From: Drouetiella hepatica Uher 2000/2452
Lineage (GTDB): Bacteria; Cyanobacteriota; Cyanobacteriia; Elainellales; Elainellaceae
Reading direction: 5' to 3'
DNA length: 64,000 nucleotides
Assembly (NCBI GenBank): GCA_019359505.1
Contig: JAHHHD010000006.1
Coordinates: forward strand, 124,001-188,000
Part shown: piece by piece, positions 1-64,000 of the stretch
How the letters are laid out: each line of letters starts with the position of its first letter
Position numbering within the stretch: position 1 is the first letter of the stretch
Notes under the pieces: generated by a model
What the model saw: only the letters and a program-made list of their open reading frames with translations
What the model was told of the DNA's origin: nothing
The model's database searches: none
Position numbers and translations under genes: made by a program

Positions 1-1264
1 GTTCTCCTAGGGCGGCACGCTGCTTCCCTAAAGCCATCCAGGTATCCGCCAGACGGCAGTGAGCGTAGGAAAGCGTTGCCTTGCGGCGATCGTCCGACCA
101 GCTTTGCGGATTTTGTTTAAAGTCCTGCTCTAGCCATTTAATGATGCGCGTCAACAATCGCTGGAGCGCCTGATAATCCTCATTCAGATCCAGGACTTTC
201 ATCAGATTCACCGCCAACTGCGGCTCAAAAGGCTGCTCCTGCTGCAAGAGCTGCCAAAACTCTGCGGCGCAATTTACCTCGCCTTGAGTCATAGACTGCT
301 CTCCCGCCATCGCCAACAGCGCCGGACGCAGGACTGCTACTTCTGGAAATTTGCTAGAGCGGCGATCGAGTCTCAGCATGGCATGAGCTGCCTCATGGGA
401 ATTGTTCTTACCCAGATCTTCCAGCAGGGACAGGATGTGAGCCACCTCAGCCGTTCCGCTGAAAGCCGGATTGGTCTGATTGAACAAAATCTGTTCCATC
501 GGCGGCTCCCCGGTTTCCAGGTGTTGCAGCAGGGCAAGTCGGTGCAGGAGCGGATGCTCAGTATAGGCGGGTCTGCCAAAGGAAAACGCCCATTGTGCTG
601 AAGATTTCAGACCCAGTTGAGCGGCTGCCGCATCCCAATTTTTCAGAATTTGCTGGGTGTAAACTTGCCAGATTGCGGGGCGATCGCCCGGAGTTACAGG
701 ACGCTTGAGCTTCTGGAATGCCGCTAACGCCACGTCCGGTTGCTCTGCCTTCAGCGCCAGGACGCCTCGCAGCCAGTGCTGCTGCGCTGCCGGAAACCGC
801 TTTGACTGCTGACTCAACAACTGTTCAACGGCGGCGGTGTCGCCTTGCAGCAGCAGCAGCTTGGCGTAGCAAATGCTGTAGTCCTTGGGCAAAGTGCCCG
901 CTTCAAAGGCTGGGCGAATGAGGGCGATCGCCGCATCCAGCCGATTTGCTGCCAGCAGCGTTTTTGCTAGCCAGTAGTGAGACTCACCCAACAACCCCAA
1001 TCCTAACGCCTGACGAAGTGACGGATCAGCTTGCTTAAGATCGCCCTTCTGAAACTCCTGTTTGCCTCTCAGTAGCCAGATTTCGGCTTCTGAGGGCGTA
1101 AATTTTACATCAGGCTGGGTACGCTGCGCCTTGCGAATTTCCTCTAGCGCCTGACGATATTTTTCCTGCTTGAGCAAAGAGTTGAGCTGTGCCTGAAGCT
1201 TTTCCTGCGGCGACAATGGCGCAGAGCTAGCTAGCTCACGTTTTGGGAGGCGTTGCTTAGCCAC
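1..1264 (-). CDS. TPR-like repeat protein, C-terminus cut by window edge
   Basis: The frame is open from a GTG at 1264 (MAKQRLPKRELASS) to base 1 with no stop, about 421 codons. A purine-rich stretch (AGGGGA) lies 6-8 bases upstream of the GTG. The protein is alpha-helical with spaced Ala/Leu/Tyr/Trp patterns such as ESHYWLAKTLLAANRLDAAI and AAQQHWLRGVLALKAEQPDVA, typical of tetratricopeptide helices, so it is likely a soluble scaffold or partner-binding protein. No catalytic motif and no signal peptide are visible. The specific partner is unknown. A MITE-like repeat lies between this gene and the divergent DUF3122 gene. Confidence 0.75.
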   Translation of the reverse strand, partial: MAKQRLPKRELASSAPLSPQEKLQAQLNSLLKQEKYRQALEEIRKAQRTQPDVKFTPSEAEIWLLRGKQEFQKGDLKQADPSLRQALGLGLLGESHYWLAKTLLAANRLDAAIALIRPAFEAGTLPKDYSICYAKLLLLQGDTAAVEQLLSQQSKRFPAAQQHWLRGVLALKAEQPDVALAAFQKLKRPVTPGDRPAIWQVYTQQILKNWDAAAAQLGLKSSAQWAFSFGRPAYTEHPLLHRLALLQHLETGEPPMEQILFNQTNPAFSGTAEVAHILSLLEDLGKNNSHEAAHAMLRLDRRSSKFPEVAVLRPALLAMAGEQSMTQGEVNCAAEFWQLLQQEQPFEPQLAVNLMKVLDLNEDYQALQRLLTRIIKWLEQDFKQNPQSWSDDRRKATLSYAHCRLADTWMALGKQRAALGE

Positions 1265-1373
1265 AGAGATATTCCCCTAGACGCACAAATTCACATAAAC
1301 ACCAATGTAGAGATATTAGTTGAGAATATCAACGACAGCTTAAATTCAGCGACAATTCTATTGAGGCGACTCT

Positions 1374-1468
1374 GTGGCGATCGCCAGTTTAGCTTAGGGC
1401 ATTTTTGGTGGGGAGCTTCGCGCCCCACCAAAAATGTCCCCGTCCTAACCGCCTTGGCGGTTGCTATA
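1374..1468. repeat. MITE-like element, full copy 1
   Basis: About 95 bp with the same order as 42748-42842 in the opposite orientation: GCCAGTTT, GCTTAGG, a long hairpin (CATTTTTGGTGGGG at 1400-1413 pairing with 1423-1436), CCCCGTCCTAACC and the terminal GGCGGTTGCTATA. The right terminus matches the other full copy exactly; the left terminus has diverged (TGTGGCGATCGCC instead of TATAGCTATCGCC). It sits just upstream of the DUF3122 start. Confidence 0.7.
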
Positions 1469-1493
1469 CCTAGCGGATATTTCTGGAAATCAT

Positions 1494-2117
1494 ATGACGG
1501 CTTTTCTCAAGCGATTTTCTCAAGGGATGGCGATCGCTCTCATCATTCTGCTTAGCTTTACAGTCCTCAGCGCTCCCGCCTTGGCAAGCTTTCTCCGCAC
1601 TGCCGATGCAGGGGCGATCGTTGTACAGTCGCGGCGCACCTTGCGCGATCAGCATCGACAGAGCTGGCAGGTAATCGCCTTCAAGCGAGTGCAGCCTAAC
1701 GCGCCAGAGGAGGCAATCTACCTACGGCTGGTTGCCTTTCCAGGCAGCGTGGCGATCGATCATCCTCAGCCGATTCTGCTGAGTAACGTTCAGGGTCAAG
1801 TGTGGTCAGCCGCCGATCGCTCTAGTCAAATTGCCATATCTGCCCAGCCCAGTGTCGGGCAGAGCGTGGGGCAGTACGAACTTCAAGCCGTCTTGTCCAA
1901 GCTCCCCGATCAGACCTTGCGGCTAGAAGTCCCAACTGCTCAAGAGGCGATCGTCTTACGCATCCCGCCTGCCCTGATTCAAGAATGGCAAACCGTGGCG
2001 CAGAGCGAAGCCAGCCAGCTCGTGAAGAATTGCGATCGATTTCCGTTAGAAGCCCGTCAGAATCCGGACTTTCCTGAATGGACGGGTTGTAGGGGAGGTG
2101 AGGGGGTGAAGGGGTAG
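1494..2117 (+). CDS. DUF3122-type exported protein
   Basis: The start is taken at ATG 1494 (MTAFLKRF), preceded by GGAAATCAT, rather than the upstream in-frame start at 1461. Residues 7-32 form a signal peptide with a hydrophobic core (IALIILLSFTVLSAPALA), so the protein should be exported. The body (SWQVIAFKRVQP, YLRLVAFPGSV, QYELQAVLSKLP, LRLEVP) matches my recollection of the cyanobacterial DUF3122 family, whose role is not known. The last residues (RGGEGVKG) and the stop fall inside a G-rich repeat array, so the repeat has probably supplied or altered the C-terminus. It stands alone upstream of valS. Confidence 0.7.
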   Translation: MTAFLKRFSQGMAIALIILLSFTVLSAPALASFLRTADAGAIVVQSRRTLRDQHRQSWQVIAFKRVQPNAPEEAIYLRLVAFPGSVAIDHPQPILLSNVQGQVWSAADRSSQIAISAQPSVGQSVGQYELQAVLSKLPDQTLRLEVPTAQEAIVLRIPPALIQEWQTVAQSEASQLVKNCDRFPLEARQNPDFPEWTGCRGGEGVKG

Positions 2118-2240
2118 ATGGGTGAGGGGGTGAAGGGGGTATCTATCAAATTTGATATTTGCTTCATCCTCAATCTACCCATCTACCCATCTACTCATCC
2201 CCATCTGCCCCATCTGCCCCATCTGCCCCATCTCTTCACT
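2090..2240. repeat. G-rich/C-rich short tandem repeats in inverted halves
   Basis: About 2090-2142 is built from GGGTGAGG / GGGGTGAA / GGGTAGAT units. About 2175-2233 is built from CTACCCAT and CTGCCCCAT units, so the second half is roughly the reverse complement of the first. The arrangement resembles the short tandemly repeated repetitive sequences of cyanobacteria and could fold into an imperfect hairpin. The same design recurs at 9031-9148. Confidence 0.8.
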
Positions 2241-2340
2241 CCCAAAAATAAACCCTTGAACTCTGGCAGTTCCCTCCCTCGACGTGCCAGAATTTACGTA
2301 CATTCAAAGCGCTTTGTCCCCGTAGCTTCCCGTTCTCACC

Positions 2341-5300
2341 ATGACTGCAACCATCCCTGCCCTCGCCAGCCAATATGACCCTGCCACCTCTGAAGCCAAG
2401 TGGCAGAAAGCCTGGGAAGACAACCAGGCGTTTAAGGCAAACCCTGAGCAAGGCGGCGAACCTTACTGCGTCGTGATTCCGCCACCCAACGTTACAGGCA
2501 GCCTGCACATTGGGCATGCCTTCGAGAGTGCCCTGATTGATACGCTGGTGCGCTATCACCGGATGTTGGGGAAAAACACTCTGTGGCTGCCTGGCTCCGA
2601 CCACGCCAGTATTGCGGTGCAGACTATTCTGGAGAAGCGGCTGAAGGCTGAAGGACAGACGCGGGATAGCATTGGACGAGAGGCTTTTCTCGAAAAGGCT
2701 TGGCAGTGGAAAGAAGAATCGGGTGGGACGATCGCCGGACAGTTGCGCCGCCTAGGAGTCTCGGTAGACTGGACGCGCGAACGCTTCACCATGGATGCAG
2801 GGCTTTCGGCGGCAGTGCTGACGGCATTCACTCAGCTCTATTCGGAGGGCTTGATTTATCGCGGCAAGTATTTGGTCAACTGGTGTCCGGCAAGTCAGTC
2901 GGCAGTGTCAGATCTGGAGGTGGAGAACAAAGAGGTGAATGGTAGCCTCTGGCATTTCCGCTATCCGCTGACGGATGGCACGGGCTTTGTAGAGGTTGCC
3001 ACCACCCGACCGGAGACGATGCTGGGCGATACGGCGGTGGCGGTGAACCCAGAAGACGATCGCTATAAGCATCTGGTGGGCAAAACCCTGACGCTGCCGC
3101 TGATGAATCGTCAGATTCCGATCATTGCTGATGAGTATGTAGATGCTAGCTTTGGCACAGGCTGCGTCAAAGTCACTCCGGCACATGACCCCAACGACTT
3201 TGAGATGGGCAAACGCCACAATCTACCGATGATCACCATCCTCAACAAAGACGGCACCCTCAACGAGAATGCCGGAGATTTCCAGGGACAGGATCGGTTT
3301 GTCGCCCGAAAGAATGTAGTGAAGCGCCTGGAAGAGCAGGGTTTCCTGGTCAAAATTGAGGATTACAAGCACACCGTCCCCTACAGCGAACGCGGCAAGG
3401 TTCCCGTCGAGCCGCTGCTTTCAACCCAGTGGTTTGTCAAAATTCGCCCCCTAGCCGATCGCGCTCTGGAATTTCTGGATGCTCAGAACGACCCGGTGTT
3501 TGTGCCCGATCGCTGGACAAAGGTGTATCGAGACTGGCTGGTGAACCTGAAGGATTGGTGCATTTCACGGCAGCTCTGGTGGGGGCATCAGATTCCGGCC
3601 TGGTATGACGTGGCGCAGACGGGCGGCGAAATCACCGACAGTACGCCGTTTGTGGTGGCGCAAAACGAAGCTGAGGCAAGGGAGAAGGCGATCGCTCAGT
3701 GGGGTAACGAGCGGGGCGATTCGGTGCAGCTCGTTCAAGATCCAGATGTGCTAGACACCTGGTTCTCGTCGGGGCTATGGCCGTTCTCGACCATGGGCTG
3801 GCCGCAGCAGACGGCTGACCTAGCCACCTACTATCCCACGACAACGCTGGTGACGGGCTTTGACATCATCTTTTTCTGGGTAGCCCGGATGACGATGATG
3901 GCAGGGCACTTCACGGGTAAGATGCCCTTTAAAACCGTCTACATTCATGGGCTGGTGCGGGACGAGAACAACAAAAAGATGTCCAAATCTGCCAACAACG
4001 GCATCGATCCGCTGCTGCTGATCGATCGCTATGGCACCGATGCCCTGCGCTATACCCTAATTCGGGAAGTTGCCGGAGCTGGACAAGATATTCGTCTAGA
4101 ATATAACCGCAAAACCGACGAATCGGCATCGGTGGAAGCATCCCGCAACTTCACTAACAAGCTGTGGAACGCCTCCCGGTTTGTGATGATGAACCTGGAC
4201 GGCAAAACCCCGGCTGAGCTGGGTCAGCCGCAAGCCTCATCCCAGATTGAGGGTCTGGAGCTAAGCGATCGCTGGATTCTCTCTCGCTACAACCAGGTGA
4301 TCCAGCAAACCCGCAAAGACATCGACAGCTACGGTCTGGGCGAAGCGGCAAAAGGACTGTATGAGTTCATCTGGGGCGACTTCTGCGACTGGTATATCGA
4401 ACTCGCCAAATCGCGGCTCCAGCCAGACTCAAGCGATCGCTCTGCGTCAAAACGGACGGCACAACAGGTGCTTGCCCATGTTCTAGAGGGCACGCTGCGT
4501 CTGCTCCACCCCTTCATGCCCCACATCACCGAAGAAATCTGGCATACCTTAACGCAGACGGAGGACACCCAGTATCTAGCGCTGCAATCCTATCCTGAAG
4601 CAGATTCTAACTTCATTGATGCCGAACTAGAGCAGCAGTTTGATTTGCTGATGGAAACGATTCGCACCATCCGCAACCTGAGAGCTGAGGCGGATATTAA
4701 GCCCGCAGTCAAGGTGAAAGCCTTCCTGGAATCGGAGAGCGATCGCGAGCGCCATATCCTCACTTCCGGTCAATCCTACATTCAGGACTTGGCAAAAGTC
4801 GAACATCTGACGATCGCGCCTCCTAGCACAGCCATTCCTGCGGCTCAGTCAGGGCATCAGGAGATGGAGCAATCGCCCGACAGCTGGCGCGATCGCCCTG
4901 TGATCGTCATGCTGGTACTGCTCACGCTCATCTACTTCACGTTAGATTCTCTGGTTTATTTAGGCGTGATGCTGAAGATGCTGTGGGATGTCTTTGTTAA
5001 TAAAAAGCCCGTTCCCGTGGTTCCAGTGCGCCAAGCAGCCGTTAAGCCCCCTGTGAAACCCATATCTGAGCAGCATTTCCAGCCTTCTCAGTCGGCAGCT
5101 CAGATGATTACGGGGGTGATCGGCACTATCCAGGTGCTGATTCCGCTAGCGGGTGTCGTGGACATGGACGCGCTGAAAGCCAAACTGCAAAAAGATTTAG
5201 GCAAAGTAGAAGCTGAAATTCAGGCTTTGACGCAGCGCTTGAGCAGCCCCAACTTTGTCGATAAAGCCCCCGCTGCCGTCGTTCAAAGCACCCGCGATGC

Positions 5301-5358
5301 CCTGACAGAAGCCGAGAAGCAGGCTGAAATCCTACGCGATCGCCTAATATCGCTATAG
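2341..5358 (+). CDS. valS: Valyl-tRNA synthetase with hydrophobic insert
   Basis: Class I synthetase charging tRNA-Val. The HIGH motif is in GSLHIGHAF (about residue 56) and KMSKS in [11 protein letters not shown] (about 546-550). The editing (CP1) domain has [15 protein letters not shown] and [16 protein letters not shown], followed by an anticodon-binding helical domain ([10 protein letters not shown]) and a C-terminal coiled-coil arm ([21 protein letters not shown]). At 1005 aa it is longer than usual because about 90 residues (about 826-920) interrupt the junction before the arm. They contain a strongly hydrophobic stretch at 854-886, flanked by polar and Pro/Lys-rich linkers. Some cyanobacterial synthetases carry a membrane-anchoring CAAD domain, but I do not see the CAAD signature I know. 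Confidence 0.97.
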
Positions 5359-5380
5359 ATCTCGCCTCTCAAATTTCCCC

Positions 5381-5422
5381 ATAATTTTTTGAAAGGTTCG
5401 CGCGAACCTTTCAAAAAATTAT
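5381..5422. terminator. Perfect 42-nt palindrome after valS
   Basis: ATAATTTTTTGAAAGGTTCG and its exact reverse complement meet at a CG centre, with A/T tracts on both outer sides, so it could terminate transcription in either direction. It lies 22 bases after the valS stop. It belongs to the set of structurally similar intergenic hairpins in this window. Confidence 0.7.
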
Positions 5423-5475
5423 TTTGTTTTACTAAATTAAACCAATTTGAATTGGAACCGCGACAGATCCCGGTA

Positions 5476-5497
5476 GGGGCTTGGCATTGCCAAGCCC
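5476..5497. repeat. Short GC-rich hairpin
   Basis: GGGGCTTGGCA pairs with TTGCCAAGCCCC through its centre. It is flanked by AT-rich sequence and lies between valS and the convergent transglutaminase gene, directly before another inverted repeat. Confidence 0.6.
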
Positions 5498-5539
5498 CTT
5501 CTGAGGTTTGATGTGCCCACAAATTCATTTAAATCGGTA

Positions 5540-5702
5540 TTACGCGATGTGCGACTCTTTTTCTAAAGATCTTGATCTGCATAGGGCAGACATCTTGCCT
5601 GCCCAGATTCGGACGGGCAAGATGTCTGCCCTACAAAACATTTCAGACCAAGTTGCACATCGCGTCAAATTTGCAACCCTAAGCAAACTGGCGACAGCTA
5701 GA
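5540..5702. repeat. Nested inverted repeat joined to a MITE end
   Basis: The outer arms ACGCGATGTGC (5541-5551) and GCACATCGCGT (about 5656-5666) enclose an inner 18-bp stem, TAGGGCAGACATCTTGCC, pairing across a short loop. Immediately after, AAGCAAACTGGCGACAGCTA at 5681-5700 matches one end of the MITE-like family seen whole at 42748-42842. The stop codon of the transglutaminase gene lies inside this MITE end. Confidence 0.65.
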
Positions 5703-6477
5703 CTTCATCCACCCACACCTTCATATCCAAAAGCTGCATTGCCCCAAACTGGGTTGAGAGGGCGACATCCGCCGCATCACGACCGTAGGCGATCGTGATC
5801 CGGTTGCCGCGCGGCTGATTCTGCGTCGAGTCGAAAGTGTACCAGCGATCGCCCACATAAGCCTCAAACCAGGCGTGTAAATCCATTGGGTCAAGCTGAT
5901 AGAGATAGCCCACCACCATCCGCGCCGGAATGTTGAGGCTGCGGCAGAGGGAAATCCCTAAATGGGTAAAGTCCCGGCAGACCCCAATGCGACTTTCAGC
6001 CGTGTCTACTGCCGACGTAGAGGCGTTGCTGGTGCCATATTCGTACTTAATATTTTCGTGAACCCAATTCCGGATCGCCTCAACTTGGGCATAGCCCGGA
6101 ACTGCGTTTCCCACCACATCGATCGCCAAATTTCCCAGCAGGTCAGACTGGCAATAGCGGCTGGGCAGAAGAAACTGAAGCGTATTCTCTGGTAATAGCT
6201 CTACTGGGACATAGGGGGCAGTTGGATCGACGTCGATCGTATCCGCAGTTTCCACGCAAGCCGAGATTCGAGCCTCAAACCGACCAGGAGGCACCACCAG
6301 CCGCTGACACAAATTCCCATAACCATCGGTGTACTCGACCACAGGCACGCTAGGCATGAGCAAATATTCTTCGCTGGCAACCCACTGTCCTGAACCGCTC
6401 CGAGGTCGGAGCATAAAAATCAGCGGCGTTGGCGCATTGGTTTCATAGGAAAGCTGACATCCCGCCTGTAAACGCAT
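5698..6477 (-). CDS. Transglutaminase-like cysteine peptidase-fold protein
   Basis: The start is set at ATG 6477 (MRLQAGCQLSYET) because CGGAGG lies about 9 bases upstream; an earlier in-frame start at 6534 lacks this. An N-terminal beta-rich region (SYETNAPTPLIFMLRPRSG) precedes a transglutaminase-like core. The catalytic triad is visible as Cys in RIGVCRDFTHLG, His in DLHAWFEAYVG and Asp in YTFDSTQNQ. Members of this family act as proteases, amidases or cross-linking enzymes, and the substrate is unknown. There is no signal peptide, so it is probably cytoplasmic. It is about 260 aa, normal for the family. Confidence 0.85.
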   Translation of the reverse strand: MRLQAGCQLSYETNAPTPLIFMLRPRSGSGQWVASEEYLLMPSVPVVEYTDGYGNLCQRLVVPPGRFEARISACVETADTIDVDPTAPYVPVELLPENTLQFLLPSRYCQSDLLGNLAIDVVGNAVPGYAQVEAIRNWVHENIKYEYGTSNASTSAVDTAESRIGVCRDFTHLGISLCRSLNIPARMVVGYLYQLDPMDLHAWFEAYVGDRWYTFDSTQNQPRGNRITIAYGRDAADVALSTQFGAMQLLDMKVWVDEV

Positions 6478-6702
6478 CCTTGCCTCCGAAAATCTGTTTG
6501 TTTGAAGGATTTGCAGCACAAACCTTTCAAACAAATGCGGCTGTATGTAAATGAGATAGCAGATTTCAGCCTAAAAAATCTAGCGCTTACGCTACATCTG
6601 GCTGAGGCAGTATCTTGCGATTTTGGATCTTGAAAATCAGCGATCGCGCTCTTAACCTTGCCATCCCCCCTTGCCCAGTTCGGATTTCCACCCTACCAAT
6701 TC

Positions 6703-8455
<1,753 letters not shown>

Positions 8456-8493
8456 TCCCTGGGTCACGAGCCACAAAACGAACTAGCCAAAGC

Positions 8494-8524
8494 GAAGCGG
8501 ATGGGTCACTGACCCATCCGCTTC
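8494..8524. terminator. groEL terminator-like hairpin
   Basis: A 14-bp perfect stem, GAAGCGGATGGGTC / GACCCATCCGCTTC, with a 3-nt loop, 38 bases after the groEL stop. There is no strong T tract, so termination may be incomplete or the hairpin may stabilise the 3-prime end. Confidence 0.6.
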
Positions 8525-8593
8525 AAACGTATATTTCAGATTTAGTAATCAGATTTAGTAATGGGTATATCAGCGCAGTCTTTTCTACAATCC

Positions 8594-8917
8594 CTACTTT
8601 TGCCGCTCTAGCTCAGCTTTCATGCGCTCCAGCGTCAGGTTAGTTTGGTCAAACATTTGCTGCATTGAGACTCCAAACTGGTTGAGCTGCGTCTTAAGCT
8701 GCTCAATGCTCATCTGCGCCATAAAGTCTTCAGACAGCTCCGCCCGCTTCATGAAGATGCGGTAGCGCTCCATCACAGACTCCATCTGCTCAATGTAGAG
8801 CTTTTTGCCAGCCCGATCGAACTTGCCATAACCTGACCCCAGTTGCATCATAGACTGGTAGTCTTCAAATAATTTCTTAGCTTCTTGCTGAACTACTTCT
8901 GAGTCAAAGAATCCCAT
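8594..8917 (-). CDS. DUF1825 family protein
   Basis: Small soluble helical protein of 107 aa. The start is chosen at ATG 8917 (MGFFDSEVVQQEAKKLFEDY), the canonical beginning of this family, rather than the upstream start at 8956. The whole length matches the cyanobacterial/plastid DUF1825 pattern: SGYGKFDRAGKKLYIEQME, ERYRIFMKRAELSEDFMAQM, EQLKTQLNQFG. It has charged amphipathic helices and no membrane segment. The family is strongly conserved in oxygenic phototrophs, but its function is not established as far as I know. It is transcribed convergently with groEL. Confidence 0.85.
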   Translation of the reverse strand: MGFFDSEVVQQEAKKLFEDYQSMMQLGSGYGKFDRAGKKLYIEQMESVMERYRIFMKRAELSEDFMAQMSIEQLKTQLNQFGVSMQQMFDQTNLTLERMKAELERQK

Positions 8918-9030
8918 CGTTCCTGAGTCCGCGAATTGATATCCACACGTAGTCACATTCTAATCCAGGGCGTTCTGAGTCGGGCGATCGGGTATCTCTA
9001 CAAAGTGAGTAGAAAAAGTACGGGAGAGGG

Positions 9031-9148
9031 GAATGGGTGGATGGGTGGATGGGTGGATGACATTTCCCCTACCCCATTCACTCCATCCCCATCCACTCCT
9101 CATCCACCTCCTCACCCATCCACCCCTTTCCCCAACCACCCCTCACCC
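9031..9148. repeat. G-rich/C-rich short tandem repeats in inverted halves
   Basis: GGGTGGAT repeated three times (9034-9060) is followed at once by C-rich ATCCACTC / CCATCCACCC units up to the ATG of the HD gene. This is the same inverted two-half design as at 2090-2240, with a different unit. The C-rich half would form the leader of the HD gene. Confidence 0.8.
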
Positions 9149-9763
9149 ATGCAACCCGATCGCCTTCAGCAACAGATGCAGTTCATTGTAGAAATCGATC
9201 GCCTCAAGCAAATCTTGCGGCAGTCGCTCATCACAGGCGGGTCGCGGCGAGAAAATAGCGCCGAGCATTCCTGGCATCTGGCGATTATGGCATCGGTGCT
9301 GGCAGAATATGCGCTGCCGGGAGCTGATCTGCTGCGCACGCTGCAAATGCTGCTGATTCACGATTTGGTAGAAATCGACGCGGGTGACACCTTTTGCTAT
9401 GACCTTCAGGCCAATCAGGACAAAGCCGATCGCGAACTTCAGGCGGCAGAGCGAATTTTTGGGCTATTGCCGGATGACCTGGGGCGAGAAATGCGATCGC
9501 TCTGGGACGAATTTGAGCTACGGGAAACCCCCTCGGCAAAGTTTGCGGCGGCTCTCGATCGCATCGAACCCATGTTGCTCAACCAACAAACCCAGGGCGG
9601 CACCTGGAAACTGCATGGCATCACGAGCGATCGCGTGTTGCAGCGGATGCAGCCTGTCGCGGAGGGCACGCCGGAGCTGTGGAGTTTTGTGGAAGAGGCG
9701 ATCGAGGATTGTGTGGTTGCGGGGTATTTAGCTCCCCAACCCTCCAAAGAGTTTTCTGTTTGA
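9149..9763 (+). CDS. HD-domain phosphohydrolase (YfbR-like)
   Basis: The start is ATG 9149 (MQPDRLQQQMQFIVEIDRLK); upstream in-frame codons only read repeat sequence. About 205 aa. HD-type metal ligands are visible in order: His in NSAEHSWHLAIMA, the HD pair in LLIHDLVEIDAGDTF, and Asp in AALDRIEPMLLN. This layout matches the HD_3 group of nucleotide 5-prime-monophosphate phosphatases. The likely role is nucleotide or phosphoester hydrolysis in the cytoplasm. No Shine-Dalgarno sequence can be recognised because the leader is the C-rich repeat array. Confidence 0.85.
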   Translation: MQPDRLQQQMQFIVEIDRLKQILRQSLITGGSRRENSAEHSWHLAIMASVLAEYALPGADLLRTLQMLLIHDLVEIDAGDTFCYDLQANQDKADRELQAAERIFGLLPDDLGREMRSLWDEFELRETPSAKFAAALDRIEPMLLNQQTQGGTWKLHGITSDRVLQRMQPVAEGTPELWSFVEEAIEDCVVAGYLAPQPSKEFSV

Positions 9764-10097
9764 CACTCGGAGTTTCTTGTTTGCAGGGCGATCGTTGCAC
9801 TTCCAAGCTCGGAGTTTTCTGTTTGCAGGGCGGTTACTGCGGTTCTGAACTCAAAACTTGCTGCTTGGAAGGCGATCGCTCTCTCTTGAGTCTGAATTTA
9901 GCCACGTTTTGGGTCAGCGATCGCAAACTCAATGATCTTTTCCATCGGCAGTTCGATCGCAGTAATAGTCATGTCAGGTTTACTCCTAATGCTTCAAGCT
10001 GCTTGCTCTCTTGCAAATTGGAGGCGGGGGCTGCACCCCCGCCTCCAATCCAAAAATCCTAATTTGCGAGAGGTCTAATAGATTTGAATCACGGCTG
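9764..10097. other. Gene-free stretch with degenerate repeats and hairpin
   Basis: Near-copies of GAGTTTTCTGTTTG at about 9748, 9769 and 9812 are followed by CAGGGCGATCG or CAGGGCGGT, making a loose roughly 43-bp direct repeat that begins at the HD gene stop. A strong hairpin follows at 10017-10049. I see no convincing gene here. Confidence 0.6.
10017..10049. terminator. Bidirectional hairpin between HD gene and narB operon end
   Basis: ATTGGAGGCGGGGG pairs perfectly with CCCCCGCCTCCAAT around the loop CTGCA. It stands between two convergent transcription units and probably limits read-through in both directions. Confidence 0.7.
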
Positions 10098-10613
10098 TTA
10101 ACGAGCCAGCACCCAAAATACGGTGAAGAATTTTTTGATGGTTTGTACGATGCCAGTAGCTCTAAGAGCCGAAACTAAAGGCTTACCTAACGGGCGAAGT
10201 TTTTGAAGTGCTGAGTATTTTGATACTGCTAATCTCAGCTTAAGCAACAGCCGATCGAACCCAGAAATGGGTTGCTCTAGCTCAGACGCGGGGGGAGGTA
10301 CAGGCAGGACAGGCTGCGCGGCTATCTGTAAAGCCAGCAGAGCAGATTCGATCGCCTCACTCCTACAATCAGTTTTGAGATCGGGCAAGTAATTAATCCA
10401 ACGACCTGTTGCTGGATCTCTAAAACTCTCGAAAGGACTCGCTTTGAGAGGCTTGTTGCAGAGCTTGGGCGAACCAGGCTGGGTTAACTCAGGTTTGGCT
10501 AGCTCAGGTTTGGTTAGCTCAGGTTTAATTAACTCAGGCTTGGCTAACTCAGGTCTGTAATCTAAGAGCTGAGCAGAAACAGGGAATTTGCTAAGGTTAG
10601 TCATGAACAACAT
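10098..10613 (-). CDS. Hypothetical protein with KPEL repeats, downstream of narB
   Basis: Its start region overlaps the narB 3-prime end by 8-17 bases depending on whether ATG 10604 ([10 protein letters not shown]) or the start at 10613 is used. That overlap suggests translational coupling at the end of the nitrate operon. Residues about 20-47 are a low-complexity run of KPEL/KPELT units. A middle motif ([16 protein letters not shown]) looks conserved-domain-like. The C-terminus is basic and hydrophobic ([12 protein letters not shown]). I do not recognise the family; it does not look like NarM. Its position suggests, but does not prove, a link to nitrate reductase. Confidence 0.55.
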
Positions 10614-12831
10614 CTCTAATTGCAGGGATCAGTTGACTGGTCTTGCATAAATCAGTAGATGCAGTATGGACAGAAGGAAAGGTAGTGCGGAGGGGTGCAA
10701 GCTGAACTGCACAGGCTTTCAATTCAGGCTCTAGTGAGTCAGGACAGGCTTCTGGATGCATCAAGGCATTGACCTCTGCCTGATCTGCCCAAAGCGCACC
10801 CCAATGAATGGGCAGAAAAACGGTTCCAGGGGCGATCGCTCTCGTCACCACAGCCGGACAGTAGACAAACCCTCGACGTGAGCGGATCTCGACTAAACTC
10901 TTATCTTCAATGCCGAGCTTCTGGGCATCTCGCGGATGGATCTCCACGAAAGGATCAGGGTGCATTTGGCGAATCTTCTCTATTCTGCCTGTGCGAGCCT
11001 GAGTATGCCAATGTCCATATAGCCGACCCGTTGTCAGCACTAGCGGATATTGGTCATCAGGCGGTTCGGCAAGACCTTTGGAATGGTAGGCTCCGAAGCG
11101 GGCGCGCCCGTCAGGGGTAAGGAAATGGCGATCGGTATAAAGGCGCTGGGTGGGTTCGCCGTCCACAGGACAAGGCCACTGCGTCGGCCCATTTTCCTGA
11201 AGGTAGGCATGGCTGAGCGCCGTCTGATCACAAAAGCGATCGCGCGTCAGCTGAATAAACTCGCTGCGCACGTCCTCCGAAGACGAGAACTGGAACTGCT
11301 CGGCAAATCCCAGACGGCGACCCACCTCAGCAAAAATTTCCCAGTCTCCCCTAGCTTCGCCCATAGGACTACGGAAAGCAGGGCAATAGGTAACAGTACG
11401 CTCAGAATTAGTCATGGTTCCTGCTTTCTCACTCCACTGAGTGGCAGGCAGCAAAATATGGGCATAGGCAGCGGTTTCCGAAGGGTAGTAAGCGTCTTGA
11501 TAGACCGTCAGAGGCGATCGCCGCAACGCTTTTTTAGTGCGCTCCAAGTCTGGCATACTGACTGCCGGATTGGTTGCTGCAATCCAAAGAAATTCTACGG
11601 CCCCAGATTCTAATCCTGTGATCATCTCCCATGCCGATCGCCCAGGGTAAGGAGAAATACGGTCATTGGGCAAATGCCAAAACTGCTCAACTTCGGCTCT
11701 GTGCTGCGGATTTTTGACCGATCGGTATCCTGGCAGCAAATGAGACAAGCCACCTGCTTCCCGTCCGCCCATAGCATTGGGCTGTCCGGTGAGGGAAAAA
11801 GGCCCTGAGCCGGGTCTGCCGATCGTTCCGGTCATCAGGTGCAGGTTGATGATCGATCGCACTTTTGCTGTGCCTTCGCTGGACTGATTGATGCCCATTG
11901 ACCAGAGCGAAAGAATTTGCTGCGCCTCTTGCCAGTAGCGAGCTGCTGCCTCCACGTCTTCCGGCTGGACACCGCAGAGGTGGGCGACTCGCTGAGGCGG
12001 GTAATGCTCCAGCACCTTGGCGTACTCTGCAAAACCAGTAGTGCATTCATCGATAAAGGGCACATCGATCGCTCCCCATTTCAGCAGCAGATGCCCGATG
12101 CCGTTGAGCAGATCAATATCGCTGCCCGGATGGATAGCAAGATGCAAATCGGCAACATCCGCCGTTGGCGTAGCGCGCGGATCAACCACAATCATCTTGA
12201 CGTGAGGATTTTGCTTGTGGTGCTTGCGAAGGCGGTTAAAGGCGATCGGGTGACATTCCGCCATATTTGCGCCAATGATGAAGGCACAGTCGGTCAGCTC
12301 CAGATCGTCATAGCAGCAGGGTGGCCCATCTGAACCCAAGCTCTGCACGTAGCCTGCCACCGCCGAAGACATGCATAGGCGCGAGTTGGCATCAAAATTA
12401 TTGGTGCCCAAACAGCCTTTTATCAGCTTTTGAGCAACATAGTAATCCTCAGTCTGAAACTGACCAGAGCCATACATACAGAGGGCATCTGCTCCGCTAG
12501 TATGGCGCACCTTCTGCATGTGATTGACGATCCGATCGAGCACCTCATCCCAGCTTGCGACCCGAAACTCGTCATCTAGGGAGTCGCGCACCATAGGATA
12601 AAGCAGACGATCGCAGTTCAGCGGCTCCGCTACCGTCGCTCCCTTGACGCACACCATGCCTTGACTGGAGGGATGGGTGCGATCGCCTCGGACTTTCCAT
12701 TTCTCAACCTTTTGACCCTGGCTCAAACTGGGATTTTTAGAGGTGCCAGACGCACAATCCTCTACAGGCAAAACTTCTAAACCACAGCCAACACCACAGT
12801 AAGGGCAAAGGGTTTTGATGGGGGCAGTCAT
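10597..12831 (-). CDS. narB: Ferredoxin-dependent nitrate reductase NarB
   Basis: Reduces nitrate to nitrite with electrons from ferredoxin, in the cytoplasm. The N-terminal [16 protein letters not shown] and a later Cys in [14 protein letters not shown] give the CX2CX3C...C set for one [4Fe-4S] cluster. A Cys in [14 protein letters not shown] is positioned to ligate molybdenum in the bis-MGD cofactor. The C-terminal half has the molybdopterin dinucleotide-binding segment ([18 protein letters not shown]). Length 744 aa is normal. It is the last enzyme gene of the nirA-nrtABCD-narB cluster, 66 bases after nrtD. Confidence 0.96.
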
Positions 12832-12897
12832 TGGCTTTTCAGAGAGATGAAGGACGGGGAAATCAGGAGCGAAGCTGCAAAAATGGCTCAGCTCAGC

Positions 12898-13770
12898 CTA
12901 TTCATCGTCATCATGGGCATAGCGGCGATAGAGATAATCCAGCGCATAGTTACGCAGCTCGTAGTAGCGAGGATCTTCCATCACCTGGGTTCGGTTGCGA
13001 GGGCGGTGGAAAGGAATGTCTATGATTTCGCCAATTTTTGCCGCAGGGCCATTGGTCATCATGACAATGCGATCGGCTAAAAACAGCGCTTCGTCAATGT
13101 CGTGAGTAATCATCAGCACAGTACAGCGGTGATCCTGCCAAATTTTCAGCAGTTCCTCTTGCAGCTCCTCTTTTGTGATGGCATCTAGCGCCCCAAACGG
13201 CTCGTCCATAATCAGCACTTCAGGCCGGATAGACAGGGCACGAGCGATCGCCACTCGCTGCTTCATACCGCCCGACAGCTGCGCCGGACGCTTGGTCGCC
13301 GCCTCAGTCAATCCCACCATTTCCAGATGCTCCCACACCTGAGCCGCCCGTTCTGCCTTGGGCTTGTCTGGGAAAGCTGCCTTGACCGCCAGATCGACAT
13401 TTTCGTAGGCGGTTTTCCAGGGCAGCAAACAGTAGTTTTGAAACACCACCATCCGATCAGGCCCCGGCTGGGTGATGAGGCGATCGCCCACTCGCACTTC
13501 CCCGGTAGTCGGCGTTGCGAACCCAGACACCATATTGAGCAGCGTCGTTTTGCCGCAGCCCGAATGCCCAATCAGGCAAATGAATTCCCCTTCCTGAATC
13601 TCCAGATCAACGCCATCCAGAACGGTGTAAGGGCCCCTAGGCGTTGGATAAACCTTGGAGACATTTTTGATGCTCAAAAACGATCCAGTTTCGAGCTTAG
13701 GAGAACCACTTGAAGTTTTGCTATCAAGGATTTGCATAGGTTGCGTGGGGTCAGAGAGATTAGCAGACAT
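12898..13770 (-). CDS. nrtD: Nitrate/nitrite ABC transporter ATPase NrtD
   Basis: ATPase subunit of the high-affinity nitrate/nitrite importer. Walker A is GHSGCGKTT, the Q-loop is in VVFQNYCLLPW, the ABC signature is LSGGMKQR, Walker B is VLIMDEPFGALDA, and the switch His is in MITHDIDEA. It ends with an acidic YAHDDDE tail. At 290 aa it is a single-domain ATPase, unlike NrtC next door, and it pairs with NrtC as an unequal dimer on the NrtB permease. Confidence 0.95.
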   Translation of the reverse strand: MSANLSDPTQPMQILDSKTSSGSPKLETGSFLSIKNVSKVYPTPRGPYTVLDGVDLEIQEGEFICLIGHSGCGKTTLLNMVSGFATPTTGEVRVGDRLITQPGPDRMVVFQNYCLLPWKTAYENVDLAVKAAFPDKPKAERAAQVWEHLEMVGLTEAATKRPAQLSGGMKQRVAIARALSIRPEVLIMDEPFGALDAITKEELQEELLKIWQDHRCTVLMITHDIDEALFLADRIVMMTNGPAAKIGEIIDIPFHRPRNRTQVMEDPRYYELRNYALDYLYRRYAHDDDE

Positions 13771-13816
13771 GAGCAGATTAAAAATTCACAAGTGGAAGAC
13801 AAAAATTCCTAGAGTC

Positions 13817-15838
13817 CTAAGCCACCTTCAGCTTCTCAGAGATAGCGGCATCTAGCGGAATTTCCACAACACGATAGTCGTGGCGAATATCAAAGCTTTC
13901 GATATAGCTGATGGGGTCATCTGGGTCAAACATCACGCCGTCAAATAGAGCAAAAGGCTGACGAGACGGTTCGCTCCTAGGCAGCTCTAGTTGCTTCGTA
14001 GCCTCCCAAAACAGATCCAGTCGGCGGACTCGTTCGATCACCTCAATCCAGTTTTTGGGGAAAGGCGTGATACCCCAGCGCGCGAACTGAGTGAGAATCC
14101 ACAGCGCCTCGCTCCGACTAGGAAAGTTGGCGTTATCGACAAAGAACTGGTTGAACCGCAGCATTTGCTGAGGCGGTTGGTCAGTGCCAAACTGGTAGGG
14201 ATCGATGAAGCCAGGGCGGGTAAAAACTGGGTCAGTTCCTAAATATTCAGGGCGGCAGAGCAATTCTAAAACCTCTTCTCGGTTGCGGCGATCGTCGCAA
14301 TATTCGCAAGCTTCAATCAACGCCTTGACGAGCGCAATATGGGTCTTGGGATATTTTTCTGACCAGTCTTCCCGGATGCCCAGCACCTTTTCTGGATGAC
14401 CTGCCCATAGATCCATATCCGTTTGGATGACAAAGCCTGTGCCTTCATGTACTGAGTAAGAATTCCAAGGTTCCCCAGAACAGTAGCCATCAATATTGCC
14501 CGCCTTCAAGTTTGCCGCCATTTGGGGGGGCGGGATCATTTTGAGGCTGACATCGCGATCGGGATCGATACCGCCTGAAGCCAGCCAGTGCCGCAATAGC
14601 AGGTTGTGCATCGACGTGGGGTGCACCATGCCCAGCACATGATTTTTATCGTGGGTCTGATACAGCACCGTTTTCAGGTCGGCAAGCGATCGCACGCCTT
14701 GGTCATAGAGGCTCTTGCTGAGGGTAATCGCATTACCGTTACGGCTTACCACCATTGCCGTAATCATGGGGACGGGTGTTTTGTCCCCTGCCCCTAGAGT
14801 CAGCGCCAGCGGCATCCCGGCAACCATTTGGGCTGCATCCAGGCGATCGGACACCACGCCTTCCATGACTGACTTCCAGCTGGGTTCTCGCACTAAATTG
14901 ACTTGCTCTAAACCATGCTTATTGAAAAAGCCCTTTTCCTGCGCCACAATCAGCGGGGCGCAGTCGGTGAGTGGAATAAAGCCAATGTTCAAGTTGATTT
15001 TCTCTAGCCCGTTCGCAGCAATGACTGCGGGTGCTGCCTTGACCCGTTTGGATACCCGCTTTTGCTGGTTGAGAAAATAGACAATCTCATTACGCATCGC
15101 GTAATAAGTGGGGTGATTCACAACCTCTAACCGACGGCGCGGACGCGGGATATCCACCTCCAAGATCTGACCGATATGGGCTTCGGGACCAGTGGTCAGC
15201 ATGACGACGCGATCGGACAGCAGCAGCGCCTCATCCACATCATGGGTTACCATGACCGCCGTGACTTCATTTTCCTGGCAAATCTGCATCAGCTTTTCCT
15301 GCATGTTGCCCCGCGTCAGGGCATCTAGCGCCCCAAAGGGTTCATCTAGCAGCAATAGCTTGGGGCGCAGGGCTAAACCTCTGGCAATCGCCACCCGCTG
15401 CTTCATGCCACCCGACAGCTCATGGGGAAACTTGTCGGCAGCAGGGCGCAGATTCACAATGTCAATGTGATGTTCAATAATCTCATGCCGCTCCTGCTTC
15501 GGGAGATGCTTCAGAGCCGCATCGACGGCCAAAGCGATGTTTTGCCGCACCGTTCGCCAAGGCAGCAGCGAATAGTTCTGAAAGATCACCATGCGATCGG
15601 GTCCTGGCTGAGTCACTTCCTTGCCCTCCAGAACCACCCCTCCTGAAGAGGCGCGATCAAGACCTGCAATGATGTTGAGCAATGTAGACTTACCGCAGCC
15701 CGAGTGACCAATCAGGGAGACAAATTCGCCCTTCTGAATCTTCAGGTCAATATTTCTAATCGCCACATATTCACCGCCACCTGGGAGAGAAAAGATGCGA
15801 TCGACGCTATCGATTTCAACGAATGCAGGAGTAGACAT
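13817..15838 (-). CDS. nrtC: Nitrate ABC transporter ATPase with substrate-binding-like C-domain, NrtC
   Basis: The start is ATG 15838 (MSTPAFVEIDSVDRIF), the family start; an extended start at 15952 would overlap nrtB by 40 bases and adds unrelated residues. Residues 1 to about 260 are an ABC ATPase (GHSGCGKST, LSGGMKQR, LLLDEPFGALDA). After about 290 the protein becomes an NrtA-like binding domain (NIGFIPLTDCAPLIVAQEKGF). In the known NrtC this domain mediates ammonium-dependent inhibition of transport. Length is about 673 aa. It lies in the operon between nrtB and nrtD. Confidence 0.95.
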   Translation of the reverse strand: MSTPAFVEIDSVDRIFSLPGGGEYVAIRNIDLKIQKGEFVSLIGHSGCGKSTLLNIIAGLDRASSGGVVLEGKEVTQPGPDRMVIFQNYSLLPWRTVRQNIALAVDAALKHLPKQERHEIIEHHIDIVNLRPAADKFPHELSGGMKQRVAIARGLALRPKLLLLDEPFGALDALTRGNMQEKLMQICQENEVTAVMVTHDVDEALLLSDRVVMLTTGPEAHIGQILEVDIPRPRRRLEVVNHPTYYAMRNEIVYFLNQQKRVSKRVKAAPAVIAANGLEKINLNIGFIPLTDCAPLIVAQEKGFFNKHGLEQVNLVREPSWKSVMEGVVSDRLDAAQMVAGMPLALTLGAGDKTPVPMITAMVVSRNGNAITLSKSLYDQGVRSLADLKTVLYQTHDKNHVLGMVHPTSMHNLLLRHWLASGGIDPDRDVSLKMIPPPQMAANLKAGNIDGYCSGEPWNSYSVHEGTGFVIQTDMDLWAGHPEKVLGIREDWSEKYPKTHIALVKALIEACEYCDDRRNREEVLELLCRPEYLGTDPVFTRPGFIDPYQFGTDQPPQQMLRFNQFFVDNANFPSRSEALWILTQFARWGITPFPKNWIEVIERVRRLDLFWEATKQLELPRSEPSRQPFALFDGVMFDPDDPISYIESFDIRHDYRVVEIPLDAAISEKLKVA

Positions 15839-15912
15839 AGAAGAGAAAATGAATGAAGGGCGTAGGTTCCGTCTGTGGTTTTGTCTGCTTTGCGAGGACA
15901 AAGCTTTGCTGA

Positions 15913-16752
15913 CTATCTCTGCTCGCCGGGAGCCACTAAACGACCGACCCAAGCCACAATCTTGTCGAGCAGCAGTCCCACCAGACCCACAACGACGATC
16001 GCCAAAATGATTTGACTTGTGCTGTTGTCGTTACCTGCGTTGTAGGCATCCCAGATAAAGAATCCGATGCCGCCATCTGCTTTCAACATCTCGGCAGCAA
16101 CGATGGCAAGCCAAGATAAACCGATACCAATCCGCAGACCTGAGAACACATAAGGAACCGTTGCAGGCACCAAAATGTTCATCACATATTCTGGCAGAGA
16201 GAGCTGCAAAACCCGCGCTACGTTTTTGTAGTCACTGGGAATCTGCTGCACGCCCAGCGCCGTGTTGATGATGATTGGCCAGACCGCCGTGATAAAGATG
16301 ACGTAGATAGCAGCACGATCGTTGTTTTGAAAAAACAGCAGCGCCAGAGGCATCCAGGCAAGGGGAGGAACCGTCCTCAAGACCTGAATAATTGGGTCAA
16401 GACCCTTGCGAACAAAGGGAACTCCTCCCACTACGGCACCCACGGCAACGCCCACAATGGCGGCAAGTGCATAACCCATTAATACCCGCTGAAGGCTAAT
16501 CAGAATCTGCCACCCCAACCCTTTGTCTGTTCCCCCATTATCAAAAAATGGGTTGGTCAGATAAGGATCAAACGTTTGAGCAATCACTTTGATGGGGCTA
16601 GGCAATGCCGAGTCATCGCTGAAACAAAGTAATTGCCAGACGGTCAGCAACACTCCGACGAACAGCGCCGGGGGGAAAATAGCCTGCCAGATCTTGCCAA
16701 ATGCCACCGAGGTCTTGGAGGCAGGACTGGGTCGAGAAAGAGCTGTCGTCAT
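15913..16752 (-). CDS. nrtB: Nitrate ABC transporter permease NrtB
   Basis: Inner-membrane permease with about six hydrophobic helices (for example FPPALFVGVLLTVWQLLCF, GYALAAIVGVAVGAVVGG, LAIVVVGLVGLLLDKIVAWV). The ABC-coupling loop is readable as EYVMNILVPATVPYVFSGLRIGIGLSW, the EAA-type motif that docks onto the ATPases. Length 279 aa is family-normal. It follows nrtA after 161 bases that contain a hairpin, which may reduce expression relative to the binding protein. Confidence 0.94.
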   Translation of the reverse strand: MTTALSRPSPASKTSVAFGKIWQAIFPPALFVGVLLTVWQLLCFSDDSALPSPIKVIAQTFDPYLTNPFFDNGGTDKGLGWQILISLQRVLMGYALAAIVGVAVGAVVGGVPFVRKGLDPIIQVLRTVPPLAWMPLALLFFQNNDRAAIYVIFITAVWPIIINTALGVQQIPSDYKNVARVLQLSLPEYVMNILVPATVPYVFSGLRIGIGLSWLAIVAAEMLKADGGIGFFIWDAYNAGNDNSTSQIILAIVVVGLVGLLLDKIVAWVGRLVAPGEQR

Positions 16753-16876
16753 GAATCAAACTTCCTGGTGTTGGCTTGTGTAAGGAGCTTGCGAAGGTGA
16801 CTTGTGAAGTCAAATCGTTTCTCTAGGCTACGGTCTTCATTTCAACGCAATGGTCTTTAAAGCTACGGTCTTCAAA

Positions 16877-16905
16877 GTAGGGACATGGCATTGTCATGTC
16901 CCTAC
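16877..16905 (-). terminator. Hairpin between nrtA and nrtB
   Basis: GTAGGGACATG pairs perfectly with CATGTCCCTAC around a 7-nt loop. It sits just after the nrtA stop inside the operon, without a T tract. Such intra-operon stems commonly act as partial terminators or mRNA stabilisers, so that the binding protein exceeds the permease. Nearby, CTACGGTCTTCA is repeated at about 16828 and 16863. Confidence 0.6.
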
Positions 16906-16913
16906 ATGAACTC

Positions 16914-18239
16914 TTAAATCTTTTTGATCTTGAGTTCCTTTAAATAGTCTGCGGGTTTCTCGAAATCAAACTTGGTGCCGTCAAAGAAACTCTCGACTCC
17001 TCGCGTATCTTTTGCGGGAATTGCCGCAGACTGACCAATCGCCTTAGCCGCATCCTTCCAAATATCCTCGCGGTTAACGGCATCCACCAGCTTCTTGACA
17101 TCGGTATCAGCAGGCAGTTTGCCCCAGCGCATGTTTTCCGTTACAAACCAGGTGTCATGACTCTTGAAGGGGAAGGATGCCGACTCGCGCCAGAACTTCA
17201 TTAGCAAGTCGCTCTTTTCTAGAGTGCGCCCGTCGCCGAAGTCAAAGTTGCCTTTCGATCGCTCCAAAATATCTTTGACCGGAGCTTTGACGTACTTATC
17301 CTTTGAGAGAATTTCGCACATCTCCTGCTTGTTGGCATCGTCATCACACCAAATCTGTGCCTCTTGGATCGCCATCACTAGCGCTTGGGTCGCCTTTGGG
17401 TTCTTGTCTACCCAGTCCGCCCGCATTGTGAAAGCCTTCTCAGGATGCCCCTTCCAAATCTCACCTGTTGTCACTGCCGTGTAGCCCAGCTTTTTGCTCA
17501 CCAGACGACCGGGCCAAGGCTCGCCGACGCAGAAAGCATCCATGGTCTTCGATTCCATGTTGGCGACCATCTGCGGAGGCGGAATTACTACAATGTCTAC
17601 ATCCGTTTCAGGGTTAATGCCGCCAGCCGCTAGCCAGTAGCGCGTCCACAGATCATGGTTACCGCCTGGAAAAGTGACAGCCGCCTTGAACTTTTGACCC
17701 GCAGCTTTACGCTGCTCAATCACTGGTTTTAGCAGCGAGCTGTCGGCACCCACCTTCAGAGCCTTGAACTCGTTGGAGAGAGAAATGCCCTGTCCGTCAG
17801 TGTTGAGCCGTGCCAAAACGTACATCGGCAAGGGCTTATTGTTTTTGGTCTTACCTGAAGCAAACTGGTAAGGCATGGGCGACAGAATATGTGCTCCATC
17901 AATACCGCCATTGGCTGAGCCTAGCTCTAGGTTGTCGCGGGTAACAGCCCAGGAGGTTTGCTTGCCCACAGAAACGTCGGTCATACCATACTTGGCAAAA
18001 TAGCCTTTCTCTAGCGCAACCACCAAAGGTGCACAGTCGGTCAGGGCAATAAATCCCAGCTTTGCCGTTGCGGTTTCAGGCACAGCGCCATTAGAAACTG
18101 GGCTAGGAGAAGCACCCGCCGCAGCGCTGGGGCTAGCAGAAGTATTGGTTGTGGTGGAAGTGCAGCCGTGAATAAAGGCTGTTGCCGCAGTTGCAGCGCC
18201 AGCAGTTGCTAGAAAATTGCGTCTGGTCAGTTTTGACAT
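16914..18239 (-). CDS. nrtA: Nitrate/nitrite-binding lipoprotein NrtA
   Basis: The start is ATG 18239 (MSKLTRRNFLATAG). The N-terminus has twin arginines and a lipobox ending FIHGC, followed by a Ser/Ala/Pro-rich linker, so the mature protein should be a lipid-anchored periplasmic receptor. The core has the family text LGFIALTDCAPLVVALEKGYF and VVIPPPQMVANMESKTMDAFCVGEPW. It delivers nitrate and nitrite to NrtB. It is the second gene after nirA, 141 bases downstream. Length is about 441 aa. Confidence 0.95.
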   Translation of the reverse strand: MSKLTRRNFLATAGAATAATAFIHGCTSTTTNTSASPSAAAGASPSPVSNGAVPETATAKLGFIALTDCAPLVVALEKGYFAKYGMTDVSVGKQTSWAVTRDNLELGSANGGIDGAHILSPMPYQFASGKTKNNKPLPMYVLARLNTDGQGISLSNEFKALKVGADSSLLKPVIEQRKAAGQKFKAAVTFPGGNHDLWTRYWLAAGGINPETDVDIVVIPPPQMVANMESKTMDAFCVGEPWPGRLVSKKLGYTAVTTGEIWKGHPEKAFTMRADWVDKNPKATQALVMAIQEAQIWCDDDANKQEMCEILSKDKYVKAPVKDILERSKGNFDFGDGRTLEKSDLLMKFWRESASFPFKSHDTWFVTENMRWGKLPADTDVKKLVDAVNREDIWKDAAKAIGQSAAIPAKDTRGVESFFDGTKFDFEKPADYLKELKIKKI

Positions 18240-18380
18240 GAATAATTTACCGCTTCCAAGTTCAATAGTGTGTTGCGCGAGGCTCGACTTGGGCAATCAG
18301 GGAACCTATGCCTGAGTCGAGCAGGGGGAGAATGTGAGAATGCCTATCGTTCAAAAACGGTGTTAGAACCGTCAAGAACT

Positions 18381-19919
18381 TCAGCTTTTGCTGTGAGCAC
18401 CAAACTGCTCAATCAGCAAATTTTTGAGCACAGGCTTCAGGTCATCGCAGGGAATTCCTTTTTGTGCGCAGGTGCCAAGATGGGCATCTTTGCCTACCTT
18501 GCCACCCATGAACAAATCAACGCCTTCAGCCGTTTGACCCTCTTTGCGAACTTTTGTCCCCATTAAACCAATATCGGCAACCTGGGGCTGTCCGCAAGAG
18601 TTAGGACACCCTGTCCAGTGAATGCGTACCGGGCGAGTCAGCTCTACTTCAGATTCCAACTCTCGGATCAGGGCGAGCGCCCGATTCTTGGTTTCAATCA
18701 AAGCAAAGTTGCAGAACTGTGAACCCGTACAGGACACTAGCGATCGCATTAGGGGAGTCGGGGCGATCGAAAACTTTTCTAGAATCGGCTCCTGCAGCAA
18801 CGCCTCCAATCGAGAATCTGGAACGTTAGCAATTACCAGATTTTGCTCAACCGTCAGGCGCATCTCACCATCGCCGTAAACTTCCGCCAGTCGAGCTAGC
18901 TCAAACATATCGTCGGCAAACAGACGACCTACAGGAATGTGGAGTCCCACATAGCTCAGCCCAGCTTGCTTTTGAGGAAACACACCAATGTGATCGCGCT
19001 TGTCCCAGTCCATCTCGTCTTTATCGGCAGCGGTTGCCAGAGGAATACCGATCCGCTGCTCGACCTCGGCGCGAAATTTCTCTAGACCCCACTCGTCAAT
19101 CAGCCACATCAGGCGAGATTTTTGGCGGTTGGCGCGCAGACCGTGATCTCGGTACACTTCCAAAATGGCGCGGCAGAGAGCCACCACCGCTTCAGGAGCC
19201 ACCCAGACATTCATTGGAATTGCCGCTTCGCAGCGCTTGGCTGAGAAGAATCCACCCACTAAAACATTGAAGCCAAACTGCTGATCTTTGAAAGCAGGCA
19301 CGAAAGCAATGTCGTTGATTTCGGCATGAATGGAGTTGTCTCGCCCCCCCTCGATCGCAATATTAAATTTTCGGGGCAGGTTAGAAAACTCCGGGTTGCC
19401 TTCGCCACCGCTGGTAATCATATCCTGCACCTGTCGAGCCAACTGACGCACATCCATCATCTCATCGGCATCCAGTCCGGCGATCGGCGAGGTTGTGATA
19501 TTGCGAACATTATCCATACCCGACTGAATGCTGGTCATCTCGACTGCCTTCAGGCGACGGAAGATGTCGGGCACATCCTCAATCCGGATGCCCCGGAGCT
19601 GGAGGTTTTGGCGCGTCGTGATATCGGCGTTGCCATCTTCCCCATAGCGCTGGACAATTTCTGCCAGAACCCGCATTTGCTGCGCCGTCAGAAGCCCTGC
19701 GGGTAGCCGCAATCGCATCATGAACTTTCCGGGAGTGACAGGGCGAAAGAATATGCCCAACCACTTCAGGCGATGATCGCGATCGATCTCATCCATGATT
19801 TCCCAGCCGACTTGAGCAAAATGCTCAAGCTCTTGCCTCACTTCCAGTCCATCCTTCTCGACTTTGAGCTTTTCAAACTTATTAAGGCTGGCAGCTTGGT
19901 TAGCTATCACACTAGTCAC
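18381..19919 (-). CDS. nirA: Ferredoxin-nitrite reductase NirA
   Basis: Six-electron reduction of nitrite to ammonium with ferredoxin. The cluster/siroheme ligands are CTGSQFC (CX5C) and GCPNSC (CX3C). The substrate-side segments TTRQNLQLRGI and NLPRKFNIAIEGG are intact. I chose GTG 19919 (VTSVIANQAASLNKFEKL) because AGGAG lies ten bases upstream; a further GTG at 19910 and an upstream GTG at 19955 are alternatives. About 512 aa. It is the first gene of the nitrate cluster, behind an NtcA-type promoter. Confidence 0.94.
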   Translation of the reverse strand: MTSVIANQAASLNKFEKLKVEKDGLEVRQELEHFAQVGWEIMDEIDRDHRLKWLGIFFRPVTPGKFMMRLRLPAGLLTAQQMRVLAEIVQRYGEDGNADITTRQNLQLRGIRIEDVPDIFRRLKAVEMTSIQSGMDNVRNITTSPIAGLDADEMMDVRQLARQVQDMITSGGEGNPEFSNLPRKFNIAIEGGRDNSIHAEINDIAFVPAFKDQQFGFNVLVGGFFSAKRCEAAIPMNVWVAPEAVVALCRAILEVYRDHGLRANRQKSRLMWLIDEWGLEKFRAEVEQRIGIPLATAADKDEMDWDKRDHIGVFPQKQAGLSYVGLHIPVGRLFADDMFELARLAEVYGDGEMRLTVEQNLVIANVPDSRLEALLQEPILEKFSIAPTPLMRSLVSCTGSQFCNFALIETKNRALALIRELESEVELTRPVRIHWTGCPNSCGQPQVADIGLMGTKVRKEGQTAEGVDLFMGGKVGKDAHLGTCAQKGIPCDDLKPVLKNLLIEQFGAHSKS

Positions 19920-19976
19920 GGCGGTTGTTCTCCTGGTCTGGCACGGCGATCGCACGTCTTGATCCGATTTGTTGTT

Positions 19977-20018
19977 AGGTTAAAGATATTCAAGACTTGA
20001 GTTCGTAGCGATAGTTAC
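19977..20018 (-). promoter_or_regulatory. NtcA-activated promoter of nirA
   Basis: On the minus strand GTAACTATCGCTAC (20018-20005) matches the NtcA site GTAN8TAC. Exactly 22 bases further, TAACCT (19982-19977) fits the TAN3T -10 box. That spacing is typical for class II NtcA-activated promoters, which use NtcA in place of a -35 box. The transcript would begin about 50 bases before the nirA GTG. Activation in nitrogen limitation is therefore expected. Confidence 0.85.
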
Positions 20019-20172
20019 AAAAAACTAAGCTGTATACTTTTTGTGCATATTCGCCATACAAGAACTGCATTTATACAGAACTTCCGTTTGTAAGCAATAG
20101 ATTTAAATTCGCGTACTGAGCTGACAAACTATTAGTTCCAACCCTTAATTTCCAAGACTCTAAATTAAGCCC

Positions 20173-21444
20173 ATGTCTGATGCTGGCAAGACTGATTTAT
20201 CTGCTGATCTATCGACTGTATTAGTCCGCCTGAAGCTAGGGGACTTTCAGAGCCGATGGGATATTGCCAAAGCGATTCCTGATTTTGGTGAATTGGCGAT
20301 CGCTCCCCTGGTCGATTTGCTGCAAGATGAAGCTGAGGATTGGGAACTCACTTGGTTCATTGCTCGAATATTAGGCAACCTGAAGCATCCAGAGGCAGTT
20401 GCTGTTTTAGTTAACCTGATTCGCACGACTGACCACGAAGAAATCGCTGGGGTGGCAACTGCTGCCCTGACCCAAATGGGAGTAGAAGCGATCGCCCCTC
20501 TGCAAACCCTGCTTACCCAAGCCTCGACCTATGGCTTGGGAATTCAGGCTTTAGCGCAAATTCGCCATCCTCATGTAGTGCCATCGCTGCTAGAGGCAAT
20601 GCAGCATGAGTCTCCGCCTATGCGTATAGTGGCGATCGAAGCTCTCAGCCATTTTCAACATCCCCAAATTTCTGCGGCGCTGCTGCTGGCGTTGCAAGAT
20701 ACCGATGCCAAAGTGCGCCAGTCGGCAGTCACGACACTGGGCTTGCAATCCGCGCTGCATAGTAAAAACGAGCTAGCCGATCGCCTTAAGCCCCTACTGT
20801 GGGATCTGAATCTGGAGGTGTGTCAGCAGACAGCAATTGCTCTAGGACGCATTGGCACCGAGTCTTCTACCGAGGCTCTGTTTGCAGTATTGCGATCGCT
20901 TCATGCTCCTGCCCCTTTGCAAATCGAAGCCATTCGCTCTCTAGTGTGGATTGGTAGCATTGAGGCTCTTAATCACCTTCAGGAGTTTTTGTTGCACAGC
21001 GATTCGTCCGTCTGCCAGGAGGCAATCCTCGTTTTGGGGCGTGTGGAGTCCGAGGAGGCAAAGACACAGGCTGCTCAGATTCTCCTCAATCTGCTGCAAT
21101 CGGCACACCCGATCGCCCAAACCGACCGAGGCAAACAGGCGATCGCCCTCAGTTTGGGACAGCTCAAACAGCCCCAGGCATTGGAAACACTGATTCAGCT
21201 CTTGGCAGAACCCAGCGCCAGCGTGAGGCTCCATGCGATCGCGGCTCTCAAGCAGCTCGATAGTCTAGAACAGCCTGATAGCTTAGAACAGCCTGATAGC
21301 TTAGAACAGCACATTTTAAAACAAGCTGAGCCGCAAATTGCCCAGAAACGACTTCGGGAACTTGCGGCTCAAGACAGCTTATTAAATGAAGAATTGCGAA
21401 AAGGCGTGGCGATCGCGCTACAAGAATGGGGCGCTCTAGGCTGA
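20173..21444 (+). CDS. HEAT-repeat protein, divergent from nirA
   Basis: 423 aa built of HEAT/PBS-lyase-type helical repeats: AIAPLVDLLQDEAEDWELTW, PEAVAVLVNLIRTTD, PQISAALLLALQDTDAKVRQSAV, PQALETLIQLLAEPSASVRLHAI. Near residue 363 an 18-bp DNA repeat (21259-21312) encodes three LEQPDS units. No catalytic residues are seen; such proteins bind partners or pigment-protein complexes. It shares the 250-bp intergenic region with nirA. Accessory NirB-type factors are encoded beside nirA in some cyanobacteria, so a role in nitrite reductase maturation is possible but only inferred. Its last 9 bases overlap hemJ. Confidence 0.85.
   Translation: MSDAGKTDLSADLSTVLVRLKLGDFQSRWDIAKAIPDFGELAIAPLVDLLQDEAEDWELTWFIARILGNLKHPEAVAVLVNLIRTTDHEEIAGVATAALTQMGVEAIAPLQTLLTQASTYGLGIQALAQIRHPHVVPSLLEAMQHESPPMRIVAIEALSHFQHPQISAALLLALQDTDAKVRQSAVTTLGLQSALHSKNELADRLKPLLWDLNLEVCQQTAIALGRIGTESSTEALFAVLRSLHAPAPLQIEAIRSLVWIGSIEALNHLQEFLLHSDSSVCQEAILVLGRVESEEAKTQAAQILLNLLQSAHPIAQTDRGKQAIALSLGQLKQPQALETLIQLLAEPSASVRLHAIAALKQLDSLEQPDSLEQPDSLEQHILKQAEPQIAQKRLRELAAQDSLLNEELRKGVAIALQEWGALG
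21259..21312 (+). repeat. 18-bp tandem repeat in HEAT protein gene
   Basis: Three units of GATAGYTTAGAACAGCCT, the first and last slightly altered, in frame and coding for LEQPDS. Copy number is likely to vary between strains. Confidence 0.85.
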
Positions 21445-22023
21445 ACCTTTTGCACTCATCTCACCAGAGCCTGCTGATATCTGCTCTTTCTCAAGACGGC
21501 GCTTGCGAGCATAAAGCTGAATGATAGCCGCCATTGCCACCACCATACCGACCACACTCCAAGATGCGGCAGAGGTGGGAAAGCTATTCTTGAACACTGC
21601 CAGCAGTACAACAATCACAAACAGCACCGTCGGGAATTCGTTGAACCACCGGAATTGCTGCCCGGTAAAGCGAAACCGACCCGCCGCCATTTCTTTCATG
21701 AGACGAGCGCAAAAGTGATGATAGCCCAGCAGCACCACCACCAGACCAAATTTTATATGCAGCCAGGTTTCCTTTAGCAGATCAGGAGACACAATCACCA
21801 TGCCGATCGCCATTGCTACAGTCAGCACCATTGCCGGAGTCATGATGATGCGGTAAAGCCGCTTCTCCATAATTTGGTACTGCTGCTGTAGCACGGTGCG
21901 AACGGCTTCTGGCTGCTCGTTGGCTTCTGCATGGTAAACAAATAGACGCGGCAAATAGAACAAGCCTGCGAACCAGGCAACCACGCCCACCAAATGAAAT
22001 GCTTTAAACCAGAGGTATGTCAT
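21436..22023 (-). CDS. hemJ: Protoporphyrinogen IX oxidase HemJ
   Basis: Integral membrane enzyme converting protoporphyrinogen IX to protoporphyrin IX, a shared step of heme and chlorophyll synthesis. The N-terminus WFKAFHLVGVVAWFAGLFYLPRLFVYH has the conserved His and the family motif. Further helices follow (MVLTVAMAIGMVIV, WLHIKFGLVVVLLGYHHF, FNEFPTVLFVIVVLLAVFK) with the conserved WLHIK Lys. 195 aa, normal for the family (former UPF0093). It is convergent with the HEAT-repeat gene. Confidence 0.93.
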   Translation of the reverse strand: MTYLWFKAFHLVGVVAWFAGLFYLPRLFVYHAEANEQPEAVRTVLQQQYQIMEKRLYRIIMTPAMVLTVAMAIGMVIVSPDLLKETWLHIKFGLVVVLLGYHHFCARLMKEMAAGRFRFTGQQFRWFNEFPTVLFVIVVLLAVFKNSFPTSAASWSVVGMVVAMAAIIQLYARKRRLEKEQISAGSGEMSAKGSA

Positions 22024-22165
22024 GGATTAGGAGTACTCGACTTTTACGGTGGCTGATTGCGATGGCTGAGAGGGATGACTGGAGGATTGCTACAGAAAAA
22101 TTCTACGCCCTTCATGACCGCAGACGGTCAATGTTTTACAAGTCGTTAGGTTTCGCTCGCCAGCC

Positions 22166-22390
22166 CTAAACCGCGTGCTTAAACAGCGTGTCTAGATATA
22201 CCCTAGCAGCCCGACGATAGCTACGGGAGGCATCTGGCGTATTGCTGCTGCCGTTCTGCAACAAAAACAGGGAAAGCGCGGCGCAAAACACGCGATCGTG
22301 GTCCCAATCTGGATGGGTTTCTAGGTAGCTTTGAAGCGATTCGTGGAGTTCTTCGGGAATTTCTGCCAGGATGCTGACGGTTGCGTGCAT
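22166..22390 (-). CDS. DUF2811 family small protein
   Basis: Start ATG 22390 (MHATVSILAEIPEELHESL), with AGAGGT placed just upstream; a longer frame to 22459 is unlikely. 74 aa. The sequence LETHPDWDHDRVFCAALSLFLLQNG and the ending RRAARVYLDTLFKHAV match the cyanobacterial DUF2811 family, of unknown role and possibly with a ribbon-helix-helix-like fold. Soluble, with no membrane segment. About 370 bases upstream of it lies the DnaA-box-like cluster. Confidence 0.8.
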   Translation of the reverse strand: MHATVSILAEIPEELHESLQSYLETHPDWDHDRVFCAALSLFLLQNGSSNTPDASRSYRRAARVYLDTLFKHAV

Positions 22391-23038
22391 GGAAACCTCT
22401 ATTGGGCGAATAACGTTTGGGTGAATGGCGGGGCAGTTCGATCGCTTCAGCAGCGACAAATAGCGCCAAGCCTAACTCCAGCCTTGACCTGTCCGTTGAC
22501 CTGTGGGCTTGAGGAAGGATAGCTTAAGCCAGAGCGCTTTCAATATAGTAGGTCGCATCGTTTTGCGCCATTGGGGAGAGAAGCAAGTAGCGCCAAAATG
22601 GAGAGTAAGTCAATTAGGGCACAGAGTAGGCTGACGATAGAATCAGGGTTTGAGGGCAGTTTACTTTACATAACTTAATAAAAACTGTGGGTTTAAGAGG
22701 ATTGGCGTTTGAAAGCAGCGTATTCCCCAATAAGTCTGTCAGGGCAGGTCGTACCGTTATTCGCTGTGGAAAACTCTGCCCTGACCTGTGGAAAACTTTG
22801 AATCACCTGTGGAAACCCTGTGGAATGTTTGGGAGAACCTCCTCAATAAGTAAAGTTTTGTAAAGTTTTTGAAAATTACTCGATCGCGACCCTGCGGAAA
22901 TCTTGTGAAATAGTCCTGTGCCCATTTATATGGACAGCTAATGGTCAGCTAATGGACAGCCCCAAAGAACCCGGTGACAGCCGGATTTTTCGCTTGCCAC
23001 CTTACTGCTTCACTCCGATTACTGATTAACGTAACGAT
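22391..23038. other. Gene-free stretch with DnaA-box-like cluster
   Basis: 648 bases without a credible gene. It holds four TGTGGAAAA-like 9-mers (listed separately), a GTCAGGGCAG / CTGCCCTGAC inverted repeat (22738-22783) that overlaps the spacing of the first boxes, and AT-rich flanks at about 22660-22695 and 22846-22882. Confidence 0.7.
22765..22827. promoter_or_regulatory. Cluster of four DnaA-box-like motifs
   Basis: TGTGGAAAA at 22765-22773 and 22787-22795, TGTGGAAAC at 22808-22816 and TGTGGAATG at 22819-22827, all in the same orientation. The first two are exact reverse complements of TTTTCCACA, the DnaA box reported for cyanobacterial origins. Spacings are 22, 21 and 11 bases. An AT-rich segment follows. 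No dnaA or dnaN is nearby, so the role (origin, titration site or DnaA-regulated promoter) is open. Confidence 0.6.
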
Positions 23039-25327
23039 CTAATATGGCTGCTGCCGCTCTAATAATTGAGTAATAGCGCTCACGTCCATCGGTTCAGAAA
23101 AGAAATAGCCTTGACCGAACTCGCACTGCATCTCTAAAAGCTGATCCTGCTGCTCTGAGGTTTCTACTCCTTCTGCCGTGACATCAATTCCCAAGTTGTG
23201 TGCTAGTACTAGAATAGTACGAACGATCTCTAAACTATCAAGACAGGTATCCATTTGGCTCACAAACGATCGATCAATTTTCAAAGTATTAATTGGAAAT
23301 CGCGGCAGATAGCTGAGGGAGGAGTAGCCTGTGCCAAAGTCATCGATCGCCAGATGAATGCCTAGTGCCCGAATCTGGTACAGCACATCGACGACATGCG
23401 CCGCATTGTCCATCACCATGCTTTCGGTGAGTTCTAGTTTCAAGTTGGCAGGGTTCAGCTCGGTTTCTCGCAAAATTTGCTGAATCTGCTCCGTTAACCC
23501 AGGCATAGAAAACTGACGACTAGAAAGATTGACGCTGAGGGTTAGGAAACGTTGCTCTGGAAAGACCGTCAACCACTGCTTCATTTGACGGCAGGCTGCT
23601 CGCAAAACCCACCAGCTGAGGGGAATAATCAGCCCGCTTTCCTCAGCAACAGGAATAAACTGAGCAGGCGGTAGAAATCCTTGTTCTGGATGCTGCCAAC
23701 GCGCCAGAGCCTCAAATCCTACGACCAGTCCGGTGGTGAGACAGAGAATGGGTTGATAGTAGATTTGAAGCTGTTGATGGAGACTCGATTGATGGAGACT
23801 CGATAGGTCTGGAGACGCTGCAAGGCGATCGGCACAAGCCTCTGGCACCCAGTGATCTGGATGCCTTGGAGGAGCGGCCGCAATCCCCATCATGTTGGCG
23901 TACCGTTCGCCTTGAGCAATAGCTTGCCGCAGATCATTTTCAAGCTGAAGTTTCAACAGCATTCGGGTTCGCATGGTGCGATCGAAAACTTGATACTGCG
24001 CCTTGCCCAAAGCTTTAGCGCGGTGCATGGCCGTGTCCGCATCGCGCAGCAAGGGTTCGGTTTGGGTGTAGTGTGCCGAACTGAGAACAATGCCAATACT
24101 GACGGTGATGAAAACCTCCCGTCCATCCAGATTAAACGGCAGCGACAACAGCTGCTGGAGCCGTTCTGCCATATGGGTCACGTCGTGAGCATACTGAATC
24201 TGAGGCAGAAGCACTGCAAATTCGTCACCGCCCAGCCGCGCCACGGTATTTTCGGGCGTCAAGAACGACTTCAGCCGCTGAGCTACTGCCGCCAAGAGCC
24301 GATCGCCCAAGGTATTCCCCAAGCTGTTGTTCACGAGCTTGAACTGGTCAATATCTAGCCATAGCACCGCAAAAGAAATAGTTGAGTGCGTCTGAGTATC
24401 ATCGATCGTCTGCTGCAATCGGTGCATGAAGCCCACTCGGTTGGGCAACTCCGTCAGGGCATCATAAAAGGTTGTCCGCTGAAGTGCCATCTCTGCTTCG
24501 CGGCGTTCGGTCGTGTCAGTTTGAAAGCCAACCACCCGTTCAACCCTGTCCCAGCGATTGCGAACCACCAGCCCTCGGCTATGCATCCAGCGATAGGAGC
24601 CGTTGCGATGCAATAGCCGATATTCGCACTCTAGGTGCGGCGTTTGCCCCTGACAATGGTCGGCAAGAGCGAGTTTCAGCGCATCTATATCTGAAGGATG
24701 CACCCGGCTAAGCCACTCAGTGGGGCGATCGCCAAGTTCATGGGCTTCGTAGCCCAGCATTTCCTTCCAGCGTGGGGAAAAATCAATGCGATCGGTGCGC
24801 AAGTTCCAGTCCCATAAGCCTTCTGTTGTGCCGCACAGGGCAAGGGCATAGCGCTTTTCGCTCTGGCGCAGCAACACGTAAGTTCGAACAGACTCTGTTA
24901 ACGTGACGGCGCTGCCACACAAGCCAAATAGCAGCATAGGAGCCGCCATCGGAATTTGAGAGCCGCTCGCTCCCAGCAGCCAGCTCAGGGCACCCCAGCC
25001 GAGGCACAGCGAGAGCCAAGTCATGAGCTGATAGCGAAACCGCCAGCGCGGCAGCCATCCTCCTAGACCGATGCCAACAGATAGCAGCGCCAGCCACAGC
25101 CATTCTTGAAAGCGATCGGGAATGGGATCTTTGAAGCGCAGCAGCGCATGACATAAAGTTGTTTCGATAACCTGGCAAACACCAAACTGAAGCAAAACGA
25201 TGACAACTAAGGTTGCTAACCCGGCCGGAAGGAACTGCCACCAAAATTTTTCGTTAAGTCGTCTGACACTGAGATCGGAGCGTTTGAAACTAGGGCGCAA
25301 CCCCTGTGGAGTGAATGAGGTGATCAT
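23039..25327 (-). CDS. Membrane GGDEF/EAL protein with PAS domain
   Basis: Candidate cyclic-di-GMP enzyme. Residues about 32-150 hold four hydrophobic segments (LATLVVIVLLQFGVCQVI, WLWLALLSVGIGLGGWL, LMTWLSLCLGWGALSWLL, APMLLFGLCGSAVTL). A PAS/PAC unit follows (GTTEGLWDWNLRTDRIDFSP ... MHSRGLVVRNRWDRVERVVG), then a GGDEF domain with intact RLGGDEFAVLL and an EAL domain with intact FEALARW, DDFGTGYSSLSYL and KIDRSFV. Both synthesis and hydrolysis are therefore possible. 762 aa, single gene, divergent from the alpha/beta hydrolase across three perfect 21-bp repeats. Confidence 0.93.
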   Translation of the reverse strand: MITSFTPQGLRPSFKRSDLSVRRLNEKFWWQFLPAGLATLVVIVLLQFGVCQVIETTLCHALLRFKDPIPDRFQEWLWLALLSVGIGLGGWLPRWRFRYQLMTWLSLCLGWGALSWLLGASGSQIPMAAPMLLFGLCGSAVTLTESVRTYVLLRQSEKRYALALCGTTEGLWDWNLRTDRIDFSPRWKEMLGYEAHELGDRPTEWLSRVHPSDIDALKLALADHCQGQTPHLECEYRLLHRNGSYRWMHSRGLVVRNRWDRVERVVGFQTDTTERREAEMALQRTTFYDALTELPNRVGFMHRLQQTIDDTQTHSTISFAVLWLDIDQFKLVNNSLGNTLGDRLLAAVAQRLKSFLTPENTVARLGGDEFAVLLPQIQYAHDVTHMAERLQQLLSLPFNLDGREVFITVSIGIVLSSAHYTQTEPLLRDADTAMHRAKALGKAQYQVFDRTMRTRMLLKLQLENDLRQAIAQGERYANMMGIAAAPPRHPDHWVPEACADRLAASPDLSSLHQSSLHQQLQIYYQPILCLTTGLVVGFEALARWQHPEQGFLPPAQFIPVAEESGLIIPLSWWVLRAACRQMKQWLTVFPEQRFLTLSVNLSSRQFSMPGLTEQIQQILRETELNPANLKLELTESMVMDNAAHVVDVLYQIRALGIHLAIDDFGTGYSSLSYLPRFPINTLKIDRSFVSQMDTCLDSLEIVRTILVLAHNLGIDVTAEGVETSEQQDQLLEMQCEFGQGYFFSEPMDVSAITQLLERQQPY

Positions 25328-25539
25328 GCTTCGGGCTTAAGCTGCTGAAGAGGGAAGAGAACTGAAAGTCTGTAGATGCCCAGCTTCAATTTTATCGGGG
25401 TAGCGATCGTCTGAACTTAATAGAAATCGCTGAATCTAAAGCTTGATACAAGCGCCAAATTCTTAAGAAATGGTAAAGCTGGGAAATCCTGCTCTGCCTG
25501 GAATTTGATGATTTTTCGGGCTGCTTTTGCAGATGCGAT

Positions 25540-25602
25540 CGCAACCTCAAGTCACAATATCGCAACCTCAAGTCACAATATCGCAACCTCAAGTCACAAT
25601 AT
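25540..25602. repeat. Three perfect 21-bp tandem repeats
   Basis: CGCAACCTCAAGTCACAATAT occurs three times without a gap or mismatch (25540-25560, 25561-25581, 25582-25602), two helical turns per unit. It lies in the 368-bp divergent region between the GGDEF/EAL gene and the hydrolase, where repeated operators would be expected. Otherwise the intergenic region (25328-25695) shows no gene. Confidence 0.9.
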
Positions 25603-25695
25603 TGTAAAGCCTCCTGAAAACTACTGAGGCAATCTTGGTGTCAGGTTATGAAAAGTAACAGGCTGTGGAAGAAAAATTCCTGATACGCTGGAGGG

Positions 25696-26619
25696 ATGAC
25701 GGCAACCTCTCGGCTCTCTCTTCCGATCCATCAGCTCACTGAAGCGGCATCCATTGCGATCGCCCAACGGATTGAGTATCAAGATATTTCTACGCCTCTT
25801 ACAGAAAGCCCGATCGCCACAGCCTATGTGCATCATGGCAAGGAGCATCATGGCAAGCAGCCTCTAGGCAAAAAATCTCAGGGCAAATCTCCGATGCTGT
25901 TGCTGCACGGATTTGATAGCTCAGTGTTTGAGTTTCGCCGACTCTTGCCGCTATTAACACAAGGTGAGACTTGGGCGATCGATCTGCTAGGGTTTGGGTT
26001 TACAGAGCGATCGCCTCAGCTTCCGGTGAATCCTGCCGCCATCAAAGCCCATCTGTATGCTTGCTGGAAAACGCTAATTGACGAGCCTGTTGTCCTCATT
26101 GGCGCATCCATGGGCGGTGCGGCAGCAATTGATTTTGCCCTCACCTATCCTGAAGCTGTGAAGCAGCTTGTGCTGATTGACAGCGCCGGATTTAGCGCTG
26201 GATTTCCGCTGAGCAAGCTGATCACTCAGCCGATCGGCAAATGGGCAACCGCCTTTTTGCGGAATCTTAAAGTTCGGCAAAACATTAGCCTCAAGGCTTA
26301 CTATGACGCTAGCTTTGCTTCAGCCGATGCTCTAAAGTGTGCCGCACTGCATCTCGATCGGGCAAACTGGCAGCAGTCTCTCATTTCTTTTACCCAAAGC
26401 GGCGGCTATCGATCGTTCAAAACCCGACTGGCAGAGATTCGGCAGCCAACGCTGATCTTGTGGGGAGCGCAGGATCGGATTCTGGGAATTCAAGATGCTG
26501 AGCGCCTTCATCAAGCTATTCCTCAGAGTCAGCTTGTTTGGATTCCTCAATGTGGTCATGTGCCGCATTTGGAGCAGCCCCAGATCACCGCAGCGCATAT
26601 CCTTGAATTTGCCCGTTAG
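25696..26619 (+). CDS. Alpha/beta hydrolase
   Basis: 307 aa soluble hydrolase. The oxyanion-hole motif is LLLHGFDSSVFEF, the nucleophile elbow GASMGGAAAID (Ser), the acid Asp in LILWGAQDRILG and the base His in IPQCGHVPHLEQP. A cap region lies between (AGFPLSKLITQPIGKWATAF). The N-terminal 60 residues contain a His/Lys/Gly-rich linker (HHGKEHHGKQPLGKKSQGK). Substrate unknown. It precedes the ParA-type gene by 21 bases and may be co-transcribed with it. Confidence 0.88.
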   Translation: MTATSRLSLPIHQLTEAASIAIAQRIEYQDISTPLTESPIATAYVHHGKEHHGKQPLGKKSQGKSPMLLLHGFDSSVFEFRRLLPLLTQGETWAIDLLGFGFTERSPQLPVNPAAIKAHLYACWKTLIDEPVVLIGASMGGAAAIDFALTYPEAVKQLVLIDSAGFSAGFPLSKLITQPIGKWATAFLRNLKVRQNISLKAYYDASFASADALKCAALHLDRANWQQSLISFTQSGGYRSFKTRLAEIRQPTLILWGAQDRILGIQDAERLHQAIPQSQLVWIPQCGHVPHLEQPQITAAHILEFAR

Positions 26620-26640
26620 ATTTGATGCAGGAGTTTCTCT

Positions 26641-27315
26641 GTGGTGCGATCGCCCCTTCCCTCAAAATCCCCTAGAATCTTGGTGGTATTCAACGGCAAG
26701 GGTGGCGTTGGCAAAACTACAACCGCCGTGAACTTAGCGGCTGCTTTTGGAGAAACTGATCGCGTCCTTCTGGTCGATGCCGATCCGCAGGGTTCTGCCT
26801 CTTGGTGGGTCGATCGCAGCGAGAACCGCATGGGCTTTGACCTAGCAAAATCGATCGATCCTCTGCTGCTGGGGCATTTGCGGGAGATTGAAGACTATCA
26901 AATGATCATTGTGGACACACCGCCCGCCCTCGGCTCCACTGCCCTAGCCGCCGTACTGCCTGTTGCCGATTATCTACTGCTGCCTAGCCCACCTGCACCC
27001 ATGGATTTGTCTGCTCTGATTGAAACCGTTAAGCAGGTCGTTATTCCTTCGGGTATAGCGCATCGGGTGCTGCTGACTCGCGTTGATCCACGCAGTCTGG
27101 CAGAGGCTTTGGAGGCTCAGAAAACGCTTTTAGAAGTAGGCGTTCCGGTCTGTAATGCCTTCATTCGCGCCTACAAAGCCCACGAGAAATCTGCCCTGGA
27201 AGGGACATCAATTTTTCAATGGCGTGGCAAAAATAAGAAAGAAGCTGAGGCAGATTATTGGCGGGTAGTTGAAGAAATCCGGCAAGACTGGAAGACGTTA
27301 GTCCTCAAAAGGTAA
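26641..27315 (+). CDS. ParA/MinD-type ATPase, candidate McdA (type 2)
   Basis: GTG start at 26641 with AGGAG seven bases upstream. The deviant Walker A motif [17 protein letters not shown] keeps the signature lysine, followed by [15 protein letters not shown] and [11 protein letters not shown], so it should be a dimerising, DNA-binding positioning ATPase. 224 aa. The next gene encodes a disordered, Q-rich coiled-coil protein with a C-terminal tryptophan, the layout of McdA/McdB pairs that distribute carboxysomes over the nucleoid. Type 2 McdA proteins, as I recall, keep the signature lysine. A plasmid-like ParA relic is the main alternative. Confidence 0.8.
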
Positions 27316-27362
27316 TGATTTTCGTGGTACTAGGCTTTACCCACACCACAAAAATCATTACC
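27311..27362. terminator. Hairpin after the ParA-type gene
   Basis: GGTAATGATTTT (27311-27322) pairs with AAAATCATTACC (27351-27362), extended inward by a C/A-mismatched GTGGT/ACCAC. The left arm overlaps the stop codon of the ATPase gene. It may separate expression of the ATPase from the coiled-coil partner. Confidence 0.6.
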
Positions 27363-27531
27363 CGCGCACCACCACTTGGAAGACAATAGAGAAGAAAGGG
27401 ATGAATGGGTGAGGCACCTCAGCAGATGGATAAAAATGATTTTCCAGGCATTCATCCAGGCGTTTATCCAGGCAGTTCAGACCAATAGAGTAACGGGCGA
27501 TCGACAGTCCATCACAGGAGTAGAGGCAGCA

Positions 27532-28383
27532 ATGGCGCGGAAACGGTTGTCAGATTTATTACGGGAAGAAGCACAAAAGCCAGCGGCAGAGTCCCAGGAA
27601 GTTAATGCAGGGGCAGAAGCCTTGCCAGAGGCGGCAACAGAAGCGCCAACGGAGGCGGCAGAAGCCACAGTAGCCACAGGTGTGCCACCCACGCCAGAGC
27701 CTGAAGCTGCCAAAGTGCCAGCTAACAGCCCAGTGCCAGCCAACAGCCCAGTGCCAGCCAACAGCCCAGCGCCAGCCGATTTAGAAGGAACGATCGCCCA
27801 ACTGCAAGCCGCTCTGGATGCCGAACAACAGAAGGCACAGCAGCAGATTCAAGAGTTGCAGCAAGCGATCGCTCAACTACAGGACAACCTGCAAGCCCAA
27901 ATTGAGCTAAACCGAACTTTCAAAGAAGCGAAAGATGAAGCGAAATCTGCCCCGGCGCTTCAGCAGCTCAAAGCGGAGCTAGAGGAAGCCCGCAGCGTAA
28001 TTTTGCAGCTCTCGGAAGAAAATCAGACATTGCAGGCGGCACAGAAAGCGCAGGCGGCTAAAGCTTTAGCTCAAGCCTCTCAGCCGATTGCCCAAGCTGC
28101 GTCTAAATCATCGGCTACTCACACCTTGACGCGATCGCCTTCCCCAGCTCGTGCTGCACTCACGCCCTTGCCCCAGCCTAAAGCCCCAGAGCCAGGTCTA
28201 GAAAGCTACAGACCAGCCACTTCTCAGGGGATCGTGCCCATGCCGGGACGCGATCGCCCCAACCACGAAGTTGCCCCCCGCAAAATGATGGAGCCTCCGA
28301 CGCTCCCTAGCTCTCTGCCAGAAATGTCTTCTGAGAAGTCTACGGGCAAAATCAGCGAGGTGGATATTGGCTGGATGGATTAA
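27532..28383 (+). CDS. Disordered coiled-coil protein, candidate McdB-like partner
   Basis: The start is set at ATG 27532 (MARKRLSDLLREEAQK), with GAGG five bases upstream; a longer frame from 27376 reads atypical residues. 283 aa. Residues 1-16 are basic; about 17-85 are Ala/Pro/Glu-rich disorder with three PANSPVP units; about 86-190 form a Gln-rich coiled coil (AQQQIQELQQAIAQLQDNLQ, LQQLKAELEEARS); then Ser/Pro-rich linker; the end is EVDIGWMD. A basic head, Q-rich coil and near-terminal Trp are the hallmarks I know for McdB, the carboxysome adaptor of McdA. Family membership is inferred from layout, not alignment. Confidence 0.75.
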   Translation: MARKRLSDLLREEAQKPAAESQEVNAGAEALPEAATEAPTEAAEATVATGVPPTPEPEAAKVPANSPVPANSPVPANSPAPADLEGTIAQLQAALDAEQQKAQQQIQELQQAIAQLQDNLQAQIELNRTFKEAKDEAKSAPALQQLKAELEEARSVILQLSEENQTLQAAQKAQAAKALAQASQPIAQAASKSSATHTLTRSPSPARAALTPLPQPKAPEPGLESYRPATSQGIVPMPGRDRPNHEVAPRKMMEPPTLPSSLPEMSSEKSTGKISEVDIGWMD

Positions 28384-28468
28384 GAGGAGATCGATAGGCT
28401 CCTCTAGTGCGCTCAAACTCTTCTCAGATCACTCTGCGGAGAGTTGCTCCTAAAGGTTCACGGCTTTG

Positions 28469-28647
28469 CTAAATGTGCTGACGCAATGCTTCATTAGTCA
28501 AGGTTTGGTAGTTTCCACCTGCCGCATGAACTAGCTTACGAAACCAGGCTGAAACTCGTCATTCAACTGGATTATGATGCGAGTCTTTCCAGGAACTGGG
28601 TCGATCGCTCCTCGTTTACTCTGGCTAAAATCATAGTCTTCTTCCAT
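28469..28647 (-). pseudogene. Frameshifted BrnA-type antitoxin
   Basis: ATG 28647 reads MEEDYDFSQSKRGAIDPVPG then KTRIIIQLNDE and hits a stop after GFVS. The next frame continues with WFRKLVHAAGGNYQTLTNEALRQHI and a stop at 28469. Together they give the familiar BrnA/CopG-like antitoxin (YDFS...KRGAI..P..GKTRI.I.LDDEV..WFR..V..AGGNYQTLINEALR..I). A single base missing in the LNDE-V codon explains the break. Confidence 0.8.
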
Positions 28648-28649
28648 AG

Positions 28650-28703
28650 CTACGCCTCTTCATATTGCTGGCGCTCTTGCCGATTTGCCCTGCGGGCAGA
28701 GCC
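28650..28703 (-). pseudogene. C-terminal remnant of BrnT-type toxin
   Basis: Directly upstream of the antitoxin ATG, the frame SARRANRQERQQYEEA-stop (28703 to 28650) matches the usual end of BrnT ribonuclease toxins (ISAR.A...ER..YEE). The toxin stop and the antitoxin ATG are two bases apart, the normal BrnT-BrnA overlap layout. The rest of the toxin is missing. Confidence 0.7.
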
Positions 28704-28720
28704 GATTTACCTTGCGGGCA

Positions 28721-28781
28721 GAGATGACTTAATCGATTCCATCACCTTGTGCCGGAAATCATCGCTATAAGGTTGAGCCAT
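28721..28781 (-). pseudogene. IS630-type transposase N-terminal fragment
   Basis: ATG 28781 begins MAQPYSDDFRHKVMESIKSS, which resembles the helix-turn-helix start of IS630-family transposases (YS.DFR.KVMEAIE). After about 20 codons it runs into duplicated toxin sequence and a stop. It is a truncated leftover, not a functional insertion sequence. Confidence 0.6.
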
Positions 28782-28805
28782 TGGGCTAGAGTAGGTGCTG
28801 TAGCT

Positions 28806-28845
28806 GTTGCCAGTTTACTTAGGACGTTTATGGTGGGGCTAGTGA
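28806..28845. repeat. MITE-like element, left half only
   Basis: TGTAGCTGTTGCCAGTTTAC, then TTAGGACGTTTATGGTGGGG, match the left half of the family seen at 42748-42842 (in reverse) and 1374-1468, and stop at the hairpin apex. The right half is absent. Confidence 0.65.
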
Positions 28846-28903
28846 ATGGCAATTCGGCTGAAGAAAATGGGCAGGCTCCTCAGCCAAATCGCTTTTTCTT
28901 TGA

Positions 28904-29908
28904 ATGAGGGCTTCTCCCCCTGTAAGCAAGAGTAGCTTTTGTGCTAGCCTCTGGTTCATGGGTGACGTACAGGGTCAGTATCGCGCAAGTTATCGAGTCT
29001 TATTCCTTACGCTATGGTTAACGCTGCTGGTCTTAGCAGTGAAGTTTTGGGCAGGTTGGACAAGCCGATCGCTCAGTATTTTGGCAGATTTCTTGCATAC
29101 TCTCCTCGATTGCTTCAGCATCCTCCTCAGCCTGAGCGCGACGGCTTCTATGCAGCAATCTGGGCAGCAGTCAGGGCAAGCATTACGAACCCATCGTCAG
29201 CAGCATACGGTAGCAGTGCTGCTGCTAGCTGCTTTTTTGGGATTCATTGGCTTTACCATGGTGGCAATTTGCCTCTTTCACTTCAGAGATTTTCTCGCCT
29301 CCTCAACTGAAGCGCCAGAGTTAAATGTTGATTTACCGCTAGTTTTTTTGCTCAGCGCAGTTGTAGCCGTTCATATTTGTCTTGTGCTATTTGAGCGCTA
29401 TGAATCTTCTGCCCTGAGAAACCCGACACTGCGCCATAGCGCCAATTACATTTTGCAGGGCATGTGGCTAACCGGGCTAATGTTGGCAGGGCTAATTGGG
29501 ATTTCTCAGGGCTACCTCTGGCTTGATCCGCTATTAACGATCGTTCTAACGCTGATGCTGGCTCCCAGCCTTTGGCGTATTCTCAAGCAGCAGATTCCCT
29601 CTTTAGTGCATCAAATGGCGATCGCTCCAGAAACACTGGCTCAGATTGCAGCTCAAGTCGAAGGAGTTTCGGATTGTCCGAAAGTCTTCTCTCAAGGTGT
29701 TATCGGAGATCAGCTTTTTATCCGTCTGTATCTGCTGCTGCACCCAGAATTTATGAGCGTTGCCCACTTAATTGGCGAACGGCTAGAGAATATTTTGCGT
29801 GAACGCTATGGGGCTGTGACCAAAGTGTATGTCAGAAATATTGCTGACAAATCAATGCCCTGGCAAAATGCGCTTAATCTAGATGCTAAAAAGCGGCGCA
29901 AACGATAA
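28904..29908 (+). CDS. Cation diffusion facilitator-like membrane protein, degenerate site
   Basis: 334 aa. About six helices (VLFLTLWLTLLVLAVKFWAGW, AVLLLAAFLGFIGFTMVAIC, LVFLLSAVVAVHICLVLF, MWLTGLMLAGLIGISQGYLW, LLTIVLTLMLAPSLW) and a cytoplasmic C-terminal domain (AAQVEGVSDCPKVFSQGVIG, LFIRLYLLLHPE). TM2 has the CDF metal pair in ADFLHTLLDCF. The partner region of TM5 reads HSANYILQGMWL, without the usual H/DxxxD. It may therefore be an altered or non-transporting CDF paralogue. Start may also be the ATG at 28958 (MGDVQGQYRASY), which looks more natural. Confidence 0.8.
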   Translation: MRASPPVSKSSFCASLWFMGDVQGQYRASYRVLFLTLWLTLLVLAVKFWAGWTSRSLSILADFLHTLLDCFSILLSLSATASMQQSGQQSGQALRTHRQQHTVAVLLLAAFLGFIGFTMVAICLFHFRDFLASSTEAPELNVDLPLVFLLSAVVAVHICLVLFERYESSALRNPTLRHSANYILQGMWLTGLMLAGLIGISQGYLWLDPLLTIVLTLMLAPSLWRILKQQIPSLVHQMAIAPETLAQIAAQVEGVSDCPKVFSQGVIGDQLFIRLYLLLHPEFMSVAHLIGERLENILRERYGAVTKVYVRNIADKSMPWQNALNLDAKKRRKR

Positions 29909-29935
29909 AAGAGAGTTGCGATCGATGAAGCGCAA

Positions 29936-30151
29936 CTATTGGTGAATCATGCTGATGTCTGATTCAGGTGTGTCAGCTTGAGGTGTGTCAGCTTCAGGGA
30001 CAGATTCTATGGCAGAGGTTTTTGGCTCCTCCTTATCGTCTGGCAAATCTGAAATCTGTTCATCCCATGGATCATCATCAATAATTTCTCGACGTACCCA
30101 GTCATTGAGACTATTTTGCCAGAAGGTAATGAATGCTAATAGTTGACTCAC
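29936..30151 (-). CDS. Small acidic hypothetical protein
   Basis: 71 aa, unrecognised. The N-terminus is amphipathic and aromatic (MSQLLAFITFWQNSLNDWVRREII), followed by a strongly acidic, Pro-rich tail (DDDPWDEQISDLPDDKEEP) with PEADTPQADTPESD repeats. Its stop overlaps a small AGTTGCG/CGCAACT hairpin shared with the convergent CDF gene. The composition is gene-like but the evidence is modest. Confidence 0.5.
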   Translation of the reverse strand: MSQLLAFITFWQNSLNDWVRREIIDDDPWDEQISDLPDDKEEPKTSAIESVPEADTPQADTPESDISMIHQ

Positions 30152-30612
30152 TTATAGTTGGCTCGCTTTATGCAGAGTTGGCTTACTTCACATACCAAAA
30201 ATTAAAACTAACCTACATTTGCTGAGTTGCAGCTTTTGATATTTAACTCTTTTAATTTCGACTTTTTTAATTTCAGCTAAGCAATACCTTGATCAAACCC
30301 TATATCCCCCAGTATTTTTTGGAAGTGCCGCGCGGCACTTCCAAAAATGTTGGATTCTACTGAGTTCATCGTCTTTAATGCCTATTATCTGCGGTCATAG
30401 GGCAAAACTTCTAAAGAAATGCTTAAACTACAAAACATTTTACAACTGCCAATATGGCTGATTTTTGCAGATAAATCTAAGCCATACAGCGTAACTGCTG
30501 CTTAACAAACAAACGACCCAAAGAGCCAAGGAACCACCCTCAACAATTTGGGCTTGGTCAATTATTCTGTTGAGGCATTTAATTTGCCAAGCCGCAGCTT
30601 GATGGGAAACAG
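30152..30612. other. AT-rich gene-free stretch with one perfect palindrome
   Basis: Contains TTTTTGGAAGTGCCG / CGGCACTTCCAAAAA as a perfect palindrome at 30316-30347, with flanking AT-rich sequence. Nothing else recognisable; no tRNA. Confidence 0.7.
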
Positions 30613-31617
30613 CTACAGAACAGGATTGAGATACAAGAAAGCCTTCACCTCAACCGCAGTAGGCTGAGCCGCGATCGCCCCTGACCTCATTGTGGTCAGC
30701 GAACCAACCGCATTAGCGTAGGTCACAATCGTCTCAGCGATCGCTGAATCACAAAGTGCCGATCGCCCTTGCTGACAGAGTTGGTGAACAAACCCTGCAA
30801 CAAACCCATCTCCAGCTCCCGTTGTGTCTTCAACTTCTACCAAAAAGGCAGGCACTTTACCTTCTAGATCACCGCTAGGATGACTGAAATAGTAGGTGCA
30901 GCCTTGTGCCCCAGCAGTGATTAGCACGCCCACATTGCCTGTAGAATGAGCGCCCAGGGAACGGGCGATCGTCCCAGCATCTGTAGAGTCAAACAGCCAT
31001 TCGGCTTCTTCGATTGAGAGCTTCAGAAAGTCAGCTTGCTTAACCCATGCCAAAATAATTGGCTTGGCTAACTCCGGCTTTGACCAAAACATCGGTCGCC
31101 AATTAACGTCAATCACGATTTTGAGAGAATGCTGCTTTGCTAGAGCCATGGCGCGGGCGATCGCCTGAGCGGTATCTGGATAAGCCAATCCCAGCGTGCC
31201 TAGCACTAAAAACTCGGCATTCTCAAATAGCTCGGCAGGAATCAAATCCGCCTGAAGAAAGGCATCTGCAAATTCTGAAGTATTGCGATCGCCGAAGCCT
31301 GCAAACTGGCGATCGCCTGCCTCATTTCTCAGCACTTCAACCTTGCGCGTCGGATGAGACGCATGGCGCTGTATGCCTTTGCGATCGACCCCAGCTTCTT
31401 GCAATAGCTCGACGAGCTGTTCTCCTAACCTATCTTCGCCAATGCAGCCTACAAACCCTGCCGAAGTGCCCAGCTTTGTCAATGCACAGGCAACGTTAGC
31501 AGGGGCACCCCCGGCATAGAGCGTCCAAGATGTCACCTGATCGACCGTTGTAGAAATCTGGTCTGCCAAGCAGTCCCACAAGATTTCGCCAAGGCAAAGA
31601 ACGCGTGGATGGGTCAT
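30613..31617 (-). CDS. PfkB-family sugar kinase (fructokinase-like)
   Basis: ATP-dependent carbohydrate kinase. ATG 31617 (MTHPRVLCLGEILWDCLAD) is preferred over 31623. N-terminal PfkB signature region YAGGAPANVACALTKLGTSAGFVGCIGEDRLG; ATP/catalytic motif VEDTTGAGDGFVAGF with the base Asp. About 334 aa. The pattern is closest to fructokinases, although ribokinase-like specificity cannot be excluded. It stands alone between two hairpin-rich spacers. Confidence 0.88.
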   Translation of the reverse strand: MTHPRVLCLGEILWDCLADQISTTVDQVTSWTLYAGGAPANVACALTKLGTSAGFVGCIGEDRLGEQLVELLQEAGVDRKGIQRHASHPTRKVEVLRNEAGDRQFAGFGDRNTSEFADAFLQADLIPAELFENAEFLVLGTLGLAYPDTAQAIARAMALAKQHSLKIVIDVNWRPMFWSKPELAKPIILAWVKQADFLKLSIEEAEWLFDSTDAGTIARSLGAHSTGNVGVLITAGAQGCTYYFSHPSGDLEGKVPAFLVEVEDTTGAGDGFVAGFVHQLCQQGRSALCDSAIAETIVTYANAVGSLTTMRSGAIAAQPTAVEVKAFLYLNPVL

Positions 31618-31644
31618 GGGCAAGAGGCATCTTTGAGATACCTA

Positions 31645-31740
31645 AAAGGGTAGTGTTTCAAATATGTTGCTGATGTTTTTGCAAGGGGTGCGGAGCGCTC
31701 CTTGCAAAAACATCAATATGTCCAGAGCATTACCCCTAAA
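31645..31740. repeat. Nested inverted repeat between kinase and DUF4168 genes
   Basis: Inner arms TGATGTTTTTGCAAGG and CCTTGCAAAAACATCA (31671-31716) are perfect. Outer arms GGGTAGTG and CATTACCC enclose them at a distance of about 20 bases. The direct repeat AGATACCTAA lies at both edges (31636 and 31741), as a target duplication of a small mobile repeat would. Confidence 0.65.
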
Positions 31741-31746
31741 AGATAC

Positions 31747-32223
31747 CTAATCGATCGCCTCTTGGAGCTGAAGCGCGATGCGATCGCCAAATTCTGGATC
31801 GATATTGGCTAAGCTCAGGAGCTGCATATATTCCTGGAGCGTTAGCCCCTCAGCCTCAATTAAACCCATCGCTTCAGCTTCGATTTCTTGCTGAACTCGC
31901 AAAGATTCAGCATCGGTTTCTGCACCCTGAATTTCGCCCTCGCGTTGTTCAATCAGCGTCACTACATGCAGATATGCCCGAACAAATTGACCCACTTTTT
32001 CAGCAGAAATAGCATCCGTCCCTAAGCCTGTCCGACTGGAATCAGGTGCGACCTCAGGGGCAGTCTCGATCGGCAGGGTATCAGCCCAGGCCCATGAATT
32101 ATTCAGTATGTAACCGACTGGATAGCCAATCAAAAGACTAATGAGGCTAAAGGTGAGGATCGTTAGCTTACAGAAGTTTTGTAGGGTGAGAGAGAGATTT
32201 CGGTATTTTTGCGATCGCACCAT
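31747..32223 (-). CDS. DUF4168 protein, exported
   Basis: 158 aa. A long signal/anchor segment (LTILTFSLISLLIGYPVGYILNN) is followed by a mature helical region. ISAEKVGQFVRAYLHVVTLIEQRE and EIEAEAMGLIEAEGLTLQEYMQLLSLANIDPEF match the DUF4168 pattern. Probably periplasmic or membrane-tethered; function unknown. The gene begins 5 bases after the stop of the 105-aa membrane protein gene upstream, so the two are likely one operon. Confidence 0.8.
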   Translation of the reverse strand: MVRSQKYRNLSLTLQNFCKLTILTFSLISLLIGYPVGYILNNSWAWADTLPIETAPEVAPDSSRTGLGTDAISAEKVGQFVRAYLHVVTLIEQREGEIQGAETDAESLRVQQEIEAEAMGLIEAEGLTLQEYMQLLSLANIDPEFGDRIALQLQEAID

Positions 32224-32227
32224 GTTT

Positions 32228-32545
32228 CTAGGCTCTTCTGTCTCTCTCTAAGTCATAGATGGCTTTCTCCCAACACCACTGTTCGCTACGTTCAGGATGG
32301 GTCTCCTTCAAGTTTGATACTAATCGAATCGCAGTTTTTTCGTTGCCATTCACAAGCCTCAAAAGTCTGCGACGGGATGCAGGACTCGCTGATCCCAATC
32401 GAGGCGATCGTGGCTGTCTAGAACGAACGGATCTTGAAGTGCCTCTCGGCGATCGGGAGCGCCGCCCAATTTCTCGCAGCAGCAGGTAAAGCAGAATCAG
32501 AATTACGATAGCCAGGAGCGTTGGCACTAGGGCAGAAAAACTCAT
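32228..32545 (-). CDS. Conserved small membrane protein
   Basis: 105 aa: one N-terminal membrane helix (LVPTLLAIVILILLYLLL), a strongly basic Arg/Ser-rich linker, then a folded-looking end, RLLRLVNGNEKTAIRLVSNL and WCWEKAIYDLERDRRA. That ending recurs in cyanobacterial hypothetical proteins that I recall, without known function. It is immediately upstream of the DUF4168 gene. Confidence 0.7.
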   Translation of the reverse strand: MSFSALVPTLLAIVILILLYLLLREIGRRSRSPRGTSRSVRSRQPRSPRLGSASPASRRRLLRLVNGNEKTAIRLVSNLKETHPERSEQWCWEKAIYDLERDRRA

Positions 32546-32737
32546 ACCATTTTGGATTTTAGATTTTAGATTTTGGACAGTAGATCCTGTAGGTCTGTGA
32601 TGCCAGAACGTTACGGAATCATCTGTCTGATCTATTTTTCAATTCTAGCTCCTGACAAAATTCTTCATCATCAGCTTTGAGACAGGCGAAATTCCTGAAG
32701 CTGCCTCAACCTGCGGTCATGTTTTCCCCAAGGCGGG

Positions 32738-33616
32738 CTATGTTTTCCCCAAGAACCGTACGATTGGCTGAAAAATAGGAACCAGCTCAGCACGGCTGAC
32801 CACCAGCGTAGGGTAGGCTCGACTGCCATAGTTTTGTCCATCCTGCAACGGAAAAATCGGCTCTGGATCGAGTGAAACCCAAGATCCACCCGCAGCTTTA
32901 ACGATCGCCCAGACCGCAGCAATGTCCCAAATTTTGGGGGTTGCCTCTACGCCGCCCAGCGAAATACCTGCCGCCACCGTCAGCAGATTGTAGGTCGAGG
33001 CTCCCAACATCCGAACCTTGCAAGGTAAAGGTTGCTGCAAAACGGCTGTACTGCGGGCGCAGATATTAAAAAATTGGTTGCCAGAGGGGATGTCGCGGCG
33101 AGGATGAACGGGCTGATGATTGAGAAATGCACCTACGGGGCAGTCTATGAGGGAAGGGTCGATCGCCAGATTAACTGCCGGATTGACTGCCGAAGGGCTT
33201 GCCGCCGAGCCTGTGTCCGTTCCACCGCACCAAAAGCCGTGAAAAGACTGACGTAAGGGGGGCAGATGCACATAGCCAAAAACAGGTGTGCCTTTGTAGA
33301 GTAGCCCCAGAGAAATTGCCCAAAGCGGTAGCCCCCGCGCAAAGTTGGTGGTGCCATCGATCGGGTCAATCACCCAGCACCAGTCGTTTTCCGGGAAAAT
33401 ATGCTCTGATTCTTCGCTCAAAAAGCCGTGATCGGGAAAAGCTTGAGCGATCGCCGATCTCAGCTCTGCATCTGCCCACTGATCGGCGGGAGTAACCAGG
33501 CTGCCGTCCGTTTTTTCGACGGCATTTGCCTGAGCGTGCCCAAAGTCTTTGAGGAGCTGAACGCCGACGCGATCGGTCACCGTTTCAGCAAAATTGAGAA
33601 TCTCACTCCAGTCCAT
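32738..33616 (-). CDS. Inositol monophosphatase-family protein
   Basis: Mg-dependent phosphatase fold. Start ATG 33616 (MDWSEILNFAETVTDRVG); the frame extends further upstream but only into the MFS gene. Metal-site motifs are LSEESEHIFPEND, WVIDPIDGTTNFARGLP and KIWDIAAVWAIVKAAGG. 292 aa. Substrates in this family include inositol-1-phosphate, histidinol phosphate and fructose-1,6-bisphosphate, and cannot be chosen here. The start is 2 bases after the PucC-like gene stop, so they are translationally adjacent. Confidence 0.9.
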   Translation of the reverse strand: MDWSEILNFAETVTDRVGVQLLKDFGHAQANAVEKTDGSLVTPADQWADAELRSAIAQAFPDHGFLSEESEHIFPENDWCWVIDPIDGTTNFARGLPLWAISLGLLYKGTPVFGYVHLPPLRQSFHGFWCGGTDTGSAASPSAVNPAVNLAIDPSLIDCPVGAFLNHQPVHPRRDIPSGNQFFNICARSTAVLQQPLPCKVRMLGASTYNLLTVAAGISLGGVEATPKIWDIAAVWAIVKAAGGSWVSLDPEPIFPLQDGQNYGSRAYPTLVVSRAELVPIFQPIVRFLGKT

Positions 33617-33618
33617 GT

Positions 33619-35076
33619 TTAATCTGCCTCGGCTTTCAGAACGCTGGCGATCGCCTGTCTGGCACTCGTGCGAAACTCCTGCACATCCACCTGGCGCAAG
33701 CACCAGACGGCAGCTAGCATAGCCATACCCTGCGCTAAAAACACCAGCCCATAGGACAGTACCAGATCAGAAAACAGCCGCTTACCCAAATCAATCAAGA
33801 TCCCGCCTGACACGGTGGCAACTCCTTTGGCAAAAGCCTGCGCCAGCCCCCATGCCCCGATAAACGTCCCGGCGGTAGCGGCAGCCGTCAGATCCAGCAT
33901 TAAGCTCAGCGCACCCGTAGTGACAATGCCAGAAGCTAGACCAAAAATCAGCAGCCCCAGCTTCAGCAAAGCCTGACTGTGGGTAAACCCTAAGCCCACC
34001 ACGCCTACTAACGAACCCACCACTAGCAGACAACCCAGTTTTGCCGTATTGCGTTTGCCGATGCGCGGAGTCAGCAAGAAGCCTGAAAGGAGCAGCCCGA
34101 TTAAGGTGCCTGTGCCCCAAAATGCGTTGAGGCTAGCCGTTTCACCAATTTCCATGCTGAACACATCACCGCCATAGTTTTCTAGGACAGGATCTTGCAT
34201 AAAGAGTCCGATCGTCATCAGACAGAGAAACGTGAAGAACAGGCGCGTTTGGCGGCTAGCCGTCAAGATTTTCCAGGCTCGTCCTAACCCGATGCGCGAT
34301 GGCTCCAAATCTGAAGATGCTGCCGATGCATTGAGCGCTGCCAGCCGCGCGGCATATCGAGAATATTTTTTCTCAATGCCCCAGGTCGCCAGGAAGGCAA
34401 GCCCAATTACCACAAGAGGCACGATCGCAAATAGACGATTGATGGAAGACTGCAATTCGGCGATCGGTGCATTCAAAGTCAGCTTTTTCAGCAAAACGCC
34501 GATGGTGATCGCCCCGACGATCGTGCCGCCAATCAGCATCGACCAGTCCATGCCCACCAGCTTAGAGCGATTGTCCTCATCTGACACATCCACCAGCAGC
34601 GTGGTGAAGGGCGTAGAGCAAGCGCTGACCGCCAGACCGTACAGCGCAAAGACGATCGCCAGCAGTCCTGTCCAGAGATAGGTGGGAGTTGTCCAGCCGA
34701 CCGCCTGAAGGCTACTGCCTAACTGCCACATCACCTGCACTGAGACTGCTGCCAGAATCGCCAGACAAACTGCGCCAATCCACACATATCCCGTGCGATG
34801 GTACCCCCACAGCGTCTTGGTGTCAGACATTTGCCCAAACCAAACCCGTGCTGGAGCCACAAATAGCGTCAGCGCCAGAATCAGACCGCCGATCGTCCCT
34901 GGAACGCCTAGCTCTCGGATCAGCACCCGGTTCAGGACACCAAAGATTAGCACCGACATCATGCCCAGCCCAACTTGAAACAGCCCCAGCCGGAACATTG
35001 TGAATAGCGTGATCCGAGGGAGGGCTTCAGCTTCAGACTGAGGCGCGTAAAAATCAGATGAGTTATAAATTGCCAT
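33619..35076 (-). CDS. BCD-family MFS protein (PucC/LhaA-like)
   Basis: 485 aa with about twelve hydrophobic helices. MFRLGLFQVGLGMMSVLIFGVLNRVLIRELGVPG and ALYGLAVSACSTPFTTLLVDVSDE are the family signature of PucC-like carriers, which in phototrophs are linked to chlorophyll or bacteriochlorophyll protein assembly. ENRSKLVGMDWSMLIGG-like text (EDNRSKLVGMDWSML) fits too. Likely thylakoid or plasma membrane. First gene of a two-gene unit with the inositol phosphatase family gene. Confidence 0.88.
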   Translation of the reverse strand: MAIYNSSDFYAPQSEAEALPRITLFTMFRLGLFQVGLGMMSVLIFGVLNRVLIRELGVPGTIGGLILALTLFVAPARVWFGQMSDTKTLWGYHRTGYVWIGAVCLAILAAVSVQVMWQLGSSLQAVGWTTPTYLWTGLLAIVFALYGLAVSACSTPFTTLLVDVSDEDNRSKLVGMDWSMLIGGTIVGAITIGVLLKKLTLNAPIAELQSSINRLFAIVPLVVIGLAFLATWGIEKKYSRYAARLAALNASAASSDLEPSRIGLGRAWKILTASRQTRLFFTFLCLMTIGLFMQDPVLENYGGDVFSMEIGETASLNAFWGTGTLIGLLLSGFLLTPRIGKRNTAKLGCLLVVGSLVGVVGLGFTHSQALLKLGLLIFGLASGIVTTGALSLMLDLTAAATAGTFIGAWGLAQAFAKGVATVSGGILIDLGKRLFSDLVLSYGLVFLAQGMAMLAAVWCLRQVDVQEFRTSARQAIASVLKAEAD

Positions 35077-35130
35077 AGGGCTTCATGCGATTGTGGATTT
35101 TAGATGGTGAAGTCTTTGGATGAGCGTGGC

Positions 35131-35439
35131 TTATTCAAATCTACCCCAGCGCACGAATGCACTGATGAGGTACAGCACGATCGCACATCCCACGATGGCA
35201 GGAACCACTAACACCCCCTGGATTTGCCAGTAAAGAAATGCAAAGTTGATGCCAAATTCTTTTCTAAACAGCGCAAATGCCCACTCGCCGAGCCAAATTC
35301 CTGCCAGACCAATCAGAATCAATCCCACTAATCCGCCTGGAATGCGTCGCGGCACTAGGATGTTGGCAATGCTGCCACAAGCGATCGCGATCACTAATTT
35401 GATCAGGAGATTAATTAGACTGTCCGTCATGCCATTCAC
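35131..35439 (-). CDS. GlsB/YeaQ/YmgE-family small membrane protein
   Basis: 102 aa (GTG 35439) or 99 aa (ATG 35430); GAGG is better spaced for the GTG. Three hydrophobic segments with the Gly-rich family text AIACGSIANILVPRRIPGGLVGLILIGLAGIWLG. The family is called transglycosylase-associated or stress-response membrane protein, with no firm biochemical role. Confidence 0.8.
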   Translation of the reverse strand: MNGMTDSLINLLIKLVIAIACGSIANILVPRRIPGGLVGLILIGLAGIWLGEWAFALFRKEFGINFAFLYWQIQGVLVVPAIVGCAIVLYLISAFVRWGRFE

Positions 35440-35495
35440 TCATCCTCTTGCCTTATCTTCGCATTAGATTTCTTGCATGAATGCCTTATTTAAAA

Positions 35496-35547
35496 GCGTA
35501 AATTGTTGCGCAGCTCTGCCGCGCAACAATCGCGCAACAATTTACGC
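35496..35547. terminator. Hairpin downstream of proC
   Basis: GCGTAAATTGTTGCGC pairs exactly with GCGCAACAATTTACGC; an inner copy of CGCGCAACAAT offers an alternative pairing, so two mutually exclusive stems are possible. It lies just after the proC stop on the minus strand. Confidence 0.6.
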
Positions 35548-35554
35548 AAGAAGC

Positions 35555-36355
35555 CTATGGACTGCCCAACTCCTGCGATCGCCGATACGCCGCCTTCACT
35601 GCCTCAATCAGAGCCGATCGGAAGCCGACGCTTTCCAGATGGGCAATTCCGGCGATCGTAGTGCCACCCGGACTGGTGACGCGATCTTTGAGTTCGGCAG
35701 GGTGCATTCCAGAGGTTTGCAATAGTTCAGCGGTGCCCCGAACCGTCTGAAGGGCAAGCTGAGTGGCGATCGCCCTCGGCAATCCGGCCGCTACTCCACC
35801 ATCAATCAGACCTTCAATCATGACGGCAACATATCCAGGTCCCGACCCAGATAGCCCTGTCACGGCATCTATTAGAGCTTCAGGCACTTCCACCACTTCA
35901 CCCACGGACGCAAAGACCTGACGCGCCACTTGCAGATGGGAAGCCTGGGCGTGTTTGCCAGGGGCGATCGCCGTCATTCCAGCACCCACCGTGACGGGCG
36001 TATTGGGCATGGCTCGGACTACTGGCTGTCCAGAGAATACAGACTCTAGCCGACTGAGAGGAGTACCTGCCAAAATCGAAAGCACGATTTGTTCGGTCTT
36101 CGTGATTTGTAAAGTAGCCGTTACAGCATCAAAAGCCTGGGGCTTAATGGCAAGCAGCAGGGTTTCTGCGCTCAAGGCAGCCTGATTGTCAAATGTGGTT
36201 TCAATTCCGTATTGAGACGACAAAAAATCTCGGCGTTGAGCTTGCGGATCGCTCACCAAGATTTCGCTAGATAGATAAGTCTTCTGATCAATGAGGCGAG
36301 ACAGCAGGGCTTCGCCCATAACCCCGCCCCCAATAATTCCAAGCTTTGCTGACAA
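35555..36355 (-). CDS. proC: Pyrroline-5-carboxylate reductase
   Basis: Final step of proline synthesis. N-terminal NAD(P)-binding Rossmann motif LGIIGGGVMGEALLSRL; AMPNTPVTVGAGMTAIAPG; substrate-binding end GLSGSGPGYVAVMIEGLIDGGVAAGLPR and LKDRVTSPGGTTIAGI. 266 aa, normal. It follows sepF by 120 bases, the sepF-proC neighbourhood common in cyanobacteria. Confidence 0.96.
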   Translation of the reverse strand: MSAKLGIIGGGVMGEALLSRLIDQKTYLSSEILVSDPQAQRRDFLSSQYGIETTFDNQAALSAETLLLAIKPQAFDAVTATLQITKTEQIVLSILAGTPLSRLESVFSGQPVVRAMPNTPVTVGAGMTAIAPGKHAQASHLQVARQVFASVGEVVEVPEALIDAVTGLSGSGPGYVAVMIEGLIDGGVAAGLPRAIATQLALQTVRGTAELLQTSGMHPAELKDRVTSPGGTTIAGIAHLESVGFRSALIEAVKAAYRRSQELGSP

Positions 36356-36382
36356 CTACACCTCCAAGCTCCAAAAACTGAA

Positions 36383-36443
36383 GGGTTTCTTGTAAGGAGC
36401 GATCGATCGATCTGAGATCGATCGCTAACCTTGCAAGAAACCC
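36383..36443. repeat. Long inverted repeat between sepF and proC
   Basis: GGGTTTCTTGTAAGG pairs with CCTTGCAAGAAACCC (one mismatch), and the interior pairs CGATCGATC with GATCGATCG. May act as a partial terminator inside the sepF-proC unit. Confidence 0.65.
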
Positions 36444-36474
36444 AGCGCTAACCAATCGAAGATCTCGATTAAAC

Positions 36475-37080
36475 CTAAGCCATGCGGGCAGTCTGCTCTG
36501 CGGGCCAAGCGGGCGTTGAAGTCATGGGACGATTGCGCATTTGAGCCTGCTGCATGGCAATATCCGCCATACCGCCGAGCTGCGTGCTGACCTGAACACA
36601 GCTTGGAGTGAACAGAAAAATGCTTTCGCCAATCCGCTCTTGATGACCATCGATCGCATAGGTACCGCCAGCAACAAAGTCAACAGCCCTCTGCGCCTGG
36701 TCAGGATCCATAATGGTCAGGTTCAACACCACAGACTTGCGCTCCCGCAGAGCGCGAATCACCTGCGGCATTTCCTCAAAGGTGCGTGGTTCCATCACCA
36801 TCACTTCAGACATACCATTTGCCGCACCGGGCATTCCGATTACATTGCTCACAGGTGAACCCATATTTACCTCACTAGAAAGAATGCTGCGATCCCGAAG
36901 TCTGCTGCTGGCGCTGCGTCGCCGAGGCTCCTCTTCTTGCTGTGGTTGCACAGGCTGAGGATGCTCTTCTTGATAAAGATTTCTATATTCTTCGCCGTCT
37001 ACCTCGGCATATTCATATTCATAGTCAACAGGATCGTTCAGTCCAACGAAATCCCTCAACTTTGAAAAAATGCTGTTCAC
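36475..37080 (-). CDS. sepF: Cell division protein SepF
   Basis: FtsZ-associated septum protein (Cdv2 in cyanobacteria). N-terminal amphipathic membrane-binding start [14 protein letters not shown], an acidic and Gln-rich linker ([18 protein letters not shown]), and the conserved core [53 protein letters not shown]. 201 aa. Transcribed toward proC. Confidence 0.96.
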
Positions 37081-38158
37081 AATCCACGCTCCATCATCAC
37101 AACTAAGGTTTAATCAAAATTCAGTTAGGGCTGGTTAGTTAAAGCTGGTGCCCTAAACAAGACAACCACAGATAGAAATAGCTAACTAGAGATAAGACCA
37201 AGCAACAGGAACACCCTAGAAAAGACAGTTCAGCAAAACCTCATGAGACAAAGTTTTAGAATCTTTTCTGTGACTGCACCATGCTAGCCACAGGGAAATC
37301 CCAGAACATTTTGCTTGAGAGGCTGCACCCTAATACATCTCTGCTTCTCCGATTTGAGTCATCAGTATACATCAAATTTCTCAAATGAAAAGCCTAAGCT
37401 GATATTAAGCAGAAACCGTTTGAGATCAACACTTTCAGGAACGTAAAAAAGGCAAATCTTGAAAACAAACTGAGAGTGTCAGGAAGCGCCACCTAAATCG
37501 ATATAGATAGATATAAAACCGATAACTCTTAGTTATCTAGGCGATCGCCTACCCTAACTCCTCAGGAATTCAGGACTGCTCAAGCACTGCTCAATATAGG
37601 AGATTTAGCCCTCAAATTAAATCAATGAAATCTAAAGTGATTCTTAAGATTCCCTTAGCCGCCTGATAACCTGCTTTCCAGCTTTTAGGTGCAAAAAGCA
37701 TTCCTCAACCGTTAAGTAAAGCTTTTGAATCTAACGATTTTTGATTGTAGTAGAGTTGTCCAAAACCTAGAAGAGCAAACATACTACTGGATATGCTAGG
37801 CTAGACGTACTATATGTAGCGTTTACCTAGGGATTCCAATACCACCCGTAGAGTATACTCCATGAGTTGCCTTTTGAACTATTTTCTAAAAAAAATAGTT
37901 TATTCCGGATACTATTCAGAGTCCGGATACCGATTAAAAATCAGAAAGACCATTTAACGTTGAAAGCCGGATTGCTTCAAGGGTAATCTTACTGAGATTT
38001 AGAAGCTTGGCTTAATTTTAAGTTCGTAGGTTTACTGATTAGATTATGAGCAACATAGGCTCTCAGCCTGTGTCGATAAGCTTTATTCAGTTGGCTTGCA
38101 GTTTCAGCCGCTAGGTGCAAAATGTGAGGTAAGCTAAAGCGAAGCGAAGATCCGTGCA
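37081..38158. other. 1.08-kb gene-free stretch upstream of sepF
   Basis: AT-rich and without a plausible ORF on either strand. It contains GATAACT-CTT-AGTTATC (37521-37537), directly followed by the palindrome AGGCGATCGCCT; AACTATTTT/AAAATAGTT (37877-37900); and two direct copies of TCCGGATAC (37904-37912, 37922-37930). It may hold a long sepF leader or an unrecognised non-coding RNA. I found no tRNA. Confidence 0.6.
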
Positions 38159-38602
38159 ATGCTTGACTCCATCACCTTTTCAGACACCAAGAAGCCCGAC
38201 CTAAACGACGTCTTGCCCCTCTACGTTGCCAATTCGTGGTCATCTGCTAGCAAGCCGAATCTGTTGATTCAGGCGCTCCACAACTCCCATGCGCTGGTGA
38301 CGGCATGGGAATATCAGCGTTTGGTGGGGTTGGGCAACGCCATATCCGATGGTTATCTGGTTGTCTATTTTCCACATCTGATTGTGCATCCCAAGTATCA
38401 AGCTGGAGGCATTGGCGCAGAAATTATGCGCCTGCTGATGGAAAAATACCGTGGTTTTCATCAGCAAATGCTAGTCGCCGATAGTGAAGCGATCGAGTTT
38501 TACAAAAAATGTGGATTTGAGCGCGCTGGACAAACTGAACCCATGTGGGTTTATCACGGGCAAGATACAGGGTCGCGATCATTGACCAATCGTTTGAGTT
38601 GA
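38159..38602 (+). CDS. GNAT-family N-acetyltransferase
   Basis: 147 aa. The acetyl-CoA-binding motif A reads HLIVHPKYQAGGIGAEIMRLLMEKY (Q..G.G), and the end YKKCGFERAGQTEPMWVY is the usual beta6-7 motif. Substrate not predictable. It is followed 28 bases later by a Nudix gene, possibly co-transcribed. Confidence 0.88.
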   Translation: MLDSITFSDTKKPDLNDVLPLYVANSWSSASKPNLLIQALHNSHALVTAWEYQRLVGLGNAISDGYLVVYFPHLIVHPKYQAGGIGAEIMRLLMEKYRGFHQQMLVADSEAIEFYKKCGFERAGQTEPMWVYHGQDTGSRSLTNRLS

Positions 38603-38630
38603 CGAGCTGTTAGGGATCACTGAACCTGAG

Positions 38631-39110
38631 ATGCAGAACCTGAACCTTCAGAAACTTAGCCTTAAAGCGGCTGGAATTATTGCCCGACGAGAAGCCAACG
38701 ATCGCCTCTTTTTCTTGGTGCAATGCGATCGAGCTGAGTCATTTTATCGGTTTGCTGGGGGCGGTATTGAGTTTGGCGAAACGGCAGCTGAGACGATCGT
38801 GCGTGAGTTTCAGGAAGAGTATGATCTTGCCGTTGAAGTGGGCAAGCTCTGCTGCGTTTGCGAAAACTTTTATCCTTCAGATGGACATTTGTATCATCAG
38901 CTAGGACTGTTTCATGTTTGTCGGCTTCTAGAGGAGTTGGCGATCGCACGTACGCTCTGGCACAAAGAACATGACAATATTAAGCTTGTTTGGCGAGAAT
39001 TGAGCCTGCTGCGCGATCGCACCCTCCATCCCAAAGGCATTGCACAACATTTGACCCATCTTGAAGAAGTACCTCTGCATTTGGTGGTGCGTCATACCAA
39101 GTTTGGGTAA
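38631..39110 (+). CDS. Nudix hydrolase
   Basis: 159 aa. Nudix box GGGIEFGETAAETIVREFQEEYDL keeps the REx2EE metal-binding core, but the usual Gly after EEx is Asp. Flanking strands (RLFFLVQCDRAESFYRFAGGG) fit. Typically hydrolyses nucleoside diphosphate derivatives; the substrate is unknown. Confidence 0.85.
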   Translation: MQNLNLQKLSLKAAGIIARREANDRLFFLVQCDRAESFYRFAGGGIEFGETAAETIVREFQEEYDLAVEVGKLCCVCENFYPSDGHLYHQLGLFHVCRLLEELAIARTLWHKEHDNIKLVWRELSLLRDRTLHPKGIAQHLTHLEEVPLHLVVRHTKFG

Positions 39111-39209
39111 ATATTAGATGAATATTCTGATGGAGCCGTAGCGCTCTACGATGTTTGCAATTTTGCTGAAGACAGATATCTTAACTTTCTGGCTAGAAAA
39201 GAACTTTTT

Positions 39210-40151
39210 ATGAAATGGATATGGCGCATAGTTTGGATCACCAGTTTGCTGGCGCTGTGGCTATTTTGTAGTGGCATAGCCCAAGCAGATTCCTCTAGTT
39301 CCTACAAAATTAGCGAAATTAGTGCCCTTAGCGAAATCAGCGCTCAAGCCGCTTCTCCCTTATCGGCTCGCCTGTCCCAGTATCCTAACTGGCAGAGTAA
39401 ACCTCCCGTGCAGCCTTCACGAGGAGATTTAGTTTACCCTGAGTGGTTTGAAGGCAACTGGACGGTAACAACGACGCTTTTGGGTATGGCGGCTCCCCTA
39501 GCCCCCGACATTGTTACGCCGGGATATGAAAGCAATCGCCAGTTTCTGAATCAGCCGATCGCCTTCAAAGTTCGCTTCATAGAGGCGGAAACTAAAGGTA
39601 TTGATGCCCTTCTCTCGCTAGTGCTAAATCGAGGAGGGAAGCAAATTATTTCCGATCGCGCCTTTAACGGCATGAGTTTGGCAAAAGCTTATCTGGGCGA
39701 TCGCGCCATCCTTGCCGTAAAAGTTGATCCCAATAACCCCAATCGCCAAATCACGCTGCTGCGCGGTGAATCAACCGAAGCCTTGTTTAGCGAACGCCAG
39801 CTTATTTCTACCGTCATCGGACGGGCAGTTGAAGCGCCCACAGACGATCGCTTCATCACCACGGAAGTGTTTCAGCAAGAGTTTCGAGGCACGCCACAAC
39901 TCTATTTCAACGAAGTGGAGAATACTACAGCCTATCTGCATCACTCTGCTGATACTTCTGCCGATGCTTCTGAGGATGATGCAATAGCAATTGAAGCAGA
40001 TCAGGTAACCGCAATTTACCTCTCTCCTCAAGATCCAAATTATTTCAAGACCATTCCCAACGGCAACTTCTTGGGTGAACCGCAGCCTGTGGCTTTGTAT
40101 CGCTACAAACTAGAGTTTGTCAGGGACACCGATCAGATTTCAAACTTCTGA
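39210..40151 (+). CDS. Exported DUF6816-like protein
   Basis: 313 aa. Signal peptide WRIVWITSLLALWLFCSGIAQA at the N-terminus. The mature region has PEWFEGNWTVTTTLLGMAAPLAP and VTPGYESNRQFLNQPIAFKVRF, which I associate with a cyanobacterial/plastid lumenal family (DUF6816); the assignment is from memory. A beta-rich lipocalin-like fold is plausible. Probably thylakoid lumen or periplasm. Function unknown. Confidence 0.7.
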   Translation: MKWIWRIVWITSLLALWLFCSGIAQADSSSSYKISEISALSEISAQAASPLSARLSQYPNWQSKPPVQPSRGDLVYPEWFEGNWTVTTTLLGMAAPLAPDIVTPGYESNRQFLNQPIAFKVRFIEAETKGIDALLSLVLNRGGKQIISDRAFNGMSLAKAYLGDRAILAVKVDPNNPNRQITLLRGESTEALFSERQLISTVIGRAVEAPTDDRFITTEVFQQEFRGTPQLYFNEVENTTAYLHHSADTSADASEDDAIAIEADQVTAIYLSPQDPNYFKTIPNGNFLGEPQPVALYRYKLEFVRDTDQISNF

Positions 40152-40169
40152 GAGGGTGATGATGCTTGA

Positions 40170-40243
40170 AGGGCTAGCCCGGATTTGAACCGGGGAATGT
40201 CGGTTTTGCAGACCGAAGCGTTAGACCACTTCGCCACTAGCCC
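40170..40243 (-). tRNA. tRNA-Cys (GCA)
   Basis: On the minus strand the acceptor arms GGGCTAG (40243-40237) and CTAGCCC (40177-40171) pair. The D stem is GCG/CGC, the anticodon arm TCGGT-CTGCAAA-ACCGA carries anticodon GCA, and the T arm is CCCGG-TTCAAAT-CCGGG. CCA is not encoded. It lies between the DUF6816-like gene and the end of the cpc operon. Confidence 0.95.
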
Positions 40244-40337
40244 AGATCGCTAAGAGTAGCATAAGTAGACCTACCGAGGCAACCTAGAAAAACGACTCAT
40301 TTCCATGTAAAAGTCATTACATTTTGAGGACTACCCC

Positions 40338-40382
40338 GCTGTTTTTTGAAAGATCCGCTCGGCGGATCTTTCAAAAAACAGC
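40338..40382. terminator. Terminator hairpin of the cpc operon
   Basis: A 21-bp perfect stem, GCTGTTTTTTGAAAGATCCGC with its complement, around the loop TCG. It begins 2 bases after the cpcD stop on the minus strand and has a T run in the stem base. Confidence 0.75.
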
Positions 40383-40383
40383 T

Positions 40384-40638
40384 CTAGATGTCTGCTGAAG
40401 GTTCCGGCTCAGATAGGGGGCGGATGTCAACAATTCTGCCGCCCAAGCGAGTGATCCGGCGCATCTCGTTATTCATGCGGCTGTAGGGCACTTGAATCAG
40501 AACAGTACTGCTGCTGCGCACGGCGTAGCTATTCTTATCCGTCTGCTCATTTTGCCGCAGCCCTGCCACTTCATAGACAAATATGCGGCCATCTGAAGTA
40601 GAGCTAGAGGCTTTAGTCAATGCGGATTGTCCCAACAT
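40384..40638 (-). CDS. cpcD: Phycobilisome small rod-capping linker CpcD
   Basis: 84 aa. The CpcD fold is recognisable by FVYEVAGLRQNEQT, SYAVRSSSTVLIQVPYSRMNNEMRRITRLGGRIVDIRPL. It caps the outer end of phycocyanin rods. Last gene of the cpc operon; the spacer to the rod-linker gene is 53 bases and contains the repeated phrase TTACTGAG four times. Confidence 0.95.
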   Translation of the reverse strand: MLGQSALTKASSSTSDGRIFVYEVAGLRQNEQTDKNSYAVRSSSTVLIQVPYSRMNNEMRRITRLGGRIVDIRPLSEPEPSADI

Positions 40639-40691
40639 GAGGTGGCTCCTTACTGAGTGAGTTCTTACTGAGCGAGCTTTTACTGAGTGTC

Positions 40692-41561
40692 TTACTGGGC
40701 AAGGGTAATGCTGGCAACCTTACCGCCCAGCTTATTGATTTGCTGGAGGGTGTTAGACAGCTGTTCGTAGGGCACGATGAACTCTTTGTTGCTGCGACGA
40801 ACTTTAGGATATCTGGGCAAGCTAATTCCAGCGACCTCAATGCGGTAGAGGCGATCGGTCGATCCTGTCGAAGAGCGACCAAACGTCCGGTTAGGAGCCA
40901 CTCCCTGCTTAGAAGGTTGGTAAGCCCAGCCATTGCCGCTCCCTGAAGGTGCGATTACCGCAGAGACACTGTTCCGAGCCAGCTCGCCTGCCAGACGAGA
41001 GCTAGAGCCACCGAGCTGAGCGCGATCGCTATTCGCATAGCCCCGATAGAGACGAAACATCCGAGGAAATCCAGCTGTCTTTTGCTGCGTTTGAGTTGAG
41101 AACCCTCGGTAGTAGGGAACGATCGCATCGCCAAAATTTAGCTCATATTCCTCTGAGTCAATGTAGGAATCAATGTCTGCCTCAAATCCTTGAGTTTGAT
41201 AGCGATCGAGATGCTCAGTCACCTCAGACTCATCATAGGGAGCACGACCCAGAAGATGTTTAAAGTTCAGCTCGATCACACGAGTTTGAAAGTGAGGATA
41301 CAAAAACTTTGTCTTATACAACTCAGATTTTGCCAATCCCCGGACAAAATCACGAACGGTCAGCTGACCATTGGTGAACAAAGATTCTAGATTAGTTAAA
41401 CGCTCTGACTGCATCAAGTAATCATTCCCCAAGACCTGACGATACACCGCTCGAATGACGGATTGGGCATCATCAGAAGTCCAGTTTGGACGCAACTCGA
41501 TCGGACGAGATTCGCTAAAAGCAGTCGTTCCCAAACGGGAAGCTGCGGTTGTAATTGCCAC
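40692..41561 (-). CDS. cpcC: Phycocyanin rod linker (CpcC1-like)
   Basis: 289 aa. N-terminal PBS-linker domain ([61 protein letters not shown]) and a C-terminal CpcD-type domain ([52 protein letters not shown]). It joins phycocyanin hexamers into rods. Second of two tandem rod-linker genes; the label C1 follows the common cpcB-A-C2-C1-D order and is tentative. Confidence 0.94.
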
Positions 41562-41856
41562 GGATATAAACTCCTTCTCTTATTAATTTGCAAACCTACA
41601 AGCCATTAATGCCCGATTGCCCCACCCATGCAACGCGACTTCTCCCAGCCATCTCCCATCTTATGCAGGTAGCGGTACTTAAGTAAGGATTTTTTGTTGC
41701 GCGGGCGAAGCCCGCGCAACAAAAAATCCTTACCCCTGACTACCCTCATGCAGAGAGTATGTGGGGGACGCGCCCATCCCCTGCTAGGGGTGTAGGGGAA
41801 ACCCCAAAGGCTGTTGGCTCTCTTCCAAGTTTAGGCGAGAAATTCAGGCTAAACGC
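41562..41856. other. Spacer between the two rod-linker genes
   Basis: 295 bases that include a 24-bp perfect hairpin (41683-41733). No gene seen. A second short repeat, GGGGGACGCGCCC with CCCCTGCTAGGGG, follows at about 41762-41793. Confidence 0.7.
41683..41733. terminator. Large perfect hairpin inside the cpc operon
   Basis: GTAAGGATTTTTTGTTGCGC extended to 24 bases (41683-41706) pairs without mismatch with 41710-41733 around loop GAA. Placed between the two linker genes, it could terminate part of the transcripts or define an mRNA processing end, which would set linker stoichiometry below phycocyanin. Confidence 0.65.
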
Positions 41857-42675
41857 TTACGCGAGAGAAATATTCACTACCCGACTCCCCCGCTGATTCA
41901 ACCGCTGCAAAGTAGACGAAAGCTGATCATAAGGAACGAGATAATCTTTCACACTCCGACGAACCTGTGGAGTCCGCCCGCTCCCCGACTGCGTCACGCG
42001 TACCCGATAAAGCTGACCGCGATCGCCCCCTGCCGTACCCGTCAAACCCCGACCAAAGGTCGCGGTCTGCACTGGAGAGGCAACATTACGCGCCAAATCG
42101 CTTATTAATCCAGCAGACTTGTTTTTACCCTGAGCGCGATCGCTATTGGCATAGCCCCGATAGAGCTGAAACATCCGGCTAAAGCCCACGCTCTTCTGTC
42201 CACGCTGAGTTGCGAAACCCCGGTAATAGGGAACCACAGATTCGCCAAAATTTTCTTGATATTCCAACGAATCAATATAGGAATCGATCTCCGCCTCATA
42301 CCCTTTCTCAGTATAGAGATCGACATGATAGGCAATTTCCGACTCATCATAGGGTGCACGACCCAGCAAATGCTTATAATTCAGCTCAATCAAGCGAACT
42401 TGAGGCGTCGAATAAAAGAACTTTTTTCGATACAGCTCAGACTGTGCCAGCGCCCGCACAAAATCCCGAACTGTAATGTTGCCGCGACGCAGCAGCGATT
42501 CTGCACTGGTCAGGCGCTCACTCTGCATCAAATGCTCATTGCCAAAAACCTGGCGATAGGCAGCATAAATCACCGTCTGCACATCACCCTCTGTCCAATT
42601 TGTCCGTAACTCAACGGGAGATGTGCCCTCAAATGGCTCAAATCCCAGCTGCGTCGCTGCCGTAGAACTCGTCAT
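41857..42675 (-). CDS. cpcC: Phycocyanin rod linker (CpcC2-like)
   Basis: ATG 42675 ([17 protein letters not shown]) with GGAG 7 bases upstream, in preference to 42714. 272 aa. PBS-linker domain ([62 protein letters not shown]) and CpcD-type C-terminus ([31 protein letters not shown]). Clearly paralogous to the following linker. Separated from cpcA by a MITE-like element. Confidence 0.94.
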
Positions 42676-42747
42676 GACTGATCTCCATATCGTTTTAATA
42701 AGAGAGCATTTCAATAGGAAAGCGAAGACTTTACCCAGATAAAGACC

Positions 42748-42842
42748 TATAGCAACCGCCTTAGAGGTTAGGACGGGGACATTTTGGGTGGGGCGCGAAG
42801 CGCCCCACCCAAAATGTCCTAAGCAAACTGGCGATAGCTATA
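42748..42842. repeat. MITE-like element, full copy 2 (family reference)
   Basis: 95 bp. Ends TATAGCAACCGCC and GGCGATAGCTATA are imperfect terminal inverted repeats (11 of 13). The core is a 19-bp perfect stem (GACATTTTGGGTGGGGCGC, 42778-42796) with loop GAA. It lies inside the cpc operon between cpcA and the first linker gene. Confidence 0.8.
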
Positions 42843-42901
42843 TGTCCAGCTCTTTAGAAAACCTCCTCTACAGAAGCGGCTAAAGATCTGGGCAGTCGAG
42901 T

Positions 42902-43390
42902 CTAGCTCAGGGCATTGATGGCGTAATCAATGTAGGAATTAGCTTCCACAGCAGGATCGCCGCTCAAACCATGATTGGCTTTAATGTGCTTCAGCGCTTC
43001 AACGTACCAGCTGGGAGACAGATCAAAGGTGCGGTTGATTTCAGCAATGCCGCCAATCAGATAGTCATCCAGGGGACCTGTGCTGCCAGCAACCAAGCAG
43101 TAGGTGATCATGCGCAGGTAGTAGCCCACGTCGCGCGCGCACTTAGCCTTTCCTTCTGGCGTTGAGGCAAAGTTAGCACCCTGCATCTGAGTCGTGTAGG
43201 GAAACTTTTTGTAAACCGCATTGGCAGCATCGTCTGCAAGGGTTTGAGCTTTAGCGCTCAGACCTTTTGCTGCATCCAGGCTAGCGGCCGCCTGACGGAA
43301 ACGCCCAAACGCAACTTGAACTTCAGTGGAGCTAAGGAAGCGTCCTTGAGAATCTGCTGTAGCGATCGCTTCGGTTAAAGGTGTTTTCAT
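42902..43390 (-). CDS. cpcA: C-phycocyanin alpha subunit
   Basis: 162 aa light-harvesting biliprotein. The bilin-attachment Cys lies in [19 protein letters not shown] (position equivalent to Cys84). Globin-like helices with [25 protein letters not shown] and [34 protein letters not shown]. Second gene of the rod operon, 94 bases after cpcB. Confidence 0.98.
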
Positions 43391-43484
43391 GCGAGTTATT
43401 CCTCCAAAAAATGTGCGAGTTACAAAACAAGTTAGAAAAGTACAAGCCGTTAAAAATCAGAACCACTAGAAATCAGAGCAACGA

Positions 43485-44003
43485 CTAGCCGACTGCCGAT
43501 GCTGCCTGATCAAAATAGCCGCCTAGCTCAGCCATCAAGCTGCTGCAATCGCCACGGGTTACGCCATTCGGATCATTGGCAATAGCGATCGCGGCTTCTT
43601 TCATTTTGTTCACGCCTGCCGCCACAGAACCCCCCGGAACGCCCAGTGCTAGGTAGGTTTCGCGCAGACCGTTGAGACAGCGATCGTTGAGGACGCTAGC
43701 ATCACCCGCAAAGGTTGCATAGGTGACATAGCGAAGGATGATTTCCATGTCACGCAGACAAGCAGCCATTCGACGGCTGGTGTAAGCATTGCCGCCTGGA
43801 GCGATCAACTGAGGTTGCTCTGCAAACAAAGAGCGGGCTGCATTTGCCACGATCGTCGATGAATTTGAGGTAATCCGGTTGACTACATCCATACGCTTGG
43901 AGCCTTCCGCCACCATGTTTTTCAGCGCATCGATTTGACCACCGCTGATGTACTCGCCACGGGTATCTGCTTGAGAAACTACTTTAGTAAACGCATCTAA
44001 CAT
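43485..44003 (-). CDS. cpcB: C-phycocyanin beta subunit
   Basis: 172 aa. Two bilin Cys: [19 protein letters not shown] (Cys82-equivalent) and [19 protein letters not shown] (Cys153-equivalent). The Asn of the methylation site region ([17 protein letters not shown] and [11 protein letters not shown]) fits. First phycocyanin gene, 342 bases after pcyA. Confidence 0.98.
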
Positions 44004-44345
44004 TTCAAGATCTCCTAATCATGTTGATGTGTGAATTAGAAAAGGTTCAAGCCCAGTCATGAAGGTTAATTAAACACCATCATTTTGAGTAAAGAAGCAT
44101 TGCACTGCAAGTTGAGCTTGCGATGTCATAGCAACGTCAGGAGAATACTTTTAAGGAGAGCGTCATCCCAACAGGATTGATCTACTCAGTGGGTTTGAAC
44201 CTAATCCTGATTAAAGCAATCTATTTGTGCAAATTTTGTGCAAATTTAGAAGCGTAAAAGGAGAATTGATTAAAAAATATTAAGAGAGTGGCGAGCTGGG
44301 TTCTGAAATAACGTTTTCCAAATGGCGCTTTGCAAAGCGTACGAC
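44004..44345. promoter_or_regulatory. cpc upstream region / leader
   Basis: 342 AT-rich bases between pcyA and cpcB with no gene, presumably carrying the cpc promoter and a long leader. I see a doubled GTGCAAATTT (about 44227-44246) but cannot fix a -10 box or transcript start with confidence. Confidence 0.5.
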
Positions 44346-45101
44346 TCAGGTGGCATAGTCAAACAGCATAGTAGTCATGTAGCGATCGGTCCACTCAGCA
44401 CCGAAAGACTTTTCCAAGACTCGCCGAGTCTTATCATTCTGCTGCTGCTTCGTACAGTAATAGCGTTGCCCAGCCATGGCGCTAGCAATCTCCCGTTGAG
44501 AAGTGAGCGGAGTTGCAAGACTGGCGTTTTGACAATGCAGCGTCAAAAAGTCACGCACTCGCTGCAAAAACATATCTTCCTCCAGCACGCCCATCGGACG
44601 GACAAACAGACAAAACTCTGAAAAAATGTCTGCCCATTCTGGCAAGGCGCGCGCTTGCGAAAATTGAAGCGTTGGCAGGGTCGAGAGTGCCTGACGATAG
44701 GGTTCTGGTAGCGATCGATCGGCATTGACGGGAGAGAGATCGGCGATCGCCGCACTAATGGCACCCCCGCGTCCACCCACCAGATCTGCCCCAAAAATAG
44801 GCAGTGCATAATCAGGATTGGGAAACATAACGCAATGTAAGATATCTAGTCCAGTTCCCACCTGAGCCAGTTCTAAGTGCAGCTTACGAAATTGAGGAGC
44901 CTGATAGCAGTAATTTTCAATCACCAGCCGTTCGCCCTCCAGAGCGCCCTCAATGTAGCCCAAATCCTCTGGAACAGAATAAGGGGAAAGCTCTAGGTGC
45001 TGATGCCAGGTTTCTTCAATGCAATCTGCCAAGCGGCAGATCAGGGGATGCTGCTGATTTCTTAACGACATTTGAGTGGGCTTTTGTAGAGACTTCGACA
45101 T
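44346..45101 (-). CDS. pcyA: Phycocyanobilin:ferredoxin oxidoreductase PcyA
   Basis: Reduces biliverdin IX-alpha by four electrons from ferredoxin to phycocyanobilin, the chromophore attached to CpcA/CpcB. Key family segments are GALEGERLVIENYCYQAP (active Glu), RKLHLELAQVG (His), LHCVMFPNPDYALPIFGADLVG (Asp), and QRYYCTKQQQNDKTRRVLEKSFG at the end. 251 aa, normal. It lies directly upstream of cpcB in the same direction, so chromophore and apoprotein genes are grouped. Confidence 0.96.
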   Translation of the reverse strand: MSKSLQKPTQMSLRNQQHPLICRLADCIEETWHQHLELSPYSVPEDLGYIEGALEGERLVIENYCYQAPQFRKLHLELAQVGTGLDILHCVMFPNPDYALPIFGADLVGGRGGAISAAIADLSPVNADRSLPEPYRQALSTLPTLQFSQARALPEWADIFSEFCLFVRPMGVLEEDMFLQRVRDFLTLHCQNASLATPLTSQREIASAMAGQRYYCTKQQQNDKTRRVLEKSFGAEWTDRYMTTMLFDYAT

Positions 45102-45190
45102 GCTGCTATTTAACTTAAAGGATTAATATTTACACTGACGCATTCTTCGTGCAAAATTTGTGCAGGGCAGCGAGCGACCAAAGGCGCAAA

Positions 45191-47122
45191 TTAGCCTGCC
45201 CAAGCCCGCACCCGCTGCAATCGGCGAAGAATTCGGTTGGCAAGCTCCACGCCCATAATAGGTTTACAGAGATAGTCATCTGCACCCACTGTAAAAGCCT
45301 GATTTTGGCTAGCGGCATCAGTTAGCACACTTAAAAATAATACTGGCAACCGCTGCCAATCGGGATCGCTGCGCAGGATTTGACACAGTTCAAACCCATT
45401 CACCTGGGGCATATTGACATCGAGTACCAGCAGATCAGGCATGACGGACTGTAACACCGTTAAGAATTGTTGCGGATCGGCTAAGGTTGTGACCTTAAAT
45501 CCCCAGGGCTTCAACAGCGTTGGCAGCATTCGTAGCCAATTCTGATCATCATCCACAATCATCACCCTGGCGGGTGAGTCAGAACCACGCAATAGACGAA
45601 CTGCCGCTGAAATGACCTGATCTGGAACAGCTGAGGGTTCTAGAAAAAGTTTTCCACCCGATCGCACAATCTTGAGTCGATCGCTCAACTCGCTTCGATC
45701 GCCCACTACCAAAATTGGCAGCGCAGGATGACGGTGTACCCATGTTTGTAACGTTTTCCAAAGATCGTCTATGGTGCTACATCGATCAGGATCTTTAGGC
45801 GAACCGTCAGGAAATCGAAAGAGGATGACATCGGGAGATTGCTCCTCTGCTGGCTCCAATGACGCAATTTCTGGCGCAATTTCTGGCGCAATTCTAATGT
45901 GAATGCCTCGATCGATCGCGACAGGCATCAGAGATTGATTGAATTTAGCATCGGTGCTAACGACCAGCAGCAACGGCACTCTCCCCACAATCTGAGGAGC
46001 TTGAATCGTCCGATTGTTTTTAATCTCCTGCTGGAGGGCGATCGCCAAAGTCTGCATCAGCTCCGCCTGTTTGGGGTGAAGCGTTTCGCCCAACCAATGC
46101 TCTAGCTGGCGTGAGAGGTGCATGGCTTGAGTAAGTCCAAAGACTCCCAGCGTACCCGCTAGCTTGTGTGCGACTTGCTGCGCCTGAACCTGCTGCGGGT
46201 GACTGAGGCGATCGCCCTGCAACTCTGCGGCGGCTTGCAGCAAAATCTCAGTTTGAGCCAGACACTTAGGCTGAGTCGTTGCCCAAGTTTCGTTGAGGAA
46301 GGTGAGGTACTGCCGCTGGGAATCTGGCTGGGAGATGGGAAAGAATGGAGACGTTTCTGATGAGGTGCTGGCGATCGCCAAACCGCCTGCCAAATCGCCC
46401 GCCAAATCACCTTTGAGGTGAGGCATCGTCGCCTCTTCTGTCTTTGGCTCTAGCGCCTTCAGGTAATATCCCCGTCCATGCAAAGTGGCAATGAAATCTG
46501 AAGGGGCACCCGCTGCCACCAGCTTGTGGCGCAACCGACGAATATGAGAACGCACCGTTGCTTCCGAGGGAAACTTCTCAGAAGACCAGAGGCGATCGAG
46601 AATTTCATCTGTACTCAGAACATGCTGGCTATCCCGCAGCAGCAGTTCCAGCAGCTCATACTCTTTGGTGGTCAAGATCAGCGGCTGCCCATCATAGCTA
46701 ACTTCACAAGTGCTGGGGTCGAGCAGCAAGTCGCCACAGGTCAGCAGCGGAAACGGCTGGGTGCTGCCTCGACGCAGCAGCGCCCGAATCCGGGCAATGA
46801 GTTCTGCCTGGTCAAAAGGTTTGACCACATAGTCATCGGCTCCGGCATCCAATCCCTGCACTTTTGCCGTGCTGTTGTCCTGAGCTGTGAGCAGCATGAT
46901 CGGAGTCGTGTATCCCTCGGCGCGAAACCGCTGGCAGAGACTAATGCCGTCTAACTTAGGCAGCATCAAATCCATGAGGATCAGGTCATACTCAAATGTA
47001 GAGCCATAGCTCCAGCCCATTTCGCCATCTTTGACGGCATCAACCACATAGCGCTGGGCAACTAGGCTTCGAGTCAGCAGGGCGATCAGAGACTCATCAT
47101 CTTCTACAAGCAAAATTTTCAT
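45191..47122 (-). CDS. Multi-domain response regulator: REC-wHTH-HPt-REC-REC
   Basis: ATG 47122 (MKILLVEDDESLIALL), 643 aa. Domains in order: OmpR-type receiver with Asp in LILMDLMLPKLDG; winged-helix DNA-binding domain (LTTKEYELLELLLRDSQ, ATVRSHIRRLRHKL, TLHGRGYYLKA); HPt-like helix bundle with His in AQQVAHKLAGTLGVFGL; a receiver-like segment (PLLLVVSTDAKFNQSL, DVILFRFPDG) lacking the phospho-accepting Asp; and a complete C-terminal receiver (LLVLDVNMPQVNGFEL). It sits at the end of a kinase-REC-hybrid cluster and probably both receives phosphate and binds DNA. Confidence 0.92.
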   Translation of the reverse strand: MKILLVEDDESLIALLTRSLVAQRYVVDAVKDGEMGWSYGSTFEYDLILMDLMLPKLDGISLCQRFRAEGYTTPIMLLTAQDNSTAKVQGLDAGADDYVVKPFDQAELIARIRALLRRGSTQPFPLLTCGDLLLDPSTCEVSYDGQPLILTTKEYELLELLLRDSQHVLSTDEILDRLWSSEKFPSEATVRSHIRRLRHKLVAAGAPSDFIATLHGRGYYLKALEPKTEEATMPHLKGDLAGDLAGGLAIASTSSETSPFFPISQPDSQRQYLTFLNETWATTQPKCLAQTEILLQAAAELQGDRLSHPQQVQAQQVAHKLAGTLGVFGLTQAMHLSRQLEHWLGETLHPKQAELMQTLAIALQQEIKNNRTIQAPQIVGRVPLLLVVSTDAKFNQSLMPVAIDRGIHIRIAPEIAPEIASLEPAEEQSPDVILFRFPDGSPKDPDRCSTIDDLWKTLQTWVHRHPALPILVVGDRSELSDRLKIVRSGGKLFLEPSAVPDQVISAAVRLLRGSDSPARVMIVDDDQNWLRMLPTLLKPWGFKVTTLADPQQFLTVLQSVMPDLLVLDVNMPQVNGFELCQILRSDPDWQRLPVLFLSVLTDAASQNQAFTVGADDYLCKPIMGVELANRILRRLQRVRAWAG

Positions 47123-47127
47123 TGCCG

Positions 47128-47502
47128 CTACCAATGGAGAATTCGACTAATTTGTTCTGGCAAATCCAGTGAGTTAAACGGTTTGGTAATCACACCGCTG
47201 ACCCCCAAATCATTGAACTGACGCCTTTCTGCCGTCTGAGCCTTTGCCGTCAAGAGAATGACAGGAATTTTCTGAACTTCAGGATGCGCTTGGAGTTCTT
47301 TAAACGTGGCAATACCGTCCATATCTGGCATCATCACGTCTAACAAAATCACGTCGGGCTGTTCAGCTTGTGCCGTCTCAATGCCCTTGAGTCCAGAACT
47401 GGCGGTCAACACTTCCCAACCTGCCGCTAGTTTGATGCCAAATTGCACCACCGTTTGAATCGTTTCTTCGTCATCAATGATTAAGACTCGTTTGGAGAGC
47501 AT
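47128..47502 (-). CDS. Single-domain response regulator
   Basis: 124 aa CheY-like receiver without output domain: acidic pocket LIIDDEETIQ, phospho-Asp in VILLDVMMPDMDG, switch Thr/Lys in ILLTAKAQT and VITKPFNSLDL. Five bases separate its stop from the ATG of the multi-domain regulator. It likely shuttles phosphate between the upstream kinase and the HPt domain downstream. Confidence 0.93.
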   Translation of the reverse strand: MLSKRVLIIDDEETIQTVVQFGIKLAAGWEVLTASSGLKGIETAQAEQPDVILLDVMMPDMDGIATFKELQAHPEVQKIPVILLTAKAQTAERRQFNDLGVSGVITKPFNSLDLPEQISRILHW

Positions 47503-47550
47503 GATGGTGGGGCGATCGCAAAGGATACGAAAATAGAATGTAGATGCTAC

Positions 47551-49641
47551 TCATTCAAGAACAGGTACAGTGAATGAAAAAATGCTGCCATATTTAGGAA
47601 AACTCTCTGCCCAAATTCTGCCGTTATGCTGCTCAATGATTTTGCGGCAGATGGTCAGCCCCAATCCTGTCCCTCCTTTTTTGCGCGAATCGGAAGAATC
47701 AACCTGCTGGAATCGCTCAAAGATTCGCTCAAGCTGATCGGCAGGAATGCCCTGCCCTTCATCTCGCACGCGAAATATGACTTCAGACTGCCCCTGCTCT
47801 AGGGTTAACCAGACAGTTTTACCTTGCGGTGAAAACTTGATGGCATTGCTGAGTAAATTCGTCAGCGCCTGCAAAATATAGTCTGCATCCGCCCAAATTG
47901 AGACACTCTGGGGCTGTGTCACCAGACTCACTCCATGCTGCTGTGCCAAAGCCTGCATTGCTTCTGCTGCCTGGATTGCCAAATTTGCCGCATCGCAGAT
48001 CTGCCGATCGATAATCACCTGACCCGACTCAATCCGCTGCAAGTCCAAAACGCTGTTGATCAGCCGCACAAGCCTTTCGGTGCTGTCATCCGCGATCGCC
48101 AACATTTGCTGCCCTTCATTAGACAGCGTGCCCAGCCGTCCGGTCGCCAGAATTTTGAGGGCGCTGTGCAGAGAAGTGAGCGGCGTTCGCAGCTCGTGGC
48201 TCACCACCGAGATAAATTCATCCTTCATGCGCTCAATGGCTTTGCGATCGCTAATGTCGCTCGTCAGCGCAAAAAAGCCCTTCACAAGCTGCTGGTCATC
48301 CCGGTGCGGAATGTAGGTAATGTCTACGGAGCGGCGATTGCCATTCTTCAACACAATTTCATTCTCGTAGGCGACAACCTGCCCAGACAGCGCTGCCTCG
48401 ATCTGCGGCTGCATTTGCGGATAGCAATCCACACCCCAAACTTGAGCTAGATGCGAACCGTAAATCGCGTCGGGAGACTGCCCCAGCCAGTCATCATAGG
48501 CTTTGTTGTTAAAGCGATAGCGCTGCTGATCATCCACATAGGCAATTAGCACAGGCATAGCATTCGTGATCAGGCGCAACTGCTCTTCACTCTGCTGCAA
48601 CGCCGCCTCGATCTGTTTGCGATCGGTAATTTCTTGCTGTAGGCTGCGGTTTACCTCTTGCAGTTCCGCCGTGCGGGTTTCCACAACTTCTTCCAGATGC
48701 TCCAAAAACTGTGCCTGCGCCAGGGCAATGCTAATTTGATCGGCAAGCTGCTGCATTAGCTCCAGCTCAAACTCTACCCAATGGCGTGGACTGCTGCACT
48801 GGTGGGCAATCAGTAACCCCCAAAGCTGATTCTGATCCGATAGCGCTTGAGGATGGACTTGGACGATCGGCACAATTAGCTTGGCTTTAATCTGGAACTG
48901 CTCGACAAATTCCACCAGGCAGTCTGCCAGCCCAAAGGTTGAATCTTGGACGTCGGCGATCGCCCGCACCCGCCCCTGAGCATAAAGCTGTTGATAGGTT
49001 TCTGGAAAAACTTCTTCGGGAAACTCTAAGTCCAAAATGGTGGGATAGTCTGGCAACACGGCTTCGCTAATAGTTTTCCCGGTGCCGTTGGCAAACACCT
49101 GGTAGATCAGGACGCGATCGGCCTGTAAGATTCGCTGCACTTCTGTGACGGTGGTGTGCAAAATTTCTTTGAGCTGCAAGGACTGCCGAATTTTGAGCGT
49201 CACTTCCGAGAACAGCTCAATTCGCTGCCGCTGTCGTCGCAGCTCAGCCGCCATATCTGCCTTACGCTGACTAATATCGCGCAGTAGCAACAGATGGGAG
49301 TCGAGCAATATATTTGGCGTGAGGCTGTACTCTACCTCTCGCTGAACGCGATCTGCACTGCATAGACAGAGTTCTCCGATCAAAGATTGTCCAGATCGAA
49401 GACTTTGAGCAAACGACTCACGCTCAAAAGCGGTCAGAAAAGAGGAGAACGATCGCTTCATCAGCGCCCGACGAGACAGACCGAAGAGTTGGCAGGCTCT
49501 TTTATTCACGTCAATTAAGTTGCCCTGATTGTTGATCAGGGCGATCGCGTCGTGCAGATTTTCCAGCAGTGGCTGAAGCTGCCGCTTCTGATTTTGCCGC
49601 TGATGAGTTTTTGCACTCAATTGTTGACTAGGCTTGGGCAC
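47551..49641 (-). CDS. PAS-GAF-PAS sensor histidine kinase
   Basis: 696 aa, no membrane segment. PAS 1 about 25-130 (AIALINNQGNLIDVNKRACQLFGL); GAF about 150-310 (RILQADRVLIYQVFANGTG), without the Cys-His chromophore pair of cyanobacteriochromes; coiled coil about 315-350; PAS 2 about 350-470; HisKA with FISVVSHELRTPLTSLHSAL; HATPase with LTNLLSNAIKFSPQG, DEGQGIPADQLERIFERF, GGTGLGLTICRKIIEQHNG. First gene of a three-gene phosphorelay; the signal is unknown. Confidence 0.94.
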   Translation of the reverse strand: MPKPSQQLSAKTHQRQNQKRQLQPLLENLHDAIALINNQGNLIDVNKRACQLFGLSRRALMKRSFSSFLTAFERESFAQSLRSGQSLIGELCLCSADRVQREVEYSLTPNILLDSHLLLLRDISQRKADMAAELRRQRQRIELFSEVTLKIRQSLQLKEILHTTVTEVQRILQADRVLIYQVFANGTGKTISEAVLPDYPTILDLEFPEEVFPETYQQLYAQGRVRAIADVQDSTFGLADCLVEFVEQFQIKAKLIVPIVQVHPQALSDQNQLWGLLIAHQCSSPRHWVEFELELMQQLADQISIALAQAQFLEHLEEVVETRTAELQEVNRSLQQEITDRKQIEAALQQSEEQLRLITNAMPVLIAYVDDQQRYRFNNKAYDDWLGQSPDAIYGSHLAQVWGVDCYPQMQPQIEAALSGQVVAYENEIVLKNGNRRSVDITYIPHRDDQQLVKGFFALTSDISDRKAIERMKDEFISVVSHELRTPLTSLHSALKILATGRLGTLSNEGQQMLAIADDSTERLVRLINSVLDLQRIESGQVIIDRQICDAANLAIQAAEAMQALAQQHGVSLVTQPQSVSIWADADYILQALTNLLSNAIKFSPQGKTVWLTLEQGQSEVIFRVRDEGQGIPADQLERIFERFQQVDSSDSRKKGGTGLGLTICRKIIEQHNGRIWAESFPKYGSIFSFTVPVLE

Positions 49642-49771
49642 TCAATCTAATGCAAGCTAATGCAAGAAAAATGTAAGAAAGCTAATGCAAGAAAGTATTG
49701 CTCTTCTTTACTTAACCTATCGAAAGTTCAAGTTTTATCAGGTTAATATTGCAAAACTTAATAGGCATTCT

Positions 49772-50266
49772 TTACTCTCCTTCAAAGGACAGCAGGAGTT
49801 TGCGAAGCAGAAGGGTCAACGACTCACGCTCTGACTTATCCAGAATACTGAGGAGGCGATGTTCATTAGCAATGTGAGCTTCGACAGCTTTTTCAATCAG
49901 CTCAAAGCCTGTCTCTGTGAGGACAATGAGAGTGCCTCGCCGATCGCCAGGAGCAGGAATGCGCTTCACCAATCCGGCATTTTCCAAGAGGTCAATCCGG
50001 TGGGTCATGGTTCCCGATGAAACCATCAGCGCATTAAATAATGCGGTGGGTGAAAGCTGATAAGGCTGACCCGCGCGACGGAGGGTAGCCAACACATCAA
50101 ATTCGCCGACATTCAAACCAAACTCTGAGAACGTTTCTTGAATCGCTCGTTCTAAGTGCTTGGCTAATCGCGTCATTCGTCCGACGATCGCCATCGGTGA
50201 AGCATCTAAATCAGGGCGCTCGCGCTGCCACTCCGCCAAAATCTTATCGACTCGATCACGATCCAT
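49772..50266 (-). CDS. MarR-family transcriptional regulator
   Basis: 164 aa winged-helix dimer protein. GEFDVLATLRRAGQPYQLSPTALFNALMVSSGTMTHRIDLLENAGLVKRIPAPGDRRGTLIVLTETG is the classical MarR recognition helix and wing. It is divergent from a small DMT transporter, with several TATCTTGACA repeats between them, so it probably represses both itself and the transporter. Confidence 0.93.
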   Translation of the reverse strand: MDRDRVDKILAEWQRERPDLDASPMAIVGRMTRLAKHLERAIQETFSEFGLNVGEFDVLATLRRAGQPYQLSPTALFNALMVSSGTMTHRIDLLENAGLVKRIPAPGDRRGTLIVLTETGFELIEKAVEAHIANEHRLLSILDKSERESLTLLLRKLLLSFEGE

Positions 50267-50304
50267 TTCTGACTTACAGCGCTTTGCGCTTGATTAAGTG
50301 TGGA

Positions 50305-50349
50305 TTATTTTTGTAGAAGCCTTGCTCCGCAGGGCTTCTACAAAAATAA
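50305..50349. repeat. Perfect 17-bp hairpin in MarR/DMT intergenic region
   Basis: TTATTTTTGTAGAAGCC pairs exactly with GGCTTCTACAAAAATAA (50333-50349). It lies near the regulator start, in the leader of a divergent transcript, and belongs to the hairpin family of this window. Confidence 0.7.
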
Positions 50350-50388
50350 CTGTAGTCTATGCAATTGAAAATTGCTGTATTGCCTAAA

Positions 50389-50461
50389 TATCTTGACACT
50401 AGATATCTTGACATCAAAATAAAAGCTATAATCTTGACATCAAGTATCTTATCTTCAAGAC
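50389..50461. promoter_or_regulatory. Repeated MarR-type operators
   Basis: TATCTTGACA starts at 50389 and 50404, and AATCTTGACA at 50430. The third site is nearly palindromic (CTTGA-CA-TCAAG, 50433-50444). A looser copy, ATCTTCAAGA, lies at 50451-50460. They fall within 30-95 bases of the transporter ATG and are the natural operators of the adjacent MarR protein. Confidence 0.7.
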
Positions 50462-50482
50462 AAATTAGCAGGAGAGTTCAAG

Positions 50483-50938
50483 ATGGGCGGGCGGACAATT
50501 TATCTTTTGGCGGCTCTTATGGGCGGAGCGGTTCTACCCGTTCAGGTCGCGCTGAACACAGTGCTGCGGCGCTACGTGGGAGAACCAATGCAGGTGACGT
50601 TTATTTCATACCTCGTGGGCACATTGGCATCGCTCACGCTGTGTTTCTTGGCGCGATATCCCGTTCCTGCCTGGGGTTCGCTTGTTCAGACCTCTTGGTG
50701 GATGTGGGTTGGCGGCTGTTTAGGAACTTTGTATGTGTGGTCAACCATTTTTGCCACCCCTAGAATTGGAGCCGCTCTTGCCCTTGGACTGACCATTGCG
50801 GGTCAGATGATTGCAGCCCTTTTCCTCGATCACTATGGTGCGATCGGACTGGCGAAATATCCGGCAAGCCCAACCCGCATCGCAGGAGTTGTATTGGTCG
50901 TCTTGGGGGTTTCCCTGGTGGCGTATGTCAAACGGTAG
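50483..50938 (+). CDS. DMT-type small transporter (DUF606/YdcZ-like)
   Basis: 151 aa with five hydrophobic helices (IYLLAALMGGAVLPVQVALN, VTFISYLVGTLASLTLCFL, WWMWVGGCLGTLYVWSTIF, ALALGLTIAGQMIAALFL, IAGVVLVVLGVSLVAYV). AGGAG lies 10 bases before the ATG. Members are half-size drug/metabolite exporters acting as dimers. Its control by the divergent MarR gene suggests efflux of an inducing small molecule. Confidence 0.88.
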   Translation: MGGRTIYLLAALMGGAVLPVQVALNTVLRRYVGEPMQVTFISYLVGTLASLTLCFLARYPVPAWGSLVQTSWWMWVGGCLGTLYVWSTIFATPRIGAALALGLTIAGQMIAALFLDHYGAIGLAKYPASPTRIAGVVLVVLGVSLVAYVKR

Positions 50939-51021
50939 ATCTCAATAGACCTTTTGCAAATCAGGTTTTGTGGAGCATAGCCTCACAAAACCTAACCCCA
51001 AGACTCTACTCTGCAAGAGAG

Positions 51022-51354
51022 CTAATATTCTAAAAACAGCAGGTCAAATTCTTCTGCCGGGTAGGGTTTCGATCGCGCTCTGGGCAGCGAACCATCTACG
51101 GGCAGCAAACTGTCCACAGGTATCGAGTCACGCATCTGGTGAGCTTTAGCTTCCAGGCTATCAACCTGACCTTCTAACACCGTCAGACGGCTGAGAATTT
51201 GCAGTCGCCGCAGTTCGATATCCTGTAGCTCTTGCTGAAGCCGATTTTTCTCGATCGCCAATTTATACAGATCTAAGACTGCCGCTGCCTCAGTTTGCTG
51301 ACGCGGCATGGTGCTGATCTTAGGCAAAATCCGACCTTTGGAGGGAGTACGCAT
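51022..51354 (-). CDS. Small coiled-coil protein, GvpV-like
   Basis: ATG 51354 (MRTPSKGRILPKISTMPRQQTE), 110 aa; a longer start at 51423 is possible. KISTMPRQQTEAAAVLDLYKLAIEKNRLQQELQDIELRRLQILSRL resembles, from memory, the gas-vesicle accessory protein GvpV. The rest is coiled coil and an acidic C-terminal YPAEEFDLLFLEY. No other gvp gene is present, so either the gas-vesicle genes lie elsewhere or the protein has another role. Confidence 0.65.
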   Translation of the reverse strand: MRTPSKGRILPKISTMPRQQTEAAAVLDLYKLAIEKNRLQQELQDIELRRLQILSRLTVLEGQVDSLEAKAHQMRDSIPVDSLLPVDGSLPRARSKPYPAEEFDLLFLEY

Positions 51355-51561
51355 GAGAAAATGGGGGAATGGGAAAGTATCGTCATTATGCCCAATCAGT
51401 GTGCCCCAGGGGAGCGATCGCAAACCAGGCTCTTTAACTTTTGCAACACCGTGTTGTCAGCTACAGTTCTCAAGTCTTTGGGTCACTGACAATAAGCCTC
51501 TAGTCAGCTTTACGGGTCAGCTTTTCTGATCAGCTTTAATAGCGCTGACTGCTCTTCATTT

Positions 51562-53277
51562 ATGAAACCCCGAATTATTGTCTGTGGCTTGGGTCGTACA
51601 GGCTACCAGGTCTTTTGCTTGCTGAAGCAGCAGGGAGCCAAAGTCACAGGAATTCACGATCGCCCTCTCTCAAACCACGAGATGCCGGGAGATGATATTT
51701 TGATTGGCGATATGGGTTCGGCAGCCACACTGCTGGCGGCGGGTATTAAAGAAGCCCAGACGCTAGTGCTGGCAACCCATAATGACTCGCTTAACCTGGC
51801 GACTTTGACGCAAGCCCGCGTCCTCAATCCCAAAATCCGCATCATTAACCGTTTGTTCAATTCCAGCCTGGGCGATCGTCTCGACCAAACCCTACCCGAC
51901 CATTTTTCTATGAGCGTCGCGGCTTTGGCGGCTCCGGTGTTTGCCTTTGCGGCCTCAGGCAATCGGGCGATCGGTCAACTGCGCCTCTTCAATCAAATTT
52001 GGCCGATCCATGAAGAGCTGATTGACGAAACCCATTCCTGGCGCGGTCGTAGGCTGAGCGAACTCTGGGAAGATCGATCGCGAATGTTGATCTACTATCT
52101 GCCAGCCCACAATCAAATGGATCTGGTGTCGGCAGTGGTCTGCAACAAGCATTTGCAGACGGGCGATCGTCTCATTGTCGCTAGCAAGCCCGAAATGCGA
52201 CCCCGACACAGCTCTCTGAATCAAAGGTTTTTTGGTTTTATTTTGGGACTGCGGCATTTTCAGCGCCATGTTCAGCCCACCGTGATGATTACGCTGATCT
52301 TGCTGCTCACCATATTTGCCGCAACGCTCACCTACACGACCGCCAACTCCAGAATTTCGGCGATCGATGCCCTGTACTTTTCTGTGGGTCTAATTACCGG
52401 AGCCGGAGGGAATGAAGGCGTGATGGAGCAGGCTCCTCTAGACATTAAAATCTTCACGGTCGTGATGATGCTAGTGGGCGCAGCGGTCATCGGCTTATTC
52501 TATGCCCTGCTCAACGACTTTGTCTTAGGCACAAGGCTTCAGCAGTTTTGGAACACGGCACGGGTGCCCCATCGCCATCACTATGTGGTTTGCGGTTTGG
52601 GGGGTGTGGGCGTACAAATTATTCGGCAGTTGCGAACCAACGGCTGCGAAGTTGTTGTGATTGAGCGAGACTTGAACAACCGATTTTTGAATGTTGCCCG
52701 ATCGCTCAGGGTGCCTGTGATTCATGGTGAGGCAAACCTAGATACGACGTTGCAGGCCGCACGGCTTGCTGGCGCCTCTGCCCTGATCACCGTTACCAGC
52801 AATGACGTGACAAATTTAGAAATTGCCCTGACCGCAAAGGGCATTGCGCCCAAAATTCCGGTGATTGTTCGCAGCCAAAATCCCCAGTTCGCGCCCTTAG
52901 CTCAGCAGGTGTTTGAGTTTGAGGCTGTCTTGAGTCCGGCTGACTTGGCAGCTCCGTCCTTCGCGGCGGCGGCGTTGGGCGGTCGCATTTTAGGGAACGG
53001 CATGACGGCTGGAATTTTGTGGGTGTCGATCGCCACAGTGATCACGCTCGATCACCCGTTCTGCGGCAAGCGCATCAAGAACGTGGCAATGGATGCAGAT
53101 TTTGTGCCGCTTTACCTAGAAACAAAACGGCAAACTACCCACGGCTGGAATCTGCTGGATGTTGACTTAGGCGTAGGCGACGTGCTGTATTTAACGATTC
53201 CGGCAAAAAATTTGGAAATGCTGTGGCGCACCGAGCCGATCGCGCTGGGCAAGCAACTAAAGCGATCGATAGGCTGA
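51562..53277 (+). CDS. Two-RCK potassium channel-like protein with unusual filter
   Basis: 571 aa. N-terminal RCK/TrkA-N domain (RIIVCGLGRTGYQVFCLLKQQG, ILIGDMGSAATLLAAGI), then two membrane helices around residues 235-330 with a pore loop, then a second RCK-N domain (HYVVCGLGGVGVQIIRQLRTNG, VIHGEANLDTTLQAA) and a TrkA-C-like end. The pore loop reads FSVGLITGAGGNEGVME where K+ channels have TxGYGD, so ion selectivity is uncertain. Cyanobacterial relatives are usually annotated as NAD-binding or channel proteins. Stand-alone gene with its own terminator. Confidence 0.85.
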   Translation: MKPRIIVCGLGRTGYQVFCLLKQQGAKVTGIHDRPLSNHEMPGDDILIGDMGSAATLLAAGIKEAQTLVLATHNDSLNLATLTQARVLNPKIRIINRLFNSSLGDRLDQTLPDHFSMSVAALAAPVFAFAASGNRAIGQLRLFNQIWPIHEELIDETHSWRGRRLSELWEDRSRMLIYYLPAHNQMDLVSAVVCNKHLQTGDRLIVASKPEMRPRHSSLNQRFFGFILGLRHFQRHVQPTVMITLILLLTIFAATLTYTTANSRISAIDALYFSVGLITGAGGNEGVMEQAPLDIKIFTVVMMLVGAAVIGLFYALLNDFVLGTRLQQFWNTARVPHRHHYVVCGLGGVGVQIIRQLRTNGCEVVVIERDLNNRFLNVARSLRVPVIHGEANLDTTLQAARLAGASALITVTSNDVTNLEIALTAKGIAPKIPVIVRSQNPQFAPLAQQVFEFEAVLSPADLAAPSFAAAALGGRILGNGMTAGILWVSIATVITLDHPFCGKRIKNVAMDADFVPLYLETKRQTTHGWNLLDVDLGVGDVLYLTIPAKNLEMLWRTEPIALGKQLKRSIG

Positions 53278-53289
53278 AAAATCAGCATT

Positions 53290-53347
53290 AAAAAAGCTTC
53301 TGGGAGTCTGTCCATGTTTCGACCCCAGAAGCTTTTTGCTTAACTCT
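53290..53347. terminator. Terminator of the RCK channel-like gene
   Basis: AAAAAGCTTCTGGG pairs with CCCAGAAGCTTTTT around an 18-29 nt loop, ending in a T run, 13 bases after the stop. Confidence 0.8.
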
Positions 53348-53489
53348 TTCCTCACACTCCACAACAATACCGCGGTGTCATTCGGTAGGGGGCGATCGGT
53401 GGACACTTCAGCAGTATTTTGCAGAGTGGCATAGCTCATACCTGGTTTTTCAGAGCAGATAGTGCTATTGTTCGCTCTGAAAATTTATC

Positions 53490-54200
53490 CTAGAAAAAGG
53501 CAGGTCGGTGACGAATCAGGCTGAGAAACTCTTCCCGCGTTTTGGAGTCTTCTTGGAAAACGCCAATCATAGCGCTCGTCACCGTCCAAGATCCTGGCTT
53601 TTGCACACCTCGCATCGCCATACACATGTGGGTGGCTTCCATCACTACCGCCACGCCTCGCGGATCAAGAATTTCTTGCACCGCTTCTGCAACTTGTCGC
53701 GTCAAACGCTCTTGCACCTGTAAACGGCGAGAATACATCTCCACAATTCGCGCCAACTTGCTCAAGCCCACCACTTTTTGGTTAGGAATATAGGCAACAT
53801 GAGCTTTGCCCATAAATGGCAGCATATGGTGTTCGCAGAGGCTAAAGACATCAATGTCTCGAACCAGCACCATTTCGTTGTGTCCCTCATCGAAAATCGC
53901 GCCGTTAACCAGGTCTTCAAGCGACTGGTCATAGCCGCTTGTGAGAAAACGCATTGCTTCAGCGACGCGCTTTGGCGTTTTCAATAATCCCTCGCGCTCT
54001 GGATCTTCTCCCACGCCTAGGAGCATAGTCCGCACGGCACCCATCATGCCCTCTTGATCAACTGGAGGAGGGGACTGAGGCTTGGCTTCACGACCTTGAA
54101 TTGTGGCGCGATCGGGACGAGGCTGAAGCGCAACTGGGCTTTCGGGTTGCTCCTCACCAATACTACTTGCACCGTTGATTCCATTAGAAGCAATAGTCAT
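53490..54200 (-). CDS. folE: GTP cyclohydrolase I
   Basis: First step of folate/pterin synthesis, GTP to dihydroneopterin triphosphate. Zn/active-site motifs: [46 protein letters not shown] and [22 protein letters not shown]. 236 aa; the first 45 residues ([21 protein letters not shown] and on) are a polar, probably disordered extension before the core. Single gene. Confidence 0.97.
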
Positions 54201-54276
54201 AACCGGAATGAAACTCCAAAGAGAAAGTCAGTATGAGTCTACGAATATGAATCCGTAAAAAGATTCTTAGTCATGC

Positions 54277-54990
54277 CTAAAGCGCACCCGCACTAGGCAT
54301 GATGATGATTTCTTCAATGACCGCCTGGGGTGGAAGCAGAGCAGCATGAAGAATAGACTGAGCGATCGCTTCCGGGGTCAGCATCTTGGAGCGATCGAAA
54401 TCAGCTTGCACCGTGTCTGTATCCCAGATGGGAGTGTTCACAGAGCCGGGGCAGACATTGACGACGCGAATACCGTTGGCTCTCTCCTCAACGGCAAGTA
54501 TTTTGGTGAGAGAAATTAGCCCTGCCTTGCTGACGCTATAGGCTCCCCAGCCGGGAAACGCTTGATGTCCAGCGATCGAGGTCACGTTAATGATCATGCC
54601 CTGATGTCGCTGTCGCATTCCAGGCAGTACTGCCTGAATGCACTGAAAGACGCTGGTTAGGTTAAGGTCGATCACCCGCTGCCAGTCTTCCAGAGAAGTT
54701 TCCAGCAAGTCACCCGTGTAGCCCATTCCAGCATTGTTAATCAGAATGGTCGGCTGAAACTCGGCAGCGATCGCACTCACTGCCGCCTTTACCTGACCAA
54801 CGACAGACAGGTCAAGCGGATAGACTGCCGCTCGACCCTCTGCTTCCTGGGCAACTTTTTCTAGGTCGGTGCGCGATCGGCTAACCAGCGCCATATCAAT
54901 CCCCGCCTTGGCAAAAGCTAGAGCAGTTGCTTTGCCAATTCCGCTACTTGCGCCTGTAATCAGAGCACGATGTTGAGTCAAGACTGTCAT
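54277..54990 (-). CDS. Short-chain dehydrogenase/reductase
   Basis: 237 aa NAD(P)-dependent oxidoreductase. Cofactor motif ALITGASSGIGKATALAFAKAG; NNAGMGYTG; catalytic Ser in INVTSIAGHQAFPG and YxxxK in GAYSVSKAGLISL. R at position 38 (VSRSRTDLEK) points to NADP(H). Substrate unknown. Confidence 0.92.
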   Translation of the reverse strand: MTVLTQHRALITGASSGIGKATALAFAKAGIDMALVSRSRTDLEKVAQEAEGRAAVYPLDLSVVGQVKAAVSAIAAEFQPTILINNAGMGYTGDLLETSLEDWQRVIDLNLTSVFQCIQAVLPGMRQRHQGMIINVTSIAGHQAFPGWGAYSVSKAGLISLTKILAVEERANGIRVVNVCPGSVNTPIWDTDTVQADFDRSKMLTPEAIAQSILHAALLPPQAVIEEIIIMPSAGAL

Positions 54991-55468
54991 GAAACCTTCC
55001 GAAGAGCGATCGAATTCGCCAGAACAACCTGCCAGTTGACGACTGGCTTAAACTTAAGGAATCCAAAGGCTTTTTAGGGAAACCTAGGCACTCCAAGAAC
55101 CCAATCTACGCTACTGATCTGTGATGCAGGTTAAGAACACCTGAACAATCGAGAAAGATAAGCCTTTGAACAGCTGATAATTCTCATAGACATACAAAGT
55201 GCTACATCAACAAAAGTGCCACATCAACAAAGCATCATTGCTGAACCTTCATTCACAAGTGGTTCTGAATCAAGATTAAAGAATTGTAAACAATTGTTAC
55301 TTGAAAATTATAGCACTGGCGATTGCGTTCTCTAAATGTGCAGACTTTGGGGAGCTATAAAGAGGAAGCCATAAATTTCCTCTTTGATCCTAAAGCATCA
55401 AGAGAAGAAGAATAATTACCCTCCAAGATCGGGTTGTACGACGCAAGTATCACAACGCAGTCTCAGAC
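54991..55468. other. Gene-free AT-rich spacer
   Basis: 478 bases between the SDR gene and accA with no credible ORF, RNA gene or strong hairpin. The near-repeat GTGCTACATCAACAAAAGTGCCACATCAACAAAG shows a doubled GTGCYACATCAACAAA at about 55199-55230. Otherwise nothing seen. Confidence 0.6.
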
Positions 55469-56452
55469 CTAAACTGCAGCTTCCGTAAACACGCCAATAT
55501 TGCGAAATTTTTGGTAACGCAACTCCCGTCGCTCTTGGATAGAGAACTGAGACAGCACCTGGAGATTCTCAAGCAATGCCTGCTTGAGCGTGGCAGCAGC
55601 CAGTAAAGGGTCAGAATGAGCGCCGCCAATGGGTTCGGGCAAAATTTGGTCGAGAATCCCTAACTCTCTCAAATCGGGGGCGGTAATCCGTAGGGCTTCA
55701 GCTGCCTGGGGCGATTTGGCAGCATCTTTCCAGAGAATGGCGGCACAGGCTTCAGGGCTAGCGACCGTGTACACAGAATGCTCAAACATCATCAGGCGAT
55801 CGCCCACACCAATGCCCAGCGCGCCACCTGAACCACCCTCCCCAATCACTGTGCAAATAATCGGCACCTCTAGCCGAAACATCTCCCGCAAATTGTAGGC
55901 GATGGCCTCTCCTTGCCCTAGCCGCTCTGCTTCCAACCCAGCATAAGCTCCCGGCGTGTCGATAAACGCAATGATTGGCATCCCAAAGCGATCGGCATGT
56001 TCCATCAATCGCATGGCTTTGCGGTAACCGCCTGGAGATGCCATGCCAAAGTTACGCCGCACATTATCTTTGGTGTCACTGCCTTTCTGGTGCCCTAACA
56101 TCACAACAGGTCTGCCATCAATCCGACCTACACCACCTACCAACGCCAAGTCATCAATACCCGTGCGGCGATCGCCATGCAGCTCAAGCCACTCGTCGCT
56201 AATCGCCTGAATATAATCGAGGGTACTAGGGCGACGCGGATGGCGCGCCACCTGAATCCGCTGAGAAGGAGTAAGGCTACCAAAAATTTCTTGTCGAAGC
56301 TGCACAGAACGGGCTTCGAGCTGAAAAATCTGGTCAGAGACATCAACATCATTTTCTTCGGCAAGTTCTCGCACTTGGGCAATACGAGCATCCAGCTCTA
56401 CCAAAGGTTTTTCAAAGTCGAGCAAGATGGGTTTGCGATCGGAAGCTGCCAT
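55469..56452 (-). CDS. accA: Acetyl-CoA carboxylase carboxyltransferase alpha subunit
   Basis: Transfers carboxyl from carboxybiotin to acetyl-CoA, the first committed step of fatty-acid synthesis, with AccD. 327 aa. [101 protein letters not shown] are intact. Single gene; accD is not in the window. Confidence 0.97.
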
Positions 56453-56587
56453 AGCGTAAGAGAAGGTGGAAACTTAAAAGCTTTCAGTGAACATTTTACT
56501 CTACTGAGCCTCTTAACCCAGTTGATACAGGAGGCTCAGTAGACTGTGCAGCGAGTTTAACTGCAAGTTTCAGGAGATCGTAGACGA

Positions 56588-56670
56588 GGTTTTGGGTTGC
56601 GGATAGCGCAACCCAAAACCCAAAAAGTTAATTTTCAAAGGCGCGAAGCGCCTTTGAAAATTAACTTTTT
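56588..56670. repeat. Two adjacent perfect hairpins upstream of accA
   Basis: Hairpin 1: GGTTTTGGGTTGCG (56588-56601) with CGCAACCCAAAACC (56607-56620), loop GATAG. Hairpin 2: a 23-bp perfect stem from 56622-56644 to 56648-56670, loop GAA. They share no stem sequence but the same architecture and lie back to back between accA and psbA. Confidence 0.8.
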
Positions 56671-56688
56671 AGAGACACAGATCAAAAA

Positions 56689-56710
56689 GCGCCCTCCCAA
56701 GGGAGAGCGC
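56689..56710 (-). terminator. Intrinsic terminator of psbA
   Basis: Read on the minus strand, GCGCTCTCCC-TT-GGGAGGGCGC is followed by TTTTTGATC: a GC-rich stem with one mismatch and a T tract, 36 bases after the psbA stop. Confidence 0.85.
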
Positions 56711-56745
56711 CTCAAAATCTAACTCAGGAGCCGACTGACCCGCCT

Positions 56746-57828
56746 CTAGCCGTTGATGGCAGGAGCAGTGATAGCCACAGGAGCCGCTTCACCCGCAGCC
56801 AAGTCCAACGGGAAGTTGTGAGCATTGCGCTCGTGCATCACTTCCATCCCCAAGTTCGCACGGTTCAAAATGTCTGCCCAGGTGGAGACCACGCGACCCT
56901 GCGAGTCGATGATGCTCTGGTTGAAGTTGAACCCGTTCAGGTTGAATGCCATTGTGCTGATGCCCAATGCCGTCATCCAGATACCCACCACTGGCCATGC
57001 ACCCAACAAGAAGTGCAAGCTGCGGGAGTTGTTGAATGAGGCGTATTGGAAGATCAACCGACCGAAGTAGCCGTGAGCCGCAACGATGTTGTAGGTCTCT
57101 TCTTCTTGTCCAAACTTGTAGCCGTAGTTCTGCGATTCGGTCTCGGTGGTCTCACGCACTAGGGAGGAGGTGACCAATGAACCGTGCATCGCACTGAACA
57201 ACGCACCACCAAACACACCTGCTACGCCCAACATGTGGAAGGGGTGCATCAGGATGTTGTGCTCAGCTTGGAACACGAACATGAAGTTGAAGGTGCCGGA
57301 GATACCCAAAGGCATGCCGTCAGAGAAGGAACCTTGTCCGATCGGGTAGATCAGGAAAACTGCGGTTGCGGCTGCAACAGGGGCAGAGTAAGCCACGCAG
57401 ATCCAAGGACGCATACCCAGACGGTAGGAAAGTTCCCATTCACGTCCCATGTAGCAGAAGACGCCAATCAGGAAGTGGAAAACCACCAACTGGTAAGGGC
57501 CGCCGTTGTACAGCCACTCGTCGAGTGAAGCTGCTTCCCAGATGGGGTAGAAGTGCAAGCCGATCGCGTTGGAGGAAGGAACGACTGCACCGGAGATGAT
57601 GTTGTTGCCGTACATCAAGGAGCCTGCAACAGGCTCACGGATGCCATCAATGTCGACAGGAGGCGCGGCGATGAAGGCGACGATGAAGCAGATGGTGGCG
57701 GAGATCAGGGTGGGGATCATCAGGACGCCGAACCAGCCGATGTAGAGGCGGTTGTCGGTGGAGGTGACCCACTCGCAGAACCGCGCCCACAGGTTAGCGC
57801 TTTCGCGCTGCTGTAGTGTAGTTGTCAT
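56746..57828 (-). CDS. psbA: Photosystem II D1 protein
   Basis: 360 aa reaction-centre subunit. Redox and ligand sites are present: Tyr161 region ([15 protein letters not shown] upstream of His198 in [10 protein letters not shown]), His215/Ser264 region ([31 protein letters not shown]), His272, and the Mn-binding tail [13 protein letters not shown] followed by a 16-residue extension to be cleaved by CtpA. Residue 130 is Glu (CYMGREWEL), the marker of high-light D1 forms. Monocistronic, with its own promoter and terminator. Other psbA copies are expected elsewhere. Confidence 0.98.
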
Positions 57829-57889
57829 GGTTGATGAGTGCTTGGATAAATTTGCTTGAGATGATGTAGGGTTTTCCGCCCATGGAATT

Positions 57890-57918
57890 AATGTAACGGT
57901 TTCTTTGAGATTTGTAAA
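57890..57918 (-). promoter_or_regulatory. psbA promoter
   Basis: On the minus strand TTTACA (57918-57913), 17 bases, TACATT (57895-57890): a sigma-70-type -35/-10 pair, about 60 bases before the ATG. TTTACA is also the -35 box used by well-studied cyanobacterial psbA genes. Confidence 0.7.
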
Positions 57919-57975
57919 GCAATCTTCTCAGATTTTCACTTTCCTTAAGATTTAATGGTTAACCGATCGCCCTTT

Positions 57976-58326
57976 TCATCCGGGTGGCCACTGCATCTGA
58001 CGACCGCCCAAAAGGTGCAAATGCAGGTGGTGTACGGTCTGTCCGCCATCTTCGCCAGTGTTGATCACCACACGGTAGCCCTTGGCAAGTTCAAGCTGCT
58101 CTGCCACACGCTTAACAGTCAGCAACAAATGGCCTATCAGAGCATGGTCTTTAGATTCAGCATCAGACAGTTGGGCGATCGGCTCTTTGGGAATGATCAG
58201 CACATGCACCGGAGCCTGAGGATTAACATCCCGGAAGGCGAGACAGAGATTATCTTCATAGACAATCTCTGCTGGAATTTCACGCCGGATAATTTTGCCA
58301 AAGATAGTGTCTACCTTTTCACTCAT
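57976..58326 (-). CDS. HIT-family nucleotide-binding hydrolase (HINT type)
   Basis: 116 aa from ATG 58326 ([25 protein letters not shown]); a second start at 58341 adds MSEAS. The histidine triad is [12 protein letters not shown], preceded by [33 protein letters not shown] is typical of HINT phosphoramidases that cleave AMP-lysine or AMP-amidates. Cytoplasmic. Confidence 0.94.
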
Positions 58327-58661
58327 AGAAGCCTCACTCATAAACTTAGTTCACAATTTAGTTCACAAAATGAAATCGAAAATGTTCTCATTTGCTGTAA
58401 TTCTAAGGGGAGAGTAGGTACAGTAACTCTGCTCGCCCAGAATGATTTAGCATTTCAATGTTGTCCTTGCGACCTGTTGTAGTGCCATGGTTTGAGCAAA
58501 TTGATTGACCTTCTCAAATTTGCGATGAGTGCTTGAAGCTCTTTGGCTGTAAACAACAGTTCGAGAGCTTTTTTGTTGCTTTATCCTTTTGTTGCTTCAT
58601 CCTTTTGCATTGGGCACTCTAGCCACTGAAAGCCCTGTGCCGAAGCGCACAACGAAAGAAT
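58327..58661. other. Spacer containing the left copy of the comM upstream region
   Basis: No gene. From 58545 on it matches the sequence before the intact comM (62109 on), with an extra internal doubling of TTTGTTGCTT / TTTGTTGCTTCATCC. Confidence 0.7.
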
Positions 58662-58740
58662 ATGCTTGCAAAAGTTTGGAGTGCCGCTCTAGTCGGAATT
58701 GATGCCATCAAAGTGGGGGTAGAGGTCGATATTGCAGGTG
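58545..58740 (+). repeat. Left copy of duplicated comM 5-prime region
   Basis: GGCTGTAAACAACA, GCTTTTTTGTTG, ATTGGGCACTCTAG, GCTGAAAGC-like text and then ATGCTTGC...AAAGTTTGGAG are shared in order with 62109-62284. The two copies differ by many substitutions, so the duplication is not recent or arose from recombination with a relative. Confidence 0.85.
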
Positions 58741-58808
58741 AACTAACGGGATTTGTCGCACAGCGACAAGAAGATTACCTGTTTTTGAGCGAAGTGTCCT
58801 TAAGATAG
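58662..58808 (+). pseudogene. Internally deleted comM 5-prime duplicate
   Basis: ATG 58662 encodes 48 residues: MLAKVWSAALVGIDAIKVGV then EVDIAGE, all as in the intact ComM, then a non-homologous LTGFVAQRQ, then EDYLFLSEVSLR and a stop. EDYLFL.EVSL matches residues about 101-112 of the intact protein. So about 221 bases of the gene are missing and replaced with 29 bases that contain the small palindrome TTGTCGC-ACA-GCGACAA. The rest of the gene is absent because the island begins here. Confidence 0.85.
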
Positions 58809-59267
58809 CAGTCTGAGATCAGTTGTAAGCATATTGGTACTCCCAGAAGCAGTCGATTGGATTGGTATCAAAATAAGGACAGCCTAATGCCCGATGCCTG
58901 ATGCCCATTGGAAACTACAATAGGGGAGAACATAATCACCTATTACTTATAATTAAATCGCTGTAATGCTTGCTGTATGGTGGTCATGCTTTGTTTAAAT
59001 TTTCTATAGAGGGAAAAATAATTGTATACTATGGCATACTCCCATACAGATAAAGTCAGATTGGTATTCTGTATAATTATCCTCAGAAGTCAAAGTTATT
59101 TTTAATGTAGGATTATTGTCCAATTCATGGGGAACATATAGGGATTTTCTCATACGCACTTTAGCTCTGTGTTATTTTTAACAGCTAGAGTCTTGAGATT
59201 GTGTACTTCGCCTAAAATCCACGTACTTTGCGCAAAGCCTTTGAGAAAACCAAGCACTGTATACTGT
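58809..59267. other. Left flank of the island, no gene
   Basis: 459 AT-rich bases. A doubled GATGCC (CCCGATGCCTGATGCCCATTGG, about 58888-58910) and several TTGGTAT/TTGGTACT fragments are visible. No ORF I would support; presumably holds the promoter of the island operon. Confidence 0.6.
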
Positions 59268-60245
59268 ATGACCATTTCTACAAGTGAACTTCTCGCTCTT
59301 CTGAATGAGTTTATTAGCGAGAACCAACTTAGGCTATCGCAGCATACTTTTATTGCAAGCGAAAGGCACAAAGATGTGAAGGAATGCCTGATGCATTTAG
59401 AAGGCATAGTGGGCAGAAATGAAGAAAATATTAAGAAACTGACAAATCCTCCACTTATCCCTGATAAGAGAGTATTGGGAAAAAAGCTAGCTGACAGTTT
59501 GAGCCAGTTAGAACAGTATTTGTACTCTACGTTCAAAGACGCCTGTGAGGTTGCATTCGATTATGTAGCGAAGTTCTTTAAAGATAGATCGTTTGTACTA
59601 CCAAGGGTCTGTGTAAAAGTCATTGCGGGCGACCAGCTCGTGGTTTTATTTCGCCGCCCAGAACTTCAAATTCAAAGCTTAAACATATCTACTGATGGCA
59701 ATACAGCATTTGAAAAAATTGCAGCAGGTGCAGACTACTTTATTTGTAATGATATTCCGGAAAGTGTTGAGAACGGGGGATATCAAAATGTAAGGCTTAT
59801 CAAAGAGAAGGTTCTAGAGTTTAACAAGTCAGATTTCCGAAACTCTTTCTTGTACGACGACGAAATAGATGATGCAAGTAGGGCTTGGCGTGAATGTTGG
59901 AAGGAAATAGTTGTAGTTGAGGGAAATAGTCAGAGGACGATGCAACCTCCATTAGATAGTTGCTACAAATCTATTCTTGTTATCCCTATGTCTTTGGAGA
60001 CGGGTAAGTTAGACGAGGCATTTGTATCACACTTCAACATTTCTACTGAATCAGGCAGAGCAATTTTTGGTTTCGTATCTTTTGACCATCGACATGTGGA
60101 TTTTTTTGACGAAACTCTTGATGTCGCCTTTGGATACATTTTAGCCGATATACTATCGCTTTATCTGATTCAGCAATTAACTTATACGCAGTACTCGTCA
60201 ATATATTACCAAGCAGCAACTTTACTAAGTCATCTAGGTCATTAA
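59268..60245 (+). CDS. Island gene A: unknown protein, possible GAF-like domain
   Basis: ATG 59268 (MTISTSELLALLNEFISENQL), 325 aa; the frame extends to 59169 but without a better start. Residues 1-100 are helical and charged. The C-terminal half has SILVIPMSLETGKLDEAFVS, GRAIFGFVSFDHRHVDFFDE and TLDVAFGYILADILSLYLIQQL, a pattern like the last strands and helix of GAF domains. No signal peptide or membrane helix. I do not recognise a named family. AT-richer than its neighbours, no GCGATCGC. First gene of the presumed island operon, 19 bases before gene B. Confidence 0.8.
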   Translation: MTISTSELLALLNEFISENQLRLSQHTFIASERHKDVKECLMHLEGIVGRNEENIKKLTNPPLIPDKRVLGKKLADSLSQLEQYLYSTFKDACEVAFDYVAKFFKDRSFVLPRVCVKVIAGDQLVVLFRRPELQIQSLNISTDGNTAFEKIAAGADYFICNDIPESVENGGYQNVRLIKEKVLEFNKSDFRNSFLYDDEIDDASRAWRECWKEIVVVEGNSQRTMQPPLDSCYKSILVIPMSLETGKLDEAFVSHFNISTESGRAIFGFVSFDHRHVDFFDETLDVAFGYILADILSLYLIQQLTYTQYSSIYYQAATLLSHLGH

Positions 60246-60264
60246 TCTATTCTAAGGCTCAACT

Positions 60265-60855
60265 ATGTGGGGTATTAATACCATCAGAACGCTGGCAGAC
60301 AAGGAACTGGCAAGTAAAGCTTCAGGATATCAGCAAGCTAAAGTCCCTCCACCATTGTGTAAAAGTATTACACCTGTGAGTTTTGGAATAAGCAGATTTC
60401 AAGCCAAGATAAAACTACACGATCATCAAAATCTTTCTGTCCACAAGCCTTTGCAACCTAGCTCTTCTAGTTATTACGTGCATCAGCTTGCCAACCCATC
60501 AAGAATGGAAGAATTGAACTTTATTGTAAGTTCTTTAAACAAATCGACTACACAAGCTGTGCGCGGAAGCGTTATCCATTCGTATTCCTCAGATAAGCTT
60601 CCTTATTCAAACAAAGAAGAGCAGGATTATCTTGAGAATCAATCTAAGCTTTTCAAGGAAAAGCTTCCTGAGCTGGTTAAAGACTATCCTAACAAATATG
60701 TTCTTTTTGAAAATGGCTTAGTTCTTCTTAGTCACGATGATGAAGCTACTCTAATGAAAACTGCTTATGGGACAATGGGTTTAAGACCTTTATTTGTAAG
60801 AAAAGTTCTTAAAGAAGAACCCAAATTTACCATTTGGACACCGTTAATCTGTTAA
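60265..60855 (+). CDS. Island gene B: DUF5678-like small protein
   Basis: 196 aa. Residues 1-115 are Ser/Lys/Pro-rich and probably disordered. The C-terminal part, ELVKDYPNKYVLFENGLVLLSHDD, then EATLMKTAYGTMGLRPLFVRKV, resembles the DUF5678 pattern (KYV...DG.V..S.D...ALM..A...G..PLFVRKV), from memory. Such domains are often encoded beside retropepsin-like proteases, as here (gene C follows). No enzymatic residues are evident; an inhibitor, substrate or adaptor of the protease are the options. Confidence 0.75.
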   Translation: MWGINTIRTLADKELASKASGYQQAKVPPPLCKSITPVSFGISRFQAKIKLHDHQNLSVHKPLQPSSSSYYVHQLANPSRMEELNFIVSSLNKSTTQAVRGSVIHSYSSDKLPYSNKEEQDYLENQSKLFKEKLPELVKDYPNKYVLFENGLVLLSHDDEATLMKTAYGTMGLRPLFVRKVLKEEPKFTIWTPLIC

Positions 60856-60877
60856 AGTTTGGTAGAGTTCACAGTTC

Positions 60878-61381
60878 TTGTATGTACTCAGTAGTTCGTT
60901 AAACAAATTCACAGTGAAAACTAGCACTTATTCATACAGTAGAGTGAACTCCAAGATCCCATCAGTCCCTTATGTAGCTCTTGAACTGAAAAGTATTGAA
61001 AACCCTGAGTTCAAGGTTCTGATTGATAATGCTCTATTGGATACAGGCTCGTGCATAACACTCATACCTCTAGGCTTATTAGAGGAAGTTGAAGCTAGAC
61101 CAACTGGGAGTAATGAAGTAATCAATGGGATAAGTGGTGAATTAATTGTAAGAAATTATTGGACTACCGTTGTTTTCAACGGGTGCGAGATATCACTAAC
61201 AGCAAGAGCTTGGAATGGAGAAGTCACAATTATTGGTAGAGACTTAATCAATAGATATCGTATTGATTTTAATGGACCCAACGAGAAACTTACTATTCAT
61301 ACAGGCGGAGACCAGAGCAGAAGTTGGTTGGGTAGATTTTTGAGCACCTTATTCACATTATTCAGTTACTTGACTATTTAG
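60878..61381 (+). CDS. Island gene C: retropepsin-like aspartic protease
   Basis: About 155-167 aa: TTG 60878 or, more likely, GTG 60914 (VKTSTYSYSRVNSK). Active-site motif ALLDTGSCITLIP (D-T-G), then the flap-side text EVINGISGELIVRNYW and the second family motif VTIIGRDLINRYRIDFNG. This is the single-lobe, dimerising clan AA type. The C-terminal WLGRFLSTLFTLFSYLTI is hydrophobic/amphipathic and could attach the enzyme to a membrane. Its last bases overlap gene D (convergent) by 4. Confidence 0.82.
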   Translation: MYVLSSSLNKFTVKTSTYSYSRVNSKIPSVPYVALELKSIENPEFKVLIDNALLDTGSCITLIPLGLLEEVEARPTGSNEVINGISGELIVRNYWTTVVFNGCEISLTARAWNGEVTIIGRDLINRYRIDFNGPNEKLTIHTGGDQSRSWLGRFLSTLFTLFSYLTI

Positions 61382-61794
61382 GTCGCTTTGCCTCCTATCA
61401 GTCCTAAAATAGCTCCAAATCCCATTTTCCAAGTAGTAGAACACGTTTCGAAGAGCTGTTTTTGATACTCGGACAATTCACGATTAGAAGAAAATATAGC
61501 GATTGCGGTCACAATGAGTAACGAAACTATTGTTAGGGCTAAGGCTGATAGAAAAGCCAGCTTGAATATAGGTCCAATAGACACAGAGTTACGAACTTTG
61601 ACAATTTCGTTCTGAGGTGGCAGAAGCTCTTCTTCTGGGTTTTGACTGTCTTGGCTATTCTGCTTGCCCACTTTTTTAGCTACGTAAACATTAATTTTGT
61701 TTGACGAATTAGAGCGAACAAGTAATGTTGTGTCGAAGGGTTTTTTGAAAGTTTCTCTTAGAATTTTTAAGCAATCGCTAAAAAAAGAACTCAT
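61378..61794 (-). CDS. Island gene D: two-helix membrane protein
   Basis: ATG 61794 (MSSFFSDCLKILRETFKK), with GAGG 6 bases upstream; 138 aa. A soluble N-terminal part (DTTLLVRSNSSNKINVYVAKK), a charged linker, a strong helix (IFKLAFLSALALTIVSLLIVTAIAIF), then ELSEYQKQLFETCSTTWKMGFGAILGLIGGKAT, a second Gly-rich hydrophobic end. This ending recurs in small bacterial membrane proteins that I cannot name. Convergent with and overlapping the protease gene by 4 bases. Confidence 0.75.
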   Translation of the reverse strand: MSSFFSDCLKILRETFKKPFDTTLLVRSNSSNKINVYVAKKVGKQNSQDSQNPEEELLPPQNEIVKVRNSVSIGPIFKLAFLSALALTIVSLLIVTAIAIFSSNRELSEYQKQLFETCSTTWKMGFGAILGLIGGKAT

Positions 61795-62205
61795 AAGCAC
61801 CTCTTGTGTTTCCTTGCCAATAACAGCATATTATCACTGGTATCAGCTCTCTTGTGACTTAAATAGGATTGGCAAGTTGAACCGCTCATACTAATTTTAT
61901 ATAAAACTGCATAAAATACGAGGAGCTGAAACCCTAGTCAGTTAAGGAGATTATTCTGTGCAGCCTTACAGAAAATTGGTATTAGCGTGCTCTCATCGGG
62001 ATTAGAAAGTATCGTAAGCTATCTCGTAGCCTTCCTATGTGATCGAAGCTTTCTAGCTCAGCAAGCCTCATGTTGAAATAAAATTCATGATAAGAATTGC
62101 TTCTTTCTGGCTGTAAACAACAATTTGAGGGCTTTTTTGTTGTTTCAATATCTTATATTGGGCACTCTAGACGCTGAAAGCACTGCACCATAGAGTACGA
62201 CAAAC
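61795..62205. other. Right flank of the island and comM leader
   Basis: No gene. AT-rich to about 62108, then the right copy of the duplicated comM upstream region. Confidence 0.65.
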
Positions 62206-62284
62206 ATGCTTGCCAAAGTTTGGAGCGCCGCCCTAGTTGGAATTGATGCTATCAAAGTAGGGGTAGAGGTCGATATTGCAGGTG
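62109..62284 (+). repeat. Right copy of duplicated comM 5-prime region
   Basis: Counterpart of 58545-58740: GGCTGTAAACAACA, GGGCTTTTTTGTTG, ATTGGGCACTCTAGACGCTG, then the first codons of the intact comM. The two copies flank the island as direct repeats about 3.5 kb apart. Confidence 0.85.
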
Positions 62285-63732
62285 GGTTGCCCGGAATTGT
62301 GGTAGTAGGTTTACCCGACACAGCAGTTCAAGAAAGCCGAGAGCGGGTGAAGGCAGCGCTGAAAAATGCGAGCTATGCCTTTCCGATGCGTAAGATTGTC
62401 ATTAACCTAACTCCTGCCGATCTGAGAAAGGAAGGCCCTAGCTTTGATCTGCCTATCAGCGTCGGGATTTTAGCGGCTTCTGAACAAGTGAACCCGCAGC
62501 TCTTGGAAGATTACCTGTTCTTAGGGGAAGTCTCTTTAGATGGCGGACTACGACCTGTTGCAGGAGTGGTGGCGATCGCAGCCACAGCCTATCAGCTTGG
62601 CATCAAAGGGCTGATTGTGCCGATTGACAACGCTCGCGAAGCTGCCGTAGTCGAAGGATTGGAAGTTTATGGGTTTCAGCACCTTTCAGAAGTGGCAGAT
62701 TTTCTCAATCATCCCAGCCACCATCAGCCGACACGAATCAATGGTGCGGAAGAACTGGCGCGATCGCGCTTCCAAGGGCTTGATCTCAAGGATGTTAAAG
62801 GTCAAGCTCAAGCTCGGCGTGCATTAGAAATAGCCGCTGCTGGAGGACACAACCTGATTTTTGTTGGGCCGCCTGGAAGTGGTAAAACAATGCTGGCAAG
62901 GCGGTTGCCGGGAATTTTGCCGCCGCTAACCTTCGAGGAAGCGCTGGAGGTGACACAAATTCACTCTGTCGCTGGACTGCTGAAAGATAAGGGATCTCTG
63001 GTGAGCGATCGCCCTTTTCGCAGCCCTCATCATTCAGCTTCCGGCCCGTCGTTGGTGGGGGGCGGCAGTTTTCCGCGACCGGGAGAAATTTCGCTGGCAC
63101 ATCGGGGTGTTCTATTTCTTGATGAGTTGACAGAATTTAAGCGGGACGTGCTGGAGTTTCTGCGTCAGCCGTTAGAGGACGGACATGTCACCATTTCTCG
63201 CACAAGGCAATCGGTCTCCTTCCCAGCAAAATTCACTCTGGTTGCCAGCACCAATCCCTGTCCCTGCGGCTATTTTGGCGATACAGTTCAGCCTTGCACC
63301 TGTTCGCCCCGGCATCGAGAGCAGTATTGGGCAAAACTCTCAGGCCCGTTGATGGACAGAATTGATTTGCAGGTAGCGGTAAATCGGCTGAAGCCTGAAG
63401 AGATTACGCAACAAAGCCTAGGCGAGGAATCAGAAAATATTCGACTACGGGTGCAGCAGGCAAGAGTGAGGGCGGGCGATCGCTTCCAGAACGAAACGCT
63501 GCATTGCAACGCCGAGATGCAGGGACGGCATCTGCGCCAGTGGTGTAGGTTAGAGGATGCAACCCGCATTTTGCTAGAAAACGCAATTCGCAGAATGGGG
63601 CTGTCAGCAAGAGCCACCGATCGCATTCTCAAAGTGTCACGAACGATCGCTGATTTAGAGGGCAGCGAAAACTTACAGACGGCTCATGTCGCAGAAGCCA
63701 TTCAGTATCGGACGATCGATCGAATGCAGTAA
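62206..63732 (+). CDS. comM: ComM/YifB-type AAA+ helicase (Mg-chelatase-like)
   Basis: 508 aa. N-terminal Lon-type domain (GIDAIKVGVEVDIAGGLPGIVVVGLPD, GPSFDLPISVGILAAS), Walker A VGPPGSGKTMLARRLPG, Walker B GVLFLDELTEF, Zn-like Cys in NPCPCGYFGDTVQPCTCSP, and a C-terminal Mg-chelatase-like domain (GLSARATDRILKVSRTIADL). ComM promotes branch migration during natural transformation. Full length and intact, so the upstream island restored or preserved the gene by duplicating its start. Confidence 0.95.
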   Translation: MLAKVWSAALVGIDAIKVGVEVDIAGGLPGIVVVGLPDTAVQESRERVKAALKNASYAFPMRKIVINLTPADLRKEGPSFDLPISVGILAASEQVNPQLLEDYLFLGEVSLDGGLRPVAGVVAIAATAYQLGIKGLIVPIDNAREAAVVEGLEVYGFQHLSEVADFLNHPSHHQPTRINGAEELARSRFQGLDLKDVKGQAQARRALEIAAAGGHNLIFVGPPGSGKTMLARRLPGILPPLTFEEALEVTQIHSVAGLLKDKGSLVSDRPFRSPHHSASGPSLVGGGSFPRPGEISLAHRGVLFLDELTEFKRDVLEFLRQPLEDGHVTISRTRQSVSFPAKFTLVASTNPCPCGYFGDTVQPCTCSPRHREQYWAKLSGPLMDRIDLQVAVNRLKPEEITQQSLGEESENIRLRVQQARVRAGDRFQNETLHCNAEMQGRHLRQWCRLEDATRILLENAIRRMGLSARATDRILKVSRTIADLEGSENLQTAHVAEAIQYRTIDRMQ

Positions 63733-63801
63733 GGCTAATTGCTGTGAGAGCGTGAATCTGAGATTTAACTCAGTATGGCACTACGTGATTGAGTTAGGAC
63801 A

Positions 63802-63848
63802 GGTTATTTTTTGAGAGCCGCGCGGAGCGCGGCTCTCAAAAAATAACC
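63802..63848 (+). terminator. Hairpin after comM
   Basis: A 22-bp perfect stem (63802-63823 with 63827-63848), loop GGA, with a T run in the left arm. 70 bases after the comM stop. Confidence 0.7.
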
Positions 63849-64000
63849 CATTGGATCTAAGCGCGCAGCGCCATACCCTGTTCGGAAAAAACGACTTATG
63901 CTATTCCAGTAAACCGAACTTATACATCCTGAGACTTCACTACACTAAAGGCACATCGGTGAACGATGTGTAAACGCTATAAGTCGAGTTCAAAGGTGAT
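63849..64000. other. Right window edge, no gene seen
   Basis: 152 bases without a recognisable gene. A small stem CACATCG-GTGAA-CGATGTG lies at 63952-63970. Confidence 0.5.

What the first reader, a model, noticed from the sequence alone, without database searches (positions are those of the whole stretch)
59268..61794. Uncharacterised sensor-adaptor-protease-membrane gene set
Genes A (GAF-like end), B (DUF5678-like) and C (retropepsin-like, DTG motif) form one compact same-strand unit, and a two-helix membrane protein (D) ends 4 bases inside C. A regulated protease next to a small membrane protein is a recurring logic of abortive-infection and stress systems, such as protease-activated pore formers. 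Here the protease is a retropepsin with a hydrophobic tail, which I do not know from any described defence system. The functional reading is inference.
Basis: inference. Interest (0 to 1): 0.8.

Follow-up and report, generated by a model that had tools for sequence, protein, structure and literature searches.

The report
Mobile retropepsin cassette in a cyanobacterium
A cyanobacterium carries a small foreign DNA island encoding an HIV-protease-like enzyme with its usual partner protein, an unknown protein and a membrane protein whose relatives sit beside bacterial immune genes; it may be a protease-based defence cassette, but no function has been tested.

Summary
The four genes are real. A, B and C form a tight + strand unit; D converges on it from the minus strand. 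C is a retropepsin relative; B carries a DUF5678-type domain. B and C are a conserved pair: the nine loci with a complete C of this type (this one included) all have B directly upstream, and in sampled cyanobacteria DUF5678 is mostly fused to a retropepsin domain (18 of 29 places). A-B-C recurs in order in UBA11370, again followed by a convergent small membrane protein, but one without detectable kinship to D. D's relatives are instead divergent neighbours of NACHT NTPases (6 of 7). The four genes have foreign composition and lie in one ~3.3-kb insertion between two copies of comM's 5' end, so they probably arrived together. One B-C pair lies inside a BREX operon. The GAF label for A was not supported, and C's hydrophobic tail is unique to this copy. 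Best reading: a mobile conflict cassette built on a regulated retropepsin; that C cleaves D is speculation. PADLOC lists a related protein as a candidate (PDC-M08B). I found no described defence system with a retropepsin in the papers searched.

The parts
58539..58808 (+). Upstream copy of the comM promoter region and 5' codons: a remnant with an internal deletion (ORF 58662-58808), left flank of the island
   Evidence: Direct repeats D1-D4 with 62103-62538 at 74-86% identity; own-genome comM search finds it at G000:C37:182662-182760
59268..60245 (+). Gene A, 325 aa, family without a known domain; 4 members found (window, UBA11370, two Acaryochloris plasmids)
   Evidence: no Pfam, NCBIfam, PADLOC or PHROGs match
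60265..60855 (+). Gene B, 196 aa: variable N-terminal part plus a C-terminal DUF5678-type domain (residues about 118-182)
   Evidence: model with pLDDT 94-97 in blocks 121-180
60914..61381 (+). Gene C, retropepsin-like protease (a TTG start at 60878 is also possible); DTG active site, IIGRD motif, hydrophobic C-terminal tail only in this copy
61378..61794 (-). Gene D, 138 aa small membrane protein with a roughly 70-residue N-terminal extension; family normally divergent from NACHT NTPases
   Evidence: AGAGG ahead of the ATG at 61794
62103..62538 (+). Intact copy of the comM upstream region and 5' codons, right flank of the island; comM itself is 62206-63732
   Evidence: single comM copy at the corresponding place in G005, G014 and G016

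Best explanation
This is a mobile conflict (probably anti-phage or anti-element) cassette built on a regulated retropepsin. B and C are the split form of a DUF5678-retropepsin protein: the DUF5678 domain of B holds or positions the C homodimer, while B's variable N-terminal part and gene A provide input. On a trigger C is released or activated and cuts its target. A convergently encoded, separately transcribed small membrane protein (D here, an unrelated one in UBA11370 and G050) is carried along as the likely toxic output or as a safeguard. Shown: the genes, the retropepsin relationship, the B-C pairing and fusion, the A-B-C recurrence, the foreign single insertion. Inferred: complex formation, regulation, defence function. 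Speculative: that D is C's substrate.
For: C profile matches solved retropepsins. B directly upstream of C in 9 of 9 loci with a complete C of this type, this one included (gaps -53 to 58 nt). DUF5678 fused in frame to a full retropepsin domain in 18 of 29 places from 26 of 194 genomes, and in a neighbouring gene in 2 more. A-B-C in the same order in UBA11370, A 49% identical. Convergent small membrane gene after C in 3 of the 9 loci (window, UBA11370, G050). Foreign GC3 of all four genes, flanking comM repeats and empty sites. B-C between brxC and pglX in Elainella saxicola. D relatives divergent from NACHT NTPases in 6 of 7. A relatives on two conjugative plasmids. PADLOC candidate PDC-M08B matches C at E 4e-5.
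Against: Only one of the other eight complete B-C loci sits inside a recognised defence operon; several have ordinary neighbours such as polA (G216) or a dihydroorotase-like ORF (L058). I have no background rate for defence genes near random loci. D has no relative at any other B-C locus, and the convergent proteins of UBA11370 and G050 show no detectable kinship to it (hhalign probability 1.3). A is absent from 7 of the 9 complete loci by the local search or inspection. Fused DUF5678-retropepsins are spread through cyanobacteria without an evident defence context. B occurs alone in G025 and twice in G028. No match in viral contigs.
Confidence: 0.45

Rival explanations
1. B-C is a regulated protease of ordinary cell physiology (stress or turnover), and the island merely carries it. 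DUF5678 is a substrate-binding or structural domain, as in the fused one-gene form; D and A are unrelated cargo.
For: The fused form is widespread (18 of 29 DUF5678 places) with varied, mostly non-defence neighbours. Several B-C loci have housekeeping neighbours. Bacterial retropepsins with physiological roles are in print (search listing: PMC12239564, PMC11957791).
Against: Foreign composition and insertion of the cassette, patchy presence (strong C matches in 2 of 36 genomes of the order, and 3 of 386 of the phylum), a B-C pair nested in a BREX operon, and co-travel with a NACHT-linked membrane family.
Confidence: 0.27
2. B-C is a toxin-antitoxin-like addiction pair: C a protease toxin, B its antitoxin and autorepressor, kept because loss is harmful.
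For: Two small tightly linked genes with B first; variable N-terminal part of B, which in Oscillatoria princeps L054 resembles UPF0175 (E 2.8e-4, 21.0 bits, below the cut-off 27.9) and in L057 weakly so (E 0.038); UPF0175 as an antitoxin family is recalled, not from a call. Location on an island.
Against: In the commonest form DUF5678 and protease are one protein, which is odd for a labile antitoxin. The UPF0175 resemblance is below the cut-off and in 2 of 8 aligned B proteins at most. No toxicity data.
Confidence: 0.15
3. Chance assemblage: the island is a patch of decaying mobile cargo whose four genes have no common function.
For: Window B and C sit on long branches; C may need a TTG or GTG start without an obvious ribosome site; D's usual NACHT partner is missing here.
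Against: All four ORFs are intact, C keeps DTG and the IIGRD motif, and A-B-C is syntenic in UBA11370.
Confidence: 0.13

Closest known systems
PADLOC candidate PDC-M08 (component B), PDLC04405 and PDLC04402
   Same: C matches the B component (E 4e-5), as do the C genes of L023, L030, L058 and L059 more weakly
   Different: Only 45 residues of a 127-position model are covered in the window protein; no model named PDC-M08A matched any protein scanned; it is itself an untested candidate
Clan AA aspartic protease, AF_0612-type (TIGR03698, clan_AA_DTGF)
   Same: Same fold class; weak matches of C relatives (E 9.5e-5 to 0.0053)
   Different: All far below the curated cut-off (best 22.7 vs 57.35 bits); window C not matched
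Retroviral retropepsins (HTLV-1, FIV, HIV proteases)
   Same: DTG active site and C-terminal hydrophobic-hydrophobic-Gly motif; profile E 2.9e-7 to HTLV-1 protease
   Different: Bacterial operon with a DUF5678 partner; not part of a polyprotein
Bacterial retropepsins in print (Rickettsia APRc, Pseudomonas secreted retropepsin-like enzymes, Pseudomonas RimABK-linked protease); seen only in the search listing
   Same: Retropepsin-like aspartic proteases of bacteria
   Different: No DUF5678 partner or mobile island reported in what I saw; relationship by sequence not tested here
Bacterial NACHT/NLR-related defence systems
   Same: D's family is the divergent neighbour of NACHT NTPases in 6 of 7 relatives
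   Different: No NACHT gene next to D in this window
BREX type I operon
   Same: In Elainella saxicola the B-C pair lies between brxC and pglX on the same strand
   Different: No BREX gene near the window's island; no aspartic protease, retropepsin or DUF5678 is mentioned in the BREX survey PMC12839542 (term search of its main text)

Membership tests
Retropepsin-like aspartic proteases (clan AA) | D-T/S-G active-site motif | tested here: met
   DTG in window C and in all 8 distinct relatives aligned
Retropepsin-like aspartic proteases (clan AA) | Profile similarity to solved retropepsins | tested here: met
   24 distinct PDB sequences at E 0.01 or better, the listed names being retroviral proteases
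Retropepsin-like aspartic proteases (clan AA) | Pfam RVP or Asp_protease cut-off | tested here: inconclusive
   Window C below (12.5 vs 20.7 and 14.6 vs 24.3 bits); Elainella C above for RVP, Asp_protease_2 and gag-asp_proteas
Retropepsin-like aspartic proteases (clan AA) | Homodimer with proteolytic activity | not testable with these tools
   needs biochemistry
DUF5678 (PF18929) | Score over the Pfam gathering threshold | tested here: inconclusive
   Window B 13.1 of 23.2 bits; relatives L054 26.3 and L061 24.8 pass; others 13.2-22.9 or unmatched
GAF domain (gene A) | Profile similarity to GAF domains | tested here: inconclusive
   No Pfam family for A or 3 relatives that suggests GAF; hhalign to a 7-row GAF alignment 0.3% probability, controls 0.0-0.7; the small test set limits its power; structure model too poor (pLDDT 40)
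PADLOC PDC-M08 | Component B over most of its length | tested here: not met
   Window C covers model positions 19-65 of 127
PADLOC PDC-M08 | Component A present | tested here: inconclusive
   No hit named PDC-M08A; I could not see what that model is
NACHT-based defence system (gene D) | NACHT NTPase gene next to the small membrane gene | tested here: not met
   Next gene beyond D is comM at 62206
Type II toxin-antitoxin system | Two small adjacent genes, antitoxin first | tested here: met
   B-C order and gaps
Type II toxin-antitoxin system | Toxicity of C neutralised by B | not testable with these tools
   needs experiment
Anti-phage defence system | Protection against phage | not testable with these tools
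   needs experiment

The most novel reading that the evidence does not exclude
A retropepsin-based bacterial immune cassette: A senses an invader, B couples the signal to the retropepsin C, and C cleaves the N-terminal extension of D, unleashing a small membrane effector that elsewhere serves NACHT (NLR-like) immune proteins. It would be a bacterial counterpart of protease-activated pore formation run by an HIV-protease-type enzyme, with interchangeable membrane effectors (D here, another in UBA11370 and G050).
Probability: 0.15. Interest if true: 0.85.

Novelty: new variant of a known kind. Interest (0 to 1): 0.55.

Why it matters
If true, retropepsins, best known from retroviruses, would join the proteases used in bacterial immunity, and DUF5678, for which one search of the paper library found a single unrelated paper, would gain a function as their dedicated partner. 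The fusion and pairing data make that partnership directly testable. The NACHT-linked membrane family (D) is a second concrete lead for how cyanobacterial NLR-like proteins act.

Tried and rejected
Considered and rejected: (1) A-B-C-D as one operon: D is on the other strand. (2) D as C's conserved partner: its relatives pair with NACHT genes. (3) D and the UBA11370/G050 protein as one family: hhalign probability 1.3. (4) A as a GAF protein: not supported. (5) C's hydrophobic tail as a family trait: absent from 8 relatives; its length roughly equals the 68-nt spacer between C and the convergent gene in UBA11370, so it may be an extension of C through such a spacer (inference). (6) A conjugative context for UBA11370: only a sub-threshold DUF87 match, so not claimed. 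(7) A terminator hairpin at the C-D junction: fold not better than shuffles, z 0.57.

Led nowhere: scan of genome contigs with C alone; viral contigs with C, B and A alignments; plasmids with C, with the UBA11370 B and its convergent gene; PHROGs; PDB sequence searches for A, B and D; structure of A; fold search of B's confident domain, best Foldseek E 0.68 and best Z 2.8; phylum searches for A (only weak fragments in 2 of 339 genomes besides its own; none besides its own of 254) and for the UBA11370 membrane protein (1 of 156, G050). Trees of B and C were too weak to place the window copy firmly. Of the 14 weaker C matches, 7 proved to be fused DUF5678-retropepsins and 7 had no DUF5678 nearby.

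Full report
What is there. The window holds A (59268-60245 +), B (60265-60855 +), C (60878 or 60914-61381 +) and D (61378-61794 -), all intact. A-B and B-C gaps are 19 and 22-58 nt; D converges on C and the two ORF ends overlap by 4 bases. The window is part of a 6.4-Mb genome in 87 contigs; psbA and comM neighbours and the kinship of its searched relatives make it a cyanobacterium of the family that holds Elainella saxicola (G010 contig C11 and the named Elainella contig both have 11,820 bases, and L056 lies wholly inside L023).

C is a retropepsin relative. Alone it matches Pfam and PDB weakly (Asp_protease_2 E 0.055; the single PDB sequence below E 0.1 is a protease, 3kt2, E 2.7e-5). A profile of C and three relatives finds HTLV-1 protease at E 2.9e-7 and other retroviral proteases. 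The Elainella relative passes three Pfam aspartic-protease cut-offs. DTG is present in window C and all 8 distinct relatives aligned. The hydrophobic tail is only in the window copy.

B and C belong together. Searches made with C alone or with C alignments led to nine loci with a complete C of this type, counting the window: window, Elainella (G010), G216, G050, Oscillatoria princeps L054, Chamaesiphon L058, bin31 L059, bin59 L060 and UBA11370 L061. All nine have B directly upstream (gaps -53 to 58 nt). Three more C matches are incomplete: L057 has B and a truncated C, L055 is cut by the contig end, L062 is a fragment without B. Fourteen weaker C matches split into 7 with DUF5678 fused in the same frame and 7 without any DUF5678 in the DNA held. 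From the other side, a search for DUF5678 in 194 cyanobacterial-phylum genomes found 29 places in 26 genomes: 18 are fused in frame to a full retropepsin domain, 2 have it in the neighbouring gene, 2 keep a remnant and 7 have none (the profiles used there were built partly from 9 of these same loci). Solo B genes occur in G025 and twice in G028. The fused proteins shown carry DSG rather than DTG; one, in L073, has NSG.

B's shape. An AlphaFold2 model of B with 7 relatives is confident only for the DUF5678 part (10-residue blocks from 121 to 180 at pLDDT 94-97), with the order helix, strand, strand, helix, strand; no clear match in the PDB. The N-terminal part of B varies: about 110 residues here, about 320 in G050, a sub-threshold UPF0175 match in L054 and a weaker one in L057.

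A. A has no known domain. Relatives: UBA11370 (49% identity, directly upstream of B-C) and two Acaryochloris marina conjugative plasmids (26.6-28.0% over 94-95% of the protein), where no aspartic protease is annotated among the neighbours shown; one lies directly upstream of a Roc-COR LRR protein. The GAF suggestion was tested with a small seven-row GAF alignment and gave 0.3% probability, within the range of controls (0.0-0.7).

D. D's homologous part is its C-terminal membrane portion; the window copy has an extra N-terminal stretch of about 70 residues. A search of 36 relatives found D relatives at 6 places outside the window. Five lie head to head with a NACHT NTPase gene (gaps 18-172 nt; NACHT and NCH2 domains confirmed by Pfam); in the sixth, L022, I recognised none by eye in 18 kb. 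A seventh relative, on an Allocoleopsis franciscana plasmid at the record start, was then checked across the origin and has a NACHT gene head to head, followed by a type I restriction subunit. So 6 of 7. In the window D has no NACHT neighbour.

Recurrent layout. UBA11370 has A-B-C followed by a convergent 99-aa protein with three hydrophobic segments; G050 has B-C followed by a convergent 103-aa relative of it (58% identity). Spacers are 68 and 163 nt. This family shows no detectable kinship with D. Thus 3 of 9 complete loci have a convergent small membrane gene; a fourth, L054, has a convergent kinase gene matching PADLOC's PD-T4-6; the remaining five have neither.

The island. The comM upstream region and first codons occur twice, at 58539-58802 and 62103-62538 (74-86% identity by segment), on either side of A-D. 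In the same-genus genome G005 and in G014 and G016 the HIT-like gene is followed by a single comM copy; in G006, also same genus, the sequence upstream of comM is different, so it is uninformative. The four genes have GC3 0.31-0.36 against 0.552 (sd 0.044, minimum 0.487) for 32 window ORFs. I infer one acquisition of about 3.3 kb; the mechanism of the duplication was not resolved.

Defence context. In Elainella B-C lies between brxC and pglX, on the same strand as brxA and brxB, all confirmed by PADLOC. L060 has an NB-ARC/TPR protein downstream and L058 an AAA/TPR protein upstream. G216 has polA and other ordinary genes. There is no background rate for such neighbours, so this is suggestive only. 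C matches PADLOC candidate PDC-M08B (E 4e-5 over 45 residues).

Literature. DUF5678 occurs in one paper of the library, unrelated. No paper holds 'aspartic protease', 'antiphage' and 'cyanobacteria' together. Term searches inside the BREX survey PMC12839542 and the conflict-system papers PMC7159879 and PMC8195603 found no aspartyl, aspartic or retropepsin term; I saw only passages. 'PDC-M08' itself occurs in none of the 4 papers listed. Other papers were seen only in search listings. Subscription papers and preprints are not in the library.

Mechanism. Shown by sequence: pairing and fusion of DUF5678 and retropepsin, recurrence of A-B-C, joint presence in a foreign insertion. Likely: B docks on C and controls it. 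Inferred: A or B's N-terminal part senses a trigger. Unproven: that C cuts D, and that the outcome is defence. Confidence in the conflict-cassette reading 0.45; in the B-C functional pair alone about 0.9.

Noticed in passing
L017-L021, L131, L132: A family of small membrane proteins (relatives of D) is encoded head to head with NACHT NTPase genes in 6 of 7 cases; no description found in the one search made.
   Followed up: partly
L065-L089 (18 of the 29 DUF5678 places): Widespread cyanobacterial fusion of DUF5678 with a retropepsin-like domain, about 205 aa, with DSG active sites in those shown.
   Followed up: partly
L073:1483-2055: A fused DUF5678-retropepsin with NSG in place of DSG at the active site, possibly catalytically dead.
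   Followed up: no
L092:1060-2112: DUF5678 match inside a protein that begins like a response regulator, with no retropepsin found.
   Followed up: no
window 58539-58808 and 62103-62538: Duplicated comM 5' region flanking a foreign insertion; comM is known (recalled) as an insertion hotspot in Acinetobacter, here in a cyanobacterium.
   Followed up: partly
L053:6905-10595: On an Acaryochloris conjugative plasmid an A relative lies directly upstream of a Roc-COR LRR protein gene, with a NACHT gene a few kilobases away.
   Followed up: partly
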